Source: Paraburkholderia hospita | GTDB taxonomy: Bacteria; Pseudomonadota; Gammaproteobacteria; Burkholderiales; Burkholderiaceae | Direction: 5' to 3' | Length of the DNA: 64,000 nt | NCBI RefSeq assembly: GCF_002902965.1 | Contig: NZ_CP026106.1 | Coordinates: forward strand, 2,480,001 to 2,544,000 | Shown: positions 1 through 64,000 of the stretch, one piece after another | Position numbering within the stretch: position 1 is the stretch's first letter | How the letters are laid out: every line of letters begins with the position of its first letter | Notes under the pieces: model-generated | What the model saw: only the letters and a program-made list of their open reading frames with translations | What the model was told of the DNA's origin: nothing | The model's database searches: none | Position numbers and translations under genes: made by a program

Positions 1-1
1 T

Positions 2-223
2 CACGCCATTCCATGGAGCGCACTGACGCTGAACGTCGATGAAAAAGTCTTCCTCGTCAACCTGATGGCAGACGAAATCAAAAACGCGCCCGGATTTGAC
101 AAGGACCACTGGCCCTCGATGGCAGACCCGCAATGGGGTTCGTCCGTCCATCAATACTACCGGCAACAGCCTTACTGGGACGCCACGCGTGATGCGGTAG
201 AGGGACGGCCCAGCAATCTGTAA
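2..223 (+). CDS. C-terminal part of a probable PRC-barrel domain protein
   Basis: An open frame enters from the left edge and ends at TAA 221-223, giving 73 residues. The segment AIPWSALTLNVDEKVFLVN followed by an acidic, Trp/Tyr-rich tail (HQYYRQQPYWD) resembles the end of small PRC-barrel proteins of Burkholderiales, which are usually soluble and of unclear function. The start lies outside the window. It runs convergently with the MerR/TPR gene on its right, 66 bases away. The family call rests only on this C-terminal piece. Confidence 0.6.
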   Translation, partial: HAIPWSALTLNVDEKVFLVNLMADEIKNAPGFDKDHWPSMADPQWGSSVHQYYRQQPYWDATRDAVEGRPSNL

Positions 224-289
224 CTGTCTGGACAACCTCGATGAAGCATGGCCGTAACGCCCGCCGCTGGCAGCGGGCGCAATTCACGG

Positions 290-1132
290 TCAACCGATGA
301 GCCTGCGATACGCGCTGAGATGCCGCAAGAGCCCCTGCTGGTCGCCGCGTATCTCACTGAGCCGGGCAAGGTTGAAATGCGCGTCGGCATGCGCGGGGTC
401 GAGCTGGAGGCATCGCTCGTAGCCTTCCATCGCTTCCCCGTAGCGTTTCAGTTCCTCCAGAGCGACAGCGCGGTTGAAATGCAGCAGCGCATCGTCTGGA
501 AAATGCGCTAGCGCGCGCTCGAACACGGACAGCGCTTCTTCGCAACGCGTTTCGGTCTCGCAAAGCAGCACACCGAGATTAGTGTAAGCGTGGTAGTGCG
601 GTGCGTCGGCCAACTCAAGCACCTTGCGGTACGCCTGCTCCGCGCCGACCACGTCTGAACCGGCGAGTTGCTCTGCCAGGGCGAACCATTCCTCGGCCTG
701 TTGCTCTCTGCTTCGCAGCGTGCGGGGCGCAGTGTCAAGAAACGCAACGTCGCCCCGAAGCGGTGCGACCTCGAAATCGAGCAGATGCTGCCCTGAGGTC
801 GCGTCCCATTGGGATTGCCCCGTCTTGACCGCAATGGTGTCGCCGACGGCCGTGATACGAATGCCGGAAAGGGGGAGCTCTTCCGGAAGGTCGGCCTTCA
901 GCTTGGCAAGCGCGCGCAAAATCTTGCGGGAGGTGATTTTCGCCGCTTGCAACTGAAATGCTGTGCGCAGAACGACGACGTCCTGGAACGTAAAGCGCAA
1001 CTCGTTGCGCCGACCGCGAGAAGGCTCCACGAATCCGGCTGCGATTAGCCCGGAAAGCACACGTCGCGAAACGCCGAGCAACGATTGAAGGCTGCGCAGC
1101 GAGTAATCGTGTGATTGATTGCGGCTGCTCAC
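290..1132 (-). CDS. MerR-type HTH and TPR-repeat protein, translationally coupled to ku
   Basis: This 280-residue protein has an N-terminal winged-helix segment of MerR type (about residues 8-75, with LGVSRRVLSGLIAAG). From about residue 145 to the end it carries tetratricopeptide repeats, visible as successive units with AEQAYRKVLELADAP, YTNLGVLLCE, EEALSVFERALAHFPDD, LHFNRAVALEELKRYGEAMEGYERCLQLDP and HFNLARL. No catalytic domain is visible. Its ATG overlaps the ku stop codon (ATGA), so it is the second gene of a ku operon and is probably made together with Ku. The role is unknown. A DNA- or protein-binding accessory of Ku, or a regulator of ku, are both inferences. Confidence 0.85.
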   Translation of the reverse strand: MSSRNQSHDYSLRSLQSLLGVSRRVLSGLIAAGFVEPSRGRRNELRFTFQDVVVLRTAFQLQAAKITSRKILRALAKLKADLPEELPLSGIRITAVGDTIAVKTGQSQWDATSGQHLLDFEVAPLRGDVAFLDTAPRTLRSREQQAEEWFALAEQLAGSDVVGAEQAYRKVLELADAPHYHAYTNLGVLLCETETRCEEALSVFERALAHFPDDALLHFNRAVALEELKRYGEAMEGYERCLQLDPAHADAHFNLARLSEIRGDQQGLLRHLSAYRRLIG

Positions 1133-2064
1133 TTTCGGGCTCGAACCTTTGCCGGCGGCGCTTCTTTGACTTCGGGCGTCGATGCGGCTCGCCTGGCGGG
1201 CCGACGGGGTTTGCTCGCAAGCACCGCGACATCAACAGGCGCAGCTTTCTTTGACGCAGGCGTCTTCGCTGGCCCGGTTCTCTTCGTCTTGTTGGCGCTG
1301 AGGCTCGCGCGAAGCGCCTCCATCAGGTCGATTACCTGACCGCCCGAGTCCTCGGCAGACGCTTCTGGCGACACGATCTGCTTACCGGCAATCTTCCGGT
1401 CTATGGCTTCCAGAATCCGCTTCTTTTCCTCGTCTTCGTATGCCGACGGGTCATAGGCATCCTCTGAAACCTGATCAATTATCTGCAGCGCGAGTTGCAA
1501 CTCGGTATCGGTCACGGCTATCTGCTCGATGTGCAAGTCGGCCAGTCCGCGCACTTCATCTGCGAACAACAACTGCTGGAAAACCATGCCTTCATCGGCC
1601 GGCCGTATCTGAACGATACGGGTCTTGCCCTTGGACGACCATTTGGCCAATGCGCAGCGTTCACTTTCTCGCATGGCTTGCTGCAGAAGGCAGTATGGTT
1701 TGCCGCCGCGTTTGTCGGGAGCGATGAAGTAGGCCTTGTCGTAATAGAGTGGGTCGACTGATTTTTCCGGGACAAAAGAGACAATTTCTACAACGTGCGT
1801 CGCACCTTCTTCCAGGGCTTTGAGCTCTTCCGGTGCGAAGACGACGAATTGGCCCTTCTCGAATTCGTATCCCTTCTTCATGTCTACCCGCGCCACGACT
1901 TCGCCCGTGGCCTCGGAAATGTACTGTTGCTTCACGCGACCGCCCTCTGGCGTCAGCAGATGGAAGCCGACTCCAGAGGCAGTTTCGGTCGCCGAATACA
2001 GCTTCACCGGAATGGAGACCAGCCCGAAGGAAAGCGTGAGAGATGCGATTGAACGCGCTGTCAT
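1129..2064 (-). CDS. ku: Ku protein, bacterial non-homologous end joining
   Basis: The 311-residue product matches bacterial Ku, the homodimeric ring that binds DNA double-strand ends and recruits LigD. The start MTARSIASLTLSFGLVSIPVKLY is typical of the family, followed by the core (HLLTPEGGRVKQQY, GYEFEKGQFVVF, DPLYYDKAYFIAP, KPYCLLQQAM) to about residue 200. After residue 250 comes a basic Lys/Ala/Pro-rich tail of the kind that affects DNA binding. I chose ATG 2064, preceded by AGGAG, over the upstream extension to 2223, which has no family similarity. The stop overlaps the start of the MerR/TPR gene. No ligD is in the window, so the ligase partner must be elsewhere. Confidence 0.95.
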   Translation of the reverse strand: MTARSIASLTLSFGLVSIPVKLYSATETASGVGFHLLTPEGGRVKQQYISEATGEVVARVDMKKGYEFEKGQFVVFAPEELKALEEGATHVVEIVSFVPEKSVDPLYYDKAYFIAPDKRGGKPYCLLQQAMRESERCALAKWSSKGKTRIVQIRPADEGMVFQQLLFADEVRGLADLHIEQIAVTDTELQLALQIIDQVSEDAYDPSAYEDEEKKRILEAIDRKIAGKQIVSPEASAEDSGGQVIDLMEALRASLSANKTKRTGPAKTPASKKAAPVDVAVLASKPRRPARRAASTPEVKEAPPAKVRARK

Positions 2065-2367
2065 GACATTCTCCTGGTGGCCACCGGATGCGGTCGAACG
2101 GCGGGTACGAAGATCCGGCTCGTCGACCCGGGCGGCTGGGCGCGGCCTTGACTGGACGCCGTGCCGCACCCGTTCGTCGAGCAGTTGAGCACTTGACGTG
2201 CCTATTCTACGACCAACCTGCATATCGCCCCTTCAATGGCGCGGAACCGCATGAGGCGAGGTCCGCCGGATAGAGGTCTTGCGGACTCCGGCATACTGGC
2301 GAATAGCCCGGACAGCCTCGACAGTCTTTGCGTATCGAGCCCGATTTCGACCCCACACCACCTTCCG

Positions 2368-2808
2368 ATGCGATATGCCTCCTACTCGCGGCGCGCGACA
2401 GCGCTGACGATCGATTCAATCTGGTGGACTGCCATCGTGCTGCTCGTCCCGCTCGGACCCTCGACAGAGGACATCCTGCTGGCACCCGAGTCCTACGTTG
2501 CGACCATCCTTTTCTGGCTAGCCATCGGCCAATGCCTTCCCATCCTGTTGACGGGCGTCATGTGGGCTGTATGGGGCACGTCACCCGGCAAACGCGCGTT
2601 GCGTCTTCGGATCGTGGATGCCGATACCGGACGCGCGATGACCGTGCGACAAGCGGGTCTGCGCACACTCGGATATCTCCTGACCTTCGCGACTTGCGGT
2701 GCCGGATTCCTGTGGGTGCTGTTTAACGACCGGAAGCAGACGTTACATGACCGGATAGCCAATACGACTGTGGTCGAGGATGAAATTCGCGAGCACGTCG
2801 GGACTTGA
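2368..2808 (+). CDS. RDD family membrane protein
   Basis: This 146-residue protein begins MRYASYSRRATALTIDSIWW, the characteristic RDD start with Arg in the first helix and Asp in the helix that follows (residues about 8-17). Three hydrophobic segments follow, around ALTIDSIWWTAIVLLVPLG, SYVATILFWLAIGQCLPILLTG and LGYLLTFATCGAGFLWVLF. The signature GTSPGKRALRLRIVDADTG lies between the second and third segments, and the protein ends with NDRKQTLHDRIANTTVV. These features are standard for RDD proteins of the inner membrane, whose roles are mostly undefined. It is transcribed divergently from ku. A longer frame begins at 2236, but homology starts at 2368. Confidence 0.85.
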   Translation: MRYASYSRRATALTIDSIWWTAIVLLVPLGPSTEDILLAPESYVATILFWLAIGQCLPILLTGVMWAVWGTSPGKRALRLRIVDADTGRAMTVRQAGLRTLGYLLTFATCGAGFLWVLFNDRKQTLHDRIANTTVVEDEIREHVGT

Positions 2809-3176
2809 GCCACCCGGAAGACGCGGCGCGATATTGCAGATGCGGGAGGCTTTTGCGTTGTCGCGCCGACGCTCTCAGAGCACAACTAGGTGGATCTACG
2901 TCCTGAAGTCGATTTCCCTTGCCGGGATAGGTAGTCGTTTTGCATCCGTTGCGCTATGCACGCCGTATACGAGGTCAGAACGATGCCCGCGACAAGGCCC
3001 CCAACGGCGTTCCCATGGCGCGGCCAGGCGGCGTTCAGTCACCTCCGGCATACGACGGGCATCGAAAGCGAAACGTATCGAGCGCTTGCACTTCGCCGCT
3101 ATGCAAGCATCCTGTTCAGCGGCACATTGAATCCAGCGACACGGAAATGTGCGCTGGCACGCCCAGGAGTCATGCT
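2809..3176. other. Gene-free stretch
   Basis: The 368 bases between the RDD gene and the small exported protein hold only short overlapping frames without family resemblance. The ribosome binding site of the downstream gene (AGGAG at 3163-3167) lies at the right end. I see no convincing promoter, terminator or repeat. Confidence 0.5.
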
Positions 3177-3461
3177 ATGAAACACGCAACGTGGAAAGTT
3201 CAGTTGGCGCAAGCTTTTGTCGCCGCGCTTTACGGATGCGCGGCAACGTTCGCGTACGCCGGAGGGAACGGCAACGGCGGAAACGGTAGCGGCGGTGCTC
3301 ACGGTGCGGCGACGGCAGGGATGACGTATCACAGTGAGCCCGTGTCCAGCCCGTGGAACCGGATACCCGGCGATATGTCCCGAAAGGCAACCGGGAACAC
3401 AACGGATATGCCCGGCATGACACCCGTTGAAGGTGTTGATAATGTAAAGACCAGTCAGTAG
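3177..3461 (+). CDS. Small exported Gly-rich protein of unknown function
   Basis: A 94-residue product with a signal peptide (basic start MKHATWK, hydrophobic core, probable cleavage after AYA near residue 28). The mature part opens with a Gly/Asn run (GGNGNGGNGSGG) and continues with a polar segment rich in Met, Ser, Pro and Thr. AGGAG sits 9 bases before ATG 3177, which fixes the start. It has no Cys beyond the one in the signal peptide and no recognisable domain. Small periplasmic proteins of this style are common and poorly known in Burkholderiales. Confidence 0.7.
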   Translation: MKHATWKVQLAQAFVAALYGCAATFAYAGGNGNGGNGSGGAHGAATAGMTYHSEPVSSPWNRIPGDMSRKATGNTTDMPGMTPVEGVDNVKTSQ

Positions 3462-3632
3462 TTGCAGTAGCGTCCGAGGCTGGCAGCGCATGCCCCGATC
3501 GAGCGAAACTGATTGTCCGGTCCACTCTCCCCGCAACAAGGGATGCCGTTTGTGTGGCGTGTGCGGTTCGAGGGCTACCGTCCAGAGACGACAGCCGCCA
3601 GTTAAAACTTCACACGCAATCCGGCACGCGGG

Positions 3633-4910
3633 TTAGTCGATCAGCGCAAGTTCCTCTGTCACCGCGAGGAAGCGAGCTATATCGCGAGCGGTATGGCAAT
3701 GCAGCGGCGAGACGCGCACAGCGCCCTCCAGGCCGAACGACTTCAACATGCGCCCGGAGTAAAGGCTCGTGCCGATCCGCTCGTACACGATCACACCGCG
3801 CTTTTCGTATTCACGCACGGCGGCGGCGGGATCGAGACGGTCAAATCCGATGCCGGCAATCAGATCGCGCTTCGTCAGGTCGTCGTGATCCCAGAATACG
3901 CGCACGCCCTTCATCGCTCGCAACCCGCATTGCCCGTCCGTGCCATCGAGCAACGCCGCAAGCAGCGCGCGTTCGTGGCTCTCGATGCGCTGCATCCCTT
4001 GCACGAATAGTTCTCGACGGTCTTCCGCATCGCTGGATTGCCCGCCGATCCATGCGACGTAATCGACGATCGCGCTGACCACCGCAAACTGCGCAGGCGC
4101 GGGACTGCCGAGTTCCCATACGCCCTTCTGCTTCGCTTCGAGACGATGATGCGGCAGTTCCGCCAGCCGCCCGGACAACCACGCGATGCCCGAACCTCTG
4201 CATCCAAAGAACTTGTACGGCGCGACGTTGATGCCGTCGACGGGCGTTTTCTGCAGGTCAATTACCGCATGCGGCGCGTGCTGCACGGCATCGACGATAA
4301 TGAAAAGATCCGGCCGCTTTGCGCGCGCACGCTCCACGATGGCAGCGATATCGAGCTTCGCGCCCGAAATGTTCGACGCGTACATCACGCTCAGGAGTAC
4401 CGTGTCTGCGTCGATCAGCGACACGATCGCATCGACATCCACGCCCCCTGTTTCCGGATCGCTCGGCGCGATGCGCAGCGCTTTTCCGGTGCGTTCGCAA
4501 TACAGCTTCATGGCATCGAACGACGACGGATGTTCGAGTATCGTCGTGACGGCATTCGTGCCGGGCACGTTCTCCATCACGGCGCGCACCATCTCGAACA
4601 TCGCGGCCGACGCTGTCAGAGACGGATAGATACTGCCACCTCGCGCATTGAAGATGCGCCGGATATCCTCTTCGCCGCGCGCCTGAACGTCTTGCAGGTA
4701 ACGCGCGCGCTCGTGGATGCGCTCCGGACAATCCGGCAGCGCGTCGACGCTTGCAAACGCCTCCAGCGCCGCCTTGAGCCGGAACGAACCGCCCGCGTTG
4801 TCGAAGAAGAGCCGCTCGCGCCCGTCCATGTCGTGATCGACGAAATGGAACCGGCTCTTGATCTCCTGCATGAGGGACTCGGGAAAGAACTGCCCCTGGT
4901 TGCTGCTCAT
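3633..4910 (-). CDS. Class V aminotransferase / cysteine desulfurase-like PLP enzyme
   Basis: The 425-residue sequence follows the fold-type I PLP pattern. FFDNAGGSF near residue 35 is the substrate-loop start, SLTASAAMFEMV at 97-108 lies in the cofactor-phosphate region, IIVDAVQHAPH around 204-214 carries the pyridine-nitrogen Asp207, and VAPYKFFGCRGSG holds the likely Schiff-base Lys233. It resembles SufS/CsdA-like and kynureninase-like members but lacks a clear desulfurase Cys loop, so the substrate is open. It lies 36 bases downstream of the dicarboxylate/amino acid symporter gene in the same direction, and a LysR gene is divergent. The set looks like uptake and conversion of an amino acid or amino acid-like compound. 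Confidence 0.8.
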   Translation of the reverse strand: MSSNQGQFFPESLMQEIKSRFHFVDHDMDGRERLFFDNAGGSFRLKAALEAFASVDALPDCPERIHERARYLQDVQARGEEDIRRIFNARGGSIYPSLTASAAMFEMVRAVMENVPGTNAVTTILEHPSSFDAMKLYCERTGKALRIAPSDPETGGVDVDAIVSLIDADTVLLSVMYASNISGAKLDIAAIVERARAKRPDLFIIVDAVQHAPHAVIDLQKTPVDGINVAPYKFFGCRGSGIAWLSGRLAELPHHRLEAKQKGVWELGSPAPAQFAVVSAIVDYVAWIGGQSSDAEDRRELFVQGMQRIESHERALLAALLDGTDGQCGLRAMKGVRVFWDHDDLTKRDLIAGIGFDRLDPAAAVREYEKRGVIVYERIGTSLYSGRMLKSFGLEGAVRVSPLHCHTARDIARFLAVTEELALID

Positions 4911-4946
4911 CTGAAATGCTCCTCGATAGGGTGCTTTTACCTGCGT

Positions 4947-6269
4947 TCAGGCGTCGAGCGACGCGAGATACGCCTTGCCTTTTTCCGCGTCGTACTGTCC
5001 TTCCCACTTCGCGATGACGAGCGGCGCCAGCGCGTTGCCCACGACATTCAACGCAGTGCGTCCCATGTCCATGATCCGGTCCACGCCCGCGATGAACGCG
5101 AGCCCTTCGAGCGGCAAGCCGGCGCTGGCGAGTGTCGTCAGCAGGATCACGAACATGAAGCCCGGCACACCAGCAGCGCCTTTCGACGTCACCACCATCG
5201 TCAGGATCAGGACGATCTGTTCCTGCAAGCCGAGATGCACGCCGTACAGTTGCGCGACGAACAACGTTCCAATGCCCAGATAGATGGATGCGCCATCGAG
5301 GTTAAAGGTGTAGCCCGTCGGTACGACGAAGGTGGTAATGCTCTTGGGCACGCCGAAGTCTTCCATCTTCTTCATCAACTGCGGCAGCACAGTGGCCGAA
5401 CTGCACGTCGAAAAGGCAATGATCAGTTCATCCTTGATGACCTTGAGCAGCGTGAAGATATTGAAGCCGAACAGGCGCGCGGTGACGCCGAGCACGAAGA
5501 CCGCGAACAGAATGATCGCGAGATACGTCACCGCGACCAGCTTGACCAGCGGCAGCAGCGATCCGAAACCGAAGTTCGCGACGGTCACCGCGATCAGCGC
5601 GCACACGCCGAACGGCGCGTAGCGCATCACCATGCCCGTGACCTTGAACATCGCGTCGCCGATGCCCTTCAGCGTGGCGAGCACGGGCTTTCTGTACTCC
5701 GCCGGCACGGACTGCAAGCCGAGCCCGAACAGCACCGAGAAGAAGATGACAGGCAACAGATCGCCTCGCCCCATCGACGCGACGACATTGTCGGGGATGA
5801 TATTCAGCAGCAAGGACATGAAGCCGTGATGGCCTTGCGTCTGCGTGGCTTGCTGGAGATGCGAGATGTCCGTGTGGCCGAGTTGCGACATGTCGGTGCC
5901 GACGCCCGGCTGCAACACATTGCCGAGCACGAGCCCCAGCACGATGGCGATCGTCGTGACGACCTCGAAATACACCAGCGTCTTCAGGCCGATGCGCCCA
6001 AGCGAGCGTCCATCTCCCACACCTGCAATGCCGGCCACCATACTGGTGAATACGATGGGCACGACGACCATCTTGATGAGCCGGATGAAAATGTCGCCGG
6101 CAGGCTGCAGAAAGCCTGTCACAACCGAATCACACATTTGAGGAAAGCGGTTCAGCACGACGCCGACTGCAATGCCGACGACGAGGCCGATCAGTATTTG
6201 CCAAGCCAGGCCGATGCGCGGCTTGCGCTCGATGAGTTCGGCAGGCGGTGTTTCGATCACGGATTCCAT
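4947..6269 (-). CDS. DAACS family dicarboxylate/amino acid:cation symporter
   Basis: A 440-residue inner-membrane transporter of the GltP/DctA family. The first helix (IGLAWQILIGLVVGIAVGVVL) and the conserved LIKMVVVPIVFTSMVAGIAG are followed by the Ser-rich hairpin (FSTCSSATVLPQL). TFVVPTGYTFNLDGASIY and GAAGVPGFMFVILLTTL are the substrate and cation signature segments. I chose ATG 6269, preceded by GGAG, rather than the upstream frame opening at 6407. It is the first gene of a probable two-gene unit with the aminotransferase-like gene. The acidic-substrate preference is a family property; the actual substrate is unknown. Confidence 0.9.
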   Translation of the reverse strand: MESVIETPPAELIERKPRIGLAWQILIGLVVGIAVGVVLNRFPQMCDSVVTGFLQPAGDIFIRLIKMVVVPIVFTSMVAGIAGVGDGRSLGRIGLKTLVYFEVVTTIAIVLGLVLGNVLQPGVGTDMSQLGHTDISHLQQATQTQGHHGFMSLLLNIIPDNVVASMGRGDLLPVIFFSVLFGLGLQSVPAEYRKPVLATLKGIGDAMFKVTGMVMRYAPFGVCALIAVTVANFGFGSLLPLVKLVAVTYLAIILFAVFVLGVTARLFGFNIFTLLKVIKDELIIAFSTCSSATVLPQLMKKMEDFGVPKSITTFVVPTGYTFNLDGASIYLGIGTLFVAQLYGVHLGLQEQIVLILTMVVTSKGAAGVPGFMFVILLTTLASAGLPLEGLAFIAGVDRIMDMGRTALNVVGNALAPLVIAKWEGQYDAEKGKAYLASLDA

Positions 6270-6408
6270 GCGTTCTCCAGACGGACCGATTGATATGGAT
6301 TGACGCGGGAGGCGGCGTGCCTTCTTTCGAGCGCGCTCGGTCGAGCCCGTCCCGCATGCGCTGTGTTTCAGCTCGATGTCGAAACCATAAGCATCCAGAA
6401 TAAACAAA

Positions 6409-6444
6409 AAAAGCGATTTTTTTCTATGCGAACATATCGCTTTT
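6409..6444. promoter_or_regulatory. Inverted repeat upstream of the LysR gene
   Basis: AAAAGCGAT (6409-6417) and ATCGCTTTT (6436-6444) form 9-base arms around an 18-base AT-rich spacer, in the divergent region between the symporter and LysR genes. This position suits a LysR operator or its own promoter control. A structural RNA hairpin is the alternative. Confidence 0.45.
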
Positions 6445-6464
6445 ATTCATTTAATGGCAACGCG

Positions 6465-7394
6465 ATGCTGACCTTCAAGCAGATGGAAGCGCTGTACTGG
6501 ATCGTGCAACTGGGATCGTTCGAGGCTGCGGCGACGCGTCTGAATACGACCCAGTCGGCGGTTTCCAAACGTGTGCAGGAGCTTGAGCGTGCTTTCGATC
6601 TCGTGGTGTTCGACCGCGCCCATCGCAGCGCGCGCCTGACCAAAAAGGGGGCTGAGTTTTTCGAGTACGCGAAGGAGTTGCTGGAGCGCCGCGATCAGAT
6701 CGTCGAGCGCGTCAGTTCGAAAGAGGCGCTCGTGAGACAGATACGCATCGGCGTCACGGAACTCACGGCGCTGACATGGCTGCCCCGCCTCGTCTCAGCG
6801 ATACAGGCGGAATATCCGAAAGTGAAGGTGGAAGCGGAAGTTGAACTGAATGCGACGTTGCGTGAGCGGCTCGCCAGCGACACCATCGATGTGATCATCG
6901 TGCCGCAGACCCAGAGCACGGAACCGTATGCGACCACGGCCGTTGGCCAGGTCGACAACGCGTGGATGTGTGCCGCGAGCCTCGCGCCGCGCAAGACGGC
7001 AATCCCGATCACGGAGATCGCGAAGTATCCTCTGATCCTGCAAGGCGGGTTGTCCGGCACCGGCTATGTGTATAGCCGCTTTTTGCAGGACCACGGCGTC
7101 AGCCTTCAAAAAGTGCTGGCGAGCAATAGCCTCATCGCACAAATCGGTCTGACGTTGTCGGGGCTCGGCGTCAGCTATCTGCCTAAAGCCTGCCTGCGAC
7201 ATATGCTGGAGCGGCGTGCGCTCGTGATCGTGCCGACAAGGCCCGCGCTGCCGCCCGTGAAATACATCGCGATGCATCGGGCAGACCAGTCGCATTCGTT
7301 GAGCGCGGCCATCGCGAGGCTGGCCGCGCAATCGTGCGATTTCAGTTCGAATCTGCTCGACCCAGGGATGCCGCAACCGGACCCTGCGCAATAG
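6465..7394 (+). CDS. LysR family transcriptional regulator
   Basis: A 309-residue LysR protein. The N-terminal winged helix (MEALYWIVQLGSFEAAATRL, then TTQSAVSKRVQELE) is followed by the effector domain from about residue 90 (IRIGVTELTALTWLPRLV; a hydrophobic pocket around GLSGTGYVYSRFLQ). ATG 6465 puts the HTH at its usual distance from the start; in-frame ATG 6426 would add 13 residues and also lacks a clear ribosome binding site. It is divergent from the symporter/aminotransferase pair, so it probably controls that pair. Confidence 0.88.
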   Translation: MLTFKQMEALYWIVQLGSFEAAATRLNTTQSAVSKRVQELERAFDLVVFDRAHRSARLTKKGAEFFEYAKELLERRDQIVERVSSKEALVRQIRIGVTELTALTWLPRLVSAIQAEYPKVKVEAEVELNATLRERLASDTIDVIIVPQTQSTEPYATTAVGQVDNAWMCAASLAPRKTAIPITEIAKYPLILQGGLSGTGYVYSRFLQDHGVSLQKVLASNSLIAQIGLTLSGLGVSYLPKACLRHMLERRALVIVPTRPALPPVKYIAMHRADQSHSLSAAIARLAAQSCDFSSNLLDPGMPQPDPAQ

Positions 7395-7873
7395 CGATCG
7401 CGTGAGATCAGGTGGTGTCTATTTGGCCCTTGGACTCGCCCGCGTCGATTCGCGCGCAAGCGTCGCGCGACCGTCGGCGCCATCCCGGGTTTTTTCTGGG
7501 TTCCCGCACCGATGCTGGGTGTCCTGACAACGCGTTCAGGCATCACACAGTACTGCATGCGGTGTCGTGACCGACGATGAATCGCGCGTACGCTCCAGCT
7601 ATGCGTGTTGCTTTCTATCGCACCTACGTCGATGCCGATGGGCATCGCCATGTGCATGGGGCGAATCTGCGTGTGCCCGCGAAGGTACGTCATCGCACTG
7701 GTGGAATCCCGCCAATCGCGTGTTGCGAGGACGTGGCACTGGCCGACATGTGGATTGCAACGGAAACTGAAACCAGCCCGTGCCTGTCGGCGGCTGAAGC
7801 GCCGGCGCGATGCGCGTTCGCCACTTCGTGGCGCCCCGCCTGAACCGCGTGTGCACGCGGTCGAGCGACAGTC
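7395..7873. other. Gene-free stretch
   Basis: Between the LysR gene and the small 45-residue gene I find only overlapping frames without family resemblance. There is no strong hairpin with a T run, so the LysR terminator is not obvious. Confidence 0.45.
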
Positions 7874-8011
7874 TTAGCGCGGCCGACGATGCGATTCGGC
7901 CATGATTTCGCACACTTCCAGATGGGTACGCCACGCGTCAGCGAAAAATTCGCGTACACGGGCAAGGAAACCGCCTTTCGTAGCCGTCGAGGTAGCAGTA
8001 GCGTAGCTCAT
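7874..8011 (-). CDS. Small 45-residue protein of unknown function
   Basis: The frame starts with ATG 8011 and ends at TAA 7874. The protein begins MSYATATSTATKGGFLARV, continues with the amphipathic part REFFADAWRTHLEVCEIM, and has a basic end (SHRRPR). GGAG lies 7 bases before the ATG, and a good promoter lies further upstream. The middle could form an amphipathic helix that touches a membrane or a partner. It is isolated between a LysR gene and the MHS transporter gene, and I cannot assign a family. The promoter, ribosome binding site and coding-like composition together make it more likely real than chance. Confidence 0.65.
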   Translation of the reverse strand: MSYATATSTATKGGFLARVREFFADAWRTHLEVCEIMAESHRRPR

Positions 8012-8052
8012 TGCAAACTCCATTCAGGGGTTATTGCCTAGGTATTAACCCT

Positions 8053-8080
8053 ATAGTACACCCTCTATGGTGCATTGCAA
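8053..8080 (-). promoter_or_regulatory. Putative sigma-70 promoter of the small gene
   Basis: Read on the minus strand, TTGCAA (-35, 8080-8075) and TACTAT (-10, 8058-8053) are separated by 16 bases, about 40 bases before the ATG of the small gene. The spacer and -10 carry related GGGT/ATAG elements (ATAGAGGGTG, then ACTATAGGGT) that could be a regulator site. Confidence 0.5.
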
Positions 8081-8184
8081 AATAAAAATCGCACGCGTTC
8101 TGGCACCTTTTTCAGCGATGTTGTGATGGGCGGAAACGCGGGAACCCGGATACCGCGCCGATAGCATTGCTGAATCGAAGCGCG

Positions 8185-9540
8185 TCAACCCTGGCCGCGC
8201 GCTTCTTCATCGATGACCGAACGATGCCGCGTTTCCGGCATCAGCCAATACGTGACGAGCGAAACCGCGGCGCACGCGCTCACGTAGTAGAAGAACCAAG
8301 ACTCGTGGCCCGCATGCTTGAACTTAAGCGCGAGATATTCGGTCGTGCCGCCCATCACCGACGACACCACCGCAAACGGCAGGCCGACGCCGAGCGCGCG
8401 CAGCTTCGCCGGGAACAGTTCCGACTTCACGAGCCAATGGATCGACGAGAAGCCGCTCAGGATGGCGAGCGCCGCGAGGTTCAGCGCGAAGGCGGCCCAC
8501 ACGCTGTGCGTGCTGCCGAGCGCGTGCATCAGCGGCACCGTGCAGAACGTGCCGCCGATGCCGAAGATCAGCATGACGGGCCGCCGCCCGACCACATCCG
8601 ACAGCAGTCCGTAGAGCGGCTGGAAGCACATGTAGATCACGAGCGCGACGGTCGCGATCAGCGTCGCGGTATCGCGGCTGAAGCCCGTCGTGTTGACCAT
8701 GTACTTCTGCAGATAGATCGTGAACGTATAGAACGCAACCGTGCCGCCGATGCTGATGCCGATCGTCCATAGCGTTTGCATGCGATGCCGGACGAGCAGC
8801 GCAAGCAGGCTGCCGCGCTCCGACTCGCGTGACGCCTGGCCGGCGGCGAGCGTATCGGCGCGCTCGAACGCGTCCGTCTCCGCGATGCCGCGCCTCAGAT
8901 ACAGCGCGAACACGGCGAGCGCGCCGCCGATCGCGAACGGTATGCGCCAGCCCCATTCTTCGAGCTGCGTCGGCGTCAGCGCGAAGCGCTGCAACACGAG
9001 CATCAGCGCGAGTGCAACGAGCTGTCCCATCACCACCGTCACCTGCACGAAGCCGACGAAGAAGCCGCGCCGTCCCGTCGGCGCCATTTCGCTCAGGTAC
9101 GTGGCGCTCGTGCCCGCCTCGCCGCCCATGCTGAAGCCTTGCAGCAGACGCGCGCAGACGAGCACTGCTGGCGCCGCGACGCCGATCGTCGCGTAAGTCG
9201 GCGTGAGCGCGATGATCAGCGAGCCGACGCTCATCATCGCCACCGACAAGCTCAACGCGACGCGCCGTCCGTGGCGATCCGCGAGCGCGCCGATCGCCCA
9301 GCTGCCGAGCGGTCTCACCACATAACCGATCGCGGCGACGGCAGCCGCGTTCAGCAGTTGCGCCGTCTGATTGCCGCCGGGGAAAAAGGCCTTGCTGAAA
9401 TAGATCGAGAAGATCGAATACGCGAGAAAGTCATACCACTCGATCACATTGCCCGCGCTGCCGCCGATGATCGAGCGCAACCGCTCGCGCCGCGCGGCGG
9501 GGGAAGCCTGAAGCGTCAGATCATGCGGCGTTGCGGCCAT
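8185..9540 (-). CDS. MFS transporter, metabolite:H+ symporter (MHS) type
   Basis: A 451-residue twelve-helix permease. The start IIGGSAGNVIEWYDFLAYS is the MHS hallmark also found in KgtP, ProP and ShiA. The first-loop signature GALADRHGRRVALSLSV and the helix-5 region QGFSMGGEAGTSATYLSEMA are present, and the second half repeats the loop as GLLSDVVGRRPVM. ATG 9540 has AGGAG before it. It lies 92 bases downstream of the MmgE/PrpD gene in the same direction and so probably imports the organic acid that the enzyme handles. Which acid is unknown. Confidence 0.9.
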   Translation of the reverse strand: MAATPHDLTLQASPAARRERLRSIIGGSAGNVIEWYDFLAYSIFSIYFSKAFFPGGNQTAQLLNAAAVAAIGYVVRPLGSWAIGALADRHGRRVALSLSVAMMSVGSLIIALTPTYATIGVAAPAVLVCARLLQGFSMGGEAGTSATYLSEMAPTGRRGFFVGFVQVTVVMGQLVALALMLVLQRFALTPTQLEEWGWRIPFAIGGALAVFALYLRRGIAETDAFERADTLAAGQASRESERGSLLALLVRHRMQTLWTIGISIGGTVAFYTFTIYLQKYMVNTTGFSRDTATLIATVALVIYMCFQPLYGLLSDVVGRRPVMLIFGIGGTFCTVPLMHALGSTHSVWAAFALNLAALAILSGFSSIHWLVKSELFPAKLRALGVGLPFAVVSSVMGGTTEYLALKFKHAGHESWFFYYVSACAAVSLVTYWLMPETRHRSVIDEEARGQG

Positions 9541-9632
9541 CCTGTGTCTCCTTGCGGCTATCGGGCCGCTTCGCTTTGTGCTTGCTGCGGTGCTGCTCGC
9601 GTAGTGCCTGCGGTACTGCGTGCGCCCTGGCG

Positions 9633-11048
9633 CTAGCCTCGCGTCGAGAGCAGGCGCACGAGTTCTGCCGCGTCCGTCTTGCTCTCGGCGTGCATGATCC
9701 ACTCGACGATGCGTTCGATCTGCTCACTGTCGACACGATGCCCGGCAAGCTTCGTCATCTTGTCGATGATTTCCGCTTCGCTCGCGAATGCATGCTCGCT
9801 GCCGCGTTGCGACTCGACAGTTTCTTCGAGCCGCGTGCCGTCGCGCAGCATCGCCTCGACGCGCACGGTGTGACGCGCGCCGCGGCCGCGTGCGGTGATG
9901 GCCGGGTCTTCGAGCACCTGCACGCGGTTCGCCAGCGCCATGCGCTGCGGGTCCGCCACCTTCGCTTCGCTGAACTGGTCGACGAACACATCGCCTTCGA
10001 GCAACAGCGTCGCGACGCAGTACGGCAGGTTGAGTTGCGCGGACGTCAGGCCCTGCGGCACATACGGCCAGCCGACATGATCGACCGTCACGCGCGAGCC
10101 GTGCACGACGATGCACTCGACGTCGTCCGCGCCGAACGGATGGCGCGCCTGCATGGCGCGGATCGCGTCGAGCGTCGTGTGGTTGCTGCCGACGCACGAG
10201 TAGAACTTCAGCGCAATGTTCATCGTCTCGAAGCGCTCGCCGAGTCCGTCGATCAGTTGCGTCAGGTCGTAGCGGTCTGTCGAGCGCGAGAACGTGCTGC
10301 AAAAACCGCCGTACGTGTTCTCGAACACATCGACGATGCCGGTGAAGCCGTTCTGCGCCAGCAGCGCGCCGTACAGCCCGCTTTGCGCGGCGCGCCCGGC
10401 ATGCATGCGCTTGACCATCGCGCCGAATTGCGCGGCCATCAGGCCCGCCGACTGCGTGCCACCGATACCGAGCGCATGCACAGTCTGCGCGGTGTCGAGG
10501 CGCAGCGCCGCCGCCGCGCCCGCCGCCGCGGAAAACACGCCGACCGTCGCGCCCGAATGCCAGCCCTGCGCAATATGTTCAGGGCCCATGCACATGCCGA
10601 CGCGCGGCCCCACTTCATAACCGGCCACACAGGCGCGCAGAAAATCGCGGCCGCTCATGCGCGCATCGGCGGGCAGCGTCTCGGCGACGGCGAGCACGGC
10701 GGGCAACGTGACGGCACCGACATGCAGCACGCCTGCGCGATGCACGTCGTCGAGTTCGAAGCTCTGGATCAGCGTGCCGTTCACGAGCGCGGCGTGCGGC
10801 GCGGACAGCTTCATCGGCGTGCCCCATACGGTGCACCCCGGGGTCGTGTCGACGCGCGCGAGCGTTTCGGCGAGGATGCGGCTCCATTCGAGCGCCGAGC
10901 CGAACAACGCGCAGCCGATGGAGTCGAGCAGCAACAACTTGATGCGCGCGATCACTTCGTGAGGAATCGCGTCGTAACGCAATTGCGCGACGAATGCCGC
11001 TACGCCGCCGGTGTAGGGGTTTGTGCCGATGTCGTGGTGCTGGTTCAT
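9633..11048 (-). CDS. MmgE/PrpD family protein
   Basis: The 471-residue product has the MmgE/PrpD layout: an all-helical N-terminal domain (LLLDSIGCALFG, then LVNGTLIQSFELDDVHRAGVLHVGA with the conserved Asp and His) and a smaller C-terminal domain. Further motifs are ARMSGRDFLRACVAGYEVGPRVG, WHSGATVGVFSAAAGAA, KFYSCVGSNHTTLDAI and AQLNLPYCVATLLLEGDV. Members include 2-methylcitrate dehydratase and cis-aconitate decarboxylase. This one stands outside any prp cluster and is paired with an MHS transporter, so its substrate is probably another polycarboxylic or hydroxy acid. The divergent LysR gene is the likely regulator. Confidence 0.87.
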   Translation of the reverse strand: MNQHHDIGTNPYTGGVAAFVAQLRYDAIPHEVIARIKLLLLDSIGCALFGSALEWSRILAETLARVDTTPGCTVWGTPMKLSAPHAALVNGTLIQSFELDDVHRAGVLHVGAVTLPAVLAVAETLPADARMSGRDFLRACVAGYEVGPRVGMCMGPEHIAQGWHSGATVGVFSAAAGAAAALRLDTAQTVHALGIGGTQSAGLMAAQFGAMVKRMHAGRAAQSGLYGALLAQNGFTGIVDVFENTYGGFCSTFSRSTDRYDLTQLIDGLGERFETMNIALKFYSCVGSNHTTLDAIRAMQARHPFGADDVECIVVHGSRVTVDHVGWPYVPQGLTSAQLNLPYCVATLLLEGDVFVDQFSEAKVADPQRMALANRVQVLEDPAITARGRGARHTVRVEAMLRDGTRLEETVESQRGSEHAFASEAEIIDKMTKLAGHRVDSEQIERIVEWIMHAESKTDAAELVRLLSTRG

Positions 11049-11128
11049 CGCGTGTCGGGCGCACTGGCGCGAAGTGGAAATTTGATGACCAGTATCCGCA
11101 CGCGACGGGCGTTTGTGAATTGCACGCG

Positions 11129-11151
11129 GTGTGATTATTATTGCGTCACAC
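11129..11151. promoter_or_regulatory. LysR-type operator candidate
   Basis: GTGTGA (11129-11134) and TCACAC (11146-11151) are perfect 6-base arms with an 11-base spacer, the T-N11-A geometry of LysR sites. They sit between the divergent MmgE/PrpD and LysR starts, 43 bases before the LysR ATG. Confidence 0.55.
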
Positions 11152-11194
11152 GCAAGAGTGGGCAGTCCGCGAAATCGCCTGTACATGAGGGCTC

Positions 11195-12121
11195 ATGAAC
11201 CGCTTTCCCGGCGTCGATCTCGACGCGCTTCGCGCTTTTGTTGCCGTTGCATCGCACGCGTCGTTCAACGATGCCGCCATCGAACTGAGCCTGTCCGCGT
11301 CCGCTTTGACACGCCGTATCAAGCGGCTCGAAGAAGCACTCGACCTGATGCTGTTCGAGCGCACGACGCGCACGGTCGCGCTCACCGCGTCGGGCGAATT
11401 GCTGCTGCCGCGCGCGCAAAGTGTGCTGCGCGAACTCGATGCGTCGCTGCAGCTCGTCACGCAAGCGACGCGCATCCGCACGGGTCAGTTGACCATCGCG
11501 TGCATTCCCACCGTTGCGAAGTTTTTGTTGCCGAAGATCGTCGGCAGCTATCACCGGCGGCGGCCCGAGGTGCGGCTGCGACTGCTCGAAACCGATCTTG
11601 CGACGGTCGCGCGGCGTGTCGCCGACGGCGACGCGGAGTTCGGCATCGCGTTTCTCGTCAACGAAACGCCGGAGCTCGCCATCGACGAACTGCTGGTGGA
11701 CCCGTACGTGCTCGCCTGCCCCGCCGATCATCCGCTCGCGAAGAGCGAGCATGTTGCGTGGCGCGAGCTGCGCCCGTGGCCGCTGATCGTGTCGGGCACG
11801 ACGAGCGGCAACCGGCGCATGCTCGATGCCGCGTTGCGCGACATCGACTGGCGTCCGGACCGGCTGATCGAAATTGAACATCTGACGACGTCGCTCGGAC
11901 TCGTCGAAGCGGGGCTCGGTATCTCGATCATTCCGCGCTGCGCGGCGCCGCGCGACACGCAATCGCGAATCGCCATTCGTCCGCTTGTCGAGCCGACGGT
12001 TGCGCGCACAATCGGTTTGATCCGGCGACGCGATGCAGTGCTGTCGGCAGTCGCGCGGGACTTTCGTCTCGCGCTGCGCAGAATGGCGCCGCTCGATCCT
12101 TCGATGATGCAGCCGGAGTGA
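11195..12121 (+). CDS. LysR family transcriptional regulator
   Basis: A 308-residue LysR protein. The HTH occupies roughly residues 8-66 (LDALRAFVAVASHASFNDAAIEL, with LSASALTRRIKRLEEAL) and the effector domain begins near residue 95 (GQLTIACIPTVAKFLLPKIV). Pocket and dimer segments such as VSGTTSGNRRM and GLVEAGLGISIIPRC are typical. It is divergent from the MmgE/PrpD and MHS genes, with an operator candidate between, so it most likely activates them in response to their substrate. Confidence 0.9.
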   Translation: MNRFPGVDLDALRAFVAVASHASFNDAAIELSLSASALTRRIKRLEEALDLMLFERTTRTVALTASGELLLPRAQSVLRELDASLQLVTQATRIRTGQLTIACIPTVAKFLLPKIVGSYHRRRPEVRLRLLETDLATVARRVADGDAEFGIAFLVNETPELAIDELLVDPYVLACPADHPLAKSEHVAWRELRPWPLIVSGTTSGNRRMLDAALRDIDWRPDRLIEIEHLTTSLGLVEAGLGISIIPRCAAPRDTQSRIAIRPLVEPTVARTIGLIRRRDAVLSAVARDFRLALRRMAPLDPSMMQPE

Positions 12122-12149
12122 TGAAAGACAGGTGTGTGCCGTACCGACG

Positions 12150-12854
12150 TTATTTACTCAATTTGCGGTACAGATGGTTGGCACGTGACAGGTGCGCGTG
12201 CATGGCTTCGGCAGCCGCATCGCCGTCATGCGTCGCAATGGCGTCGACGATGCGCTGATGCTCCGCCAAGGTCAGTTCTTCCGCGCCGGGCGCACGCACG
12301 AGCGGCCGGTAGTATTCGCCCGCCCAGCGGAACAGCGACTCGACGATCGACGGGAAAATCGGATTGCCGCTGATCCTCGCGATCTCACGGTGAAACGCCA
12401 TGTCGCGCTCGATGAACTCTTCGAGATTGACCATCGAAGCCCGATGTTGCGCGACGCTCAATTGCAGTCGCGCCACGTCCTCTTCGGTCGCGCGCTCGGC
12501 GGCCATGCGCGCCGTGCCCGTTTCGAGAAAGAGGCGCGCGTGCTTGAGATGCTCGAGCATCTCCGGGTCAGTGCGCAGCAAATGCATCGCGCCGCTTGCG
12601 ATCTGGCCGATCAGCCGGTCGGCCGTCGGCACGACGACGCGCGCGCGCTCGCCATGTACGATCTCGACGATGCCCGAGCGTTCGAGCGTCTGCAGCGCCT
12701 CGCGCACGGCAGGCCGCCCGACGCCATAGATTTCCATCAGTTCCCGCTCTGACGGCAGCTGCGCGCCGGGCGCGATTTCGCCCGAGCGGATACGCTCCAT
12801 CAGACGGTCCACCACTTCCTGGTACAGCTTCCGACGCGGGATGATCTCGCCCAT
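12150..12854 (-). CDS. FadR-type GntR regulator (NanR-like), probable repressor of the apionate genes
   Basis: A 234-residue GntR-family protein. The winged helix covers about residues 8-75 (RLMERIRSGEIAPGAQLPSERELM, then VGRPAVREALQTLERSGIV). The FCD effector domain follows, with metal/effector candidates in RDMAFHREIARISGN and LAEHQRIVDAIATHDGDAAAEAM ending in HLSRANHLYRKL. It lies at the 3' side of the oia genes in the same direction. The 20-bp element 22 bases before its ATG is repeated before the MFS gene that heads the cluster. This points to control of both promoters by this protein, with apionate or a pathway intermediate as inducer (inference). Confidence 0.88.
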   Translation of the reverse strand: MGEIIPRRKLYQEVVDRLMERIRSGEIAPGAQLPSERELMEIYGVGRPAVREALQTLERSGIVEIVHGERARVVVPTADRLIGQIASGAMHLLRTDPEMLEHLKHARLFLETGTARMAAERATEEDVARLQLSVAQHRASMVNLEEFIERDMAFHREIARISGNPIFPSIVESLFRWAGEYYRPLVRAPGAEELTLAEHQRIVDAIATHDGDAAAEAMHAHLSRANHLYRKLSK

Positions 12855-12875
12855 TACATTTCAGCGACAAGCTTC

Positions 12876-12895
12876 TGGTGTAATGACAATACCAT
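12876..12895. promoter_or_regulatory. Operator candidate, copy 1 (before the GntR gene)
   Basis: TGGTGTAATGACAATACCAT has TGGT and ACCA arms 11 bases apart. It matches 15 of 20 positions of the element at 17954-17973 before the MFS gene, in the same orientation relative to its gene. The inverted TGGT...ACCA form suits a FadR/GntR dimer. Confidence 0.65.
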
Positions 12896-12950
12896 ACACC
12901 GATCGATTCTTGCGAGGAACCGCTCGCTGTATCAACTCACCGCAATGTGC

Positions 12951-14333
12951 TCACTCCACGTCGCGGCCCTCTTTGACCAATCCGAAGAACGACGCGCCGC
13001 CGATCTGCCCGCCCTTCAGCACGATCTCCAGCCCATCGCGCTGCGCCGACTTCGACCACGCGCGGCACAACGGCGCGCCCGGCGCGAGACCCGCTGCAAC
13101 ACTCAGCGCATCGATACCCAGCGTGCTCGCGACTTCGCCTGAACTGTCGCCGCCCGCGACGACCACACGCGACAGCGGCACGCGCTCCAGCAAGCATCGC
13201 ATCACTTCCGCCAGCGCGCCGCCGACGTTGCGCGCGGCTTGCTGACGCGTCAGGCCCGCATCGCGTGCGATCGCGTCGAAGCCGATCACGTCGGGATCGT
13301 CGGGACCTTCCGCACTGTGCACGATGCTGCTCACGCCGCGGCGAAGCGCATCGGCAGCGGCGCCGACCGCGCGCTCGATCTCCGCGCCGCCCGATTGCGA
13401 ACCGAGCGCGCGGCGCAGATCGAGCCGTTCGACATGAAACCCATGCGCCCGCGCCCATGCGATCTGCGCCGCCGTGACGGGCGAGCAGCTGCCGCTCACG
13501 GCGGCGATCGTCTCGACAGGTCGGGCGACAGGCAGCGAAGGCGTCGCGGGCAACCAGCCGCGCGAGCGCCAGTATGCGGCCAGCGCGTATTGCAGCCCGG
13601 ACGACGACGCGCTGAACACGCCCTCGCCGCGCCGTTCCCACACGAGGCGCCCCGCTTCGATGAGCGTTTCTTCATCGAGTACGTCGATCAGTACAACGGG
13701 TTTGTCGTCCGCACTGAGCGCATCGGCGCGCGCCGTGCCCGAGCCGTCGCGCAATTGCAGCATGTCGATCAGCTCAATCCGACGCGACGTCTGCCGCCCC
13801 AGATGCACGCGCAGATCCGCTTCGTCCATTGGCGTAACGGGATGACGCGACATCGTCGGATGACGGTCGAGCCGATAGCCCGTACCGTTCACGGCGGCAA
13901 ACAGATTGCCGAACATCTGATAACGCTTCAGCCGCGGCGCGCCGATCACCATCGGCGACCAGCGCGCGCGCGTCACGTTCACGCCGATGTCGATGGCCGC
14001 TCCGATCGAACCGACGTCCGGCGACGAGTCGAACGTCGAGCACACCTTGTATTGCAGGATAGGCGCGCCGAACGCCGCGAGACTCGCGAACGCGGCTGGC
14101 AACTCGTCGCGCATCCATGCAGGATCACGCCCGCGGGACGAACCCGCCAGCCCGACGCAACGGATCTCGGGAAAGCGCGCGAGCAGGTCGGGCGTCGGCG
14201 TGTCGAGACACAGCACCGTCGGCACGCCCGCTGCCGTCATCGCCTCCATCGCATCCGTCGAGCCGGTAAAGTCGTCACCGTAATAGGCGAGCAGCGGCCC
14301 CGCCGGAAATGCCGTTTGCGCGGAATCGTGCAT
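12951..14333 (-). CDS. oiaK: 3-oxo-isoapionate kinase (four-carbon acid sugar kinase family)
   Basis: The 460-residue protein belongs to the DUF1537/four-carbon acid sugar kinase family. The N-terminal substrate domain begins LLAYYGDDFTGSTDAMEAM (substrate Asp pair), with YKVCSTFDSSPDVGSIGAAI further on. The C-terminal nucleotide domain carries VVAGGDSSGEVA and LKGGQIGGASFFG. Beside a RuBisCO-like protein and an ApnO homologue, the specific role is phosphorylation of 3-oxo-isoapionate to its 4-phosphate, as known for OiaK of D-apionate pathways. It starts 8 bases after oiaX ends. ATG 14333 fits the family start; the upstream extension to 14429 does not. Family certainty is high, and the substrate assignment rests mainly on context. 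Confidence 0.85.
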   Translation of the reverse strand: MHDSAQTAFPAGPLLAYYGDDFTGSTDAMEAMTAAGVPTVLCLDTPTPDLLARFPEIRCVGLAGSSRGRDPAWMRDELPAAFASLAAFGAPILQYKVCSTFDSSPDVGSIGAAIDIGVNVTRARWSPMVIGAPRLKRYQMFGNLFAAVNGTGYRLDRHPTMSRHPVTPMDEADLRVHLGRQTSRRIELIDMLQLRDGSGTARADALSADDKPVVLIDVLDEETLIEAGRLVWERRGEGVFSASSSGLQYALAAYWRSRGWLPATPSLPVARPVETIAAVSGSCSPVTAAQIAWARAHGFHVERLDLRRALGSQSGGAEIERAVGAAADALRRGVSSIVHSAEGPDDPDVIGFDAIARDAGLTRQQAARNVGGALAEVMRCLLERVPLSRVVVAGGDSSGEVASTLGIDALSVAAGLAPGAPLCRAWSKSAQRDGLEIVLKGGQIGGASFFGLVKEGRDVE

Positions 14334-14341
14334 ACGCGTGC

Positions 14342-15586
14342 TCACTTCCAGAAACCAAGCGCCGCGCGCAGCGCCGGATTGCGCTCCGCGTGCTTCTCCA
14401 GCGGCACACCCTCGATGGCCGCAACCCATGCTTCGCGCAGCGCTTCGACACCTGCCGCGACGCCCTGCGGATGGCCGAAGATGCCGCCGCCCGCCGTGTG
14501 GATCAGATCGGCGCGGCCGAGCGCGGCATACGTATCGGCGGCCTGCAAGCCCGTCTGCCCCGAACTGAAGACGGGCATCGCCGTCATCGGCGCGTCGGGC
14601 ATGACGGGCGCGAGCACCGCGCGCGCCGCCGCGATGACGCTTTCATCGGACTCGCTGAACTTGTTGCGCAAGCCGTTCACGTGCAGATGATCCGCGCCCG
14701 CGAGCCGCCAGATCATCTGCCACGGCGCGTAATCCCAGCCGAGTTCAGGACTGCGCGACATATAACCCCAGCCTGCACGATGCGCATGAATGGGCACTTG
14801 CGCGTGCTTGCGCAATTCGTGCAGGCCGACCAGTCCAATTGAATTGAGCACCGCCATCACGCAGGTTCCGCCTTGCGCCAGCACGAGATCGTGACGCCGG
14901 CGCATCTGGTCGAGATCGCCCGTCACGTTGAACGCGACCATCGCTTTCTTGCCGGTGCGATCGGCGTGTTCGTTGACCACGCGCATCACCGCCTTCACGC
15001 GTTCGTCGAACGGGCAATGCGAACCGTCGGCTTGCAGTTCGTCGTCCTTGATGAAGTCAATGCCGCCTTCCACCAGCTCGCGCACCTGCTGCGCGGTCTC
15101 CTCCGGCGACAGCCCGACGCTCGGCTTGATGATCGTGCCGATCAGCGGACCATGCGTGACGCCGCTCAGCTTGCGCGTGCCGTCGATACCGAACGCCGGG
15201 CCAGGATACGCCGCCGCGAACGACGCCGGCAGCTTCAGGCCCGTGAGCCGCAAGCCCGACACCTGGCGCAGTTCGAACAGATTGCCCGCGATGGTCGACA
15301 TCAGATTCGGCAGCGACGCACCGAAGTTCTCGATCGGCCACGACAGTTCGAGCGTGCAGCGCGTGTACACCTCCGATTTCATGCCGCCCGGCAGGCTCGG
15401 CGTGTCGACGGTTTCGAGCATCTCCAGTCGCTCGACACGCGCGCCGGAACGCGCCTTGAGTTCGGGCGTCTCGCCGGGCAGCGCGACGAAGGTGCCGCTC
15501 GACTGTTCGCCGGCGATGACATCGGCGGCATGGCGCGGATCGTCGCCCGTTTCGAGCCAGTAAGTAGCGTGAATGCGTTCGCTCAC
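14342..15586 (-). CDS. oiaX: RuBisCO-like protein, 3-oxo-isoapionate-4-phosphate decarboxylase
   Basis: The 414-residue product is a form IV RuBisCO-like protein. It keeps the active-site Lys in GTIIKPSVGL (Lys154), the carbamylated Lys and metal ligands in GIDFIKDDELQ (Lys180, Asp182, Glu183), and the His loop IHAHRAGWGYMSRSPELGW. The region of RuBisCO loop 6 reads HVNGLRNKFSESD instead of the GKxEG of true RuBisCO, so CO2 fixation is not expected. OiaX enzymes decarboxylate 3-oxo-isoapionate 4-phosphate to L-erythrulose 1-phosphate. The flanking oiaK and apnO support this role over the methionine-salvage or isomerase roles of other RuBisCO-like proteins. Confidence 0.87.
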   Translation of the reverse strand: MSERIHATYWLETGDDPRHAADVIAGEQSSGTFVALPGETPELKARSGARVERLEMLETVDTPSLPGGMKSEVYTRCTLELSWPIENFGASLPNLMSTIAGNLFELRQVSGLRLTGLKLPASFAAAYPGPAFGIDGTRKLSGVTHGPLIGTIIKPSVGLSPEETAQQVRELVEGGIDFIKDDELQADGSHCPFDERVKAVMRVVNEHADRTGKKAMVAFNVTGDLDQMRRRHDLVLAQGGTCVMAVLNSIGLVGLHELRKHAQVPIHAHRAGWGYMSRSPELGWDYAPWQMIWRLAGADHLHVNGLRNKFSESDESVIAAARAVLAPVMPDAPMTAMPVFSSGQTGLQAADTYAALGRADLIHTAGGGIFGHPQGVAAGVEALREAWVAAIEGVPLEKHAERNPALRAALGFWK

Positions 15587-15632
15587 GATGCAGTCCTGTT
15601 GGAAGTCAAAAGAAGACAGCGCTCAACGCGGA

Positions 15633-16463
15633 TCACGTAATGCGGCGGATGCTGTCCGCAATCTCCGCACGATCGAACACGCCCTTCCAGTCGTCGCGCA
15701 TCAGGCGCGGCTTGCCGAACTCGATTGCCTTGTTGCACGCATCGGAGAACGCGCCCGGGATCTCGTTGAAAATCACCGCGCTCAGAATGTTCATGTGGCC
15801 GAGCAGGAAATCGCGCGCGGCCTGTTCGGGCACGCCGCGTTTCACTGTTTCGTCCATCGCTTCGCGCATCACGTAAAGCAGCGTCGCGCAGATCGTCTCG
15901 GACAGGCCCGGTTCCAGCAGCGCCATCTGGTCGACGGTCAGACGGTATGAACGCAGGATCGGCTGATAGATTGTCTTCGCGACGTCTTCGCCGAGATCGA
16001 ACGCGGACTCGGGGCCCTGCATCAGCGCGCTCGTGATCGACTGCTTCGCATACGCGCCGCCGAAGAAATCGCGGCGCGCTTTCGGATCGTCATCGTTGTT
16101 GAAGATGATGGGATGACACGGATGCGCGACGAAGTAAGTCAGATCGGGCCTGTCAGGCAGATGGCCGGCGAACGGCGCGGCGGCATCGAGCGTCATCACC
16201 ATCGTGCCCGCGGGCAGCTTCGGTGCAATCTCGTGGCTGAGCTTGCCGATCAGCGTATCGGGCACGGCGAGGATCACGACCTGCGCGCCGTCGAGCGCGG
16301 CATCGACGGATACGCAATCCACGTTCAGTTCATCCTTCAGGCGCTTGCGGCCCGCTTCGCTCACTTCGATGTGCGCGACGCGATAGTCCGACTTCAGCAG
16401 GTTGCTCGAAAGACGGAAGCCCATCTTTCCGCCAGCGCCGAACAGTGCAATTTTCTCTTTCAT
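15633..16463 (-). CDS. apnO: D-apionate oxidoisomerase
   Basis: A 276-residue NAD-binding protein with the Rossmann motif GAGGKMGFRLSSNL at residues 9-22. A 6-phosphogluconate-dehydrogenase-like helical C-terminal domain follows (YRLTVDQMALLEPGLSETICATL, then GVPEQAARDFLLGHMNIL). The conserved FVAHPCHPIIFNND lies between them. Enzymes of this layout linked to OiaK and OiaX are ApnO, which oxidise and isomerise D-apionate to 3-oxo-isoapionate. It lies 46 bases upstream of oiaX and 48 bases downstream of the MFS gene, all in one direction. The ribosome binding site GGAGAGAGG precedes the ATG. Confidence 0.85.
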   Translation of the reverse strand: MKEKIALFGAGGKMGFRLSSNLLKSDYRVAHIEVSEAGRKRLKDELNVDCVSVDAALDGAQVVILAVPDTLIGKLSHEIAPKLPAGTMVMTLDAAAPFAGHLPDRPDLTYFVAHPCHPIIFNNDDDPKARRDFFGGAYAKQSITSALMQGPESAFDLGEDVAKTIYQPILRSYRLTVDQMALLEPGLSETICATLLYVMREAMDETVKRGVPEQAARDFLLGHMNILSAVIFNEIPGAFSDACNKAIEFGKPRLMRDDWKGVFDRAEIADSIRRIT

Positions 16464-16511
16464 CGTCCTCTCTCCTTGCAGGGGTACGTCATGTTCATGA
16501 ATATCGGTTGA

Positions 16512-17891
16512 TCAGCCCGCGCGCGGGTCGAGCGCGACGGCTGCGTGTTCGTCCTGCGAGCGCGGGCGGCGCTCGCCGCAGAACGCGAATGCAAGCACGG
16601 CGCTCATCAGCATGAAGACGCCGACCACGAACATCGGCGCGTGATACGAGCCCGTCGCGTCCTTCAGCGCGCCTGTCACGTACGGCGCGACGAAGCCCGC
16701 CAGATTGCCGACCGTGTTGATCAGCGCGATGCCCGCGGCGGCTGCCGCACCCGACAGAAAGCGCGCGGGCAATGCCCAGAAGTTCGGCAGCGCCGAGAAG
16801 ATCGCGCAGGCCGTGATCGTGATGACGGCGATGGCCGTCGACGGCGACTTCATGTAAAGGGCGAGCGGAATGCTGAGCGCGCCGACCAGCGCCGGAATGC
16901 CGATGTGCCATGCGCGCACGCCGTGCTTCGTCGCGTTGCGGCTCCAGAGGAACAGCACGATCGCGGCAGGCAGATAGGGAATCGCTGTGATCAGCCCTTT
17001 CTGGAACACGTTGAACTGCGAGCCGAACTGCGTCTGGAAGCCGCCGATGATGGTCGGCAGGAAAAACGCGAGCGCATAGAGACCGTAGATCAGGCCGAAG
17101 TACATCAGCGAGAACAACCAGACGCGGCCGCTCGTCAATGCGGCGCCTGCGCGATGGCGATGCTGCGACGAACCGGCTGCGCGCTGGCGCTGCTCGGCTT
17201 CGAGTTCCGCGGTGAGCCACGCCTGCTCGTCGGCAGTGAGCCAGCGCGCCTGCGACGGCCGGTCGCTCAGATAGAACCACGCGACGATGCCGACGACGAT
17301 CGCAGGAATCGCGACGCCGAGGAACATCACGCGCCAGCCGGCCAGGCCGAACAGTCCATGCGCTTCGATCAGCAGCGCGGCAAACGGCGCGCCGATCACG
17401 ATCGTCAGCGGCTGCGCGAGATAGAACAGCGCGAGGATATGGCTGCGATGGCGCTGCGGCACCCACATGCTCAGGAACAGGATCGCACCGGGAAAGAAGC
17501 CCGCTTCCGCCACACCCAGCAGAAAGCGCAACCCATACAGCCCCGGCACGCTGCTCACCCACGTGAAGAGCAACGCGACGATGCCCCACGTCACCATGAT
17601 TCGCGCGAGCCAGCGGCGCGCACCAAACTTGTGCAACGCGAGGTTGCTCGGCACTTCGAGAAAGATGTAGCCGATGAAAAACACGCCCGCCGCGAAACCG
17701 AACTGGGCGGCGTCCAGCCCCAGATCCTTCGTCATGCCGTTCGGTCCAGCGAACGAGATCGCCGTGCGATCGAGGAAGTTGATGAAGAACATCAGCGCGA
17801 CGAACGGCACGAGGCGCAGCGAAACCTTGCGGATGGTCGAGCGCTCAAGTTGGCTCGGGCTTGCCTGTTCGGCGTGCGGGGCAGTTTGCAT
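16512..17891 (-). CDS. MFS transporter, anion:cation symporter (ACS) family
   Basis: A 459-residue twelve-helix permease. ACS features include LVPFVALMFFINFLDRTAISFAG in helix 1, EVPSNLALHKFGARRWLARIMVTWG at helices 2-3 and GVAEAGFFPGAILFLSMW in helix 5. A charged central loop follows (ADEQAWLTAELEAEQRQR). ATG 17891 follows GGAGGAG. It is the first gene of the apnO-oiaX-oiaK run, and a 20-bp element shared with the GntR gene lies 62 bases before its ATG. The likely cargo is D-apionate or a related sugar acid, by context. Confidence 0.88.
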   Translation of the reverse strand: MQTAPHAEQASPSQLERSTIRKVSLRLVPFVALMFFINFLDRTAISFAGPNGMTKDLGLDAAQFGFAAGVFFIGYIFLEVPSNLALHKFGARRWLARIMVTWGIVALLFTWVSSVPGLYGLRFLLGVAEAGFFPGAILFLSMWVPQRHRSHILALFYLAQPLTIVIGAPFAALLIEAHGLFGLAGWRVMFLGVAIPAIVVGIVAWFYLSDRPSQARWLTADEQAWLTAELEAEQRQRAAGSSQHRHRAGAALTSGRVWLFSLMYFGLIYGLYALAFFLPTIIGGFQTQFGSQFNVFQKGLITAIPYLPAAIVLFLWSRNATKHGVRAWHIGIPALVGALSIPLALYMKSPSTAIAVITITACAIFSALPNFWALPARFLSGAAAAAGIALINTVGNLAGFVAPYVTGALKDATGSYHAPMFVVGVFMLMSAVLAFAFCGERRPRSQDEHAAVALDPRAG

Positions 17892-17953
17892 TGCGTCTCC
17901 TCCGATGGGTCTCGTGGCTCTGCGCTATTGCACAGATCACTCATGTTGTGTGC

Positions 17954-17973
17954 TGGTGTGATGAGTAGACCAT
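17954..17973. promoter_or_regulatory. Operator candidate, copy 2 (before the MFS gene)
   Basis: TGGTGTGATGAGTAGACCAT shares TGGTGT-ATGA and ACCAT with the element at 12876-12895 before the GntR gene. Its place before the first gene of the apionate cluster suits a repressor site. Confidence 0.65.
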
Positions 17974-18182
17974 CTAGATTAAAAAAGCGGCACTGGGTTT
18001 ACTACCAACACCTTTCAGCAGTTCATTGGCGCGTCGTGCGCCTTCGTTATGGGCGCGCGGCGGCGTCGTTCGTGATTTGCGTGCGGGCGCGTGCAGGGGA
18101 ACGCAATTGGGTTCCGGAAAATGAACCAACTAGCATCTACTTTGGCCGGATTCCCGGGTTTGGAACCGGTTTCATTGGCAGC

Positions 18183-18211
18183 AAAAAAAATGACCCCGAA
18201 GGGTCATTTTT
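18183..18211 (-). terminator. Rho-independent terminator of the cold shock gene
   Basis: The stem pairs 18187-18196 (AAAATGACCC) with 18201-18210 (GGGTCATTTT) around a 4-base CGAA loop. On the minus strand it is followed by a run of T, 18 bases after the cold shock stop codon. The U-rich side belongs to the minus strand. Confidence 0.88.
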
Positions 18212-18228
18212 CTAATACTGGAAACGCT

Positions 18229-18432
18229 TTACGCCGGCTGGATGTTCGCAGCCTGCTTGCCCTTCGGGCCCTGCTTCACTTCAAACGTCACTTTCTGGTT
18301 TTCCTGGAGCGATTTGAAGCCGCTCGACTGGATTTCCGAAAAATGTGCAAACAGGTCTTCACCGCCGCCATCCGGCGTGATGAAACCAAAACCCTTTGCA
18401 TCGTTGAACCACTTCACCGTACCTGTTGCCAT
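18229..18432 (-). CDS. Cold shock protein, CspA family
   Basis: The 67-residue product is a single cold-shock domain with RNP1 KGFGFITP and RNP2 DLFAHFSEI, beginning [14 protein letters not shown]. It binds single-stranded RNA or DNA as a chaperone in the cytoplasm. The gene stands alone, has a strong terminator, and its transcript probably has a 5' leader, as usual for these genes. Length and motifs are fully standard. Confidence 0.97.
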
Positions 18433-18724
18433 TTTGCAAGATTCCCAAAATTAATATTGCGCGTCGGTGGCGCTCCGCCAGCCGTGCGATGCACTTTTTA
18501 ACATGGAGTCGTGGTTCCTCACAATCAGCATTTTTGCTTGGGGCCGGCTGGCACAACTGGAAACCCGCTGACGGCGCGCGATCTCGATCGCCTACCCTTT
18601 CATCGGCGCCCGTCCCGAGACCGTCCACCCGTGGGCATCAGCGCGATGTCGCCGCTCTCGAGCACCGGTTTGAGCTGGAAAATCGAAGCGGCTGTTCGAC
18701 GCTAGAGCGACAAGTTTGACCAGA

Positions 18725-19783
18725 TTATTTTCTACCGCCTTCGTCGGGTTTCATCGAGCATCCGTCTTCGTCCCGTTGCCCGCCTCGCCCCGACCGGAAG
18801 GCGATCCCTGCGGAGTTGGCTGGACCGGGCGTGGAGTCCTCGATGACTTGAGACGGCGCCACATTGCCCCTTGCTCCCGGCGCGAACGCGAGAATGCGCA
18901 GGTTCGGTTGGGCAACGAAGAGCCGTCCATCCGGTGAGACGGTGATCCTGTTACCCGGGAACGCCAAAACTTGGCCGATGATTCCCGTGGATGGACCGCT
19001 GATTGTCCGTATCGGTCGCACGTCGCCATTCGCCTTGGCGGCGAAAACGCTCACCTGGGTCTGGGTCGCATCCGCAGTCGTGTTGTAGACGAATAATTCG
19101 TCCGTACGAGGATCGACAGCGATCGACGTGGCGATCTGTGAGAAAAAAACATCGCGGCCCGGAAACAGGCCGGTTTTGGGACCTGTGAGGCTGCGCAGAA
19201 GCGGCGGCGCGGTCACACTTCGGCTCGTGCCGAACGTGTCGATGATCACCGTTCCCTGTATGTCATAACCCGCGATCAGCAGATTGTCGTCGCCGTCGAT
19301 CGCGATGCTCTGGTACTGGGTGATGTTCGGATCGGTAATACGGACCGGATTGGGTATCGGCCCGGAGCTATTGACGGGAACGACCATCACGCCCGCCGTC
19401 GAGGGGCGAACGCTCAGGACGAAATCGTTAAGGCGGGCGTCTACCGCGATACCGGGCAGGTCATTTGTCATCCCCGGCATGAACGAGCGACCAGGCGCTT
19501 GATTGCCCTCTGCCTTCCGCGGAAAGATGTCGACGGTGTCATTGCCAAACTGCGCTACATGAAAGGCGTCCTTCCTGTCGATCACCGTCGCCCCGGCCGA
19601 CATCAGGGTGGTGAGTGGCCCTTGCAGCACCTGGCAGGGTTCGGTCGCTCCGTTGGCGCGCGCTGAGTAACCGCGAATCTGATCACCGAGCGCGAGAAAG
19701 ACGGCGTCGTGGGAGCAGACAGCGTGCGCCAGTTGGACCCCGAAAACCATACTGGCGACGACGACACATAGCGCGGGTTTCAT
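18725..19783 (-). CDS. Exported beta-propeller-like protein of unknown function
   Basis: A 352-residue secreted protein. The signal peptide is MKPALCVVVASMVFGVQLAHA and AGGAGG precedes ATG 19783. The rest is built of repeated short strands of propeller type (GIAVDARLNDFVLSVRP, QSIAIDGDDNLLIAGY, TSIAVDPRTDELFVYN, NRITVSPDGRLFVAQ), spaced roughly 40-50 residues, like NHL or SMP-30-type propellers. Two Cys in the mature part (CSHDAVFL, PCQVLQG) could form a disulfide. It ends in a charged, Gly-rich tail. No catalytic residues can be named. It is a single-gene unit. Confidence 0.75.
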   Translation of the reverse strand: MKPALCVVVASMVFGVQLAHAVCSHDAVFLALGDQIRGYSARANGATEPCQVLQGPLTTLMSAGATVIDRKDAFHVAQFGNDTVDIFPRKAEGNQAPGRSFMPGMTNDLPGIAVDARLNDFVLSVRPSTAGVMVVPVNSSGPIPNPVRITDPNITQYQSIAIDGDDNLLIAGYDIQGTVIIDTFGTSRSVTAPPLLRSLTGPKTGLFPGRDVFFSQIATSIAVDPRTDELFVYNTTADATQTQVSVFAAKANGDVRPIRTISGPSTGIIGQVLAFPGNRITVSPDGRLFVAQPNLRILAFAPGARGNVAPSQVIEDSTPGPANSAGIAFRSGRGGQRDEDGCSMKPDEGGRK

Positions 19784-20097
19784 GCACGCCTCCTTGGTCA
19801 TATCGAGCGAATGCGCCGATAAAGCATAGACGCCTGCCGGAAACCCAAGGAGCTTCCGCCAGTTGGAACCTGTGTTTTGGCGGGCGATGCAAGGGAACAC
19901 CCGTCGATATCGAACGGTGATGGCCCTATGCCGTACATGGATGGCCGATTTTTTTAACGCGTGAGGCTCGTTCCAAGCCCAACAACGATCGGCCGGAATG
20001 CCTGTCTGAGCGGCTCAAATTGGCCGCTCGCAGCCTCCCCACCTGAACAAGGGCCCTCTATCGGGGCGTTCAAGGCAGTTTTGACAGTCAGCGGAAA
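19784..20097. other. Gene-free stretch
   Basis: The 314 bases upstream of the propeller gene hold its promoter region but no frame with a family match and no clear hairpin. Confidence 0.4.
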
Positions 20098-20499
20098 CTA
20101 TCCGAAAACCCGTACCCAGGCCGCCCGGATTCGCCGCGCCCGATCTTCAAAGAGATATGAGGCGGCCAGCGCGAGCAGACCGGAAACGACGCCCGTCGCA
20201 ACGTGCTCGACAACAGGAAGCCGGTAGTGACTCGTATGCGAGAAAGCGTCGCCTAAGGCCGTCAGACAGCCGACGATCAGCGCATTGCCGTATCGATGCG
20301 AGTAGAGTTTCGCGGCTGGCGTGAACGTCAACAGTACCGCGAGGACCCCGGTGAGCAGTCCCGTCTGGAGTGCAATCGTCCAGTGGACAAGGCTCAAGAC
20401 GTTGCCCCAACTCCCCGGCATGCAGGTCATGCACGCGCTGGTGGGCTGCCAGAAACGCTGGGCAAACAGGCGCATCCGGCGTTTCCATTCACTTGACAT
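20098..20499 (-). CDS. Small inner-membrane protein of unknown function
   Basis: A 133-residue protein with GGGGAGC before ATG 20499. After a basic, Cys-containing start (MSSEWKRRMRLFAQRF, then CMTCMPGSWG) it has about three hydrophobic segments: VHWTIALQTGLLTGVLAVLLTF, YGNALIVGCLTALGDAFSH and VEHVATGVVSGLLALAASYLF. The end is basic (EDRARRIRAAWVRVFG). The mix of His (SHTSHYRLP) and the CxxC-type pair in the start is notable but gives no function. It stands alone. Confidence 0.65.
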   Translation of the reverse strand: MSSEWKRRMRLFAQRFWQPTSACMTCMPGSWGNVLSLVHWTIALQTGLLTGVLAVLLTFTPAAKLYSHRYGNALIVGCLTALGDAFSHTSHYRLPVVEHVATGVVSGLLALAASYLFEDRARRIRAAWVRVFG

Positions 20500-20974
20500 G
20501 ATGCGCTCCCCGTCATGGATGCACGGAACGCGCGCCCGAGGGAATCAGGATCCAAAGAGCAGCGTATCCACGGTGGAATCATACCTCGCGACCAGATCTA
20601 CGCCCCGTTCACGTGGGGCGGCAACTCGAAGGCTGCACGACCGGCATCGCCCAGCTGTCTTGGTGCAGACCTACCCACATGATCGTGTCGTAAATGCTGC
20701 GTTGCGCTTTGTTAGTCGGATACCGGGATCGCTTATAGTCGGATATGGTAATTCATATGGATTCCATACCATTACGACGCAAATTAACCAAAACAAAGCC
20801 CCGATTTTGTCGGCAATCCGCAGAACCATTCCGCATGAACCGGCTGGTGTGTTCTTGCGTAGCTAGCTGGCAGGGAGCCTGCCGAATTGGCATACGGTAG
20901 GGATTTCACCAAGTATTCGCGAACCGACTGCTGTGCGACGCTATGTCTCAGTGCCATTCCTCATGGAGACAGGC
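20500..20974. other. Gene-free stretch
   Basis: The 475 bases between two divergent small membrane-protein genes contain AT-rich sequence around 20730-20810, probably promoters. Frames here have no recognisable product. Confidence 0.4.
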
Positions 20975-21241
20975 ATGCAATCTGAGACACACAAGAAAGC
21001 AGCAGTCGGAGCTTTTCTTAATCGGTCGGCTCTGTTCCTGCTGATGTTGCCAGTTGCCTTCTTTCTCTGGGCACTCCACGCCTACCCGCCTCACGAAGCA
21101 TGTTGGCTCGGCGTCGCCTCTGCCATCTATGTCTGGCCTGTGGCTGGAATCCTCTTTGTCGTCGCCGCAGGCTTTCACGTCGGCTCCACCAGTCGACGAC
21201 TGGGAACGGCCGGCGAATTGCGGAAGGCGCACGGGCACTAG
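20975..21241 (+). CDS. Small membrane protein of unknown function
   Basis: An 88-residue protein with two predicted membrane segments (LFLLMLPVAFFLWALHAY and VASAIYVWPVAGILFVVAAGF), a basic N-terminus and a basic tail (TSRRLGTAGELRKAHGH). GGAG precedes ATG 20975, which I prefer to the in-frame upstream starts at 20933 and 20963. No family is recognised. It is monocistronic; the next strong terminator lies about 200 bases downstream. Confidence 0.55.
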   Translation: MQSETHKKAAVGAFLNRSALFLLMLPVAFFLWALHAYPPHEACWLGVASAIYVWPVAGILFVVAAGFHVGSTSRRLGTAGELRKAHGH

Positions 21242-21457
21242 CTCCCGGCGGTGACGGGTGCGATGTACGCGACGGCCTCGGCAGAGACCTCGTCGATGAC
21301 GAGGTTCGTCAGGCGGAAATCGGTGCAGTCCAGCAAGGGCGCGCATACCGGCGTTCACGGAAGATGCGCAGAAAAATAGCAAGCTGGTCTGTGACGGGTC
21401 GTGTCTCCGTTACCCCTTCCACTGATCATGCCTTCGCGGCACGGTCTCTGAAAACAC

Positions 21458-21498
21458 AACGCCCCAGAGTCTCCTTTATAGGAGGCTCGGGGCGTTTT
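21458..21498 (+). terminator. Strong rho-independent terminator without an adjacent gene
   Basis: AACGCCCC plus GAGTCTCC pair with GGAGGCTC plus GGGGCGTT around a TTTATA loop, with one bulged A and one G-T pair, followed by TTTTT on the plus strand. The nearest plus-strand gene ends 217 bases upstream. It may also end the convergent RNase-like gene, or mark a small RNA transcribed from within 21242-21457. Confidence 0.85.
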
Positions 21499-21511
21499 TA
21501 ATTGGCGCAAC

Positions 21512-21982
21512 TTATTCTGCAATGCGTTTGAAACTGGCGTAGTAATCCTCGGTGTAGTAGCAGTCGCTGGTCTGCTTGCGCGGTCCACCACATACGATGC
21601 GGCGTTGCCCGCGATCCGTTGAGCCAGGCGTGCGAACCGTGTATGCGTGGTAATAGCCGCGCGGATGCTCCGGCAGCAATGCCGCGCTGTTGCGGAACAA
21701 GACGCCGTCCTCGCTAAAAGGGAAACGGCCGCCCGCTTTGATCAGACGCAGTGTTTCGGCTGCTTCCGCCGGCAACTGCGCCTTAGTGACGACGGCCGGC
21801 GCGCTCGGCGCCGGCGCGCCCGATGCAGCCGTTGTGCCGCTCGCGGCCTGCCCAGGCTGACTCGCCGCCTGACTCGCGGAGGCGCCCGATTCCTGAGTAC
21901 CACTTCCCGATCCGTCCTTGCCGCATCCGCCGAGGATCGCGTTCAAGGCGAGGATGCAGGAGAAAGCCCACGCTCGCTTCAC
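21512..21982 (-). CDS. Ribonuclease N1/Sa-like lipoprotein lacking both catalytic residues
   Basis: A 156-residue product starting at GTG 21982. The signal peptide ends in a lipobox (ILGGC, Cys20), and a Ser/Ala/Pro linker runs to about residue 66. The C-terminal 90 residues align along their length with the guanyl-specific RNase Sa family (LPAEAAETLRLIKAGGRFPFSEDGVLF, then GYYHAYTVRTPG, RGQRRIVCG, CYYTEDYYASFKRI; each is a separate stretch). In RNase Sa the catalytic base is Glu in YYHEYTV and the acid is His in GDHYATF. Here these positions are Ala113 and Tyr147. The Arg cluster is kept. It is therefore probably a binding protein or a lipid-anchored non-enzyme rather than an RNase. No immunity gene of barstar type is adjacent. 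Confidence 0.8.
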   Translation of the reverse strand: MKRAWAFSCILALNAILGGCGKDGSGSGTQESGASASQAASQPGQAASGTTAASGAPAPSAPAVVTKAQLPAEAAETLRLIKAGGRFPFSEDGVLFRNSAALLPEHPRGYYHAYTVRTPGSTDRGQRRIVCGGPRKQTSDCYYTEDYYASFKRIAE

Positions 21983-22285
21983 GAAATGGTTGTCTCCGGG
22001 TTGACTGGCATTCGACGTTCACGAACGATTCAAGGGTATCGCTAATGGCAGAGCGAATCAATGTTCGGCCGGAAATAGGCGTTTCTTACCCGGCAACCGG
22101 GCTGATGCGCGCTTCACGGTGTTCGAGAAGCAGGCAAATCAAGCAGATCGCGATGAAGCTTCGAAGGGTGCATTGCTCCCTCGCCCGCGTCCAGATCAGC
22201 AATCGATCCGACGGGGAAGCTCGCGCCAGCATTGGCTACGCAGCGCAGCGCCAGTGACCTTGACAGCATGTGGTTTCCTAAAGGC
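21983..22285. other. Gene-free stretch
   Basis: The 303 bases between the RNase-like gene and the next minus-strand gene show no convincing frame, hairpin or repeat; they should include the promoter of the RNase-like gene. Confidence 0.4.
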
Positions 22286-23041
22286 TTATGGCTCAACCGG
22301 AACATCCCGGTCGTCGCCCATCCCGTGATACCCACCTTGAAATATGACAGTCACGTTGCGGGGGTTGTCTGCACGATAGACGTTGGCATAGATGGGGGTC
22401 GCCACGATGCCCGCGCCGCAATCGAATTTCAGATCCTTGTCGATTTGTCCACTTTTGATATTGATAAGACGCAGGCGGACCATCGACAACGAACAATCCA
22501 TCGAAGACTGGTACACACCCAGCAACAGATGGTTTTTCGTGTGATGCCACATCGGTATTTCGACAACACCGACCACTCGGGGTGTTTCGAGGCCGGTATC
22601 GTTGAGACTGCCGACTTGATGCAGCGCGATCGGCAGGATTTTTTTGCCATCTCGCCACTCCCCCGATGCCTTCGTATCGCTGATTTTTAACGCAATAGGG
22701 CAAGGAACAGGGTGGCTCGGCGAAGCGGCAGGCACCGTTGGCGAATCACCAAACGAAACAGGCTCTACTGCTTCGCATAACTGCATCTCTCCATTGGGTT
22801 GGCGTTTACCTTGCAATGGAATGGGAACGCGATGGGCATCGTAGTAGTAACTGCCATCGACGCGCCACTGACCAGACTCATTTCGGTTGATGTCATCGTA
22901 GGTCTGTAACGACACATGAACAGGGAGGCTACCAATCGTGCCGGCATAGTTCCTGATCTCATACCACCCGGCATGGGCCGACGAAGCGGTGAACAAAATC
23001 ACGCATAGGATCGAGCAAGAGAAATTTCGTTTGCGTTTCAT
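22286..23041 (-). CDS. Exported protein of unknown function
   Basis: A 251-residue product with a signal peptide (MKRKRNFSCSILCVILFTASSAHA). The mature part starts GWYEIRNYAGTIGSLPVHVSLQTY and is rich in beta-strand-like, aromatic segments. It contains the repeated idea of a displayed property with units such as SGQWRVDGSYYYDAHRVPIPLQG and KASGEWRDGKKILPIALHQVG, which look like two copies of a small beta unit. Cys residues (LCEAVEP, PVPCPIAL, MDCSLS, KFDCGAG) could form two disulfides. No family is recognised. It is monocistronic. Confidence 0.65.
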   Translation of the reverse strand: MKRKRNFSCSILCVILFTASSAHAGWYEIRNYAGTIGSLPVHVSLQTYDDINRNESGQWRVDGSYYYDAHRVPIPLQGKRQPNGEMQLCEAVEPVSFGDSPTVPAASPSHPVPCPIALKISDTKASGEWRDGKKILPIALHQVGSLNDTGLETPRVVGVVEIPMWHHTKNHLLLGVYQSSMDCSLSMVRLRLINIKSGQIDKDLKFDCGAGIVATPIYANVYRADNPRNVTVIFQGGYHGMGDDRDVPVEP

Positions 23042-23257
23042 CGGTTATCTTCAGTTGTCGCCGATAAGTATGCCCGCGGACCGGTATCGGCCATTCGCAG
23101 CCGATTTACTCGATTACAAGCACGGCTGCCTTCCTTTCGCGCAATTACAAAACATCAAGTCTCACGCGAAGGTCCCGATAACCCGATTGTACGTCGCTAC
23201 CGTGCATTCGATTTTCGACCGTCCCTCCAAGCGCTGAACAAAGGAAGCATCAGCCCC

Positions 23258-23968
23258 ATGTCGCCTGATCCGATCAACACGAACACGTCAGTCACCACAC
23301 CGCCACCGCCCGAGCCTCCTCCATCAAAGGATGCATCGTCGACGGCCAGCACGTCCGACCGCAGTAACGATGCACTGATGGCAGCCCTCAAACGCACGTT
23401 GACGCGGCTCGGCATCGATGCATCAACGGGCTTGACCATCAGCGACAGCGTCAACGACAACTCCGACGCCTTGTCGTTACCCAGGCGCGTGAGTGCGTCG
23501 AGCGCATCACTGATCGCGGCGCTCTATCAGGCGCTCGAACTGCAGCAGTCAATTGCCCTGGCCAATGGCCTGAGCATACCGGGCAAAGAGACGAAGGACG
23601 CGCTTTCCGTCGTGACAGATATCCAGTCATCCAATTCGGCCGTAAATGGCTATCGCGATCTCGGCGCTCAGATTGCCGATCTGGCGAAGATGTCCGGTAC
23701 GGTGGCAAGCGACGACGATGCCGATACGGACGAATGGGGTTTCGATATTGACGATTCCGCAAACACCTCGAGCGCTGACACACAGCCGGGCGACCCAATG
23801 ACAGCCGCAATCGGACAATTGAATCAGGCGTTAAAGGATCATGTCGTGACGCTCGTGCAGAATGCAAACGCGAAAGTCTCGCTGGCTGCGGTACTCGACG
23901 GATTATCAGACGAGACGAAGGGAGTCCAGTGGCGGCCGCTTGGCGTGCTGATCGACGTGCAGGCGTAG
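23258..23968 (+). CDS. Acidic low-complexity protein of unknown function
   Basis: A 236-residue protein with AAAGGAAG about 18 bases before ATG 23258. The first 40 residues are Pro/Thr/Ser-rich (VTTPPPPEPPPSKD), the middle is helical (LMAALKRTLTRLGID, LIAALYQALELQQSIALANGLS), and an Asp-rich loop (SDDDADTDEWGFDIDD) is near residue 155. The absence of a signal peptide, the Ser/Ala/Asp bias and the disordered proline start recall substrates or accessory proteins of specialised secretion, but there is no secretion gene nearby. Function unknown. Confidence 0.65.
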   Translation: MSPDPINTNTSVTTPPPPEPPPSKDASSTASTSDRSNDALMAALKRTLTRLGIDASTGLTISDSVNDNSDALSLPRRVSASSASLIAALYQALELQQSIALANGLSIPGKETKDALSVVTDIQSSNSAVNGYRDLGAQIADLAKMSGTVASDDDADTDEWGFDIDDSANTSSADTQPGDPMTAAIGQLNQALKDHVVTLVQNANAKVSLAAVLDGLSDETKGVQWRPLGVLIDVQA

Positions 23969-24761
23969 TGCCCGATTAACGCCTCATGCCCGAGAGACAT
24001 GCCTGTACCCTGGAAGGGGCCGGCGCTGTATGCATCCGGACGCGGCAATCGAAGCCGCTCGCCACGGCCCTCCGGCGCGGATTTCATTCACGCGTGCTTC
24101 TGTCGAGGAATGCGATTCCCCCAGGAAATTCAACCAAATTACTTCCACTTCGAGAGGATTTCGACGTCAGAATCGACCTCCCTCACCCCGTCTGTTACCC
24201 ATATAGCTTCCGAAGTCAAACAGGTTTCAACCATAAATCTTCCATCGTCGCAGGCGCTCGCCATAAGGGGTTGCACGCGACCAACGTGAGCACCTTCGGG
24301 CGATCCCGCCCATGAACGCGCGAACCGACCGACTCAAGATCGGCCTGAGCTGACGTTCACGTGTCGCCGTTGGTAAGCCAGCTCAGGGTTGCTCTTTTGC
24401 CATTCTCACCGCCGCGACCGCGAATGTCAGCTCTCGCCGCAGTCGCATGAGTACTTGCGACCCGTTGCTGACTCGCTGATCCGTGAGAAGCGGACGCCCA
24501 CCAACCTCGCTGAAGGTGCACAATCGACCTGTAGATCGTGACACCCGAAAGCGGCCACTCGACGGTGTCGATGTCCATGATAGAACTCCATACGTACAGT
24601 TGACTCTGCACGTGTCCGCCGATGCGTGCATCGGGGTCCATCGGTCAATCGGGCATTATTGGCGGCCCGACACCGGACCTGGTGGCGTACGTCACCGGGA
24701 GATGATCGTGCAGATCTGGAGCGGTTCGTTTTGATCGAGCCTTGCAGCAAGGAGAGCAACC
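23969..24761. other. Long intergenic stretch with one frameshifted ORF
   Basis: The 793 bases hold no intact gene I can support. The only coding-like piece is the broken minus-strand frame at 24383-24578. The right end includes AAGGAG before the Cys-rich gene. Confidence 0.4.
24383..24578 (-). pseudogene. Possible small gene broken by a one-base frameshift
   Basis: ATG 24578 has GGAG 7 bases upstream and opens MDIDTVEWPLSGVTIYRSIV. A one-base shift near that point joins it to a coding-like end (SEVGGRPLLTDQRVSNGSQ, then MRLRRELTFAVAAVRMAKEQP as a separate stretch) stopping at TGA 24383. Together they would be about 65 residues. Length and composition look protein-like, but no family is recognised. 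Confidence 0.35.
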
Positions 24762-24974
24762 ATGAAGAGCATTTTGATGGGTGTTTTAGCGGGTCTCTCA
24801 TTCGGGTGCCTTGCCGCCCCGAATTGCAACGACGTAAAGACCAATTGCATCGACAATTACAATCGGGACATCGGAGCGTGTGGAAATTACTCCGACAGAC
24901 GAGGAGAACTTTGCAAGGCGGACGCACAAAATCGATATCTGTCATGCGTTCAGGCTGGTGGCTGCGGGGGCTAA
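24762..24974 (+). CDS. Small secreted Cys-rich protein
   Basis: A 70-residue product with AAGGAG before ATG 24762. The signal peptide (MKSILMGVLAGLSFGCLAAP) leads to a mature part of about 50 residues with six Cys spaced N-C-x6-C-x10-C-x10-C-x10-C-x5-C, ending in a Gly-rich tail (VQAGGCGG). Three disulfides are plausible in the periplasm or outside. The Asn/Asp/Tyr-rich composition and C-x10-C repeats recall small helical hairpin proteins. The role is unknown. The signal sequence also has an FGC motif, but LSFGC is a poor lipobox. Confidence 0.7.
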   Translation: MKSILMGVLAGLSFGCLAAPNCNDVKTNCIDNYNRDIGACGNYSDRRGELCKADAQNRYLSCVQAGGCGG

Positions 24975-25186
24975 CGGCGCCTTATTCATTGCGGCCGTAG
25001 ATCCGAAGCACCGTTAACCGACCGCTTTCGGACCCCACTCCCGACCGACGGCTTATGGCCGACTACTTGCCCGATGTAGTCGGCCAACGACGACGCGCGA
25101 GAGACGGTGACCGGACGACGAAGCAAGGGTCGATGGCGCCCAGCTTCTTGACGACCTTGAAGGTCGCCGAAAAAATGGGCGTACGA

Positions 25187-26128
25187 CTACAAGTCTGTCG
25201 CGGGCACGGTCGCTGACATTCCAATCGTCTCGGGGCTTGAATGCGCCAGCACGTAGTTCACCAGCGCCTTCAGCTTGGCAGGCTGCTGCCGTCTGCTCGG
25301 GTAGTACAGGTAGAACCCGGGAAAAGTCGGTGAGAAGCTGCTCAAGACGCGTTTCAGCTTCCTGGCCCGGATGTGAGGAAGCGCGAGCTGCTCGAACGTG
25401 TACGCCAGTGCAATCCCATCCAGCGCAGCTTCAATCGAGAACAATGAGTCGCTGATCGTGAGATTGCCGCTGATCTCGTACTCGACGATACGGCCTTCGA
25501 CCTCGAGCTCCCACTTGTGAATCGCCCCACTGCCTGAAAACCTGAATCGCACGCAGTTGTGATGGATCAGATCGGAGGGGTGCCGTGGCACAGAATGCTG
25601 CCTGAAGTAGTCGGGAGATCCAACAATGGATACGGCAACCGGGCCACCGAGAGGCACAGCTATCATGTCCTTCTGGACACTCTCTCCCATTCGAATGCCC
25701 GCGTCGAACCCTCTTTCGACGATGTCCACGTAGCCCTCGTCATTCGTCAGCTCCACCTGGACGTCCGGATAGGCTTTCAGGAACCCGGCCAGCAGCGGCT
25801 GGAGGACCATGGCGGTCGAGATTCGCGCTGCGTTGATGCGCAGCACGCCCGATGGCCGGCCTTGAAGCTCATGAAGTTGCTCCCCAGCTTCCAGTACGTC
25901 GCTCAACGCCGGCCCAATCCGGGACAGGTACGCCTGTCCGGCTTCAGTGAGGCTGACGCTACGCGTGTTCCGGTTGAGAAGCCTGACGCCGAGCCGGGCT
26001 TCCAGGTGGCGGATCGCCTGACTGAGCGCAGAAGGCGAGACCTCGAGCGCTGCCGCGGCGGCAGAGAACCCGCGGTACTCTGCGACCTTCCAGAATGCGA
26101 GCAGTCCATCAAGCTGGTTGAGTCTCAT
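25187..26128 (-). CDS. LysR family transcriptional regulator (CrgA-like branch)
   Basis: A 313-residue LysR protein. The HTH is in the first 60 residues (LDGLLAFWKVAEYRGFSAAAAAL, with SPSALSQAIRHLEARLG). The effector domain has the branch signature GVLRINAARISTAMVLQPLLAGFL, GYVDIVERGFDAGIRMGESV and PGFYLYYPSRRQQPAKLKALV. The divergent neighbour is a short-chain dehydrogenase gene. A 21-base palindrome lies 3 bases upstream of the ATG, so autorepression and control of the dehydrogenase are likely. Confidence 0.92.
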   Translation of the reverse strand: MRLNQLDGLLAFWKVAEYRGFSAAAAALEVSPSALSQAIRHLEARLGVRLLNRNTRSVSLTEAGQAYLSRIGPALSDVLEAGEQLHELQGRPSGVLRINAARISTAMVLQPLLAGFLKAYPDVQVELTNDEGYVDIVERGFDAGIRMGESVQKDMIAVPLGGPVAVSIVGSPDYFRQHSVPRHPSDLIHHNCVRFRFSGSGAIHKWELEVEGRIVEYEISGNLTISDSLFSIEAALDGIALAYTFEQLALPHIRARKLKRVLSSFSPTFPGFYLYYPSRRQQPAKLKALVNYVLAHSSPETIGMSATVPATDL

Positions 26129-26131
26129 ACT

Positions 26132-26152
26132 TTGAAGAATATCTTCAAAGCG
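26132..26152. promoter_or_regulatory. Perfect 9-bp inverted repeat, LysR operator candidate
   Basis: CTTTGAAGA (26132-26140), ATA, TCTTCAAAG (26144-26152). It lies between the divergent LysR and dehydrogenase genes and directly abuts the LysR start, the usual place of an autoregulatory site. Confidence 0.75.
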
Positions 26153-26230
26153 TGTTCAGCACCAGGGTGTTTTTCTTCTCAGTCAATCTGCCTAGAGTGA
26201 CAGGCATTGACCAGGACTGGGAGTTTGAGC

Positions 26231-27070
26231 ATGAGCAAAGTGTGGTTTATCACAGGTGCTGGCAGCGGTATCGGCGCCGGTACGGCCAGGGCCACACTGA
26301 AGGCAGGTGATCGGGTCGTTGCCACAGGCAGGAACCCGGACAAGGTGGGCAATGCCTTGCGCGACCTGGCCGGCGAGAATCTGGAGATTCTCCGGCTGGA
26401 CGTCTCCGACGAGGCCCAGGCAACGGCCGTGGTCGACGAGGTGCAAAAAAAGTTCGGTCGTATCGATGTAGTCGTGAACAGTGCCGGCTACAGCCTCTTA
26501 GGCAACTACGAGGAACTGGGAACGCAAGACATTCAACACCTGTTCGCGACGAACTTCTGGGGCGTGAGCAACGTGATGCGTGCGGCCCTGCCGATCATGC
26601 GTAAGCAGCGCTCCGGGAACATCATCAATGTCAGTTCCGTGGCAGGCGCTGTCGGCCTGATGCACTGCGGGGCCTACAGCGCGAGCAAGTTCGCCGTGGA
26701 GGGTCTTTCGCTTTCCGTGGCCGAGGAGGTCGGAAAGTTCGGGATCAAGGTCACCGTGGTAGAGCCAGGATTTTTCCGCACGGACCTTCTGAGCGCAGCC
26801 AACGCCAAATGGCCGGACAAGCGTATCGACGATTACGCCGCCGCCGAGGTCAGCGCCGAGGCGATGTGGTCTCCCTATGCAGGCAAGCAACCGGGCGATC
26901 CGGACAAGCTAGGCCAGATCCTGGTAAAGCTTGTGGGCATGGAGACTCCGCCCAGAGTGTTCGTGGCCGGAAGCGATGCACTGGCGTCGGTCGGGCCGGC
27001 TGTGGAGGCTCGATTGAAAGCGGTGCACGCCTTCGAGGCGCTTTCGAAGTCGACGGACGGCAGCTTCTGA
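26231..27070 (+). CDS. Short-chain dehydrogenase/reductase
   Basis: A 279-residue classical SDR. It has the cofactor motif TGAGSGIG near residue 10, NSAGYS (the NAG position) near 88, the catalytic Ser in NVSSVAGAVG, and Tyr/Lys in YSASKFAVEGL. The loop after the active site (VEPGFFRTDL) is standard. Such enzymes are often annotated as oxidoreductases of ketones or alcohols; the substrate cannot be read here. I chose ATG 26231, preceded by GGGAG. It is divergent from the LysR gene, with a truncated iron-sulfur subunit gene downstream. Confidence 0.9.
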   Translation: MSKVWFITGAGSGIGAGTARATLKAGDRVVATGRNPDKVGNALRDLAGENLEILRLDVSDEAQATAVVDEVQKKFGRIDVVVNSAGYSLLGNYEELGTQDIQHLFATNFWGVSNVMRAALPIMRKQRSGNIINVSSVAGAVGLMHCGAYSASKFAVEGLSLSVAEEVGKFGIKVTVVEPGFFRTDLLSAANAKWPDKRIDDYAAAEVSAEAMWSPYAGKQPGDPDKLGQILVKLVGMETPPRVFVAGSDALASVGPAVEARLKAVHAFEALSKSTDGSF

Positions 27071-27127
27071 TCGCGAGGCGAGTTGCCCTTGCCACGACAC
27101 ACCTAACCTGCGAAGGACTGACCCATC

Positions 27128-27634
27128 ATGAGCACGCTCCACGTCAACGGCCATGAGCACACGGTCGACGTCGCCCCGGACACCCCCATTCTCTGGGCCT
27201 TGCGCGACACGCTGGGCATGACGGGCACGAAGTTCGGTTGCGGCGCCGCGCTGTGCGGCGCCTGCACCGTGCATCTGGACGGGCAGGCCATCCGCTCCTG
27301 CGTTACACCGATCTTGGTGGCCCAGGGCAAGCAGATCACCACCACCGAAGCCACCACCGACGGCAGCGACAAGGTCGGTGCCATCGTGCACGCAGCCTGG
27401 GTCAAGTACGACGTCGCCCAGTGTGGCTACTGCCAAAGCGACCAGATCATAAGCGCCACGGCGTTCCTGAAGTCGTTGCCCCGCGGCAGGCAGCCTACCG
27501 TCGTAGATGCGGAAACCGGGCGCGCACGCTTCCACGAGATCTCATCCAGCGCATATGTTTTTCAGCAGTCGTCGGTTGCCCCGCTCGCTAACACCCTAAG
27601 GCTGTATGTACAGATCAGCAAAATTGCCCCATAG
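27128..27634 (+). pseudogene. Truncated [2Fe-2S] subunit of a molybdenum hydroxylase (isoquinoline 1-oxidoreductase alpha-like)
   Basis: The frame begins as a normal small subunit: plant-type ferredoxin cluster KFGCGAALCGACTVHLDG and the first half of the second cluster QCGYCQSDQIISATAFL. The family then has a second CxC motif (NICRCGTYPRI-like) near residue 140. Here it is missing. After LKSLPRGRQPTVVDAE the sequence shifts, and traces of the family end can be read only in another frame (TLPRDLIQRI near 27530-27560). The large subunit gene that should follow is absent. This is a dead remnant downstream of the SDR gene. Confidence 0.75.
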
Positions 27635-27898
27635 CCCCTCGCCGGTCGGCGCATAGTCCTTCACTTTCTTCCGTCGCTATGTCGACCCGCTGGGCACCTC
27701 ACGCTTCGTCAGCTCTCAAGCCGCAATGAACCCGACAAACACATATTTTTTCATAAACGGTATATACGGTATTCTTGTAGAAGTGTTGTGACATTCGCAG
27801 ACTTACCCGACCAGCAGCGGCGCTGAACGGGACGGTACGCTGCCATCATGACTCGGGACACCGCCCGGCAGCTGTAGATCGACGCAGGGAGACTAACG

Positions 27899-28111
27899 AT
27901 GAAGCTTTCTCACAAACTCGCTTCGCACAAGGCGGGCCCGGTGTGGGGGCTCGCATTTGGCCTGCTCGTCACGCTAGCGGGGATAGGACTCTGGTGCAAT
28001 GCGAAGCTATCGGCGTCCACTGGCCAGTTCGATGAATCGTTGTCGGTAGCGGCGGTGCTCGTTGGCGTGCTCGCGGCTATCTACGCACTGCACGAACTTC
28101 GGCATCGTTAG
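27899..28111 (+). CDS. Small membrane protein of unknown function
   Basis: A 70-residue protein with GGGAG before the ATG. Two hydrophobic segments (VWGLAFGLLVTLAGIGLWC and SLSVAAVLVGVLAAIYALHEL) are joined by a short polar loop, with a basic start (MKLSHKLASHK) and a basic end (RHR). It is probably an inner-membrane hairpin. No family or neighbour gives a role. Confidence 0.55.
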   Translation: MKLSHKLASHKAGPVWGLAFGLLVTLAGIGLWCNAKLSASTGQFDESLSVAAVLVGVLAAIYALHELRHR

Positions 28112-28180
28112 CCGCTTTTCAGGTCGCTTCCTGCTCCCGGCGGCAGTGGCACCTGGCATTGCCTGTTGCGAGTGTCGGGC

Positions 28181-28540
28181 TCAAATGAGACGCAGAAGCT
28201 CTTCACCGAACTGAATCACATACGTATCCTGCGGTTTGAGTTCGTCGACAGCGCGAATACGTTCGTAGATCAGCAATGCACCGACTACCTTCGAGTTGCA
28301 ACGGGTGCCAAAGTCAGCCTGCGCGACACCCGTCAGGGTTTCGTATTTGTCGAGCAGATCGTTCTGGAAAAGAAGTGCGATAGCCGGTGTATTGGGTCCG
28401 CGTGGGTTATTGACCGTCAACCCGGCAGGCGTTCCGTCGAGCGCTTCATGTTCGACAATATGGGCATCTTTATCGAATCGTCCGGTCAGCAAACCGGCGA
28501 CTCGCATCAGAGATTGTCGTGCTATGGCGTACGTCGGCAT
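28181..28540 (-). CDS. Conserved-looking hypothetical protein
   Basis: A 119-residue soluble protein beginning MPTYAIARQSLMRVAGLLTGRFD and ending TYVIQFGEELLRLI; AGGAG precedes ATG 28540. It is mixed helix and strand without Cys motifs apart from GTRCNSKV. I do not recognise a family. The frame is closed, has an ordinary composition and a good ribosome binding site, so it is likely real. Its neighbours are unrelated. Confidence 0.6.
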   Translation of the reverse strand: MPTYAIARQSLMRVAGLLTGRFDKDAHIVEHEALDGTPAGLTVNNPRGPNTPAIALLFQNDLLDKYETLTGVAQADFGTRCNSKVVGALLIYERIRAVDELKPQDTYVIQFGEELLRLI

Positions 28541-28773
28541 TCAAATCTCCTGGCCACAAAAGAGGATCCGGCAGCAGACATGTCGATACATACGAATCAA
28601 TGAGCCCTTCGCTTGCGATGCGTCTTTCGCTGCGTGCAGGGCCAATGTCGCATTGGATCGGCACAGACGTGCCGGGCCTACTCCCGAATTTGAAACTGCT
28701 TATGAAGTGCCCAATGTGTCGAACCACGTCGGCGCGGCTCGACTACGCACTGCGTCACAGGCATTGCCCCAGG

Positions 28774-29751
28774 TCACGAACCGATTCCCTGCGCGTCGAA
28801 AAGACCTTCATAGAGAACCGTGCTCAGGTATCGTTCGCCGGAGTCGGGCAGAATGACGACGATCGTCTTGCCTGAATGCTCCGGACGCTTCGCGAGCCGC
28901 ACGGCAGCCGCGACGGCCGCACCTGAAGATATCCCGGAGAGTATCCCTTCTTCGCTAGCAAGACGTCGGGCGTATGCGATCGACTCTTCGTTGGTGACCT
29001 GTTCGATGGCGTCGACGAGAGCGAGATCCAGAACGTCGGGAATAAATCCGGCACCGATGCCCTGGATCTTGTGTGGCGCAGGCTGGAGCGGCTCACCCGC
29101 TCGCGCCTGTGTGAGGATCGGGCTCGCAGCCGGTTCTACCGCCACGGATAGTATCGGCTTCCCTTTGGTCTGCTTGACGAAGCGCGACACGCCCGTAATC
29201 GTGCCGCCCGTGCCCACGCCCGAAACGAGAATGTCGATGCCGCCATCGGTGTCGTCCCAGATTTCCGGACCGGTTGTCTTTTCGTGTATGGCGGGGTTCG
29301 CTGGGTTCTTGAACTGCTGAAGCAGAACGTAACGGTCGGGCTGCCCGGCAGCAATTTCTTCGGCCTTTGCCACCGCGCCGGGCATGCCGCGCGCGCCCTC
29401 CGTCAGCACTAGCGTCGCCCCGAACGCGATCAGTAGCTTGCGCCTTTCAACGCTCATCGTCTCAGGCATAGTGAGCGTAAGCGGAATTCCGCGGGCCGCC
29501 GCCACGTACGCAAGAGCAATGCCCGTATTGCCGCTCGTCGGTTCGATTATTTCCTTGCCGGGACCGAGTAGCCCTCGAGCTTCTGCATCCCAGATCATCG
29601 CGGCGCCAATGCGGCACTTCACAGAATAGGCCGGATTTCTGCCCTCGATTTTTGCCAGAACGGTCGCAGGCGCGCCATCCGTCAAACGGTTGAGACGGAC
29701 CAGCGGCGTGTGACCGATGGAGCGCGAGTTGTCTTCGAACCAACGTGCCAT
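28774..29751 (-). CDS. cysK: Cysteine synthase A (O-acetylserine sulfhydrylase)
   Basis: A 325-residue fold-type II PLP enzyme making L-cysteine from O-acetylserine and sulfide in the cytoplasm. The cofactor Lys lies in [11 protein letters not shown] (residues 39-49), the substrate loop is [12 protein letters not shown], the phosphate loop is [11 protein letters not shown], and [10 protein letters not shown] near the end closes the site. The layout and length match CysK rather than CysM or CBS (no regulatory domain). AGGAG precedes the ATG. It opens a run of sulfur-related genes (MetQ-like proteins, monooxygenase, ABC transporter), to which it would deliver released sulfide. Confidence 0.93.
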
Positions 29752-30166
29752 GTTTTTTTGCTCCTATGCCGATAGGCAAAAGTGGACTTAGTGTAGAGCG
29801 GCGGTCTACAGAGTCAAGCATTCGCACTTCCGATTCCAGGCGCTTCATCCAAACAAGCAGCAGATGTGACGTTCGAGCAGATCTTCGATTACGCACCTGT
29901 GCCCTTTGCGCACGAGTGTCGATGGCGTGAGCCACAACGAGGCCGAAGCAATCACGCCGGGTTGGGCCGAGGCCGGTGCGAGCGCGCTGTTACATGCGGT
30001 CCTGCGATCGGCTGCATAGCGCTGCTTGAGAGCAAGATGGGAGCGGTGTCGACGCGAGCTCGTCGGGCCGGCATAAGGTTATGCGAAGCGATTGATTAGT
30101 GGAAACGGAACACGTCAATAGAATGACCGCATTCGCCAACCTTTCCTGGACAGGTATCCGTTCATC
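29752..30166. other. Gene-free divergent region
   Basis: The 415 bases between cysK and the first MetQ-like gene should carry both promoters. Frames inside lack similarity. I found no clear CysB-type repeat by eye. Confidence 0.4.
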
Positions 30167-30985
30167 GTGCAAGCGCTCTCATTCCCGTTTCTGCGCATCC
30201 TCCGTTGGGCGCTGCTCGCTATCATCGTAACCGGCACCGCACACGCTCAGGAGCAAGTGCTGCGGGTCGGCGTGACGAGCGGGCCGCACGAAGAAATCTT
30301 CGAGGCAGTCAAAAAAGTCGCTGAGCGCGACTATGGACTGCATATCCGGATCGTGTCGTTCAACGACTATATCCAGCCGGACGCGGCCCTCGACGCAGGC
30401 GACCTCGATGCGAACAGCTACCAGCATCGGCCTTTTCTCGCTTCGCAGGTTCGCGCGCGCGGCTATAAGCTCGTCGGGATCGGCCGTACATGGATTGGGC
30501 CGATCGGTCTGTATTCGAAGCGCTACCGGAAGTTCGCCGATCTGCCGGACGGCGCGACCATCGGCATACCGAACGATCCCGCGAATGAAAGCCGTATTCT
30601 GCTGCTGCTTCAGAAGGCGGGCAGCATCAAACTGCGGCAAGGAATCGATCCCGTCACCGGCATCAACGCGACGCCGCTCGACATAACCGCGAACCCGAAG
30701 CATTTTCGCTTCAAGGAAGTCGACGCCGCGCAACTGCCGCGCACGCTCGACGACTTCGACGCCACCACCGTCAACGCGGACTACGCGATCAAGGCCGGCC
30801 TCAATCCGACAAAGGACACGATCCTCGTTGAGAACGGCTCAAGCGTCTACGCATGTCTGATCGCCGTGCGAGAGCAGGATGCGAACAAGCCTTGGGTGCA
30901 GCAGCTGGTTTCCGCCTATCAGTCGCCTGAAGTCAAGCAGTTCATTCTGTCGCGCTATCAAGGCGCAATCATTCCGGCTTTCTGA
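30167..30985 (+). CDS. MetQ/NlpA family substrate-binding protein (non-lipidated)
   Basis: A 272-residue periplasmic binding protein starting at GTG 30167. The signal peptide ends in TGTAHA/Q with no lipobox Cys, unlike classical MetQ. The family core is clear: VLRVGVTSGPHEEIFEAVKKVA, GDLDANSYQHRPFL, YSKRYRKFADLPDGATIGIPND, RILLLLQKAGSIKLRQG and ATTVNADYAIKAGLNP. MetQ proteins bind methionine or related sulfur compounds for the MetNI transporter, but no metN or metI lies in the window. It is upstream of the flavin monooxygenase gene, with a second such protein at 37843-38655. Confidence 0.9.
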   Translation: MQALSFPFLRILRWALLAIIVTGTAHAQEQVLRVGVTSGPHEEIFEAVKKVAERDYGLHIRIVSFNDYIQPDAALDAGDLDANSYQHRPFLASQVRARGYKLVGIGRTWIGPIGLYSKRYRKFADLPDGATIGIPNDPANESRILLLLQKAGSIKLRQGIDPVTGINATPLDITANPKHFRFKEVDAAQLPRTLDDFDATTVNADYAIKAGLNPTKDTILVENGSSVYACLIAVREQDANKPWVQQLVSAYQSPEVKQFILSRYQGAIIPAF

Positions 30986-31174
30986 GCGCCAGGCGGGAAT
31001 CGCCGCCCCAGCACGCGCCATCACCGGGCAGCGACGCACCTGAAATGCAAATACGCATTTGATGGTTAGCCGCCAGGCCTATCTGTGGGACGCTACGCGT
31101 TTCATCGGGTCACGCCAGCGCTGCCGCCCGGCTTCGCTGACGTGATCCACCTTCGTTCCGCCGCACGCCCTTCC

Positions 31175-32572
31175 ATGAGCAAGAAGCAAATCATTCTGAA
31201 CGCGTTCACCATGAACTGCGTCGGCCATATCAATCATGGCCTCTGGACGCATCCGCGCGATCGTTCCACCGATTATCGGAAGCTCTCTTACTGGACCGAT
31301 CTCGCGAAGCTGCTCGAGCGCGGCCTGTTCGACGGCTTGTTCATCGCGGATATCGTCGGCGTCTACGACATCTATCAGCAATCGGTCGACGTCACGCTGA
31401 AGGAATCGGTGCAGTTGCCCGTCAACGATCCGATGATGCTCGTCTCCGCGATGGCAGCCGCCACGCAGAATCTCGGCTTCGGCATCACGGTGAATCTCAC
31501 GTATGAGGCGCCCTATCTGCTAGCGCGGCGCTTCTCCACGCTCGATCACCTGACGGAAGGCCGTATCGGCTGGAACATCGTGACGGGCTATCTCGACAGC
31601 GCCGCGCGCGCCATGGGCGGCACCGAGATGATCCCGCACGACGAGCGCTATGAGCGCGCCGACGAGTATCTCGAAGTGCTTTACCAATTATGGGAAGGAA
31701 GTTGGCAGGACGACGCCGTGCTGCGCGACCGCGAAGGACGTGTATTCGCCGATCCCGCGAAGATCCGCAAGGTGCATCACCATGGCCGCTACTACGACGT
31801 CGACGGCTATCACCTGAGCGAACCCTCGCCGCAACGCACCCCGGTGCTGTTCCAGGCGGGGTCATCGGGGCGTGGCCAGGCGTTCGCCGTGCGTCACGCC
31901 GAGTGCGTGTTCGTGTCGAGCCAGAGCAAGGCTGGCACGCGCAAGCTGGTCGACGCGCTGCGCGCGCAAGCCACCGAAGCTGGACGCGACCCGGCCGATC
32001 TCAAGATCATCATGGGCATCACCGTCGTGGTCGGGCGCACGCAGAAAGAGGCCGAGGAGAAATTCGCCGAATACGCGCGCCATGCCAGCCCCGAGGCGGG
32101 GCTCGCACACTTTGCGGCGGGCAGCGGCATCGACTACTCCACCTACGCACCCGACGACGAGCTTGCCCCGCCCGGCGGCCACAAGGGACGCGGCATCGAA
32201 TCGTCGGTGCAGCGCGTGACCGACGGCAAGCGCGGCGTCACCGTGCGACATCTGCTCGAACAGATGCAGTTGGGCGGCCGCTATACGACGATCGTCGGCG
32301 ATCCCGTGCAGGTGGCCGACGCGCTGCAAGCGTGGGTGGATGAAGCCGATATCGACGGCTTTAACCTCACGCGCACGGTGATGCCGGAAAGCTACGAGGA
32401 TTTCATCGATCTGGTCATTCCCGAACTGCAATCGCGCGGCATCTACAAGACTGCATATGCGCAGGGGACGCTGCGCGAAAAGCTCTTCGGCGAAGGCGCA
32501 CGACTCGGACCGCGGCACACGGGCGCGAGCTTTCGCGATCTGTCGAACGTCACGGCCGCGCAAGTGACATGA
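31175..32572 (+). CDS. NtaA/SnaA/DszA-type FMN-dependent monooxygenase
   Basis: A 465-residue luciferase-like monooxygenase of the nitrilotriacetate/dibenzothiophene-sulfone branch. Typical segments are FTMNCVGHINHGLWTHPRD, LERGLFDGLFIADIVGVYD, LGFGITVNLTYEAPYLLARRF, RIGWNIVTGYLDSAARAMG, PQRTPVLFQAGSSGRG and DIDGFNLTRTVMPESYEDF. These enzymes use FMNH2 from a separate reductase and O2 to cleave C-S or C-N bonds. With cysK and MetQ-like genes around it, desulfonation or desulfurisation of an organosulfur compound is the best inference. ATG 31175 fits the family start. Its stop overlaps the ABC ATPase start (ATGA). Confidence 0.9.
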   Translation: MSKKQIILNAFTMNCVGHINHGLWTHPRDRSTDYRKLSYWTDLAKLLERGLFDGLFIADIVGVYDIYQQSVDVTLKESVQLPVNDPMMLVSAMAAATQNLGFGITVNLTYEAPYLLARRFSTLDHLTEGRIGWNIVTGYLDSAARAMGGTEMIPHDERYERADEYLEVLYQLWEGSWQDDAVLRDREGRVFADPAKIRKVHHHGRYYDVDGYHLSEPSPQRTPVLFQAGSSGRGQAFAVRHAECVFVSSQSKAGTRKLVDALRAQATEAGRDPADLKIIMGITVVVGRTQKEAEEKFAEYARHASPEAGLAHFAAGSGIDYSTYAPDDELAPPGGHKGRGIESSVQRVTDGKRGVTVRHLLEQMQLGGRYTTIVGDPVQVADALQAWVDEADIDGFNLTRTVMPESYEDFIDLVIPELQSRGIYKTAYAQGTLREKLFGEGARLGPRHTGASFRDLSNVTAAQVT

Positions 32573-34269
32573 ACGCCCCGTCGCCCCTTCTCCAGATAGA
32601 CCAGTTGAGTGTGTCCTTCGGCGCGCACGCCGCGGTGCGGCCTTTCGATCTGACCGTCGCGCGCGGCGAGATCGTCGCGCTGGTCGGCGAATCCGGCAGC
32701 GGCAAATCCACCATCGCCCTCGCGACGATGGGCCTGCTGCCCGGCCAGGCGCATGTGCAAGGCGCGCTCCGCTTCGAGGGCAAGCCGCTCTTCGGCCAAA
32801 GCGAACGCGAATGGAGCGCAGTGCGCGGCAATCGCATCAGCATGATCTTTCAGGAGCCGATGACTTCGCTGAACCCGCTTCAGCCCATCGGCAAGCAAGT
32901 CGCGGAAGCCTTGACGCTGCATCGGCCGATGTCGGCGCAGGCCGCGCGCAAGGAAGCACTCGCACTGCTCGAACTCGTCCGCCTGCCCGAGCCGCAGCGC
33001 CGCTTCGTGCACTATCCGCATCAACTGTCCGGCGGGCAGCGGCAACGCGTGATGATCGCGATCGCCGTCGCCTGCCGTCCCGGCCTGCTGATCGCCGACG
33101 AGCCGACCACCGCGCTCGACGTCACGATTCAGGCGCAGATTCTGGAGCTGATCGACCGCCTGCGCCGCGAACTGTCGATGGCCGTACTGCTCATCACGCA
33201 CGATCTCGGCGTGGTCGGGCGCTGGGCGGATCGGGTGGTCGTGATGAAGGACGGCGCGAAGGTCGAGGAAGCGGCAAGCACGCAGCTGTTCGCGCAGCCC
33301 TCGCAGCCCTACACCCGCGCGCTACTCGGCGCATCGCTGCATTTCGGCGCCGGTCTGCATTATCGCGACGTGCGGCTCACGGACGCGCCGCGCGCAGTGT
33401 CACGGCCTGCTGCCCACACGCCTGCCCCCGTGCTGCTGGAGGCCCGCGACATCACCGTCGATTACCACGGCGTGCGTGCCGTCGACGGCGTGACCTTCGA
33501 CATTCGCGCGGGCGAGACCGTGGGTTTGGTGGGCGAATCGGGATGCGGGAAGTCATCGCTTTCGCGCGCACTGACGCGGCTCGTCGAGCCTTCGGGCGGC
33601 CGCATCGTGTTCGACGGCGAGGACATCACGCATCGCAGGCGGCGCGCCTTGCGGCCGTATCGCCGGCGTGTGCAGATGATCTTCCAGGACCCGTACGGCT
33701 CGCTGAATCCGCGTCATACCGTCGAGCGCACGCTCGCCTATGCGCTTGCGATTCACGGCGTCGCCAACCGGCGCGAACGCGACGCGAAGATTCGCCGCAT
33801 CGTCGACGCGGTCGGTTTGCCGAAATCGGCGCTGCGGCGTTATCCGCACGAATTCTCCGGCGGGCAACGGCAACGCATCGGCATTGCCCGCGCGCTCGTA
33901 CTCGAACCCGAGCTCGTCATCTGCGACGAGCCCGTGTCCGCGCTCGATGTCTCGATCCAGGCGCAGGTTCTCGACCTGCTCGTCGATCTCAAGCACGAGC
34001 TCGGCCTCGCACTGCTGTTCATTTCGCACGACCTTTCGGTGGTCCGCTACATCGCGGATCGCGTGCTGGTGATGCAGGCGGGGCGCATCGTCGAACGCGG
34101 AGATCAAGCCTCCATCTGGACTTCGCCGCAACACGCCTACACGCGCACCCTGATCGACGCCGTGCCGTCATCGCAGGCCCCATTCTCACTCGACACAAGG
34201 AAAATTGATCGTGACTTTCAAGAGCAAGCAGCAGCCACCTTCGACTTCGACACTCCTGTTCCGCGATGA
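32569..34269 (+). CDS. Fused oligopeptide-type ABC ATPase (two nucleotide-binding domains)
   Basis: A 566-residue protein with two complete ATPase domains of DppD and DppF type. The first has Walker [11 protein letters not shown] (residues 39-48), signature [12 protein letters not shown] and Walker [14 protein letters not shown]. The second has [23 protein letters not shown] and [13 protein letters not shown]. The typical C-terminal oligopeptide motif after each domain ([21 protein letters not shown]) is present. It energises the permease pair encoded downstream. The start overlaps the monooxygenase stop, and the end overlaps the binding-protein start by about 60 bases. Confidence 0.93.
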
Positions 34270-35926
34270 TCCGCTGGGAGCCGCGGTTGCCGATCTGAAG
34301 CGGCGCAAACTGCTCAAGGGCGCCGGCGCGCTGCTTGCGGGCGCGGCGACGCCGTTCATGTTTACGGGCGAAGCCTGGGCCACGACGGAAACGACGCCCA
34401 TCACGCTGAACGGCGCGAAACGCGGCGGCACGCTCACGGCCGTCATCCACCCGGAGCCGCCGACGCTCGCGTTCTTCGTCAACTCCGCGACCATGATCGG
34501 CGCGGTGGCGAGCAAGATTTTCGATGGCCTTATCGAGTACGGTCCCGATCTGAAGCCGCGTGCGCAGCTCGCCGAGAGCTGGAACGTATCGCCAGACGGC
34601 CTGACATGGACCTTCAAACTGCGCCAGAACGTGCTGTGGCACGACGGGCAGCCCTTTACCTCCGCCGACGTGAAATTCTCGGCCGAGGAAGTGTGGCTCA
34701 AGATCAGCCCGGCGTCGCGGCGCGTGCTGCAATACCTGACGAAGATTGACACGCCGGACGCGCATACGGTCGTACTGCATCTGTCGAAATCGACGCCCGC
34801 GACGTTCGGCATTCTCGATTCGCTGGGCACGCCGATTCTGCCGAAGCATCTCTACGAGAACACGGACATCCGCAACAATCCGTACAACAACAAGCCAGTC
34901 GGCACCGGTCCGTTCAAGTTTACGGAATGGGCGCGCGGCGACCGCATCGTGCTCGATCGAAACGAGAAGTACTGGGCGCCGGGTCAGCCCTATCTGGACC
35001 GCATCACATGGAAGATCACGCCGGACGTCTCGGGCCGCGCCACCGCGCTCGAAACGGGCGCGGCGCAATACGGCGAACGCAACCCGGTGACCTTCGCCGA
35101 TGCCGACCGCCTTGCGAAGCTGCCCAATCTCATCGTCTCGCGCGAGGGCTATAACGGCTACGCGGCGTGGCTCTGGCTCGAACCCAATCTGCGTGATCCG
35201 ATCCTCGGCAAACTCGAAGTGCGTCAGGCCATCGCGCATGCGATCAATCGCGACGTGCTGGTCAAGACCGTCTGGGGCGGCTATGCGGTGCCCGCGACGG
35301 GGCCGGAGTCGTCGCTCGTCAAGTCGTTCTACACACCGGATACGCAGCAATATGCGTACGATCCCAAGCGCGCCGAGGCACTGCTCGACAAAGCCGGCTT
35401 CCCGAAGAAAGCGGACGGCTGGCGCTTCAAGCTCGATCACGATTTCATCCCGTATGGCGACGACTATCGCCGCACGGGCGAATTCGTGCGTCAGGCGCTG
35501 CGCCGCGTCGGCATCGACGTCAATCTGCGCGGGCAGGATCTGCCGACCTGGATCAAGAACGTCTTCACCGACTACAACTTCCAGCTCATCAGTAGCTGGG
35601 GCACGGACGGCCTCGATCCGCAGATCGGCATCGAGCAGCACTACTGGTCGAAAGCGGCTTCCAATGGCACGCCGTGGTTCAACGCCTCCGGCTACGCGAG
35701 CCCCGAAATGGACCGCGTGATCGAAGCCGCACAGACGGAAACCGATCCGGCCAAACGGCGCGACCTGTACGTCCAGTTGCAGAAGATCGCGCAGCGCGAC
35801 CTGTCGCTCATCAATCTGTTCGAGTTTCGCTGGTTCGGCGTATGGGCGAAAAACCTGCGCAACGTCACCGACACCGCCAGCCATTCGCGCGCCAACTTCG
35901 CGCGAGTCTGGTTCGACAAGGCGTAA
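34211..35926 (+). CDS. ABC transporter substrate-binding protein, family 5, Tat-exported
   Basis: About 571 residues. The start is GTG 34211 (AAGGA upstream) or TTG two codons earlier. A twin-arginine signal (LKRRKLLKGAGALLAGAATP) near residues 30-50 directs folded export. The family 5 core follows: ITLNGAKRGGTLTAVIHPEPPTL, EYGPDLKPRAQLAESWNVSPDGLTWTFKLR, the SBP_bac_5 signature DGQPFTSADVKFS, VRQAIAHAINRDVL and YDPKRAEALLDKAGFP. The ligand is unknown; context suggests a sulfur compound. Its beginning lies inside the ATPase gene, an unusually long overlap that implies coupled translation. Confidence 0.92.
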   Translation: MTFKSKQQPPSTSTLLFRDDPLGAAVADLKRRKLLKGAGALLAGAATPFMFTGEAWATTETTPITLNGAKRGGTLTAVIHPEPPTLAFFVNSATMIGAVASKIFDGLIEYGPDLKPRAQLAESWNVSPDGLTWTFKLRQNVLWHDGQPFTSADVKFSAEEVWLKISPASRRVLQYLTKIDTPDAHTVVLHLSKSTPATFGILDSLGTPILPKHLYENTDIRNNPYNNKPVGTGPFKFTEWARGDRIVLDRNEKYWAPGQPYLDRITWKITPDVSGRATALETGAAQYGERNPVTFADADRLAKLPNLIVSREGYNGYAAWLWLEPNLRDPILGKLEVRQAIAHAINRDVLVKTVWGGYAVPATGPESSLVKSFYTPDTQQYAYDPKRAEALLDKAGFPKKADGWRFKLDHDFIPYGDDYRRTGEFVRQALRRVGIDVNLRGQDLPTWIKNVFTDYNFQLISSWGTDGLDPQIGIEQHYWSKAASNGTPWFNASGYASPEMDRVIEAAQTETDPAKRRDLYVQLQKIAQRDLSLINLFEFRWFGVWAKNLRNVTDTASHSRANFARVWFDKA

Positions 35927-35931
35927 TCATC

Positions 35932-36924
35932 ATGCAGCTCACATCGGCGCTCGCTTCGCGCAAGATCGGGCGCAGGCTGATTCAGCTCGTGCTCGTGCTG
36001 CTCGGCACTACCGTGCTCAACTTCGTGCTGCTCAAGCTGATGCCCGGCGATCTCGTCGATGTCATCGCGAGCGAGAGCGGCAACGTGTCGCCGCAATACG
36101 TGGCGCAGTTGCGCGAAGCATATGGTTTGAATCAGAGCGTCGTGTGGCAGTTGCTGCATTATGTCGAGCATGCGGTGCGGCTCGATCTCGGCTTCTCGTT
36201 TCGCTTCGGCGAACCCGTAGCGACGCTGATTTTCGCCCGTCTGCCCGCCACGCTCGCGCTGATCGGCACGGCCCTGCTGGTTTCCGTGAGCCTTGGGCTG
36301 CTGCTCGGCGTGCTGGCCGCGCGCCGTCCGCATGGTTTCGTCGACATGCTCGTATCCACGCTCGCGACCCTCGGCTATTCGGCGCCGATGTTCTGGACCG
36401 CGCTGATGCTGATCGTGATCTTCGGCGTGCATCTCGAATGGCTGCCGATCGGTGGTGTCGCCGACACCAACGTCGCGCATCACGGCGTCGCGTTGCTGCT
36501 CGATCATCTGCGCCACCTCGTGCTGCCTGCTGCGACGCTCGTACTGTATTACGTGGCCATCTTCGCGCGCCTCGCGCGGGCCTCGATGATCGAGACGCTG
36601 CAGGAAGACTTCATCCGCACTGCGCGCGCGAAAGGCGGACGGCCCTGGTATGTGACGACGCGTCACGCGGTGCGCCATGCAGTCCTGCCCGTGCTGACGA
36701 TGCTCGGTCTGCAAGGCAGCGCGCTGATCGGCGGCTCGGTGATCGTGGAGACGGTGTTCGGCTGGCCGGGGCTCGGACAGTTGTCGTTCGAAGCCATCAA
36801 AAGCCGCGACGTCAATTTGCTGGTCGGCGTGCTGCTGCTTTCCGCGTTTCTGGTGGTCCTGCTCAATCTGATCGTCGATCTGCTCTACGGGCTGGTCGAT
36901 CCGCGTACGAGGTCGCGTCGATGA
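35932..36924 (+). CDS. ABC transporter permease, DppB type
   Basis: A 330-residue permease with six membrane segments. The first helix is IQLVLVLLGTTVLNFVLLKLMPGD; the DppB motif of conserved ARAKGGRPWYVTTRHAVRHAVLPVLTMLG is the ATPase-contact loop. VETVFGWPGLGQLSFEAIKSRD follows, and the protein ends in DLLYGLVDPRTR. It pairs with the DppC-type permease that overlaps it (ATGA at 36921-36924) and starts 5 bases after the binding-protein stop. Confidence 0.93.
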   Translation: MQLTSALASRKIGRRLIQLVLVLLGTTVLNFVLLKLMPGDLVDVIASESGNVSPQYVAQLREAYGLNQSVVWQLLHYVEHAVRLDLGFSFRFGEPVATLIFARLPATLALIGTALLVSVSLGLLLGVLAARRPHGFVDMLVSTLATLGYSAPMFWTALMLIVIFGVHLEWLPIGGVADTNVAHHGVALLLDHLRHLVLPAATLVLYYVAIFARLARASMIETLQEDFIRTARAKGGRPWYVTTRHAVRHAVLPVLTMLGLQGSALIGGSVIVETVFGWPGLGQLSFEAIKSRDVNLLVGVLLLSAFLVVLLNLIVDLLYGLVDPRTRSRR

Positions 36925-37799
36925 AACTGCTCCATTTCCTGCGCCAGCCGTCCGCGCTGGTCGGCGTGATCCTGCTCGCGCTGGCGCTGTTCGCGGCGCT
37001 ATCGGCCAACTGGCTCTTCCCCGGCGATCCGCTCGATATGGTCGCCGCACCCTATCAATGGCCCGGCGCCGACCACGCCTATCCGCTCGGCACCGACCTG
37101 ATGGGACGCGATCTGCTCGCCGGGCTGTTTCATGGTGCGGGCGTGTCCCTCTACGTGGGGACGACGGTCGCGCTCATCGCGCTCGTGCTGGGCGTGCTGA
37201 TCGGCGGCGTCGCGGGCTACTTCGGCGGCATCATCGACCAGACGCTGATGGCGATCACCGAATTCTTCCAGACCGTGCCGCCGTTTCTGCTCGCCATCAT
37301 CCTCGTCGCCATTCTCACGCCCTCGCTTTCGACCATCGTGTTCGCGCTCGGCGTCACGGCGTGGCCGAGCATCGCGCGGCTCACGCGCGGCGAGTTCATC
37401 GTGTTGCGCGAGCGTGAGTTCGTCAGCGCTAGCGTGGCGCTTGGGGCAAGCGACGCGCATCTGATCTTCATCGAGATTCTGCCCAACGCGCTCACGCCGA
37501 TCCTCGTTTCCACCGCGCTACTCGTCGCCAATGCGATCCTGTCCGAAGCGGCGCTGTCGTTTCTCGGGCTCGGCGATCCGAACGTCGTGAGCTGGGGTTC
37601 GATGGTCGGCACCGGGCGCGAAGCGCTGCGTACTGCGTGGTACATGATCGCGGTGCCCGGCTCGGCGATCGCGCTGACAGTACTGGCGCTCAATCTGCTG
37701 AGCGATGCGTTGCACGCCACGTTCAATCCGCGGCTATCCAGAAACCGCCGCGCCGACGCAGCATCTGCGCAAGAAGCGGTCGAAGCGCTGCGGCCCTGA
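36921..37799 (+). CDS. ABC transporter permease, DppC type
   Basis: A 292-residue permease. It opens with the DppC N-terminal domain (PSALVGVILLALALFAALSANWLFPGDPL), then YPLGTDLMGRDLLAGLFHGAGVSLYVG, which is the DppC hallmark. The EAA-like cytoplasmic loop is SASVALGASDAHLIFIEILPN, followed by LSEAALSFLGLGDPNVVSWGSMV. The last gene of the monooxygenase/transporter operon; the second MetQ-like gene converges on it 43 bases away. Confidence 0.93.
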   Translation: MKLLHFLRQPSALVGVILLALALFAALSANWLFPGDPLDMVAAPYQWPGADHAYPLGTDLMGRDLLAGLFHGAGVSLYVGTTVALIALVLGVLIGGVAGYFGGIIDQTLMAITEFFQTVPPFLLAIILVAILTPSLSTIVFALGVTAWPSIARLTRGEFIVLREREFVSASVALGASDAHLIFIEILPNALTPILVSTALLVANAILSEAALSFLGLGDPNVVSWGSMVGTGREALRTAWYMIAVPGSAIALTVLALNLLSDALHATFNPRLSRNRRADAASAQEAVEALRP

Positions 37800-37842
37800 A
37801 TGCGCCCCCTCCGATCCACGCACAAGGCCACGCCCGCCCGCA

Positions 37843-38655
37843 TCACTCCGACGGCTTCGAGAATCCCGCAAAACGCTGATCGATCACGCGCCTGAATTCC
37901 GCCGATTTATAGGCGTTCGCGATGTCCGTCACATACGGCTTGTTCAGGTCGGCCGTGCGCACCGCGACGAGGTTCAGGTAATACGGCGGAATCTTCTCGA
38001 GCAGCAGGGCATCCGTGAGTTTGAAGCCGGCTGCGAGCGCGAAGTTGCCGTTCACGAAGGCGTAGTCGACGTCATCCAGAGAACGTGGCAACTGCGCGGC
38101 CTCGAGCGGCACGAGCTTGATGTTGTGCGGATTGGACGCGATATCGCGCTCCGACGACTTCACGGGATCGATGCCCGCCTTGAGCGTCACCCAGCCGAGC
38201 TGCTGCAGCAGAATGATTGCGCGCGCCTGGTTGGTGACGTCGTTCGGCAAAGACACGGTCGCGCCGTCCTTCAGCTCGTCGAGACGCTTGTGCTTGTGAC
38301 TGTATAGCCCGATGGGCGCTGTCGGCACCTTCACGAGTTCCGACAACGCAAGCTTGTGATCGGCCGAGAACTTCTTCAGATACACCTCGTGCTGGAATGC
38401 GTTGGCGTCGAGCGCGCCGTCGGCGAGCGCGAGATTCGGCTGAACATAGTCGCTGAACTCGACGATCGTCACCTTGTAGCCTTCCTTCTCCAACTGCGGC
38501 TTGATACCGTAGCGAATCTGGTCCGAGTAGGGACCGGCTGTCGCGCCGAAGCGGATCTCGGGCTTGCCCGGATCCGCGGCGTACGCATGAGATGCGAGCA
38601 CTGCGCTGATCGCGACGGCCAGCAGGCTGGCTCCCAATGGACGAAACGTTTTCAT
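37843..38655 (-). CDS. MetQ/NlpA family substrate-binding protein (non-lipidated)
   Basis: A 270-residue periplasmic protein. The signal peptide MKTFRPLGASLLAVAISAVLASHAYA has no lipobox, and CGAAAGGAGAG precedes the ATG. The core reads IRFGATAGPYSDQIRYGIKPQLEKEG, DGALDANAFQHEVYLKKF, YSHKHKRLDELKDGATVSLPND, ARAIILLQQLGWVTLK and VDYAFVNGNFALAAGFKLTDALLLE. It has the same architecture as the protein at 30167-30985, though the two have diverged, and again lacks metNI nearby. The pair flanks the monooxygenase/ABC operon. Confidence 0.92.
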   Translation of the reverse strand: MKTFRPLGASLLAVAISAVLASHAYAADPGKPEIRFGATAGPYSDQIRYGIKPQLEKEGYKVTIVEFSDYVQPNLALADGALDANAFQHEVYLKKFSADHKLALSELVKVPTAPIGLYSHKHKRLDELKDGATVSLPNDVTNQARAIILLQQLGWVTLKAGIDPVKSSERDIASNPHNIKLVPLEAAQLPRSLDDVDYAFVNGNFALAAGFKLTDALLLEKIPPYYLNLVAVRTADLNKPYVTDIANAYKSAEFRRVIDQRFAGFSKPSE

Positions 38656-39023
38656 CTGGCTCTCCTTTCGCGCTTCGCGCCTGCATGGACGCGAAGCAAT
38701 TGCCGTAGCAGTTGTTATTCGTGATGCGCCACAAGCTTACGAATCGGTTAGCCAAAGCCAAACCAATGAATCAATCTATGTTTTTCTGGATTAGCGTCTT
38801 AGCCCAATGCTGTCCCGGGCGGACTCATGCCCAACGCGAAAGATGAAGATGCTGGTGGATGTCTGTCAGCAGACCAACGTCGCGTCCACGTTTCTGATCG
38901 GCTAGCACGGTGTGAAATTGCCGACGTGGAAAGGTGTGCCGCAACGTTGAGGCACTTCCGGCGTTGGTTCGCCCCGTGGCCGGACGAGTACTCCGTGCGC
39001 TTAAGCGTAGCGCCCCTGAAACC
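38656..39023. other. Gene-free stretch
   Basis: The 368 bases upstream of the second MetQ-like gene hold AT-rich sequence at 38700-38800, probably its promoter. No further frame is supported. Confidence 0.4.
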
Positions 39024-39359
39024 TCAGCGGCGCACGAGCATGGCAAGCGAACGATGCGCATCGAGTTCCCTGTCATAGCCTGTAAGCGGACCATCTACGC
39101 GGCGTATCAAACGCGGCGTGGCTACCGTCGTTGCCTCCGAGAGCACCGTCGAACTGGACATCGGTGTGGTGCCCGTCAAACAGTAGCCAACATCGCGCCG
39201 CGCGTTAGCCCAGGTGCGCACCTTACCTGCGTCAATCAGCGTGGCGAGCGCGGCTTCCACTGTCTTCTCCGATACGCCGAACAGACGGGCGAAGGTTACG
39301 GCGGTATAGACTCGGTTGTGTCGCATTTTCAGCATCAAGCTATCGATCAGCGGATTCAT
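39024..39359 (-). CDS. Small winged-helix-like protein of unknown function
   Basis: From ATG 39359 the product is 111 residues. The first 60 residues look like a helix-turn-helix fold (HNRVYTAVTFARLFGVSEKTVEAALATLIDAGKVRTWANA), similar to small DNA-binding proteins that prepare a promoter-proximal site. The tail is Thr/Ser- and Arg-rich. The frame continues upstream to 39416 without ribosome binding site evidence for either start. It is isolated, and its target is unknown. Confidence 0.55.
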   Translation of the reverse strand: MNPLIDSLMLKMRHNRVYTAVTFARLFGVSEKTVEAALATLIDAGKVRTWANARRDVGYCLTGTTPMSSSTVLSEATTVATPRLIRRVDGPLTGYDRELDAHRSLAMLVRR

Positions 39360-39537
39360 GCTCATAAAGGTCAACCCCGACAGTTTCGGAATGAACGCCG
39401 TGCGCTGAACTTGCACGCGGCCCGAGTGGAAGCATGGCAGGGTCTACAAAATCCTGGAAAGACCGAGTTTCGATATCGTTATGAAATGCCAGCACGTCGT
39501 CATAGGAGCATGGGCCCGATCGGCCCAGGAAGGCTGT

Positions 39538-39630
39538 ATGAAGTTCGTTTTCGTAGTCGCCGCGATTATGGTAGTTGCTCTTGCGGCTCGGTGGTGTATG
39601 TACCGGTTGAGTTTCAGCAACGCGGACTGA
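39538..39630 (+). CDS. 30-residue hydrophobic small protein
   Basis: ATG 39538, AGGAAGG 7 bases upstream, and TGA 39628-39630 define a 30-residue peptide. It is a single hydrophobic segment (FVFVVAAIMVVALAAR) with one Cys (WCMYR) and a short polar end (LSFSNAD). It could be a small inner-membrane protein or a regulatory leader peptide. It is supported by the ribosome binding site and the hydrophobic pattern. Confidence 0.5.
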   Translation: MKFVFVVAAIMVVALAARWCMYRLSFSNAD

Positions 39631-39981
39631 GCCGGCGCGCGATTCCGCCATCGACTCGGGCGACCGAAGTTCCGTTTGTGGACGACAACTTTAGGTCCCT
39701 GCAGGGACGTACGGCCGGATTCCGGCACTGTATGGATCCGGCGCCTTTCGCGCGTCGAGCCATCAACTCTTAAAGCCAGATGCCCTGAGGAACAGTTTTG
39801 GTCCGTGCATAGCGCATACATGACGGTCAAAAAGGCGTCATCGCTCGCCGCGCGACACCTTTTCCTCTGATTCATAAGTGTTTGTCCATCCCGGAAATTC
39901 GTATGCGACGCCACAGCGCCTAGAGTAGACGTGTGAGTCCGATTGCCCGCAAACACCACTCAATTGCTTTGGAGGTTTTAG
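39631..39981. other. Gene-free stretch upstream of the catalase
   Basis: The 351 bases carry the catalase promoter region and its GGAGG site at 39970-39974. I find no frame with a family match. Confidence 0.4.
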
Positions 39982-40941
39982 ATGAATCATGCATCGGAGG
40001 AAAGCCTCTCAGCCCACGAATCGACCGACGGCAACTATGCCTCCCTCGCGAGCGAGATTGTCGACATTTTCTACAAGATCTACGGTACCCATCCGGGCTT
40101 TCGCGTCAACCACGCGAAAGGCATCGTCGCGGAAGGCAGCTTTGTCGCCACGCCCGCTGCGGCGGCTTTGAGCCACGCCGCGCTCTTCGACGGCAGCAGC
40201 ATTCCCTTCACCGTGCGCTTTTCGAACGACGGTGGCTTTCCGGCCATCCCGGACGGTGCCCCAGGCAACATCAAGGGAATGGCCGTCAAGTTCCATCTGC
40301 CTGGCGGGGCCGAAGTCAATATCGTGATGCTGGCGGTGAAGACCTTCCCGATGGCGACCGGCGAGGGGTTTCGCGATCTGCTGGCGGCCATCAGCGAGAG
40401 TCCCGAAGATGCACCGAAGCCGACGAAGCTGGATGAATTCGCGGCCAGCCACCCGACCGTTCCTGCGGCCTTCAATACTGCGGGCACGCCGGACAGTTTT
40501 GCGCACGAGGAATATCGTGGCCTCAACGCCTTTATCTTCGTCGACAAGGCCGGGCGCAGGCAGGCGGTGCGCTACATCATGAAGCCGGAAGAACTCGTGT
40601 ATCTGACGGCTGACGAGGCCGCCAGACAACCGCTCGATTTTCTTGTCGACGACCTGCCGCAGCGCATTGCGAACAGGCCGGTCGAATTTCACTTCACCGC
40701 CCAGCTTGCCGAACCCGGCGACCAGACCAAAGATCCAAGCCAGCCCTGGCCCAATGATCGTCAGGTGGTGGACCTGGGCGTATTGACAGTTCACAAGGTC
40801 CGTGACGACAGCCGGGAAGTGCAGAAGGATTTGCTGTTCCTGCCGACCGACCTGATCGACGGAATTGAGCTCTCCGACGACAGGATGCCCGTGATCAGGT
40901 CCGAGGTATATGGGGTGGCGTTCGCGCGACGCAGCCGATGA
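39982..40941 (+). CDS. Small catalase-family heme peroxidase (SrpA-like)
   Basis: A 319-residue catalase-related protein, about 60% of the length of true clade 3 catalases and typical of the SrpA branch. The distal His is in FRVNHAKGIVAEGSF (His44). The core continues with VRFSNDGGFPAIPDGAPGNIKGMAVKFHL, then DEFAASHPTVPAAFNTAGTPDSF. The proximal heme ligand is Tyr310 in RSEVYGVAFARR. There is no signal peptide, so it is cytoplasmic. These proteins use peroxides, with the physiological substrate uncertain. It lies near a bufferin-like operon, consistent with a stress-linked neighbourhood. Confidence 0.92.
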   Translation: MNHASEESLSAHESTDGNYASLASEIVDIFYKIYGTHPGFRVNHAKGIVAEGSFVATPAAAALSHAALFDGSSIPFTVRFSNDGGFPAIPDGAPGNIKGMAVKFHLPGGAEVNIVMLAVKTFPMATGEGFRDLLAAISESPEDAPKPTKLDEFAASHPTVPAAFNTAGTPDSFAHEEYRGLNAFIFVDKAGRRQAVRYIMKPEELVYLTADEAARQPLDFLVDDLPQRIANRPVEFHFTAQLAEPGDQTKDPSQPWPNDRQVVDLGVLTVHKVRDDSREVQKDLLFLPTDLIDGIELSDDRMPVIRSEVYGVAFARRSR

Positions 40942-41169
40942 GCGCACGCGGGGCTCGACGTGCCCGCGTTTCAGGCAGACATGGCTGGGCCGCGTCGTGC
41001 CTGGGCGACATCGAACGCGGTCTGGCACACGCACTACCATGTGCAACCTGCTCTGACGAACGATTCGATGGAGACGCCCCGGGCTCTATATAGGCAAGCA
41101 TCGTAAAACTATGATCGCGCTCCGGCGTGCCCGCTGGCAGTATCGCGCCGATTGCCGCGTGCCCGGAGA

Positions 41170-41466
41170 TCACAAGCGCACTCGCTTCCAGACCAGATTC
41201 CATTCCGGCCAGTGATGTCCGACGGCGAGCAGCGACTCGATCTGGTCCTAATGCAGCACTGCGACGCTCGTCAGAACAGGCAACAGCATCATTTCCAGAA
41301 AGCTAAGCACATGTTGCTCGACGGGGAAAACGGTTCGCATGCTCGTCGCGAAGTTCACATCCCATAGCGCCGTTGCCTCGTGCAGCAGGAACGCAACGAT
41401 CATCGCGACGAGCACAAGCGCATTAATCTCAGCGAAGAGCGCAACGAGCAGCGGAACGCGTTCCCG
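41170..41466 (-). pseudogene. Membrane protein gene broken by a nonsense codon
   Basis: Reading leftward from 41466 the frame gives a clear membrane protein: RERVPLLVALFAEINALVLV, then MIVAFLLHEATALWDVNFAT and a second hydrophobic stretch up to VAVLH. TAG at 41250-41248 then interrupts it. The same frame goes on as DQIESLLAVGHHWPEWNLVW and stops at 41170. A TGG to TAG change at the interruption would restore the frame. An in-frame stop also lies upstream of 41466, so the N-terminus is also lost. The function of the parent protein is unknown to me. Confidence 0.65.
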
Positions 41467-41713
41467 TTTGCAGCAATGCGCTCCTGCCTTCCCAACTCAA
41501 CGGTCTTCGCGCACCACGCGCAATCCAGTACCAAACGGGACAAGCCTGTGCAATCTCCAGCGACGTCATCTCCGTATGCTGGCTATGCAGCGGCACTTCA
41601 TCGGTCGCCCATCGCACGGGCCCGGCCGCGGGCAGTGTGCGTATCGCACGCACCGGCACCCGCTGGCTCGCGATGTCGTGATAGCTGTTCCCTCTTAATG
41701 TTGGAGAAACCGT

Positions 41714-42046
41714 ATGAGCGATTACAAAACCACAACTCTCGTCGTTGGTGCATTCGCCACCGCCCTCGCTGCACTGACGGCTGCCTCCGCGAGCGCAGAA
41801 GAATTCACTGCCGCCCAGAAGAAGATTCAGGCGGAGCACACAGTGCTCGTCAAATCGGGCAAGGTCGAACCCTGTTTCGGCACGGCGCTCAAGGGGCAAA
41901 ACGATTGCTACGCGGGCGCAGGTACGACCTGTGCCGGGACGAGCACGACCGACAATCAAGGAAACGCATTCAAGCTGGTGCCCAAGGGAACCTGCACAAC
42001 CATGTCTACGCCGAACGGCCCTGGAAGCCTGTCTCCCAAGGCCTGA
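41714..42046 (+). CDS. DUF2282 family precursor peptide (bufferin BufA1 / GigA-like)
   Basis: A 110-residue exported precursor; GGAG precedes ATG 41714. The signal peptide runs to ASA at about residue 28. The DUF2282 core has four Cys in the family pattern: [24 protein letters not shown] and PKGTC (Cys54, 65, 73, 94). In bufferins such Cys are modified by the partner DUF692 oxygenase, and the product binds copper in the periplasm. It is the first gene of a tight operon with the DUF692, unknown, DUF2063 and DoxX genes, the layout of gig/bufferin loci. The His often found before the third Cys is Thr here. Confidence 0.85.
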
Positions 42047-42110
42047 TATCGACATGTGGTCAGGCCGCGTAAGCCTGGCCACGCAGTTCTCTCTGGAACA
42101 ATGCCCGGAT

Positions 42111-43052
42111 ATGTCAGAGTCACTCTCGCCCAATGCTCGATGCCGCCTGCCGACGCGCACCGGGGTTGGGCTCAAGGCCGAACATTACAGAGCAGTCCTC
42201 GAATCGCGGCCGGATATCGGCTTTTTCGAGGTGCACGCGGAAAACTACATGGGTGCAGGTGGCCCGCCGCATCGATTCCTGTCGGCGATACGCGAGTCCT
42301 ACCCTCTGTCCATTCATGGCGTCGGGTTGTCCATAGGCGCGGACCGACCTCTGGACCGGGATCACCTGCTACGGCTGAAAAGACTCATCGCCCGATATCA
42401 GCCCGCGCTGTTTTCGGAGCACCTTGCCTGGTCCGGTCACGACTGCGGTTTTCTCAACGATCTGCTTCCCGTTCCCTACACTGCGCAAAGCCTGACTTGC
42501 ATCGTCGATCACGTAGACGAACTACAGGAAGTACTCGGGCGGCAGATCTTGCTTGAGAACCCATCGACCTATCTGGCGTTCGAAGAAAGTACGTACCCGG
42601 AGACCGGCTTCATTGCCGAAGTCGCGCGGCGAACGGGATGCGGTCTCCTTCTTGACGTCAACAACGTGTATCTCGCGTCGATCAATCAACAATGGGACCC
42701 GCTCACGTATATCGATGCGTACCCGCTCGCGGCCGTGCAGGAGATTCATCTCGCCGGCCACGCGCAGGAGGCGGACGAACGGCGTCGCCCGCTGCTCATC
42801 GATACGCACGACCGTCACATTGCACGCGTTGTATGGGACCTCTTCGCATACGCAATCGGCAAGACCGGTCCGATGCCAACGCTGATCGAATGGGACGCAA
42901 ACGTGCCCGACTGGCCAACCCTCGCAGCAGAAGCAGAGCTGTCCGACACGATTATCAAGGCCGCCACGCGCCCAGCAACGGTCGAAATGGCGACAGCGCT
43001 GCCCTCGCTCACTGTACGGCAGCGCAATTCAGCGGGAATACCAACGCTATGA
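42111..43052 (+). CDS. DUF692 multinuclear iron oxygenase (MNIO, BufB-like)
   Basis: A 313-residue TIM-barrel protein of the DUF692 family. The iron ligands are visible in order: FFEVHAENYM, IHGVGLSIG (His69), SEHLAWSGH (Glu103, His104), LENPSTY (Glu149), LDVNNVY (Asp182, Asn184), HLAGHA (His213, His217) and DTHDRH (Asp231, His233). MNIO enzymes oxidise Cys of ribosomal peptides with O2, here presumably the DUF2282 peptide just upstream. I chose ATG 42111. In-frame ATG 42054 would make it 8 bases from the precursor stop but adds a tail outside the family. The stop overlaps the next gene (ATGA). Confidence 0.9.
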   Translation: MSESLSPNARCRLPTRTGVGLKAEHYRAVLESRPDIGFFEVHAENYMGAGGPPHRFLSAIRESYPLSIHGVGLSIGADRPLDRDHLLRLKRLIARYQPALFSEHLAWSGHDCGFLNDLLPVPYTAQSLTCIVDHVDELQEVLGRQILLENPSTYLAFEESTYPETGFIAEVARRTGCGLLLDVNNVYLASINQQWDPLTYIDAYPLAAVQEIHLAGHAQEADERRRPLLIDTHDRHIARVVWDLFAYAIGKTGPMPTLIEWDANVPDWPTLAAEAELSDTIIKAATRPATVEMATALPSLTVRQRNSAGIPTL

Positions 43053-44026
43053 TCAAACGGCACATCATGGTCTATTACGCGTGGAGTCGGCCAGGCGAAA
43101 CGGGCGCGCCGCTTCAGGTGATAGAGGATCGATTTCCGACGCTCTTCGAAAGCCGCAGGATGGTCTTCCCGAGATTTCATGAACTCGCGGACCCGCATCA
43201 GTTCGACCAGAGTATCGCCGGCTTTCTCGATCACATCATGAAGCGCAATTTCACCGCTTTCGTCGATCTGGCGGCATCGCTAACAGGTCAACGCGTCGCG
43301 GAAATCGAGCGCGTCACGGACGACGGAAAAATCACGCCACTCAACGCACGTCTTCTCGCTGGAATCGACACGCTGATAGTCATCAGCTTCGATTCCCAGA
43401 GAACAGCCCAGACTGCGCAGAGCGACGAGATCGAAGCGCTCCGCACGTTCCTCGACCATCCGGATCATCTCGCCTTTGTTTGTCCGCACCACGACATCGG
43501 CGATGTCGCGCATCTTCCGGAAAGCGAGCAGCTGCAACGTCACATCGTCGAATTCCTGCACCATGGAGACACGACGATTCCGCCACGGCAACGGTTCGGA
43601 GAGTTCGCGCGCTCGCTTCTCGCTGGACTTGGTGTACCTGTGGAAAATCGCTTCGGGCTTCGACCGGCAGCCGAAGCGGATGGCACGCCAGCGCCGATCG
43701 AAGTCGATACCACGCTTGACCGCCTCGGCCTGCTTCAGAAAGTCAGCACTTTCAATCTGCATCCACATCTGCCGCAGCTCGAGCGCCTTGGCGAGGCGTT
43801 CGACAAACTCGATGTCCTCGCCCATCAGCGCATCGACACGAGCGCTCCACCGCACCCTTTCGCAAGTGACCGCCCAACTTTCGATGCACTCCTCCAATCA
43901 CGCCCAGACACGTTTGCCGGCACCCTTCTGGTGAGTGATACGACGCTTTGGAGTTCGACGGCGGGTGGTGTCGACAGTCTCCGCGAATTGTGGACGAATG
44001 TGGTTCAACGTTCGGCCCGGGCCTGA
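43049..44026 (+). CDS. Unrecognised 325-residue protein in the bufferin-like operon, possible GATase/ThuA-like fold
   Basis: The start overlaps the DUF692 stop (ATGA) and the DUF2063 start lies 8 bases after its end, so it is a full member of the operon. It is soluble, without a signal peptide, and rich in His and Asp. The N-terminal 100 residues are unique (MVYYAWSRPGETGAPLQVIE, then PTLFESRRMVFPRFHELADP). Residues 107-152 read as strand-helix-strand with DTLIVISFDS and FVCPHHDIGD. The end (FAGTLLVSDTTLWSSTAGG, DSLRELWTNVV) recalls the last strand and helix of ThuA/DUF4350-type GATase-like folds. Function unknown. gig/bufferin operons as I know them have no such gene. Confidence 0.8.
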   Translation: MIKRHIMVYYAWSRPGETGAPLQVIEDRFPTLFESRRMVFPRFHELADPHQFDQSIAGFLDHIMKRNFTAFVDLAASLTGQRVAEIERVTDDGKITPLNARLLAGIDTLIVISFDSQRTAQTAQSDEIEALRTFLDHPDHLAFVCPHHDIGDVAHLPESEQLQRHIVEFLHHGDTTIPPRQRFGEFARSLLAGLGVPVENRFGLRPAAEADGTPAPIEVDTTLDRLGLLQKVSTFNLHPHLPQLERLGEAFDKLDVLAHQRIDTSAPPHPFASDRPTFDALLQSRPDTFAGTLLVSDTTLWSSTAGGVDSLRELWTNVVQRSARA

Positions 44027-44033
44027 AGGCACA

Positions 44034-44900
44034 ATGGCCATGGTTCTTCTAAAACCACCTCCCGCGTCCGCCCGCATACCCCTGAATTCTCATTCCTTGT
44101 TCGAGCGGCAAAAGCACTTCGCTTCGGCATTGCTGTATCCGGCTATGCCTGTGCCTCCCGGCCTGGTCGGCCCCGATCGACAACCCAGCGAAAAGCGCTT
44201 CAATGTATATCGCAACAATGTTGTGGTCGGGCTCGTCGACGCATTAAAGGCTGCGTTTCCCGCTGTGCTTCGTATCGTCGGAGATGAGTTCTTTGCGGCG
44301 ATGGCCCGAATTTACGTCTCGCGCCAACCACCGGAATCCCCTGTCATGCTTGACTATGGCGGAACGTTTCCAGACTTCATCGAGGCGTTCCGACCGGCGA
44401 ACAGCATGCCATATCTGCATGATGTCGCTCGACTCGAGCGGGCGTGGGCCGAGGCGTATCACGCCGCAGAGGTCTCTCCCATAGATCACGCTGTTCTTGC
44501 CACGATCGATGCCGATAGCCTTCCGCATCTGCGCCTCACGCTGCATCCATCGGCACGGGTCGTTCGATCCTGCATCCCTGTCGTCCAGATATGGCAGATG
44601 AACATCGACAGAGGCAAGCCGACCGGGGTCGACATCACCATCGGCGGCGAAGATGCGCTCGTCCTGCGCCCACACGCCGAGGTCGAGGTTCGCAGACTGC
44701 CTGTCGGCGCGGCAGCTTTTATCCACGCCATTGCGGCCAACCACTCAATGAATGAAGCAACGACGCTCGCACTCGACGATCATGCCGATTTCGATCTGGC
44801 CGGTGCGCTGCGAGATCTGTTCATGATCGGTGCGATTGTCGGATTGAGCCCACGGGCCTCTGATTCCGGCCACCTGCGAGGTATCGATGAGTCAGCTTAG
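44034..44900 (+). CDS. DUF2063 family MNIO partner protein (BufC-like)
   Basis: A 288-residue protein. The DUF2063 N-terminal domain holds RFNVYRNNVVVGLVDALKAAFPAVLRIVGDEFFAAMARIYV, and FPDFIEAFRPANSMPYLHDVARLERAW follows; longer pieces are given here only as landmarks of 44200-44460. The C-terminal half is beta-rich (VVRSCIPVVQIWQMNIDR). In the known systems this protein sits beside the DUF692 enzyme and is needed for peptide modification, probably by binding the precursor. ATG 44034 has GAAGG before it. It overlaps the DoxX gene by 14 bases. Confidence 0.85.
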   Translation: MAMVLLKPPPASARIPLNSHSLFERQKHFASALLYPAMPVPPGLVGPDRQPSEKRFNVYRNNVVVGLVDALKAAFPAVLRIVGDEFFAAMARIYVSRQPPESPVMLDYGGTFPDFIEAFRPANSMPYLHDVARLERAWAEAYHAAEVSPIDHAVLATIDADSLPHLRLTLHPSARVVRSCIPVVQIWQMNIDRGKPTGVDITIGGEDALVLRPHAEVEVRRLPVGAAAFIHAIAANHSMNEATTLALDDHADFDLAGALRDLFMIGAIVGLSPRASDSGHLRGIDESA

Positions 44901-45393
44901 CGCACCAACGAAAGGCCGTCTCGCGCCGAGGGTCCGTAAGGCCGCAGAGCTGATTCAGAAGTTCGCCTGGATCGTTGCACCGCCCTTGCTGCGGATTGCT
45001 CTAGCCCTCCCTTTCTTTCGCTCAGGTCTCACCCGTTGGGACGGTGTGCTGTCCATTTCGCCCGCTACGCTCTTCCTGTTCGAAAACCAGTTCAAGGTGC
45101 ACATCCTGGACGGTGCATACCCATTTCCCGCCCCTGACGCAGTCGCGCTTATCGTTGCAATGGCAGAAGTCACGCTCCCGGTTCTGCTCGTATTGGGATT
45201 CGCAACCCGCTTTGCGGGGCTTGCGCTGCTTGTGATGACGGGCGTCATCCAGCTCGTATTCCCCGACGGCTGGGCAAATTTTCATCTCAATTGGGCGTCG
45301 CTCGCCGTGGGTATCATGGCCCTTGGACCAGGCCCACTGTCGCTGGATCATTTGTTAGTGCGCATCCTCAACCCGCCAGTCGCGGCTCGATGA
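44887..45393 (+). CDS. DoxX family membrane protein
   Basis: A 168-residue inner-membrane protein with four hydrophobic segments (VAPPLLRIALALPFFRSGL, then LIVAMAEVTLPVLLVLGFAT, LALLVMTGVIQLVF and LNWASLAVGIMALGPG). DoxX features are the RSGLTRWDG and ELTLPVLLVLGFATRFAG-like motifs. As the last gene of the bufferin-like operon it occupies the position of GigD. DoxX proteins are quinone-linked membrane partners of redox systems, and here it may supply electrons to the MNIO enzyme (inference). Confidence 0.88.
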   Translation: MSQLSAPTKGRLAPRVRKAAELIQKFAWIVAPPLLRIALALPFFRSGLTRWDGVLSISPATLFLFENQFKVHILDGAYPFPAPDAVALIVAMAEVTLPVLLVLGFATRFAGLALLVMTGVIQLVFPDGWANFHLNWASLAVGIMALGPGPLSLDHLLVRILNPPVAAR

Positions 45394-45402
45394 TTCTGGC
45401 TT

Positions 45403-45423
45403 CTACCGTTGAGCAAACGGTAG
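45403..45423 (+). terminator. Hairpin after the bufferin-like operon
   Basis: CTACCGTT and AACGGTAG form a perfect 8-base stem with a GAGCA loop, 10 bases after the DoxX stop. There is no T run, so a terminator role is plausible but unproven. Confidence 0.45.
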
Positions 45424-45482
45424 TGCGTACCGGTTACGAGCTGATTGCACGGTAGACGCGTTCATGCGCCGGTGCCGCAGCA

Positions 45483-46415
45483 CTACCCTTTCAATACACG
45501 TCGTCGCCGTCCATGCTCTCGTGCAAACGCAGCCGGCGTGCAACCCGTATGACGATGAAAACGACGGGTGAAATGACTCTGGTCTGAAAAGCCCGTCATG
45601 AGTGCAATTTCCGACAGCGGAATGTCCGTCTCAAGTAGCAACGACTGTGCGCGACGAATCCGGCATTGCTCGACAAAGCCAATCGCGGTCATACCCGTGC
45701 TGCGCTTGAACAGCCGGGTGAAGTGGAAACGCCCCACGTTCACGATGCCCGCAAGTTCGTCGAGTCCGATCGACCTGTCGAGATTTTCCTCGATGTATTC
45801 GGTAACGCGCGCAACTTCCATTCTGGTCAACGCGGGATGTTCCCGTGGAATGACCGGTTCGAATGCGTTGTAGCTTCGAAGCAGATGCGCCGCCAGCGCA
45901 AAGGACACGTGATCGACTATCAGCGTTTGTGCGGGATGAGGCTTGCGGTCGAGTTCCCCGATGAGAACTCGCGCGATGTGTTCGATGACAGGGTCTCGCG
46001 TCTCGAACACATTTCTGATTTCTATCCGCGTCGTACTCTGGCGTCCAATCTGCTCGCCGGCAGATGCAACGAGCGCAGTGGGAATACGCAATCGCGCGGT
46101 CGCGGAAGCACTCCCCTCCCAAAGCGAATCGCACCCGGCCGGCATGAGCATCGAGACGCCGGAAGTAATCAGACATTCGTGAACGGCTCCATCGCGCCCC
46201 TGAACGAGACGCGCACTCCCCGAAGGGCAATAACAGATCAGATGATGATCGAGGGCGGGATACCGTTCGGAGATATTGTGGAGCGGAGCGTACATGTCCA
46301 CTGTCACTCCCGACCACTCCCGTTCACGAGTGGTTGCTGTGGGACGATGCGACAGCACGTGAACGATCTCATCGATCGTTACGGGGTTGTCGGCAGTTTG
46401 GTAAGTCGTTGACAT
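45483..46415 (-). CDS. AraC family transcriptional regulator
   Basis: A 310-residue protein. The N-terminal 190 residues are an effector/dimer domain with VDMYAPLHNISERYPALDHH and SGVSMLMPAG, weakly like the cupin-type AraC sensors. The C-terminal 100 residues have the two HTH motifs of AraC (IGLDELAGIVNVGRFHFTRLFKRSTG and IPLSEIALMTGFSDQSHFTRRFHRHTG; each is over a separate helix pair) and end in TPAAFAREH. ATG 46415 is chosen; 46463 is possible. It converges with the bufferin operon and is divergent from the lipoamide-dehydrogenase-like gene, so either could be its target. Confidence 0.9.
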   Translation of the reverse strand: MSTTYQTADNPVTIDEIVHVLSHRPTATTREREWSGVTVDMYAPLHNISERYPALDHHLICYCPSGSARLVQGRDGAVHECLITSGVSMLMPAGCDSLWEGSASATARLRIPTALVASAGEQIGRQSTTRIEIRNVFETRDPVIEHIARVLIGELDRKPHPAQTLIVDHVSFALAAHLLRSYNAFEPVIPREHPALTRMEVARVTEYIEENLDRSIGLDELAGIVNVGRFHFTRLFKRSTGMTAIGFVEQCRIRRAQSLLLETDIPLSEIALMTGFSDQSHFTRRFHRHTGCTPAAFAREHGRRRRVLKG

Positions 46416-46738
46416 GTCACAGTGCCCGGTGAGCCTGCTGTTAGCTGTGATCTGGCTCGGCAAAGAATGCTAACACGCCAATATTCCAGAATGGAAAAAC
46501 CAGTGGAGCCATAGGGCGAGTTATGTTTGTCGCTATCAATGTCTCGATGTTCGATATAACCGTGCACATTCCACTCGTCAAGCATCGACAAAAGTCAGCA
46601 CGAGTGTTCAATCCAGCTTTCGCCCGCCCTGATAGCCTGAAGCACCTCTGTATGTCGAGGCCATGCCGGACCTGTCCGAGGACGATTTCCCCATCCATTC
46701 GTTCATCCTCGCTGTTGTGAGTCAAAGGCGCAAAGCTG
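46416..46738. other. Gene-free divergent region
   Basis: The 323 bases between the AraC gene and the lipoamide-dehydrogenase-like gene should hold both promoters. No supported frame or clear repeat was found. Confidence 0.4.
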
Positions 46739-48139
46739 ATGGACCATTTCGATGTCGTCATCATCGGGTGCGGCGCGGGCGGCTATAACACTGCTATTCG
46801 AGCGGGCCAGTTGGGTTTGTCTGTCGCCTGTATCGAACGGGCATCGCGCCCTGGCGGAATGGGCATTCGGACCGGCTGCATTCCTTCCCGAGTCTTGTTA
46901 CGCAGTTCTGAAATATATGACCTGATGGACAAGGGGAGCTTCACCGCGCTAGGGATTGGCTGTGCACCCACGCTTGATCTCGCGCAGATGATGGCCCACA
47001 AAAAGGCAATCGTCGACAAGATGTCGACGCGTGTTCACAGCCTGCTGCACAAGCAAGGGGTAACGCTCATCCATGGACATGCGAAGCTGGCTGCGGCTGG
47101 GCAGGTCGAAATCCGAAATGCGGAGGGCGCACGGCGAACCGTACGCGGCGCATCCATCGTTATTGCAACAGGTTCCGAGCCCATTCCACTGCCGTTTGCC
47201 GCTTTCGATCATGTGAAGATTCTCGATTCCGACGACGCGCTATCGCTCGACCGTGTACCGCGGCATCTCGCCATTATTGGCGCGGGCGCCGTCGGCGTCG
47301 AAGTCGGCTCGATCTGGCGCCGCCTCGGCTCACGCGTGACGCTCATTGAACAGCGCGACCGCATATGCTGTTGGTGCGACCGCGACGTGACGGCTGCGCT
47401 GGAGCGCTCACTCAAGCAACAGGGCATCGCGATCAGGCTGTGCAGTGATGTGATCGGCGTCGACAAGCGTGCCAGCGGTGTTTCGATTCAATTGCGCACG
47501 GCGACATCCAGCACAATCACTACCGTCGATGCAGACGCCGTTCTGGTCGCCATTGGCCGGCGGCCATCGACGGGCGGGCTCAACCTTGCGGGCATCGGTG
47601 TACAAGCGGGTGCGCAAGGCGCATTACTTCAGCAAGCGTTTGCACAAAGAGGCCCGGCTATATGGGCCGTCGGCGATGCCGCGGTAGGCCCAATGCTGAT
47701 ATCGAAGGCGGAAGAGGAAGCAGTAGCCTGCGCTGAACGGATCGCTGGCCTGCCTGGGTTCGTCGATTATTCGTCGATTCCCTATGTCCTCTATACAAGG
47801 CCGGAAGTCGCGATGATCGGCAAAACGGTGGACGAGCTTGTGCGAGTGGGAGCTCCATATAAAGTCGGCTACTTTCCGCTCGCGACCAACGCGCGTGCCG
47901 CGATAGACGGAATCGCCGAGGGGTTCGTCAAGCTGCTCGTTGAAGCCCGAACGAATCGGATCGCGGGTGCTCATCTCATTGGTCCGGGCGCGGCCGATCT
48001 GATTTCACAAGTGGCAATTGCAATGGAAGCATCCATGCTGTGCGAAGACTTTGCGCACATCTGTCACCCTTTCCCCGCCTGGTCAGAGGCGCTGCGTCAG
48101 GCCGCGATGGCGGCAGGCGGATGGGCGACACACATCTAG
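46739..48139 (+). CDS. Dihydrolipoamide dehydrogenase-like flavoprotein without active-site Cys and His
   Basis: A 466-residue member of the class I pyridine nucleotide-disulfide reductases. The FAD motif GCGAGGYNTAIRAGQLG (residues 10-26) and the NAD motif IIGAGAVGVEVGSIWRRLG are intact, and VGDAA near residue 316 keeps the second FAD contact. The redox centre is not: the family GGTCLNVGCIPSK is GGMGIRTGCIPSR here, so the first Cys is Gly42 and only Cys47 remains. The C-terminal catalytic His of CHAHPTLSE is Phe445 (CHPFPAWSE). It cannot work as a normal Lpd. No E1 or E2 genes are near, and the AraC gene is divergent. It may be a monothiol or non-disulfide flavoprotein, or a decaying paralogue. 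Confidence 0.85.
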   Translation: MDHFDVVIIGCGAGGYNTAIRAGQLGLSVACIERASRPGGMGIRTGCIPSRVLLRSSEIYDLMDKGSFTALGIGCAPTLDLAQMMAHKKAIVDKMSTRVHSLLHKQGVTLIHGHAKLAAAGQVEIRNAEGARRTVRGASIVIATGSEPIPLPFAAFDHVKILDSDDALSLDRVPRHLAIIGAGAVGVEVGSIWRRLGSRVTLIEQRDRICCWCDRDVTAALERSLKQQGIAIRLCSDVIGVDKRASGVSIQLRTATSSTITTVDADAVLVAIGRRPSTGGLNLAGIGVQAGAQGALLQQAFAQRGPAIWAVGDAAVGPMLISKAEEEAVACAERIAGLPGFVDYSSIPYVLYTRPEVAMIGKTVDELVRVGAPYKVGYFPLATNARAAIDGIAEGFVKLLVEARTNRIAGAHLIGPGAADLISQVAIAMEASMLCEDFAHICHPFPAWSEALRQAAMAAGGWATHI

Positions 48140-48582
48140 CGCGTCGCCTCACCGTGCTGCGCGGAACGCCTGCGTCCCTGGAAATTCCGGCGCAGCTTGA
48201 CTATCGGAATCGTGATCTTGTTGAATATGCCGGAGGCAATGGCGGATTGACGATCAACTAGAGAGCGCGACATTGTCGTGGCGAACCAACCTTGACCGCA
48301 ACAGCCGAATCTGCGGTCAATCAGGTGTTAAATCAGCGCATGTGCAAGCGTTAAAAAATGCGCTGGTTGCCGATCAGTTGCCATCTGCTGGCACAGGTCT
48401 TGTGCCGTCGTCGACGGCGACCTTGTCGGGAGACTCGCGAGGTACGAGGCACCGAGGGAGCCATCGTCACGCGAGGCCGTCGATCTCCTGCAACAGTTCA
48501 TGCCTGGCTCGGACGTACAGGCCCAAGTTTTTAAAGCGCCCTACTCCACCGACCTCAAGCAGTACCGCCACGCAAGGCTCAT
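48140..48582. other. Gene-free stretch
   Basis: The 443 bases after the flavoprotein hold one weak frame of 46 residues (48121-48261) overlapping the end of the flavoprotein gene. I do not call it. No terminator with a T run is visible. Confidence 0.4.
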
Positions 48583-49197
48583 TTACATCGGCGGCGCCAC
48601 GCCGTCCTTTTCGACCACGACGAATTGCGCACCGTAGCTCCCGCCGTTGGCCGGCGCTGCCACCACGAACACTTTCTTTCCCGCGATCAGATCAGCACGC
48701 GTGGCGGGCGCGAGCGTCACGACGGGCACGTTGGCCGGCACCGTGATCGAGTTGCTGCCGCCCTTGTACGAGAGTTTCAGGTCGCGTCCGCTCGTGCTCT
48801 CGACAACCGTGTCCACATTTGCATTCGTCATCGAGCTGTTAGCGCCGAGATCCCATGCATAGTGACCTTCCCCCGTACCGCGCGCAGCCTCGGGGAAGAC
48901 CAGCACTTCCTTCGCAGTCAGCTTGCCGTCGGGACCGGGCGTTGCCGCTGCGCCGACATAGGAACCCGGTTTGATATCGGCGAGCTGGATCGGCTTCACG
49001 GCGCTAACCTTCGACGCGTCGCTCATGGCAATCGTCACGGTTTCGCCACTGCGGCGATGCACCGTCAACGTATTACCGGAGAACGACACGATGTCGCCAC
49101 GGATACGTTCGGGCTTCGCAGCCGGAGATTGAGCGAACGATGCGCTGGCAAGCGTGAGCGCGACGAAGGAAGCAGCGAGCTTGAAACGAATGGGCAT
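48583..49197 (-). CDS. Exported DUF5666-like protein
   Basis: A 204-residue product with signal peptide MPIRFKLAASFVALTLASASFA. The mature part is a pair of OB-like beta domains (KPERIRGDIVSFSGNTLTVHRRSG, KVSAVKPIQLADIKPGSYVGAAATP; then LTAKEVLVFPE), the pattern of DUF5666-type periplasmic proteins. The second half has SYKGGSNSITVPANVPVVTL. GGAGT precedes the ATG. It lies 49 bases downstream of the molybdenum reductase gene in the same direction. A shared periplasmic redox role is possible. Confidence 0.7.
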   Translation of the reverse strand: MPIRFKLAASFVALTLASASFAQSPAAKPERIRGDIVSFSGNTLTVHRRSGETVTIAMSDASKVSAVKPIQLADIKPGSYVGAAATPGPDGKLTAKEVLVFPEAARGTGEGHYAWDLGANSSMTNANVDTVVESTSGRDLKLSYKGGSNSITVPANVPVVTLAPATRADLIAGKKVFVVAAPANGGSYGAQFVVVEKDGVAPPM

Positions 49198-49245
49198 AGG
49201 GACTCCGTTTGTGTGATGTGATTGAAAATGTCTGCGGCGTGCGGG

Positions 49246-50019
49246 TCAGGATCCGCCGAACCAGTTGTAGCCCTGGTTTTCCCAGTAGCCGCCGGGAAAT
49301 TCGTTCGTCACCGTAATGGCGACAATATGTTTCGGGTTCTTGTAGCCGAGCTTGGTGGGGATGCGCAGCTTCATTGGAAAGCCGTATTTCGCAGGCAGAA
49401 CGTTGCCGTCATAGGTCAGCGTCAGCAGCGTCTGCGGATGCAGCGCCGTTGGCATGTCGACGCTCGTCCAATAGTTGTCGGCGCAATGCAGCGCGACGTA
49501 TTTCGCCGTGGTATCCGCGCCGGCCAGCAACAGAAAATCCGAGAAGCGCACGCCGCCCCACTTGCCGATCGCGCTCCAGCCTTCGATACAGATATGCCGC
49601 GTCACCTGGCTGCGTTGCGGCAGTGCGCTCAGCTCGCCAAGCGTCCACACGCGCCGGCCTTTGACGAGACCTGTGAGTTCGAGCCGCCACGTCTGTGCAT
49701 CGACCTCCGGTACCTGATCGATGTCATAGAACGCGTTGAACGGAAATGGGCGCGTAATCATCGAGTCCGGATACGTCGGCGCGAGTTCGCGTCGATCGAA
49801 GAGTAGCGCCTGCGCGTCGTCGTTAAACGAGGACATCGTGCGTAGCAGGTTGTTCACCGACCTGTCGTTCGTCAGATCGCAACCCGACAATAGCGCGAGG
49901 CCGCCCAGCGTCAGGATTCTCTTGCCAAAGAGACGCCGCGAAGACGAACCCAGTTCCTTCTGCGCGTCCTTGATGATGGATGCGGCGTCGAGCGTCCGCA
50001 CGTCTTTATCTGAATCCAT
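49246..50019 (-). CDS. Periplasmic molybdopterin-dependent reductase (MsrP/YedY-like), Tat lipoprotein
   Basis: A 257-residue sulfite-oxidase-fold protein. A twin-arginine signal (SSRRLFGKRILTLGG) ends in a lipobox-like LLSGC (Cys47), suggesting Tat export and lipid anchoring. The molybdenum ligand is Cys144 in TRHICIEGWSAIG. Other family segments are LELTGLVKGRRVWTLGELSALP, KYVALHCADNYWTSVDM, AKYGFPMKLRIPTKLGYKNPK and PGGYWENQGYNWFGG. YedY-type enzymes reduce oxidised Met or other small S/N-oxides with a membrane cytochrome partner. The partner cytochrome b gene lies 2 bases upstream. Confidence 0.9.
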   Translation of the reverse strand: MDSDKDVRTLDAASIIKDAQKELGSSSRRLFGKRILTLGGLALLSGCDLTNDRSVNNLLRTMSSFNDDAQALLFDRRELAPTYPDSMITRPFPFNAFYDIDQVPEVDAQTWRLELTGLVKGRRVWTLGELSALPQRSQVTRHICIEGWSAIGKWGGVRFSDFLLLAGADTTAKYVALHCADNYWTSVDMPTALHPQTLLTLTYDGNVLPAKYGFPMKLRIPTKLGYKNPKHIVAITVTNEFPGGYWENQGYNWFGGS

Positions 50020-50021
50020 GG

Positions 50022-50615
50022 TTAGCGGCCCCGGATCATGGTAAGCAGCGATCGCGGCACGAGCGCAACCATGGCGACATGGATCGCGAAGAAACCAACG
50101 AGCACGCTCATCGCAACGAAATGGACGATGCGTGCGTTATCGAAGCCACCCATCAGCGTCCGCAGAACCGGGAACTGCACCGGCTTCCAGATCGTCAGGC
50201 CAGACACTATCACCAGCGCAATGTCGACGATGACGACGAGATACGCCAGCTTCTGTACAGCGTTGTACGCGCCAAGATCGCTGTGACTGAGCTTGCCGCG
50301 CAGCGCAGCAACAAGGTCGGTCGCAATCGCGCGAAAGGTGATGGGGAAAATGGTTCTGCGCAGTCGCCCGGTGAAGACGCCCAACGCCAGGTACGCGACG
50401 AAGTTGGCGACCAATACCCACATGATCGCGAAGTGCCAGAGCAGTGCGCCGCCCAGCCAGCCGCCGAGCGTGATAGCCGCCGGGAAACGTATCGTCCCGA
50501 AGATAGGAGACGCTTCATACACCTCCCAGCCGCTCATACACATAAGGATCACCGCTGCTGCGTTGATCCAGTGGAAAGCGCGGACCCATACGGGATGAAT
50601 CGTGGCGTGATTCAA
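50022..50615 (-). CDS. Cytochrome b561-type membrane subunit, partner of the molybdenum reductase
   Basis: From TTG 50615 (GAGG upstream) the protein is 197 residues. The frame extends to TTG 50708 but the family start (NHATIHPVWVRAFHWINAAAV) begins here. Heme His candidates are in HPVWVRAFHW, LLWHFAIMWVLV, IVHFVAMSVLV and FFAIHVAMVA across four membrane segments. It resembles the b-type cytochrome of Ni/Fe hydrogenases and of molybdenum reductases, which pass electrons from quinol to the periplasmic enzyme. It is immediately upstream of the reductase gene. Confidence 0.87.
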   Translation of the reverse strand: MNHATIHPVWVRAFHWINAAAVILMCMSGWEVYEASPIFGTIRFPAAITLGGWLGGALLWHFAIMWVLVANFVAYLALGVFTGRLRRTIFPITFRAIATDLVAALRGKLSHSDLGAYNAVQKLAYLVVIVDIALVIVSGLTIWKPVQFPVLRTLMGGFDNARIVHFVAMSVLVGFFAIHVAMVALVPRSLLTMIRGR

Positions 50616-50708
50616 GAAAACCTCGTTGTCTACGGTATGGAAAGCACGTTGCGCGATAGTCTGCGAGAGCGCCGATAGAGCGCGCGTCGTCCGTGCGCCA
50701 TGGTTCAA

Positions 50709-51417
50709 CGCGCCGAAGCTGGCGCTACGTTTCCGCAGCGGCTCGCGGTTGGCTTGAAGATGAGGATCGCAGGTGGGCGGCAGCGAGGGTATCGGTCAAA
50801 CGACCGATGGGCGCCAGAGGCGATGTCCCGCCGCATGAGGAAATGCGTCTATGGAATGTAAAAGCCGGCGTTGGCAATTAACGTGATGTGCCCGCTTGGG
50901 TCATCGCCAATATCGGCAGCTATTGTTGAAGTTCGTGAATTCTGGGAGCGAACGAGATCAAGGAGAGTCGCACGCAAATTCGTCAACTGCTAATCGAAGC
51001 ACGCGCGATATCAAATCTTCCGAACTTTTATTTCGCATCCCGTAAATGCGACTCGTCCGACTCCAAGAATATGATGCCGTTATCCAAGCATGATGTTCCG
51101 CCTGATATTAAGCGCGCACTCCATTCTCTAAGAGTATCAGGCGCTACTTAAACAGTATTGGACGATGCTTCAGCGGTTCGCCTATCCTGAGCCCGCTACC
51201 AGACAAATAAATTGAAGGGATAGGTCACGGAGATGGGGGCATCATGCAGCACAGCCACACTTCTGCGTAGACGATCTTAGCGGCAGTCACGATCTACGAC
51301 ACTGCGCCGAGCAAGCCCTCGCATCTAGAGAATCCCACATCGCGGTTTCACGCAATGCGTGCGCAGAACCGCGCTCATCCGCACACGATCCATAAATCAA
51401 GCATGAAAGGAGACAGC
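50709..51417. other. Long gene-free stretch
   Basis: The 709 bases between the cytochrome gene and the AAHS transporter gene contain AT-richer DNA from 51000 to 51250, with CCTATCC and GGATAGG copies about 30 bases apart at 51181-51222. I see no supported gene. The AAHS promoter should be at the right end. Confidence 0.4.
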
Positions 51418-52764
51418 ATGCGCCATCTCGATGTTCAAAAGCTTTGCGATGAAGCCCGATTCAGTAAGTTCCACCTTCTGCTGCTCCTGTGGTGCGCGCT
51501 CATCATCATCTTCGATGGATACGATCTCGCGGTCGTCGGCATTGCGTTGCCATCGATCATGCGCGACATGAACGTCGCGCCGACAAGTGCCGGCTTCATG
51601 GTGAGTTCGGCCTTGCTCGGCATGATGATCGGCGCCGTGTTTCTCGGCACTATCGCGGACCGCATAGGTCGCGTTCCCGCGATCGTCATTTGCCTGTTGC
51701 TCTTTAGCATCTTCACTGCGGCGGCGGGCTTGACGGGCGATCCAGTGACGTTCGGCATTGCGCGATTCCTCGCGGGCCTTGGAATCGGCGGCGTCATGCC
51801 GAACGTGGTTGCGCAGATGACGGAATACTCGCCACGCAAAATCCGCAACACGATGGTCACGTTGATGTTCAGCGGCTATTCCATCGGCGGAATGCTTGCG
51901 GCGCTCGTCGGGAAAGCGATGATCGAACGTTACGGCTGGCAATCCGTGTTTCTCGCCGCAGGCATTCCCGCGTTGCTTGCGCCGGTCATCTGGAAGCTAA
52001 TGCCAGAGTCCCTGGCCTTCTTGGTACGCAACCAGCGCGAGGCCAGGCTGAAGCAGATTCTTCCGAAAATCGACCCGGCCTACGTCCCTCAGCAAGCCGA
52101 TCACTTCACGCTGCACGAGAAGGGCACGGAAACCGGCTCTCCCATCAAACAACTCTTCGCCGATGGCCGCGGCTCCAGCACCGTGATGCTTTGGATCGCC
52201 TTCTTCATGTGTCTCTTCATGGTCTACGCGTTGAGTTCGTGGCTGACCAAGCTGATGGCAAGCGCGGGCTATAGCCTCGGCTCTGCGCTCACGTTTGTCC
52301 TCGTTCTCAACTTCGGGGCGATGATTGGCGCAATCGGCGGCGGATGGCTCGCAGACCGCTTCAACATCAAGCACGTGCTAATCGTGATGTATGGACTGGC
52401 GGCGGTTTCCATCAGTTTGCTGGGAGTCAAGGTTCCCGTCGAAGCGTTGTACTTTCTCGTTGGGTTGGCCGGAGCGTCGACGATCGGCACGCAAATCGTC
52501 ACATACGCGTTCGCTGGCCAGTTCTATCCGACCGCGGCGCGGTCGACGGGTATCGGCTGGGCGTCGGGCGTCGGACGAAGCGGTGCAATTCTGGCGCCGA
52601 TCGTGATTGGATTCCTTGTGAGTCAGTCGCTTCCGCTGCAGCAGAATTTCATCGCAATTGCGATTCCTGGGGCCATCGCGATGCTCGCGGTGTGCCTCAT
52701 CAATGTGAGGCGTGCGCCGCCAGACGGCGCGATGTCCTCCGTCCCTGAAGTCGACCCCATTTAA
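51418..52764 (+). CDS. MFS transporter, aromatic acid:H+ symporter (AAHS) family, benzoate-type candidate
   Basis: A 448-residue twelve-helix permease of the PcaK/BenK family. Family marks are helix 1 IIIFDGYDLAVVGIALPSIM (with the essential Asp-Gly-Tyr-Asp), GTIADRIGRVPAIVI in the first loop, and the helix-5 region GLGIGGVMPNVVAQMTEY. AAAGGAGA precedes ATG 51418, and MFS loop 8-9 GGWLADRFNIKHVL is present. Near ben/cat genes, transport of benzoate or a related acid is likely. The transporter is separated from them by the decayed amidase, IS6 and GTPase remnants. A hairpin terminator follows it. Confidence 0.88.
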   Translation: MRHLDVQKLCDEARFSKFHLLLLLWCALIIIFDGYDLAVVGIALPSIMRDMNVAPTSAGFMVSSALLGMMIGAVFLGTIADRIGRVPAIVICLLLFSIFTAAAGLTGDPVTFGIARFLAGLGIGGVMPNVVAQMTEYSPRKIRNTMVTLMFSGYSIGGMLAALVGKAMIERYGWQSVFLAAGIPALLAPVIWKLMPESLAFLVRNQREARLKQILPKIDPAYVPQQADHFTLHEKGTETGSPIKQLFADGRGSSTVMLWIAFFMCLFMVYALSSWLTKLMASAGYSLGSALTFVLVLNFGAMIGAIGGGWLADRFNIKHVLIVMYGLAAVSISLLGVKVPVEALYFLVGLAGASTIGTQIVTYAFAGQFYPTAARSTGIGWASGVGRSGAILAPIVIGFLVSQSLPLQQNFIAIAIPGAIAMLAVCLINVRRAPPDGAMSSVPEVDPI

Positions 52765-52784
52765 TCGCGACACTACGCACGATT

Positions 52785-52817
52785 GCGCTCTCAGCCTGCT
52801 CTGCACGCTGAGAGCGC
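52785..52817 (+). terminator. Hairpin terminator after the AAHS gene
   Basis: GCGCTCTCAGC (52785-52795) pairs perfectly with GCTGAGAGCGC (52807-52817) around an 11-base loop, 21 bases after the stop codon. The following bases are only modestly T-rich. Confidence 0.65.
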
Positions 52818-52859
52818 CTTGCTTTCGCGGCGACCTCTCGCCGCTCTTCGTACTCAAAA

Positions 52860-53228
52860 GCGGCTGAATGGCCAACGCGGAATCACCAGCGCAAGGCGGT
52901 GCGGACCTCACTAAAACGACTGTTTGTCGACGTGGTCATCTCTCCAACGACCACGGTATCGCCATTCCCTTGGCGAGAGCTCCACCCGTCGATTGTCGAG
53001 GGCAAACCACAGGACAACTACTATCGCTGGCCAGCGCTCACCTACGTTGTCACGCTCACGAGCCATCCCGCGTTGTCTCTACCGTGTGGTATCGACAATG
53101 AGGGCATGCCGTTCGACTTACAGATCATCGGACCATTTCGCGGAGATTTAGCGACGCTTGCTATCGCCCGCGCACTCGAACGAGTCTTCAACACTCCCCG
53201 ACTTTACGCCGGCCACGTCCTGATTTAA
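52860..53228 (+). pseudogene. C-terminal fragment of an amidase
   Basis: About 120 residues match the end of amidase-signature enzymes (RNHQRKAVRTSLKRLF, DVVISPTTTVSPFPW, YYRWPALTYVVTLTSHPALS, then LPCGIDNEGMPFDLQIIGPF and ATLAIARALERVFN). The catalytic Lys-Ser-Ser part of the enzyme (the first two thirds) is missing, and the fragment has no supported start. It directly precedes a dead IS6-family transposase, so insertion or deletion around the element is the probable cause. Confidence 0.75.
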
Positions 53229-53407
53229 CGCTGCTTGAACAACCAGATACCGCGCTGAAATCAAATGTCGGCGCGCCACCTGACTTCGACCCATTTGGTG
53301 GCGAGTCTACCCGTTGATCGACGCCATAACGATCGGCAAACGGATCGATGCTGTCGCAATAAGACGGTGCATTGTGATCCGAGCGAACTCAACGAATGAC
53401 ATGATTG

Positions 53408-54099
53408 ATGAAGAAGACCCTGACTCCAGCCGTGGCCCGCGTATTTAAACGCCTGCACTACCCGCTTGGAGTAACGTTGGTGTACGTGCAGTAGTACGTG
53501 GCCTACGGGCTGAGTGTGCGAAATCTGGAAGAGATGATGCTGAGCGCGGCATACAGGTCGATCATTCGACCGTGCATCGTTGGACCTTAAAACTGCTTCC
53601 GGTGCTGGAGAAGGCGGTCCGGCGTCACAATTGGCACGAGCTGGCGCGTTGATGAGACCCACATCAAGGTCAAGGGTCACTGGAAGTATTTATATCGCGC
53701 GGTTGACAAGGCCGGCCAGACGGTCGATTTCCTACTGCGTGCTCACCGTGACACGGCTTCAGCCCAGCGCTACTTCGAGAAGTCGATCGATCAGAACGGC
53801 GAGCCCGAGACCCTCACGATCGATAAAGTGGTGCGAATCTGCCCGCGCTCGGGGCCCTCAACGCGGAGCGCGACACACCGATCAAGATCCGCCAGAACAA
53901 GTATTTGAACAACATCATCGAACAGGACCATCGGGCTATCAAGCGCCGTACCCGGCCGATGCTCGGGTTAAAGACCTTTCGTTGTGCCCGCATTCTGCTG
54001 GGCGGCGTCGAGATCATGCACATGAATGCGAAGGGGCAGATGAAAGACAGTAGTAGCTGCCAAATCCCCGCCGAGCAGTTTTACTCGCTGCTCAAATAA
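53408..54099 (+). mobile_element. Decayed IS6 family transposase
   Basis: The frames together read as an IS6/IS26-type transposase: MKKTLTPAVARVFKRLHYPL, RNLEEMM, GIQVDHSTVHRWTLKLLPVL, VDETHIKVKGHWKYLYRAVD, TIDK and LNNIIEQDHRAIKRRTRPML, ending EQFYSLLK. These show the DDE residues (Asp of VDETH, Asp of TIDK, Glu of IEQDH). The gene is dead: a TAG stop follows YVQ near residue 29, and three frame changes occur, near 53540, 53643 and 53825. I could not find terminal inverted repeats. Confidence 0.85.
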
Positions 54100-54117
54100 G
54101 CAATCCAAATAATATCG

Positions 54118-54270
54118 CTATTCGCTCGAGCCGCCGTCTTTGTTGCGACAGAACCCAAAATCGTCCCGCCCAATCAACTCGTTGAGAAGGCGGCTCTTGC
54201 CGTGGTTGTATTTGCCGATGACGGAGACGAGAGGTTCGTTGTGTTCAAGCGGGATTGCCAGCCGCGCCAT
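54118..54270 (-). pseudogene. GTPase (dynamin-like) fragment with a P-loop
   Basis: From ATG 54270 to TAG 54118 the 50-residue frame reads MARLAIPLEHNEPLVSVIGK, then YNHGKSRLLNELIGRDDFGF and CRNKDGGSSE. The G1 motif GKYNHGKS followed by LLNELIG is typical of dynamin-like or YfjP-type GTPases. The rest of the G domain (G2-G5) is absent. The fragment ends just beyond the IS6 element, on its other side from the amidase fragment. It is a truncated remnant. Confidence 0.6.
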
Positions 54271-54378
54271 GTCGTCTGTGCGACTCGTGAGTCAGGAAAC
54301 GACATCGCGTGTTGCTTGCTGATGGATTTCGCTGGACAATGGCCGGCTCCTTATATTGGCATGCGCCTGGTTCCCGCG

Positions 54379-54777
54379 TCACTCAGGCAGGACGGCTACG
54401 GCCTTGATTTCAACAATGTAACCGGCCGTTCCGCCAAGCATGTGGGCGCCCACTGCCGTCCAGGCTGGCAGCGGGTCCGTCGTAATATATCGGTCACGCA
54501 CTTCCATGAAGAGCGGAAGGTCGCGCATGTCGATGTGGAATGTGGTCAGGTCAACCACGTCGCTCATCGATGCACCTGCAGCAGCCAACACAAGCTTGAG
54601 GTTCTCGAAAGCCTGGACTATCTGCGCCTCGCGACCTTCAACTAGTTCCATGGCCGCGTTACGACCAATCTGACCAGATACGTAAAGAGTGCTGCCGACC
54701 TTGAGCGCAGGGGCGTACCGAATCTTTTCGTACACGGCTTCCATCCCGTCAGGGACGATGGCTTTACGTTCGCTCAC
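54379..54777 (-). CDS. RidA family protein
   Basis: A 132-residue RidA/YjgF protein starting at GTG 54777, preceded by AAGGAGA. Family marks are YEKIRYAPALKVGSTLYVSGQIGRN, then AQIVQAFENLKLVLAAAGAS, VVDLTTFHIDMRDLPLFMEVR and PAWTAVGAHMLGGTAGYIVEIKAVAVLP. RidA trimers deaminate enamine/imine intermediates; the usual catalytic Arg position near the end is not present in this branch (the motif reads AHMLGGTAGYIVEI). It is 46 bases downstream of benD in the same direction and probably the last gene of the ben operon. Confidence 0.88.
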   Translation of the reverse strand: MSERKAIVPDGMEAVYEKIRYAPALKVGSTLYVSGQIGRNAAMELVEGREAQIVQAFENLKLVLAAAGASMSDVVDLTTFHIDMRDLPLFMEVRDRYITTDPLPAWTAVGAHMLGGTAGYIVEIKAVAVLPE

Positions 54778-54823
54778 AGATTTGTCTCCTTGTATACGCC
54801 GAACGCGGGAAGCGTCGACAACG

Positions 54824-55600
54824 TCAGCCGTTATCTCCGCCGGCTACCGGCAACACAGTGCCGGTGATATAACCTGCCTCGTCCGAAGCGAGGAACAGAA
54901 TCGGCGCGGCCTGCTCGTCGATGCTGCCGTAGCGTTTCAAGAAGGTCGATTCAGTGACCTGCTTCACCGCTTCGCTCATCCAGACTTTTTCCTGTTCACT
55001 GTCGCCGGCCGTGTTGCGGGGGACACGTCGCGGAGGCGCATCGGTCCCACCTGGCGCGGTGGCAACCACCCTGATGTTGTGCTCCGCGTATTCCATCGCC
55101 AACGACTGCGTAATCGCGTTGACACCGCCCTTGGCCGCCGAATACGGTACGCGGCGGATGCCGCGAGTGGCATTCGAGGAGACGTTGACGATGGTCCCTC
55201 CCCCGCGCTTAAGCAGGTACGGCAACACTGCATGGCAAGCGTACAGCGTCGGCATGAGTGACCGACGGATCTCTGCATCAATCTGTGCGGGCTCGAACTC
55301 GGCGAAGGGACGCATGCGAATCGCGCCACCGACGCCATTGACCAGAATGTCGATGCCGCCGAACTTGCGTGCGGCAAAGTCCATCGCCGATGCGGCGCCT
55401 TCATAAGTCTCAAGGTCGGCGACAAACCCGGCTGTGTCCGCGCCTTCCGCTTCGGCGGCGACTTCTGACACGAAGTCAGCGCGGTCTACGAACAGTACCT
55501 TGCCGCCTTCTGCGGCTGCGCGAAGCGCTACCGCGCGACCAATGCCCTGCGCCGCACCCGTGACCACCATGACCTTGCCGGCAAATCGTTGCGTGCTCAT
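54824..55600 (-). CDS. benD: Benzoate diol dehydrogenase (1,6-dihydroxycyclohexa-2,4-diene-1-carboxylate dehydrogenase)
   Basis: A 258-residue classical SDR with TGAAQGIG (residues 15-22), NGVGG (NAG position), the Ser in IVNVSSNATRGIRRVPYSAAKGG with Tyr and Lys, and an NAD-type Asp after strand 2 (FVDRAD). It oxidises and decarboxylates the benzoate cis-diol to catechol with NAD. Its start overlaps the benC stop (ATGA), and the gene order benABCD makes the role firm. Confidence 0.92.
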   Translation of the reverse strand: MSTQRFAGKVMVVTGAAQGIGRAVALRAAAEGGKVLFVDRADFVSEVAAEAEGADTAGFVADLETYEGAASAMDFAARKFGGIDILVNGVGGAIRMRPFAEFEPAQIDAEIRRSLMPTLYACHAVLPYLLKRGGGTIVNVSSNATRGIRRVPYSAAKGGVNAITQSLAMEYAEHNIRVVATAPGGTDAPPRRVPRNTAGDSEQEKVWMSEAVKQVTESTFLKRYGSIDEQAAPILFLASDEAGYITGTVLPVAGGDNG

Positions 55601-56619
55601 ACGGTCCTCGGCGCTGCGTTCGGAGTGAACTTCTCGTAGTGAAAGCTGTTGGGCTTCATACCGTTATCGTCGAAATACTTACGCACGGCATCGACCATCG
55701 GTGGCGGCCCGCAGAGGTAAACGTCGACATCTCCCTCATTCAGGATCTCAGCTGGCATGTGCTGCGTCACCCAACCCTTGCGCGGATGATTCGACTCCGC
55801 ATCGGCTACAACCGTGTCATAGCTGAAGTTCGGCAACTTCGCCTTGTACGCTTCGATGGCATCAACCTGCACCAGGTCGAGGTCGCGGGTCACGCCATAA
55901 ATGAGGTGGACCGTCTGCTGCGAGTCGGCGCGCGCCAGCACTTCCAGCATCGACAGAAACGGAGCCAGACCCGTGCCGCCAGCGAGAAACAGCAAGGGCC
56001 GCTCGACGGTACGCAGATAGAAACTTCCGAGCGGTCCGACTAGCTCTACCTTGTTGCCTTGTTGTGCGGATTCGAGCCAGGTGCTCATCACGCCACCAGG
56101 AATCTTCTTGATCAGAAAACTGATTTTCGATTCGCCAGGTGCGGATGAGAACGAATATGAGCGATATTGACCGCTGCCGGGAACATCGATGTTGATGTAC
56201 TGGCCTGCCAGGAAAACGGGCGCAGCAGCATCCACGTCCAGTTCGAGAACAACAGCCGCATCGTTGTGCTGGTCGATCTTCGCCACGGTCGCGGCGAACC
56301 TGCTTTGCTCAGTCTTGCATACCGTGGAAGATGCCGGCACTGCAATCACACAGTCGCTTTGCGGCACCATCTGGCAGGTGAGTACGAGACCACTTTCCTT
56401 TTCATCCTCGGTCAGCGCATCTTCGATGTAGTCGTCGCCAAGGTCGTAGCTTCCGCTCTCGGCGCGGCACTTGCAGGTACCGCACACGCCGTCGGAGCAA
56501 TCCATCGGCAGGTTGATCCTGGCGCGAAAGGCGGCATCAAGCACCTTCTCGCCCGCCTTGCATGTGACAAAGCGGGTCACGCCGTCTTCAAAATTCAGTG
56601 CAATGTTGTAGCTGGACAT
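55597..56619 (-). CDS. benC: Benzoate 1,2-dioxygenase reductase component
   Basis: A 340-residue electron-transfer protein. The N-terminal plant-type [2Fe-2S] domain has Cys41, Cys46 and Cys49 (DCSDGVCGTCKCRAES) with the fourth in LTCQ near residue 81. The FAD domain includes QYRSYSFSSAP, and the NAD domain begins LLFLAGGTGLAPFLSML, with YLCGPPPMVDAV near the end. It passes electrons from NADH to BenAB. AGGAGG precedes ATG 56619. It lies 39 bases after benB and overlaps benD. Confidence 0.94.
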   Translation of the reverse strand: MSSYNIALNFEDGVTRFVTCKAGEKVLDAAFRARINLPMDCSDGVCGTCKCRAESGSYDLGDDYIEDALTEDEKESGLVLTCQMVPQSDCVIAVPASSTVCKTEQSRFAATVAKIDQHNDAAVVLELDVDAAAPVFLAGQYINIDVPGSGQYRSYSFSSAPGESKISFLIKKIPGGVMSTWLESAQQGNKVELVGPLGSFYLRTVERPLLFLAGGTGLAPFLSMLEVLARADSQQTVHLIYGVTRDLDLVQVDAIEAYKAKLPNFSYDTVVADAESNHPRKGWVTQHMPAEILNEGDVDVYLCGPPPMVDAVRKYFDDNGMKPNSFHYEKFTPNAAPRTV

Positions 56620-56658
56620 CTTGCCTCCTGTACTTCTGATTTCCACTGACGCTCGACA

Positions 56659-57147
56659 TCAAACGTGATAAACGTCGAGCACCTGGCGGATGTAGTCGTC
56701 CTTCAACACAATGCGCTTGTAGGAAATCAATAGTTCATCATTGACTTTGCGCAGAGTGACAAACATCGTGCCGAAAAACTGGTCGGTGGTTTTGTAGCGA
56801 TGGCTGAGCGTGTTGAAGTTGTAGCGCACGTCTACTTCGTTCTCGCGCTCGGCCAGCACTTCTACGTTCGTCACGTTGTGACTGGTGCGTGGTTCAGGCA
56901 TCGAAGCACTACTGCGCTCTGTCTTGATGCGGAACACCCGGTCTTCAAGGCCGCCACGGTCCGGGTAGTACATAAGCGAGATCTGGCTTTCGTGGTCGTC
57001 GGTGAGCTGGTCGTCGTCATCCCACGCGGGCATCCAGTACGTGACGTCCTCGGCATAGCACGCAAGCCAGTCTTCCCACTGCCGGTCATCGAGCAGGCGC
57101 GCTTCGCGGTACAGCGCGGCACAGATTTTCTGGTAGTCGAAGCTCAT
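56659..57147 (-). CDS. benB: Benzoate 1,2-dioxygenase small (beta) subunit
   Basis: A 162-residue ring-hydroxylating dioxygenase beta subunit, the structural partner of the alpha subunit. It reads [36 protein letters not shown], with [24 protein letters not shown] further on and [16 protein letters not shown] at the end (each is a separate landmark). Its ATG overlaps the benA stop (ATGA), giving equal translation of the two subunits. The ORF extends upstream to 57216, but that part lies in benA. Confidence 0.93.
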
Positions 57148-58502
57148 GCCAGTGCCTCCCCTTGTTCCTTTTTGAGCGCGTCCCGCATCACATGCACCCA
57201 GTATTCGTGCTGACACACAAAGAGCCCCTCGTCTTCGCTACGCTCGCCTGAGATGAGCGGCTTCAGTCCCATATTTTTGGCGTTGGCGTCAGCCCCCTCG
57301 ACCCACAGCGGCGCCCCACGCGAAAGGTCGTTCCACAGCGCAGTGGTGCCGGCATAGCCTGCCTGGCAAGCGCGGAACTCTTCAAGGTCATCTGCCGTGC
57401 CCATTCCGGAGACGTTGAAGAAATCTTCGTATTGCCGGACGCGGGTAGCCCGGTCGGTCGCGCTTTCGCCCTTAGGGGCAAAGCAGAAGATGCTGACTTC
57501 AGTCTTGTCTACGCTGATCGGACGTACCACGCGAATCTGAGTACTGAACTGGTCCATCAGGAACACGTTCGGATACAGGCACAGGTTTCTAGTCTGGTTG
57601 ACGATAAAATCCGCCTTGACTTCGCCCACGCGTGCCTTGATTTCATCGCGGTGTTGATAGACCGGGCGCACTTCGGGATTCATGGTCTTGGTCCACAGCA
57701 GGATGTGGCCGTGGTCGAATCCGTACACGCCGGCCACCGACTTGCTCCAGCTGTTCGCGTCTACCGCCTTGGTGCCCTCTACCTTGCGACGGTCCATCGT
57801 CGCGGCATAGTTCCAGTGGACGGTGCTCACGTGATAGCCGTCGCAACCGTTCTCCATCTGCATCTTCCAGTTGCCGTCGTAGATGTACGAGGAGTTGCCT
57901 CGCAACACTTCCAGCCCGTTTGCGGCCTGGTCGACAATCTGGTCGATGATGACCTTCGTCTCGCCCAGGTACTCCTCCAGTGGAATGACGTCCGCGTTGA
58001 GGCTGCCAAACAGGAAGCCGCGATAGCTCTGGAAGCGTGCAACTTTCTTCAGATCGTGCGAGCCGTTGGTATTGAATTGCACCGGGTATTCGGTGGTCTT
58101 CACGTCTTTCACTTTCAGCAGCTTGCCGGTGTTGGCGAAGCTCCAGCCGTGGAAAGGACAGGTGAAGGTGCCTTTGTTGCCGTGTTTTTTCCGGCACAGC
58201 ATCGCGCCTTTGTGCGCACAGGCGTTAATGACCGCGTGGAGCTCGCCGCTCTTGTCGCGAGTGATAACCACGGGCTGACGCCCAATCCAGGTCGTGTAGT
58301 AATCGTTGTTTTCGGGAATCTGGCTTTCATGCGCCAGATATATCCAGTTGCTCTCGAAGATGTGTTTCATCTCGAGCTCAAACAAATCGGGGTTGGTGAA
58401 GATGTCGCGGCGGCAACGGAATACTCCGTTTTCCTTGTCGTCCTGAACCGCAGTGTGCAGCAGTTCATCCAGCTGCGTGGCTTTGTTGAGAATGGCAGAC
58501 AT
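57144..58502 (-). CDS. benA: Benzoate 1,2-dioxygenase large (alpha) subunit
   Basis: A 452-residue Rieske oxygenase that adds O2 to benzoate to make the cis-diol. The Rieske cluster ligands are Cys95/His97 and Cys115/His118 ([10 protein letters not shown] and CPFHGW). The mononuclear iron site has His224 and His229 in [11 protein letters not shown], with the distal Asp in the YEDFF region near residue 370. I chose ATG 58502 with family start [16 protein letters not shown]. It lies 112 bases after catA, in the same direction, and no ATAC-N7-GTAT site is seen in that gap. Confidence 0.95.
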
Positions 58503-58614
58503 GTGTACTCTCCTACGCGTGCTTGAAGCTATGAAGCACGCGCATCGGTGTCGAAAGATTCTTGAGGAGAATTGAGCGGCAGCAGCGGTACGAGGTAGCA
58601 GCCGCGCGAAACGG

Positions 58615-59550
58615 TTACGCCGTGACAGACGCGCGCAGACGACTGACGAGCTGGTTATCCTTTCCATGAACCAGCGGAGTCAACTCGATGTTGAACTCGA
58701 TTTCCTTGTACGTGTCGGCCTTCATGCCCAGAGCCGTGCCGCCCGTCTTCTCGATCACGTGGGGAATCAGGTCTTCACGGGTGGCGTAGGCGAAGTCGTC
58801 CCAAATCAACGGGTCGCCCTCGATGTTGATTTGTGTCGTCAGCTTGCGGTACTTGTCGGTGGTAACAAAAAAGTGAACATGCGCCGGACGGTTGCCGTGA
58901 CGTTCGAGCACATTCAACAACTGCTGGGTCGCGCCATGTGGCGGGCAACCGTAACCCACCGGCATGAGTGTGCGGAACTCGTACTTACCGTGGGCGTCAG
59001 TGCTGACGGCACCGCGCAGGTTGAACTCGCTCTGCGCGCCAGTCGGGTCGAAGTGCGAATAGAAGCCCTTCGAGTTGGCGTGCCAGCACTCGACCAGGGC
59101 ATTTGCGACGGGCTTGCCATCCGGGCCGGTCACCGTGCCGCGGATGACCAGCGGGCCCGCGTCATCGTCCGGATTGACGTCGATCTTCGATACGCCGTCG
59201 CGCACTGGCGCACCCGCAACATACAGCGGACCTTCGATGGTACGCGGCGTGCCACCCGTGATTTCTGCCGCCTTGTCCTCGGCGTCCATGCGAATGTCGA
59301 GGAATTTCTCCAGACCGAGACCAGCAGCAAGCAGCGCAGCTTCGCCATCCTGGCCAAGCTTGTTGAAGTAGTGGACGCCGGCCCAGATTTCGTCGGGCGT
59401 CATGTCGAGGTCGTCGATGGCCTTGAACAGGTCGCCCAAAAGGCGATTGACAATCTGCTTTGCGCGAGCACTGCCGTCCTCGCTACCCATGTTGGCGGCC
59501 GCCTTCAGCAGGTCCTGCACTTCCTTCGTATCGAACACTTTGACGCTCAT
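58615..59550 (-). CDS. catA: Catechol 1,2-dioxygenase
   Basis: A 311-residue intradiol dioxygenase opening catechol to cis,cis-muconate. The Fe(III) ligands are Tyr164 (KGFYSHF), Tyr200 (PVGYGCP), His224 and His226 (RPAHVHFFV), at the same residue numbers as in the Acinetobacter enzyme. The N-terminal helical linker domain (residues 1-100) is present. AGGAG precedes the ATG. Upstream, two ATAC-type sites lie before it and the divergent LysR gene. It is the first gene of the catA-benABCD-ridA run. Confidence 0.96.
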
Positions 59551-59610
59551 GTCTGCTCCTGAATCTCTATTTTTGCTGGGGTAAACCCTTCGTTTAGCGC
59601 CCGCCTGAAT

Positions 59611-59625
59611 ATGCCTGAGAGGTAT
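59611..59625. promoter_or_regulatory. CatM/BenM-type operator, one mismatch
   Basis: ATGC-CTGAGAG-GTAT on the plus strand; on the minus strand it reads ATAC-N7-GCAT. One position differs from the consensus ATAC-N7-GTAT. It lies 61 bases before the catA start. Confidence 0.6.
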
Positions 59626-59704
59626 AATGGGTGCTGAAACAGAGTGTGAATGCAGAATAATGGACGCCGGAAGGCCTCGTCCAACACTGATTTAGTATCG
59701 GTCT

Positions 59705-59719
59705 ATATCCACGAGGTAT
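59705..59719. promoter_or_regulatory. CatM/BenM-type operator, one mismatch
   Basis: ATAT-CCACGAG-GTAT on the plus strand, one position off ATAC-N7-GTAT, 4 bases before the LysR ATG. Position suggests autoregulation. Confidence 0.6.
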
Positions 59720-59723
59720 TGAA

Positions 59724-60647
59724 ATGGAACTGCGGCATCTTCGCTATTTTGTCGCTGTGGCCGAGGAACGCAATTTCACACGCGCGGCGAAGCGACTCAA
59801 TATGGCCCAACCGCCGTTGAGCCGTCAGATACAGCAACTTGAAGAGCTGCTTCAGGTACAGCTATTCCAGCGCGACTCACGCCCGTTGCAGTTAACGGAG
59901 ACGGGCAAGTTCTTTTACGCTCATGCCCTCCAGTTGCTGGCTCAGACGTCCGATCTCGAATCCATGACGAGACGCGTAGGCAACATTGAGCGCAGCCTCT
60001 CTATAGGTTTCGTTGGCTCGACCTTGTACGGAATGCTGCCCAAAATCATCCGGCGATTCCGCGACGAGAACACCACAGTCGAACTCAGCCTCCACGAGAT
60101 GTCGACGATGGACCAGATCAGAGCGCTGAAAAGCGGTCAAATCGATGTCGGGTTCGGCCGCATTCGGCATGAGGAAGCAAACATCCGTCGGGTGATTCTT
60201 CGCGAAGAGAAGATGATTGTTGCACTCCCGGAGGGCCATCCACTCTCACTGGTCAAGCCCATCCTCGCTCTCAGCGACCTGGTCAACGAGACCCTGATTA
60301 TTTTCCCTAAGGCCCCGCGACCCAGTTATGCGGACCAAGTACTGTCGGCATTCAAGGACCGCGGTCTCAAGCCTCGCCGGATATACGAAGTACGAGAATT
60401 GCAGATTGCTCTAGGCCTCGTGGCGGCGGGCGAAGGAATTTCCGTCGTTCCGAGTAGCGTTTACGGTCTGAAGCGAGACGATGTGAGCTACAAGGAACTT
60501 GACGACCCGACTTTGGTTTCGCCAATCATCATGAGCATGCGTGCGCTCGACGAGTCGCGCGACATTCGGGAAATGCTCGAACTCATCTATCGGCTGTATG
60601 AGGAGGAAGGCATCCCCTATGCAGCCCGCAACGATTTCGGCCGGTGA
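59724..60647 (+). CDS. LysR family regulator of ben/cat genes (CatM/BenM/CatR type)
   Basis: A 307-residue LysR protein of the CatM/BenM group. The start MELRHLRYFVAVAEERNFTR and ARRLN-like MAQPPLSRQIQQLEELLQV are the group signature. The effector domain has LSIGFVGSTLYGMLPKI and VPSSVYGL-type pockets (residues 92-230). It is divergent from catA and precedes catB, with operator sites on both sides. cis,cis-Muconate and/or benzoate are the known inducers of this group. Whether it is functionally CatM, BenM or both cannot be read. Confidence 0.92.
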   Translation: MELRHLRYFVAVAEERNFTRAAKRLNMAQPPLSRQIQQLEELLQVQLFQRDSRPLQLTETGKFFYAHALQLLAQTSDLESMTRRVGNIERSLSIGFVGSTLYGMLPKIIRRFRDENTTVELSLHEMSTMDQIRALKSGQIDVGFGRIRHEEANIRRVILREEKMIVALPEGHPLSLVKPILALSDLVNETLIIFPKAPRPSYADQVLSAFKDRGLKPRRIYEVRELQIALGLVAAGEGISVVPSSVYGLKRDDVSYKELDDPTLVSPIIMSMRALDESRDIREMLELIYRLYEEEGIPYAARNDFGR

Positions 60648-60652
60648 CACAC

Positions 60653-60673
60653 GCCATACCTCGAGGGTATGGC
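60653..60673. promoter_or_regulatory. Perfect CatM/BenM-type palindrome before catB
   Basis: Arms GCCATACC (60653-60660) and GGTATGGC (60666-60673) flank TCGAG, including a perfect ATAC-N7-GTAT (60656-60670), 80 bases before the catB start. Confidence 0.8.
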
Positions 60674-60752
60674 ACTAGACGTCGATGGTGTTGGACATGC
60701 GGTTGCTGAGCACGCAATACTTCAGCAACCCTTCAACTCCAACATTCCAGGT

Positions 60753-61877
60753 ATGAACGCCCAAATCACATCCGTCGAAACCGTTCTGGTTGACCTCCCA
60801 ACCATTCGCGCGCATCAGCTAGCAATGGCGACAATGCAGCAACAAACGTTGGTCGTCGTTCGTCTGCGCTCGAGCGACGGCATCGAGGGTATTGGCGAAG
60901 CCACCACGATCGGCGGTCTGTCGTACGGCGAAGAAAGCCCCGAAGGTATCAAGCTGACCATCGACACCTACCTGGCACCGGCACTTGTTGGGCAGGACGC
61001 GACCAACGTCAACCTCGCAATGCTCAAGCTGAATAAGGTTGCGCGGGGAAACCGGTTTGCAAAATGTGCAATCGAGACGGCCTTGCTGGACGCGCAAGGC
61101 AAGCGCCTGGGCGTCCCTGTTTCGACTCTTCTTGGCGGCGCTGTCCGCAACACACTTCCGGTGCTCTGGACGCTCGCGAGCGGCGATACACAACGAGACA
61201 TCGAGGAAGCAGAAATGCTCCTCGCCGAGCGTCGCCACAACACTTTCAAATTGAAGATTGGTCGGCGTAGCGTTCGTGATGACGTAGCTCACGTGTCGAA
61301 AATCAAGTCCGCGCTTGGCGACCGCGCCAAGGTTACTGTCGACGTGAATCAGGCGTGGAATGAGGTTGACGCAACGCTCGGAATCCATGCGCTCGAAGCT
61401 GCTGGCATTGACCTCATCGAGCAACCTACGCCGCGTGAGCAACGTGGGGTACTCGCCAGACTTTCCGCGCGCTTCATCGTGCCCATCATGGCTGACGAAG
61501 CTGTGACGGGACCGGAGGACGCTCTTGAACTCGTACGTGACGCATGCGCGGACGTGTTCGCGTTGAAGATTGCGAAGTCCGGTGGGATTTACGGAATGAT
61601 GCGCGCGGCCGCTATCGCGGATGCGGCCGGCGTAGCGCTGTACGGCGGCACGATGCTGGAGGGCAGCATTGGGTCGATTGCGTCGGCACATGGATTCAGC
61701 GCGCTTCCGCAACTTGCGTGGGGTACTGAGCTGTTCGGGCCACTCTTACTGAAAGACGATATTGTCACCGCAAGACCGCAGTATCGGGATTTCGACCTTC
61801 ATCTGCCAGAAGGACCGGGGCTAGGCCTGCAAATCGACGAAGAAAAGCTCGCTTTCTATCGTCGCGACAAAAAATAA
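60753..61877 (+). CDS. catB: Muconate cycloisomerase
   Basis: A 374-residue enolase-superfamily enzyme turning cis,cis-muconate to muconolactone. The catalytic Lys pair is in NTFKLKIGRR, the metal ligands in VTVDVNQAW (Asp), LIEQPTP (Glu) and MADEAVTG (Asp, Glu), and the second-side Lys in VFALKIAKSGG. The N-terminal capping domain (ITSVETVLVDLPTIRAHQLA) is present. I chose ATG 60753; the frame opens further upstream at 60669, through the operator. catC follows 94 bases downstream. Confidence 0.95.
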   Translation: MNAQITSVETVLVDLPTIRAHQLAMATMQQQTLVVVRLRSSDGIEGIGEATTIGGLSYGEESPEGIKLTIDTYLAPALVGQDATNVNLAMLKLNKVARGNRFAKCAIETALLDAQGKRLGVPVSTLLGGAVRNTLPVLWTLASGDTQRDIEEAEMLLAERRHNTFKLKIGRRSVRDDVAHVSKIKSALGDRAKVTVDVNQAWNEVDATLGIHALEAAGIDLIEQPTPREQRGVLARLSARFIVPIMADEAVTGPEDALELVRDACADVFALKIAKSGGIYGMMRAAAIADAAGVALYGGTMLEGSIGSIASAHGFSALPQLAWGTELFGPLLLKDDIVTARPQYRDFDLHLPEGPGLGLQIDEEKLAFYRRDKK

Positions 61878-61971
61878 TTGAGCGCGCAGTCGTTCCAGCA
61901 TCAAACACACCGGCTCATTCCAACGGTGTGCTGCTGAACCTGAGAGACCCGACTTTTAAAATGAGAGACAC

Positions 61972-62250
61972 ATGCTTTATCTCGTAAGAATGGATGTGCA
62001 TCTGCCAAACGATATGCCGATGGCTCAGGCTGATGAAATCAAGGCCCGCGAGAAAGCCTACTCGCAGGAGCTTCAACGTCAGGGCAAATGGCAGCAACTG
62101 CATCGCGTGGTCGGTGAATATGCCAACTACAGCATTTTCGATGTCGAGTCCAATGACGAACTGCACACTATTCTCTCTGGCCTGCCACTGTTTCCGTATA
62201 TGACGATGAAGGTGACTGCGCTCGCACGTCACCCATCCTCCATCCACTAA
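61972..62250 (+). CDS. catC: Muconolactone delta-isomerase
   Basis: A 92-residue ferredoxin-like-fold enzyme that isomerises muconolactone to beta-ketoadipate enol-lactone. It reads MLYLVRMDVHLPNDMPMAQA, then ELQRQGKWQQLHRVVGEYAN and LFPYMTMKVTALARHPSSI, the complete family length. It is followed 15 bases later by benE. The next pathway gene, catD, is not in the window. Confidence 0.95.
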   Translation: MLYLVRMDVHLPNDMPMAQADEIKAREKAYSQELQRQGKWQQLHRVVGEYANYSIFDVESNDELHTILSGLPLFPYMTMKVTALARHPSSIH

Positions 62251-62265
62251 AGCCTTCCGGATGCC

Positions 62266-63471
62266 ATGCATCGCGATAACGAAGGTACGCTATTGTCCGC
62301 CGCTCCAATGGGGCGCTGGTCCGTGTCGGCAGTCACCGCAGGGCTGCTCGCCGTCATTATTTCTTACGCCGGACCGCTTGCAATCTTCTTCCAGGCGGCG
62401 CGTAGTGCCCATGTTGGCAATGACGTCGTCGCGTCCTGGGTCTGGGCAATTTCTATGGGCGCCGCAGTCTCCGGCATAACATTAAGTTGGTGGCTTAAGC
62501 AGCCCATCATAACGGCCTGGTCTGCGCCCGGAACCGCGTTGCTTGTTTCGCTCTTTCCTGGCATGCCTGTGAGCGAGGCAATCGGCGCATATATCATCGC
62601 CGGTGCGTGCATTTTCGTGCTTGGCGTGTCCGGGTTGTTTGACCGGATAGTGAAGCGCATACCGAAAGGGATAGCCTGCGCGATGATGGCAGGCATTCTC
62701 TTTCAGTTCGGCACTAATGTATTCAAGTCGGTAGCAAACACTCCTTGGCTTGCGCTGGGAATGCTCGCGAGTTACATCGTTTTCCGTCGATGGGCCGCGC
62801 GCTACTGCCTCATCCTGGTTCTGGCGTTCGGTTGTGCGCTCGCTGTGGCACTCGGTTTGACGAATCTGCAGTCGGTAAGTCTGCACGTTACCCGTCCCGT
62901 GTTCACAATGCCAACCTGGTCCTGGCAGTCAACCGTGAGTCTGGCGGTCCCGCTGGTTATCGTGAGCTTGACTGGCCAATTCCTGCCCGGCTTCGCTATC
63001 TTGCGGGTATCCGGTTATCAGACGCCGAGTCGCCCGGTTCTCGTGGGGACCAGCCTGGCGTCGATTCTGGTCGCGTTCGCCGGTGGCATAACGATTGTCA
63101 TCGCAGCAATCACCGCGGCCTTGTGCACCGGTCCCGACGCGCATCGTGACCCGGAGCGCCGCTACGTCGCAGGTATCGCGAATGGGCTCTTCTACCTGAT
63201 AGGTGGCGTCTTCGCGGGGACGGTCGTCATGCTGTTTGCAGCCCTCCCCAACGCCTTCGTTGCAGTGCTCGCAGGCCTTGCTTTGCTCGGTGCTATTGCG
63301 ACGAACATAGTCGGGCTGGTGCAAGACGACGCCCATCGCGAAGCGTCATTCATCACATTCATCGCCACAGCTTCCAACATGAGCTTTCTAGGTCTCGGTG
63401 CGGCGTTCTGGGGTATCGTCCTGGGCACGTTGGCTCATCTGGTTCTCGGAAGAACCGGTCATAAGCGTTGA
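62266..63471 (+). CDS. benE: Benzoate:H+ symporter
   Basis: A 401-residue BenE family permease with about twelve membrane segments. Marks are TAGLLAVIISYAGPLAIFFQAA in the first segment, SWWLKQPIITAWSAPGTALL, FDRIVKRIPKGIACAMMAGIL, and PLVIVSLTGQFLPGFAILR with YQTPSRPVLVGTSLASI (separate landmarks). It imports benzoate with protons. It is probably co-transcribed with catB and catC. A second candidate benzoate importer lies at 51418-52764. Confidence 0.94.
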   Translation: MHRDNEGTLLSAAPMGRWSVSAVTAGLLAVIISYAGPLAIFFQAARSAHVGNDVVASWVWAISMGAAVSGITLSWWLKQPIITAWSAPGTALLVSLFPGMPVSEAIGAYIIAGACIFVLGVSGLFDRIVKRIPKGIACAMMAGILFQFGTNVFKSVANTPWLALGMLASYIVFRRWAARYCLILVLAFGCALAVALGLTNLQSVSLHVTRPVFTMPTWSWQSTVSLAVPLVIVSLTGQFLPGFAILRVSGYQTPSRPVLVGTSLASILVAFAGGITIVIAAITAALCTGPDAHRDPERRYVAGIANGLFYLIGGVFAGTVVMLFAALPNAFVAVLAGLALLGAIATNIVGLVQDDAHREASFITFIATASNMSFLGLGAAFWGIVLGTLAHLVLGRTGHKR

Positions 63472-63745
63472 GGAATGGCTTTGTCATCAGTGCATGTCAG
63501 GTCAAACATTTTCCGACACAGCCCGGCGTTGAAGTGGCGGAACGGGTGCTCATCGGAACCCTATCTGAGTAAGTGGCGAGAGGTCCGCAAGCCTCTTGAG
63601 GGAAGTCGCGAACGACACTCTCATGGGGCCGGAATCGGAACCGCAGCAAGACCTTGTCCGAAGGAACCGCAATTGAACGCGATGATGCAAAGCAAAAACA
63701 ATCGGCAGCTTTTTACCTATCTGCCGGTTCGGCGAAAGACTCGAT

Positions 63746-64000
63746 ATGTCACGTGATGACATGGCCAAGGAAACTCGCCGCTGGGGCCTGAGCGTCTCGA
63801 ACAGGCACGCTATCCGCAATGCAGATGCCGAAATTTCCAATCTCGAGAAAGCGCTAGCTGCAGACGGAACGCACTCGGTTTTCGCTCAGACTTACTGGCG
63901 GCGGCGTCTGTATGAAATTCACGAAATGCCGGGGCTGGGACCTGCTCAACGTATCAAGCTGGAAAAGCTTCTCAGTATCCTGGAGGGGCACGAGAAGCGG
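63746..64000 (+). CDS. Unidentified soluble protein, 5' part (cut by window edge)
   Basis: ATG 63746 opens a frame that is open to the edge (85 residues). It starts MSRDDMAKETRRWGLSVSNR, has an Ala/Glu-rich helix (DAEISNLEKALAAD) and a polar part (FAQTYWRRRLYEIHEMPGLG) and ends in helical LEKLLSILEGHEKR. No family is recognised, and the C-terminus is missing. An overlapping frame at 63475-63756 looks like chance. Confidence 0.55.
   Translation, partial: MSRDDMAKETRRWGLSVSNRHAIRNADAEISNLEKALAADGTHSVFAQTYWRRRLYEIHEMPGLGPAQRIKLEKLLSILEGHEKR

Follow-up and report, generated by a model that had tools for sequence, protein, structure and literature searches.

In the 64,000-nucleotide stretch of the Paraburkholderia hospita genome analysed here (hereafter, the window), a bufferin-1/gig operon (BufABCD) harbours an additional gene, whose product of 325 amino acids we call X. 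What does this protein do, and is it dedicated to the bufferin encoded beside it? As an extra operon component X is real and conserved, and it has already been noticed: it matches by position the published adjamnio-VI, described at this place of the buf1 operon (Antoine et al. 2025, PMC12452194), and is thus not new as a class. The likeness is one of operon position, not of sequence, and the accessible parts of that account, whose authors guess at an additional modification, give neither a fold nor non-bufferin relatives nor MNIO-less carriers.

The operon in the window

Profile searches recovered a complete bufferin-1 operon, in which a DUF2282 precursor, a bufferin-type MNIO, a DUF2063 protein and a DoxX protein follow each other in the usual order (Table 1). 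All four core genes are thus shared with the bufferin-1/gig operon, from which the locus differs by the insertion of X and by a BufA from an aromatic-residue sub-lineage. The same searches confirmed a preliminary description of the locus in placing an extra protein between DUF692 (BufB) and DUF2063 (BufC) of an otherwise standard set. BufB scores above the curated cut-off of NF050167, the NCBIfam model 'MNIO family bufferin maturase'. The N-terminus of BufA is signal-peptide-like by eye, and the alignment shows the four conserved Cys of a bufferin-1 precursor, with a Tyr after the first central Cys. X has no DUF2063 match and hence does not qualify as an MNIO partner of PME-type 1; that domain is supplied by BufC. 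According to the accessible text of PMC13097082, the BufB- and BufC-type proteins of related systems pair up in one complex, and related MNIO-PME1 systems form 5-thiooxazole. The stop codon of BufB (TGA, 43050-43052) overlaps the start of X as ATGA; such coupling, which the preliminary description had stressed, is true of the window but not general, given that a 4-base overlap occurs in 11 of the 28 named X operons surveyed below. X is single in the window's genome, next to five DUF2282 and five MNIO matches.

Table 1. Positions of the buf operon genes in the window and of the DyP-type peroxidase cassettes at other loci.
Feature	Position	Strand	Basis or gene order
BufA, DUF2282 bufferin-1 precursor	41714..42046	+	Pfam PF10048, 77 bits (cut-off 22.4)
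BufB, MNIO bufferin maturase	42111..43052	+	NF050167, 381 bits (cut-off 310); PF05114, 345 bits
X, 325 aa, GATase1/ThuA-fold, adjamnio-VI-like	43049..44026	+	ORF, ATG start; AlphaFold model; conservation
BufC, DUF2063 (PME-type 1) partner protein	44034..44900	+	Pfam PF09836, 89.6 bits
BufD, DoxX family membrane protein	44887..45393	+	Pfam PF07681, 49.6 bits
AraC-family regulator, convergent with the buf operon	45483..46463	-	HTH_18, 87 bits
DyP cassette, Brevundimonas-like genome	L045 144-3126	-	
DyP cassette, Streptomyces plasmids	L127 6404-9350; L135, L136		small-X-DyP
DyP cassette, Nostoc plasmids	L128 5045-8008, L129 5045-8008, L137		small-DyP-X

Other genes around the operon include a catalase-family protein upstream (39982-40941) and a pyridine-nucleotide disulphide oxidoreductase downstream (46739-48139), a relative of which lies near 8 of the 28 named X operons. 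Further on, a molybdopterin-binding oxidoreductase adjoins a cytochrome b561 on the minus strand (49246-50708).

Family, fold and conserved sites of X

With 1753 homologues at E <= 0.001 among 7999 candidates scored, and a gene order that recurs in 28 of the 38 named loci, X is not a chance open reading frame. Profile libraries say little about it: X alone returned no Pfam family at E up to 10 and no NCBIfam family at E up to 1. When 31 members of the X family were searched, four Pfam families turned up, each in a single member (best E 0.031); one member matched DUF4350 (E 0.093), which we take to be the sole Pfam hint of the GATase/ThuA fold class among the 31. A separate Pfam search with 16 diverse members returned no family at all, so that neither X nor these members match the ThuA-like profile; NCBIfam matched one of 16 members to a single family, an aminotransferase model (E 0.012), and the best result of a PDB sequence search with the family was E 0.11.

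The AlphaFold model of X is confident (pLDDT 91.1), and a fold search assigned it a GATase1/ThuA-like fold, a second search doing so more weakly. The N-terminal domain of IFT52 is the best structural match, and the fold matches (ThuA-like, IFT52 N-terminal domain, GATase1) are 3-14% identical to X. Several features that had been read from the sequence alone are borne out by the model, namely the likeness to ThuA/GATase folds and the strand-helix-strand core at residues 107-152 (strand 108-112, helix 125-135, strand 141-145). The predicted lack of a signal peptide fits as well, as residues 6-13 form the first core strand of the model.

In glutaminases the usual motif is His-Pro-Glu. X has H269-P270-F271 instead, which lacks the Glu. 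C145 does not vary among the 31 rows of the closer branch, but the branch found beside DyP-type peroxidases (see below) has Gly or Ala there. X therefore shares the fold of the class I glutamine amidotransferases but not their Cys-His-Glu triad, and we rejected the glutaminase reading because the triad is not conserved across the family; from the ThuA-like/GATase1 families X also differs in having no Pfam match. The family alignment has 49 invariant sites, and several His and Asp are invariant across the family; in the model they lie where strands end or in loops close by. This set is probably a metal-dependent hydrolase-type active site, and X is probably a cytosolic, metal-dependent enzyme that accompanies iron-dependent oxidases.

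Distribution and evolutionary history

We surveyed the context of 38 named genome loci with close X homologues, all from one scan. The order BufA-BufB-X-BufC was found in 28 of them, BufD completing the set in all but L013, where the sequence runs out, and these operons span Burkholderiaceae, Rhodanobacteraceae (Dyella, Luteibacter) and Rhizobiaceae. Close homologues are thus not mostly found away from DUF692/DUF2063 genes, which would have counted against the bufferin variant with an added step that had been proposed for this locus. Two loci have X beside rather than inside the buf operon: in L025 it directly follows BufD, and in L033 a molybdopterin oxidoreductase gene lies between the operon and X, which is followed by FdhD and MoeA. 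In the remaining eight, the sequence examined around X contains no buf gene, four of them (L022, L023, L026, L035) having short flanks. Many loci from the genome sets lie on the same contigs as named loci (L060 is L015 and L109 is L133, for example), so the rows overstate independence.

Of 144 genomes from the window's genus, 19 carry X and 103 carry DUF2282; 18 of the 19 X copies lie inside a buf operon, and X-less DUF2282-MNIO-DUF2063 operons recur. Family-wide, 16 of 398 genomes carry X, and in a phylum-wide sample 2 of 398 do, namely the window's own and G425. Given the latter count and a single genome with the peroxidase-associated type of X among 150 relatives of G425, the family is patchy.

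An AraC-family match lies near 21 of the 28 named X operons, a count made on X operons only and not implying orthology. The Rhizobium X operons L131 and L140 end instead with genes for a sigma factor and a DUF1109 protein. Both also have a small gene annotated as antibiotic biosynthesis monooxygenase before BufA (L131 5173-5481, L140 3185-3493), and the ABM domain was found in the protein of L131.

Of the 46 X proteins in a first tree, 36 group together (95/83, with an open fork inside), namely 35 from operons and one that stands alone; the remaining stand-alone and near-operon copies fall outside, and the branch of L045, the locus of G425, is very long. A tree of 60 BufB proteins places the 35 X-operon rows in one clade (98/94); two of its proteins tagged as X-less (L104, L105) come from the operons of L025 and L033, where X lies nearby. 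Before these two trees were built, duplicates of identical sequence, a fragment of 49 residues and own-genome copies had been removed. In a further tree, built from 36 chosen X proteins, the peroxidase-associated branch is separate at 100/100, and the operon group, with the stand-alone copies of L015 and L109 within it, is weakly supported (80/75). Pairwise distances over 27 operons correlate at 0.79 for X-BufB, 0.90 for X-BufC, 0.75 for X-BufD and 0.83 for BufB-BufC. Since operon X and operon BufB each form about one clade, the trees show that X joined the bufferin-1 operon in essentially one event and was then co-inherited with BufA, BufB and BufC.

X without bufferin genes

X occurs without any MNIO gene in three genomes whose listed completeness is 100%: G489 (Paraburkholderia monticola, the same contig as L015), G425 and G779 (Caballeronia sp. 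SBC1, with a stand-alone X on a plasmid contig). G489 and G425 have no DUF2282 match either. G561 and G563, genomes of unlisted completeness, likewise carry X with neither an MNIO nor a DUF2282 match; G560 has X and DUF2282 and no MNIO match. The invariant family sites are kept in stand-alone proteins, with 49/49 in L109 (G779), 48/49 in L015 and 49/49 in L026; the 49/49 of L024 is uninformative because this row was among those defining the sites, as was L045. Compared with its operon relative L004, L109 has dN 0.043 and dS 0.39, values that fit purifying selection. In P. monticola, X is directly followed by an AraC regulator with 58% identity to that of the window. A 4Fe-4S protein gene lies near the same X, and downstream of the stand-alone X of L024 (Bradyrhizobium, 7431-10618) a dense repeat array beside a Cas2-like frame looks CRISPR-like by eye.

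The distant branch of the family has different neighbours. In L045, from a Brevundimonas-like genome, the gene for an X with 38% identity is flanked by those of a 199-aa protein and of a DyP-type peroxidase; the closest listed homologue of this X is from Brevundimonas. This neighbourhood occurs in seven loci of three phyla (Table 1), two of which (L128 and L137) represent one Nostoc strain. The N-terminal DyP domain is above the cut-off in both peroxidases scanned (L045, L128), and the C-terminal one is just under it in L045 and unlisted in L128. The cassette comprises a protein of about 180 aa without Pfam match, an X-family protein and the peroxidase, and its small proteins share 59-63% identity with the one of L045. 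In a plasmid collection, the eight records with a small protein of at least 60% identity are the same eight that have an X of this type (57-67%), and nine further small-protein matches at 24-31% came from plasmid records in which X had no match. The structure predicted for the small protein was set aside for its pLDDT of 47. Among the 150 relatives of G425, only G425 itself carries such an X. On the Rhizobium leguminosarum plasmid pSK02, an X of intermediate identity (45%) comes after a gene whose product has tyrosine-decarboxylase-type domains. In a literature search of titles and abstract openings we found no publication tying an X-type protein to DyP or to the GATase fold.

The precursor variant and a natural deletion of X

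The X operons encode a BufA sub-lineage in which the segment ahead of the first Cys is longer and the first central Cys is followed by an aromatic residue. A Tyr stands there in 41 of 41 X-operon rows (at least eight being second copies of one contig) and in both near-X operons, as against none of 36 X-less rows, which have Lys in 16, Ala in 14 and a gap in 6. Moreover, the NDCYAG pattern occurs in 14 of 398 family genomes, all among the 16 with X, the two others being G489 and G779. These figures would speak for a tailoring enzyme that places a second modification on a particular bufferin variant, for example on the aromatic residue after the first central Cys; the close X-BufC correlation (r 0.90) and the additional modification suggested in the accessible parts of PMC12452194 point the same way. 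Nonetheless, plasmids of Rhizobium sp. T1473 and T136 encode a full-length X and a BufA with Phe at this position, by which modification of Tyr lost its place as the main reading. In addition, X is retained in G489, G425, G561 and G563, where MNIO and DUF2282 matches are lacking, and in G779, where MNIO is. On the R. leguminosarum plasmid pPR1 (L141 4001-4280), residues ~58-293 of X are missing, possibly through an assembly error, yet the frames of BufA, BufB, BufC and BufD are open and BufA keeps NDCYAG; the buf core can therefore stand without X, at least temporarily. Broken or partial copies of X were also seen in L138 and L142. Because BufA, BufB and X descend together, the correlation of X with the precursor may reflect mere ancestry: X could act on the variant, or the two could merely share descent. 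A tailoring role thus seems to us unlikely, although it is the best of the alternatives.

Discussion

Food for debate is how far X belongs to bufferin biology at all. It might be a stress enzyme in its own right that shares only its regulation with bufferin, through AraC or an ECF sigma factor, and acts outside maturation. The stand-alone copies would suit this idea, one adjoining an AraC regulator in P. monticola and one in Caballeronia sp. SBC1, both in genomes with no MNIO match, as would the Mo-enzyme, FdhD and MoeA genes around X in L033. However, the position between BufB and BufC is kept in 28 of 38 loci and three families, and the X and BufB trees each give one operon group, so we find this explanation somewhat less likely again than tailoring, even if operon order alone does not prove a physical partnership of X with BufB or BufC. 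Far less probable is that X acts without catalysis, binding or chaperoning a BufB-BufC-BufA complex. The IFT52 domain as top structural match and the Cys that is not conserved family-wide could be invoked for this; against it, invariant His and Asp in such places are what one would sooner expect of an active or metal site, and X-less operons recur in the same genus.

Our preferred reading, to which we would give a probability of about 0.4, is that the X family consists of GATase-fold helpers of iron-dependent oxidising enzymes, one of which was recruited once into the bufferin operon, and that X is not an obligatory third modification factor. X is probably a borrowed helper of this kind, since it also occurs in bacteria without the buf set, some of which have a peroxidase beside it. 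What stands of the earlier proposal of a third modification, partner-binding or proteolysis factor is a conserved operon protein with a ThuA/GATase-like fold, co-inherited with the bufferin genes; its dedication to bufferin is weakened by complete genomes that keep X and its invariant sites without MNIO, by DyP neighbours in three phyla and by the natural deletion. A third bufferin modification is possible, but weakened.

We hold the mechanism proposed for X with moderate confidence. X belongs to an unnamed cytosolic family with a class I glutamine amidotransferase/ThuA-like fold, in which the glutaminase triad has been lost and invariant His and Asp are kept, presumably as a metal-dependent hydrolase-type site. 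Gene neighbourhoods show one branch beside a haem DyP-type peroxidase, in seven loci, and the other beside the MNIO bufferin maturase. In the bufferin operon, X most likely acts on something that the oxidising enzyme makes or needs, candidate targets being the precursor in its oxidised form, a side product of oxidation, a metal or a cofactor, and it would aid maturation under copper or oxidative stress.

New on X are its fold, the non-glutaminase conserved site, the single recruitment, the presence without MNIO and the link to DyP cassettes. These observations call for caution in the natural step of taking an additional gene of a RiPP operon for a tailoring enzyme of that peptide. The DyP-peroxidase cassettes would be a simpler place to find the activity of the family, and the MNIO-less carriers, the natural deletion and the paralogous bufferin genes beside a single X make its role directly testable. 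A more ambitious version, in which X represents a new family of GATase-fold metalloenzymes serving both DyP peroxidases and MNIO maturases through a shared type of oxidised product or cofactor, is in our view doubtful, though a shade more plausible than tailoring; if true, one accessory chemistry would join peroxidase and RiPP-maturation biology.
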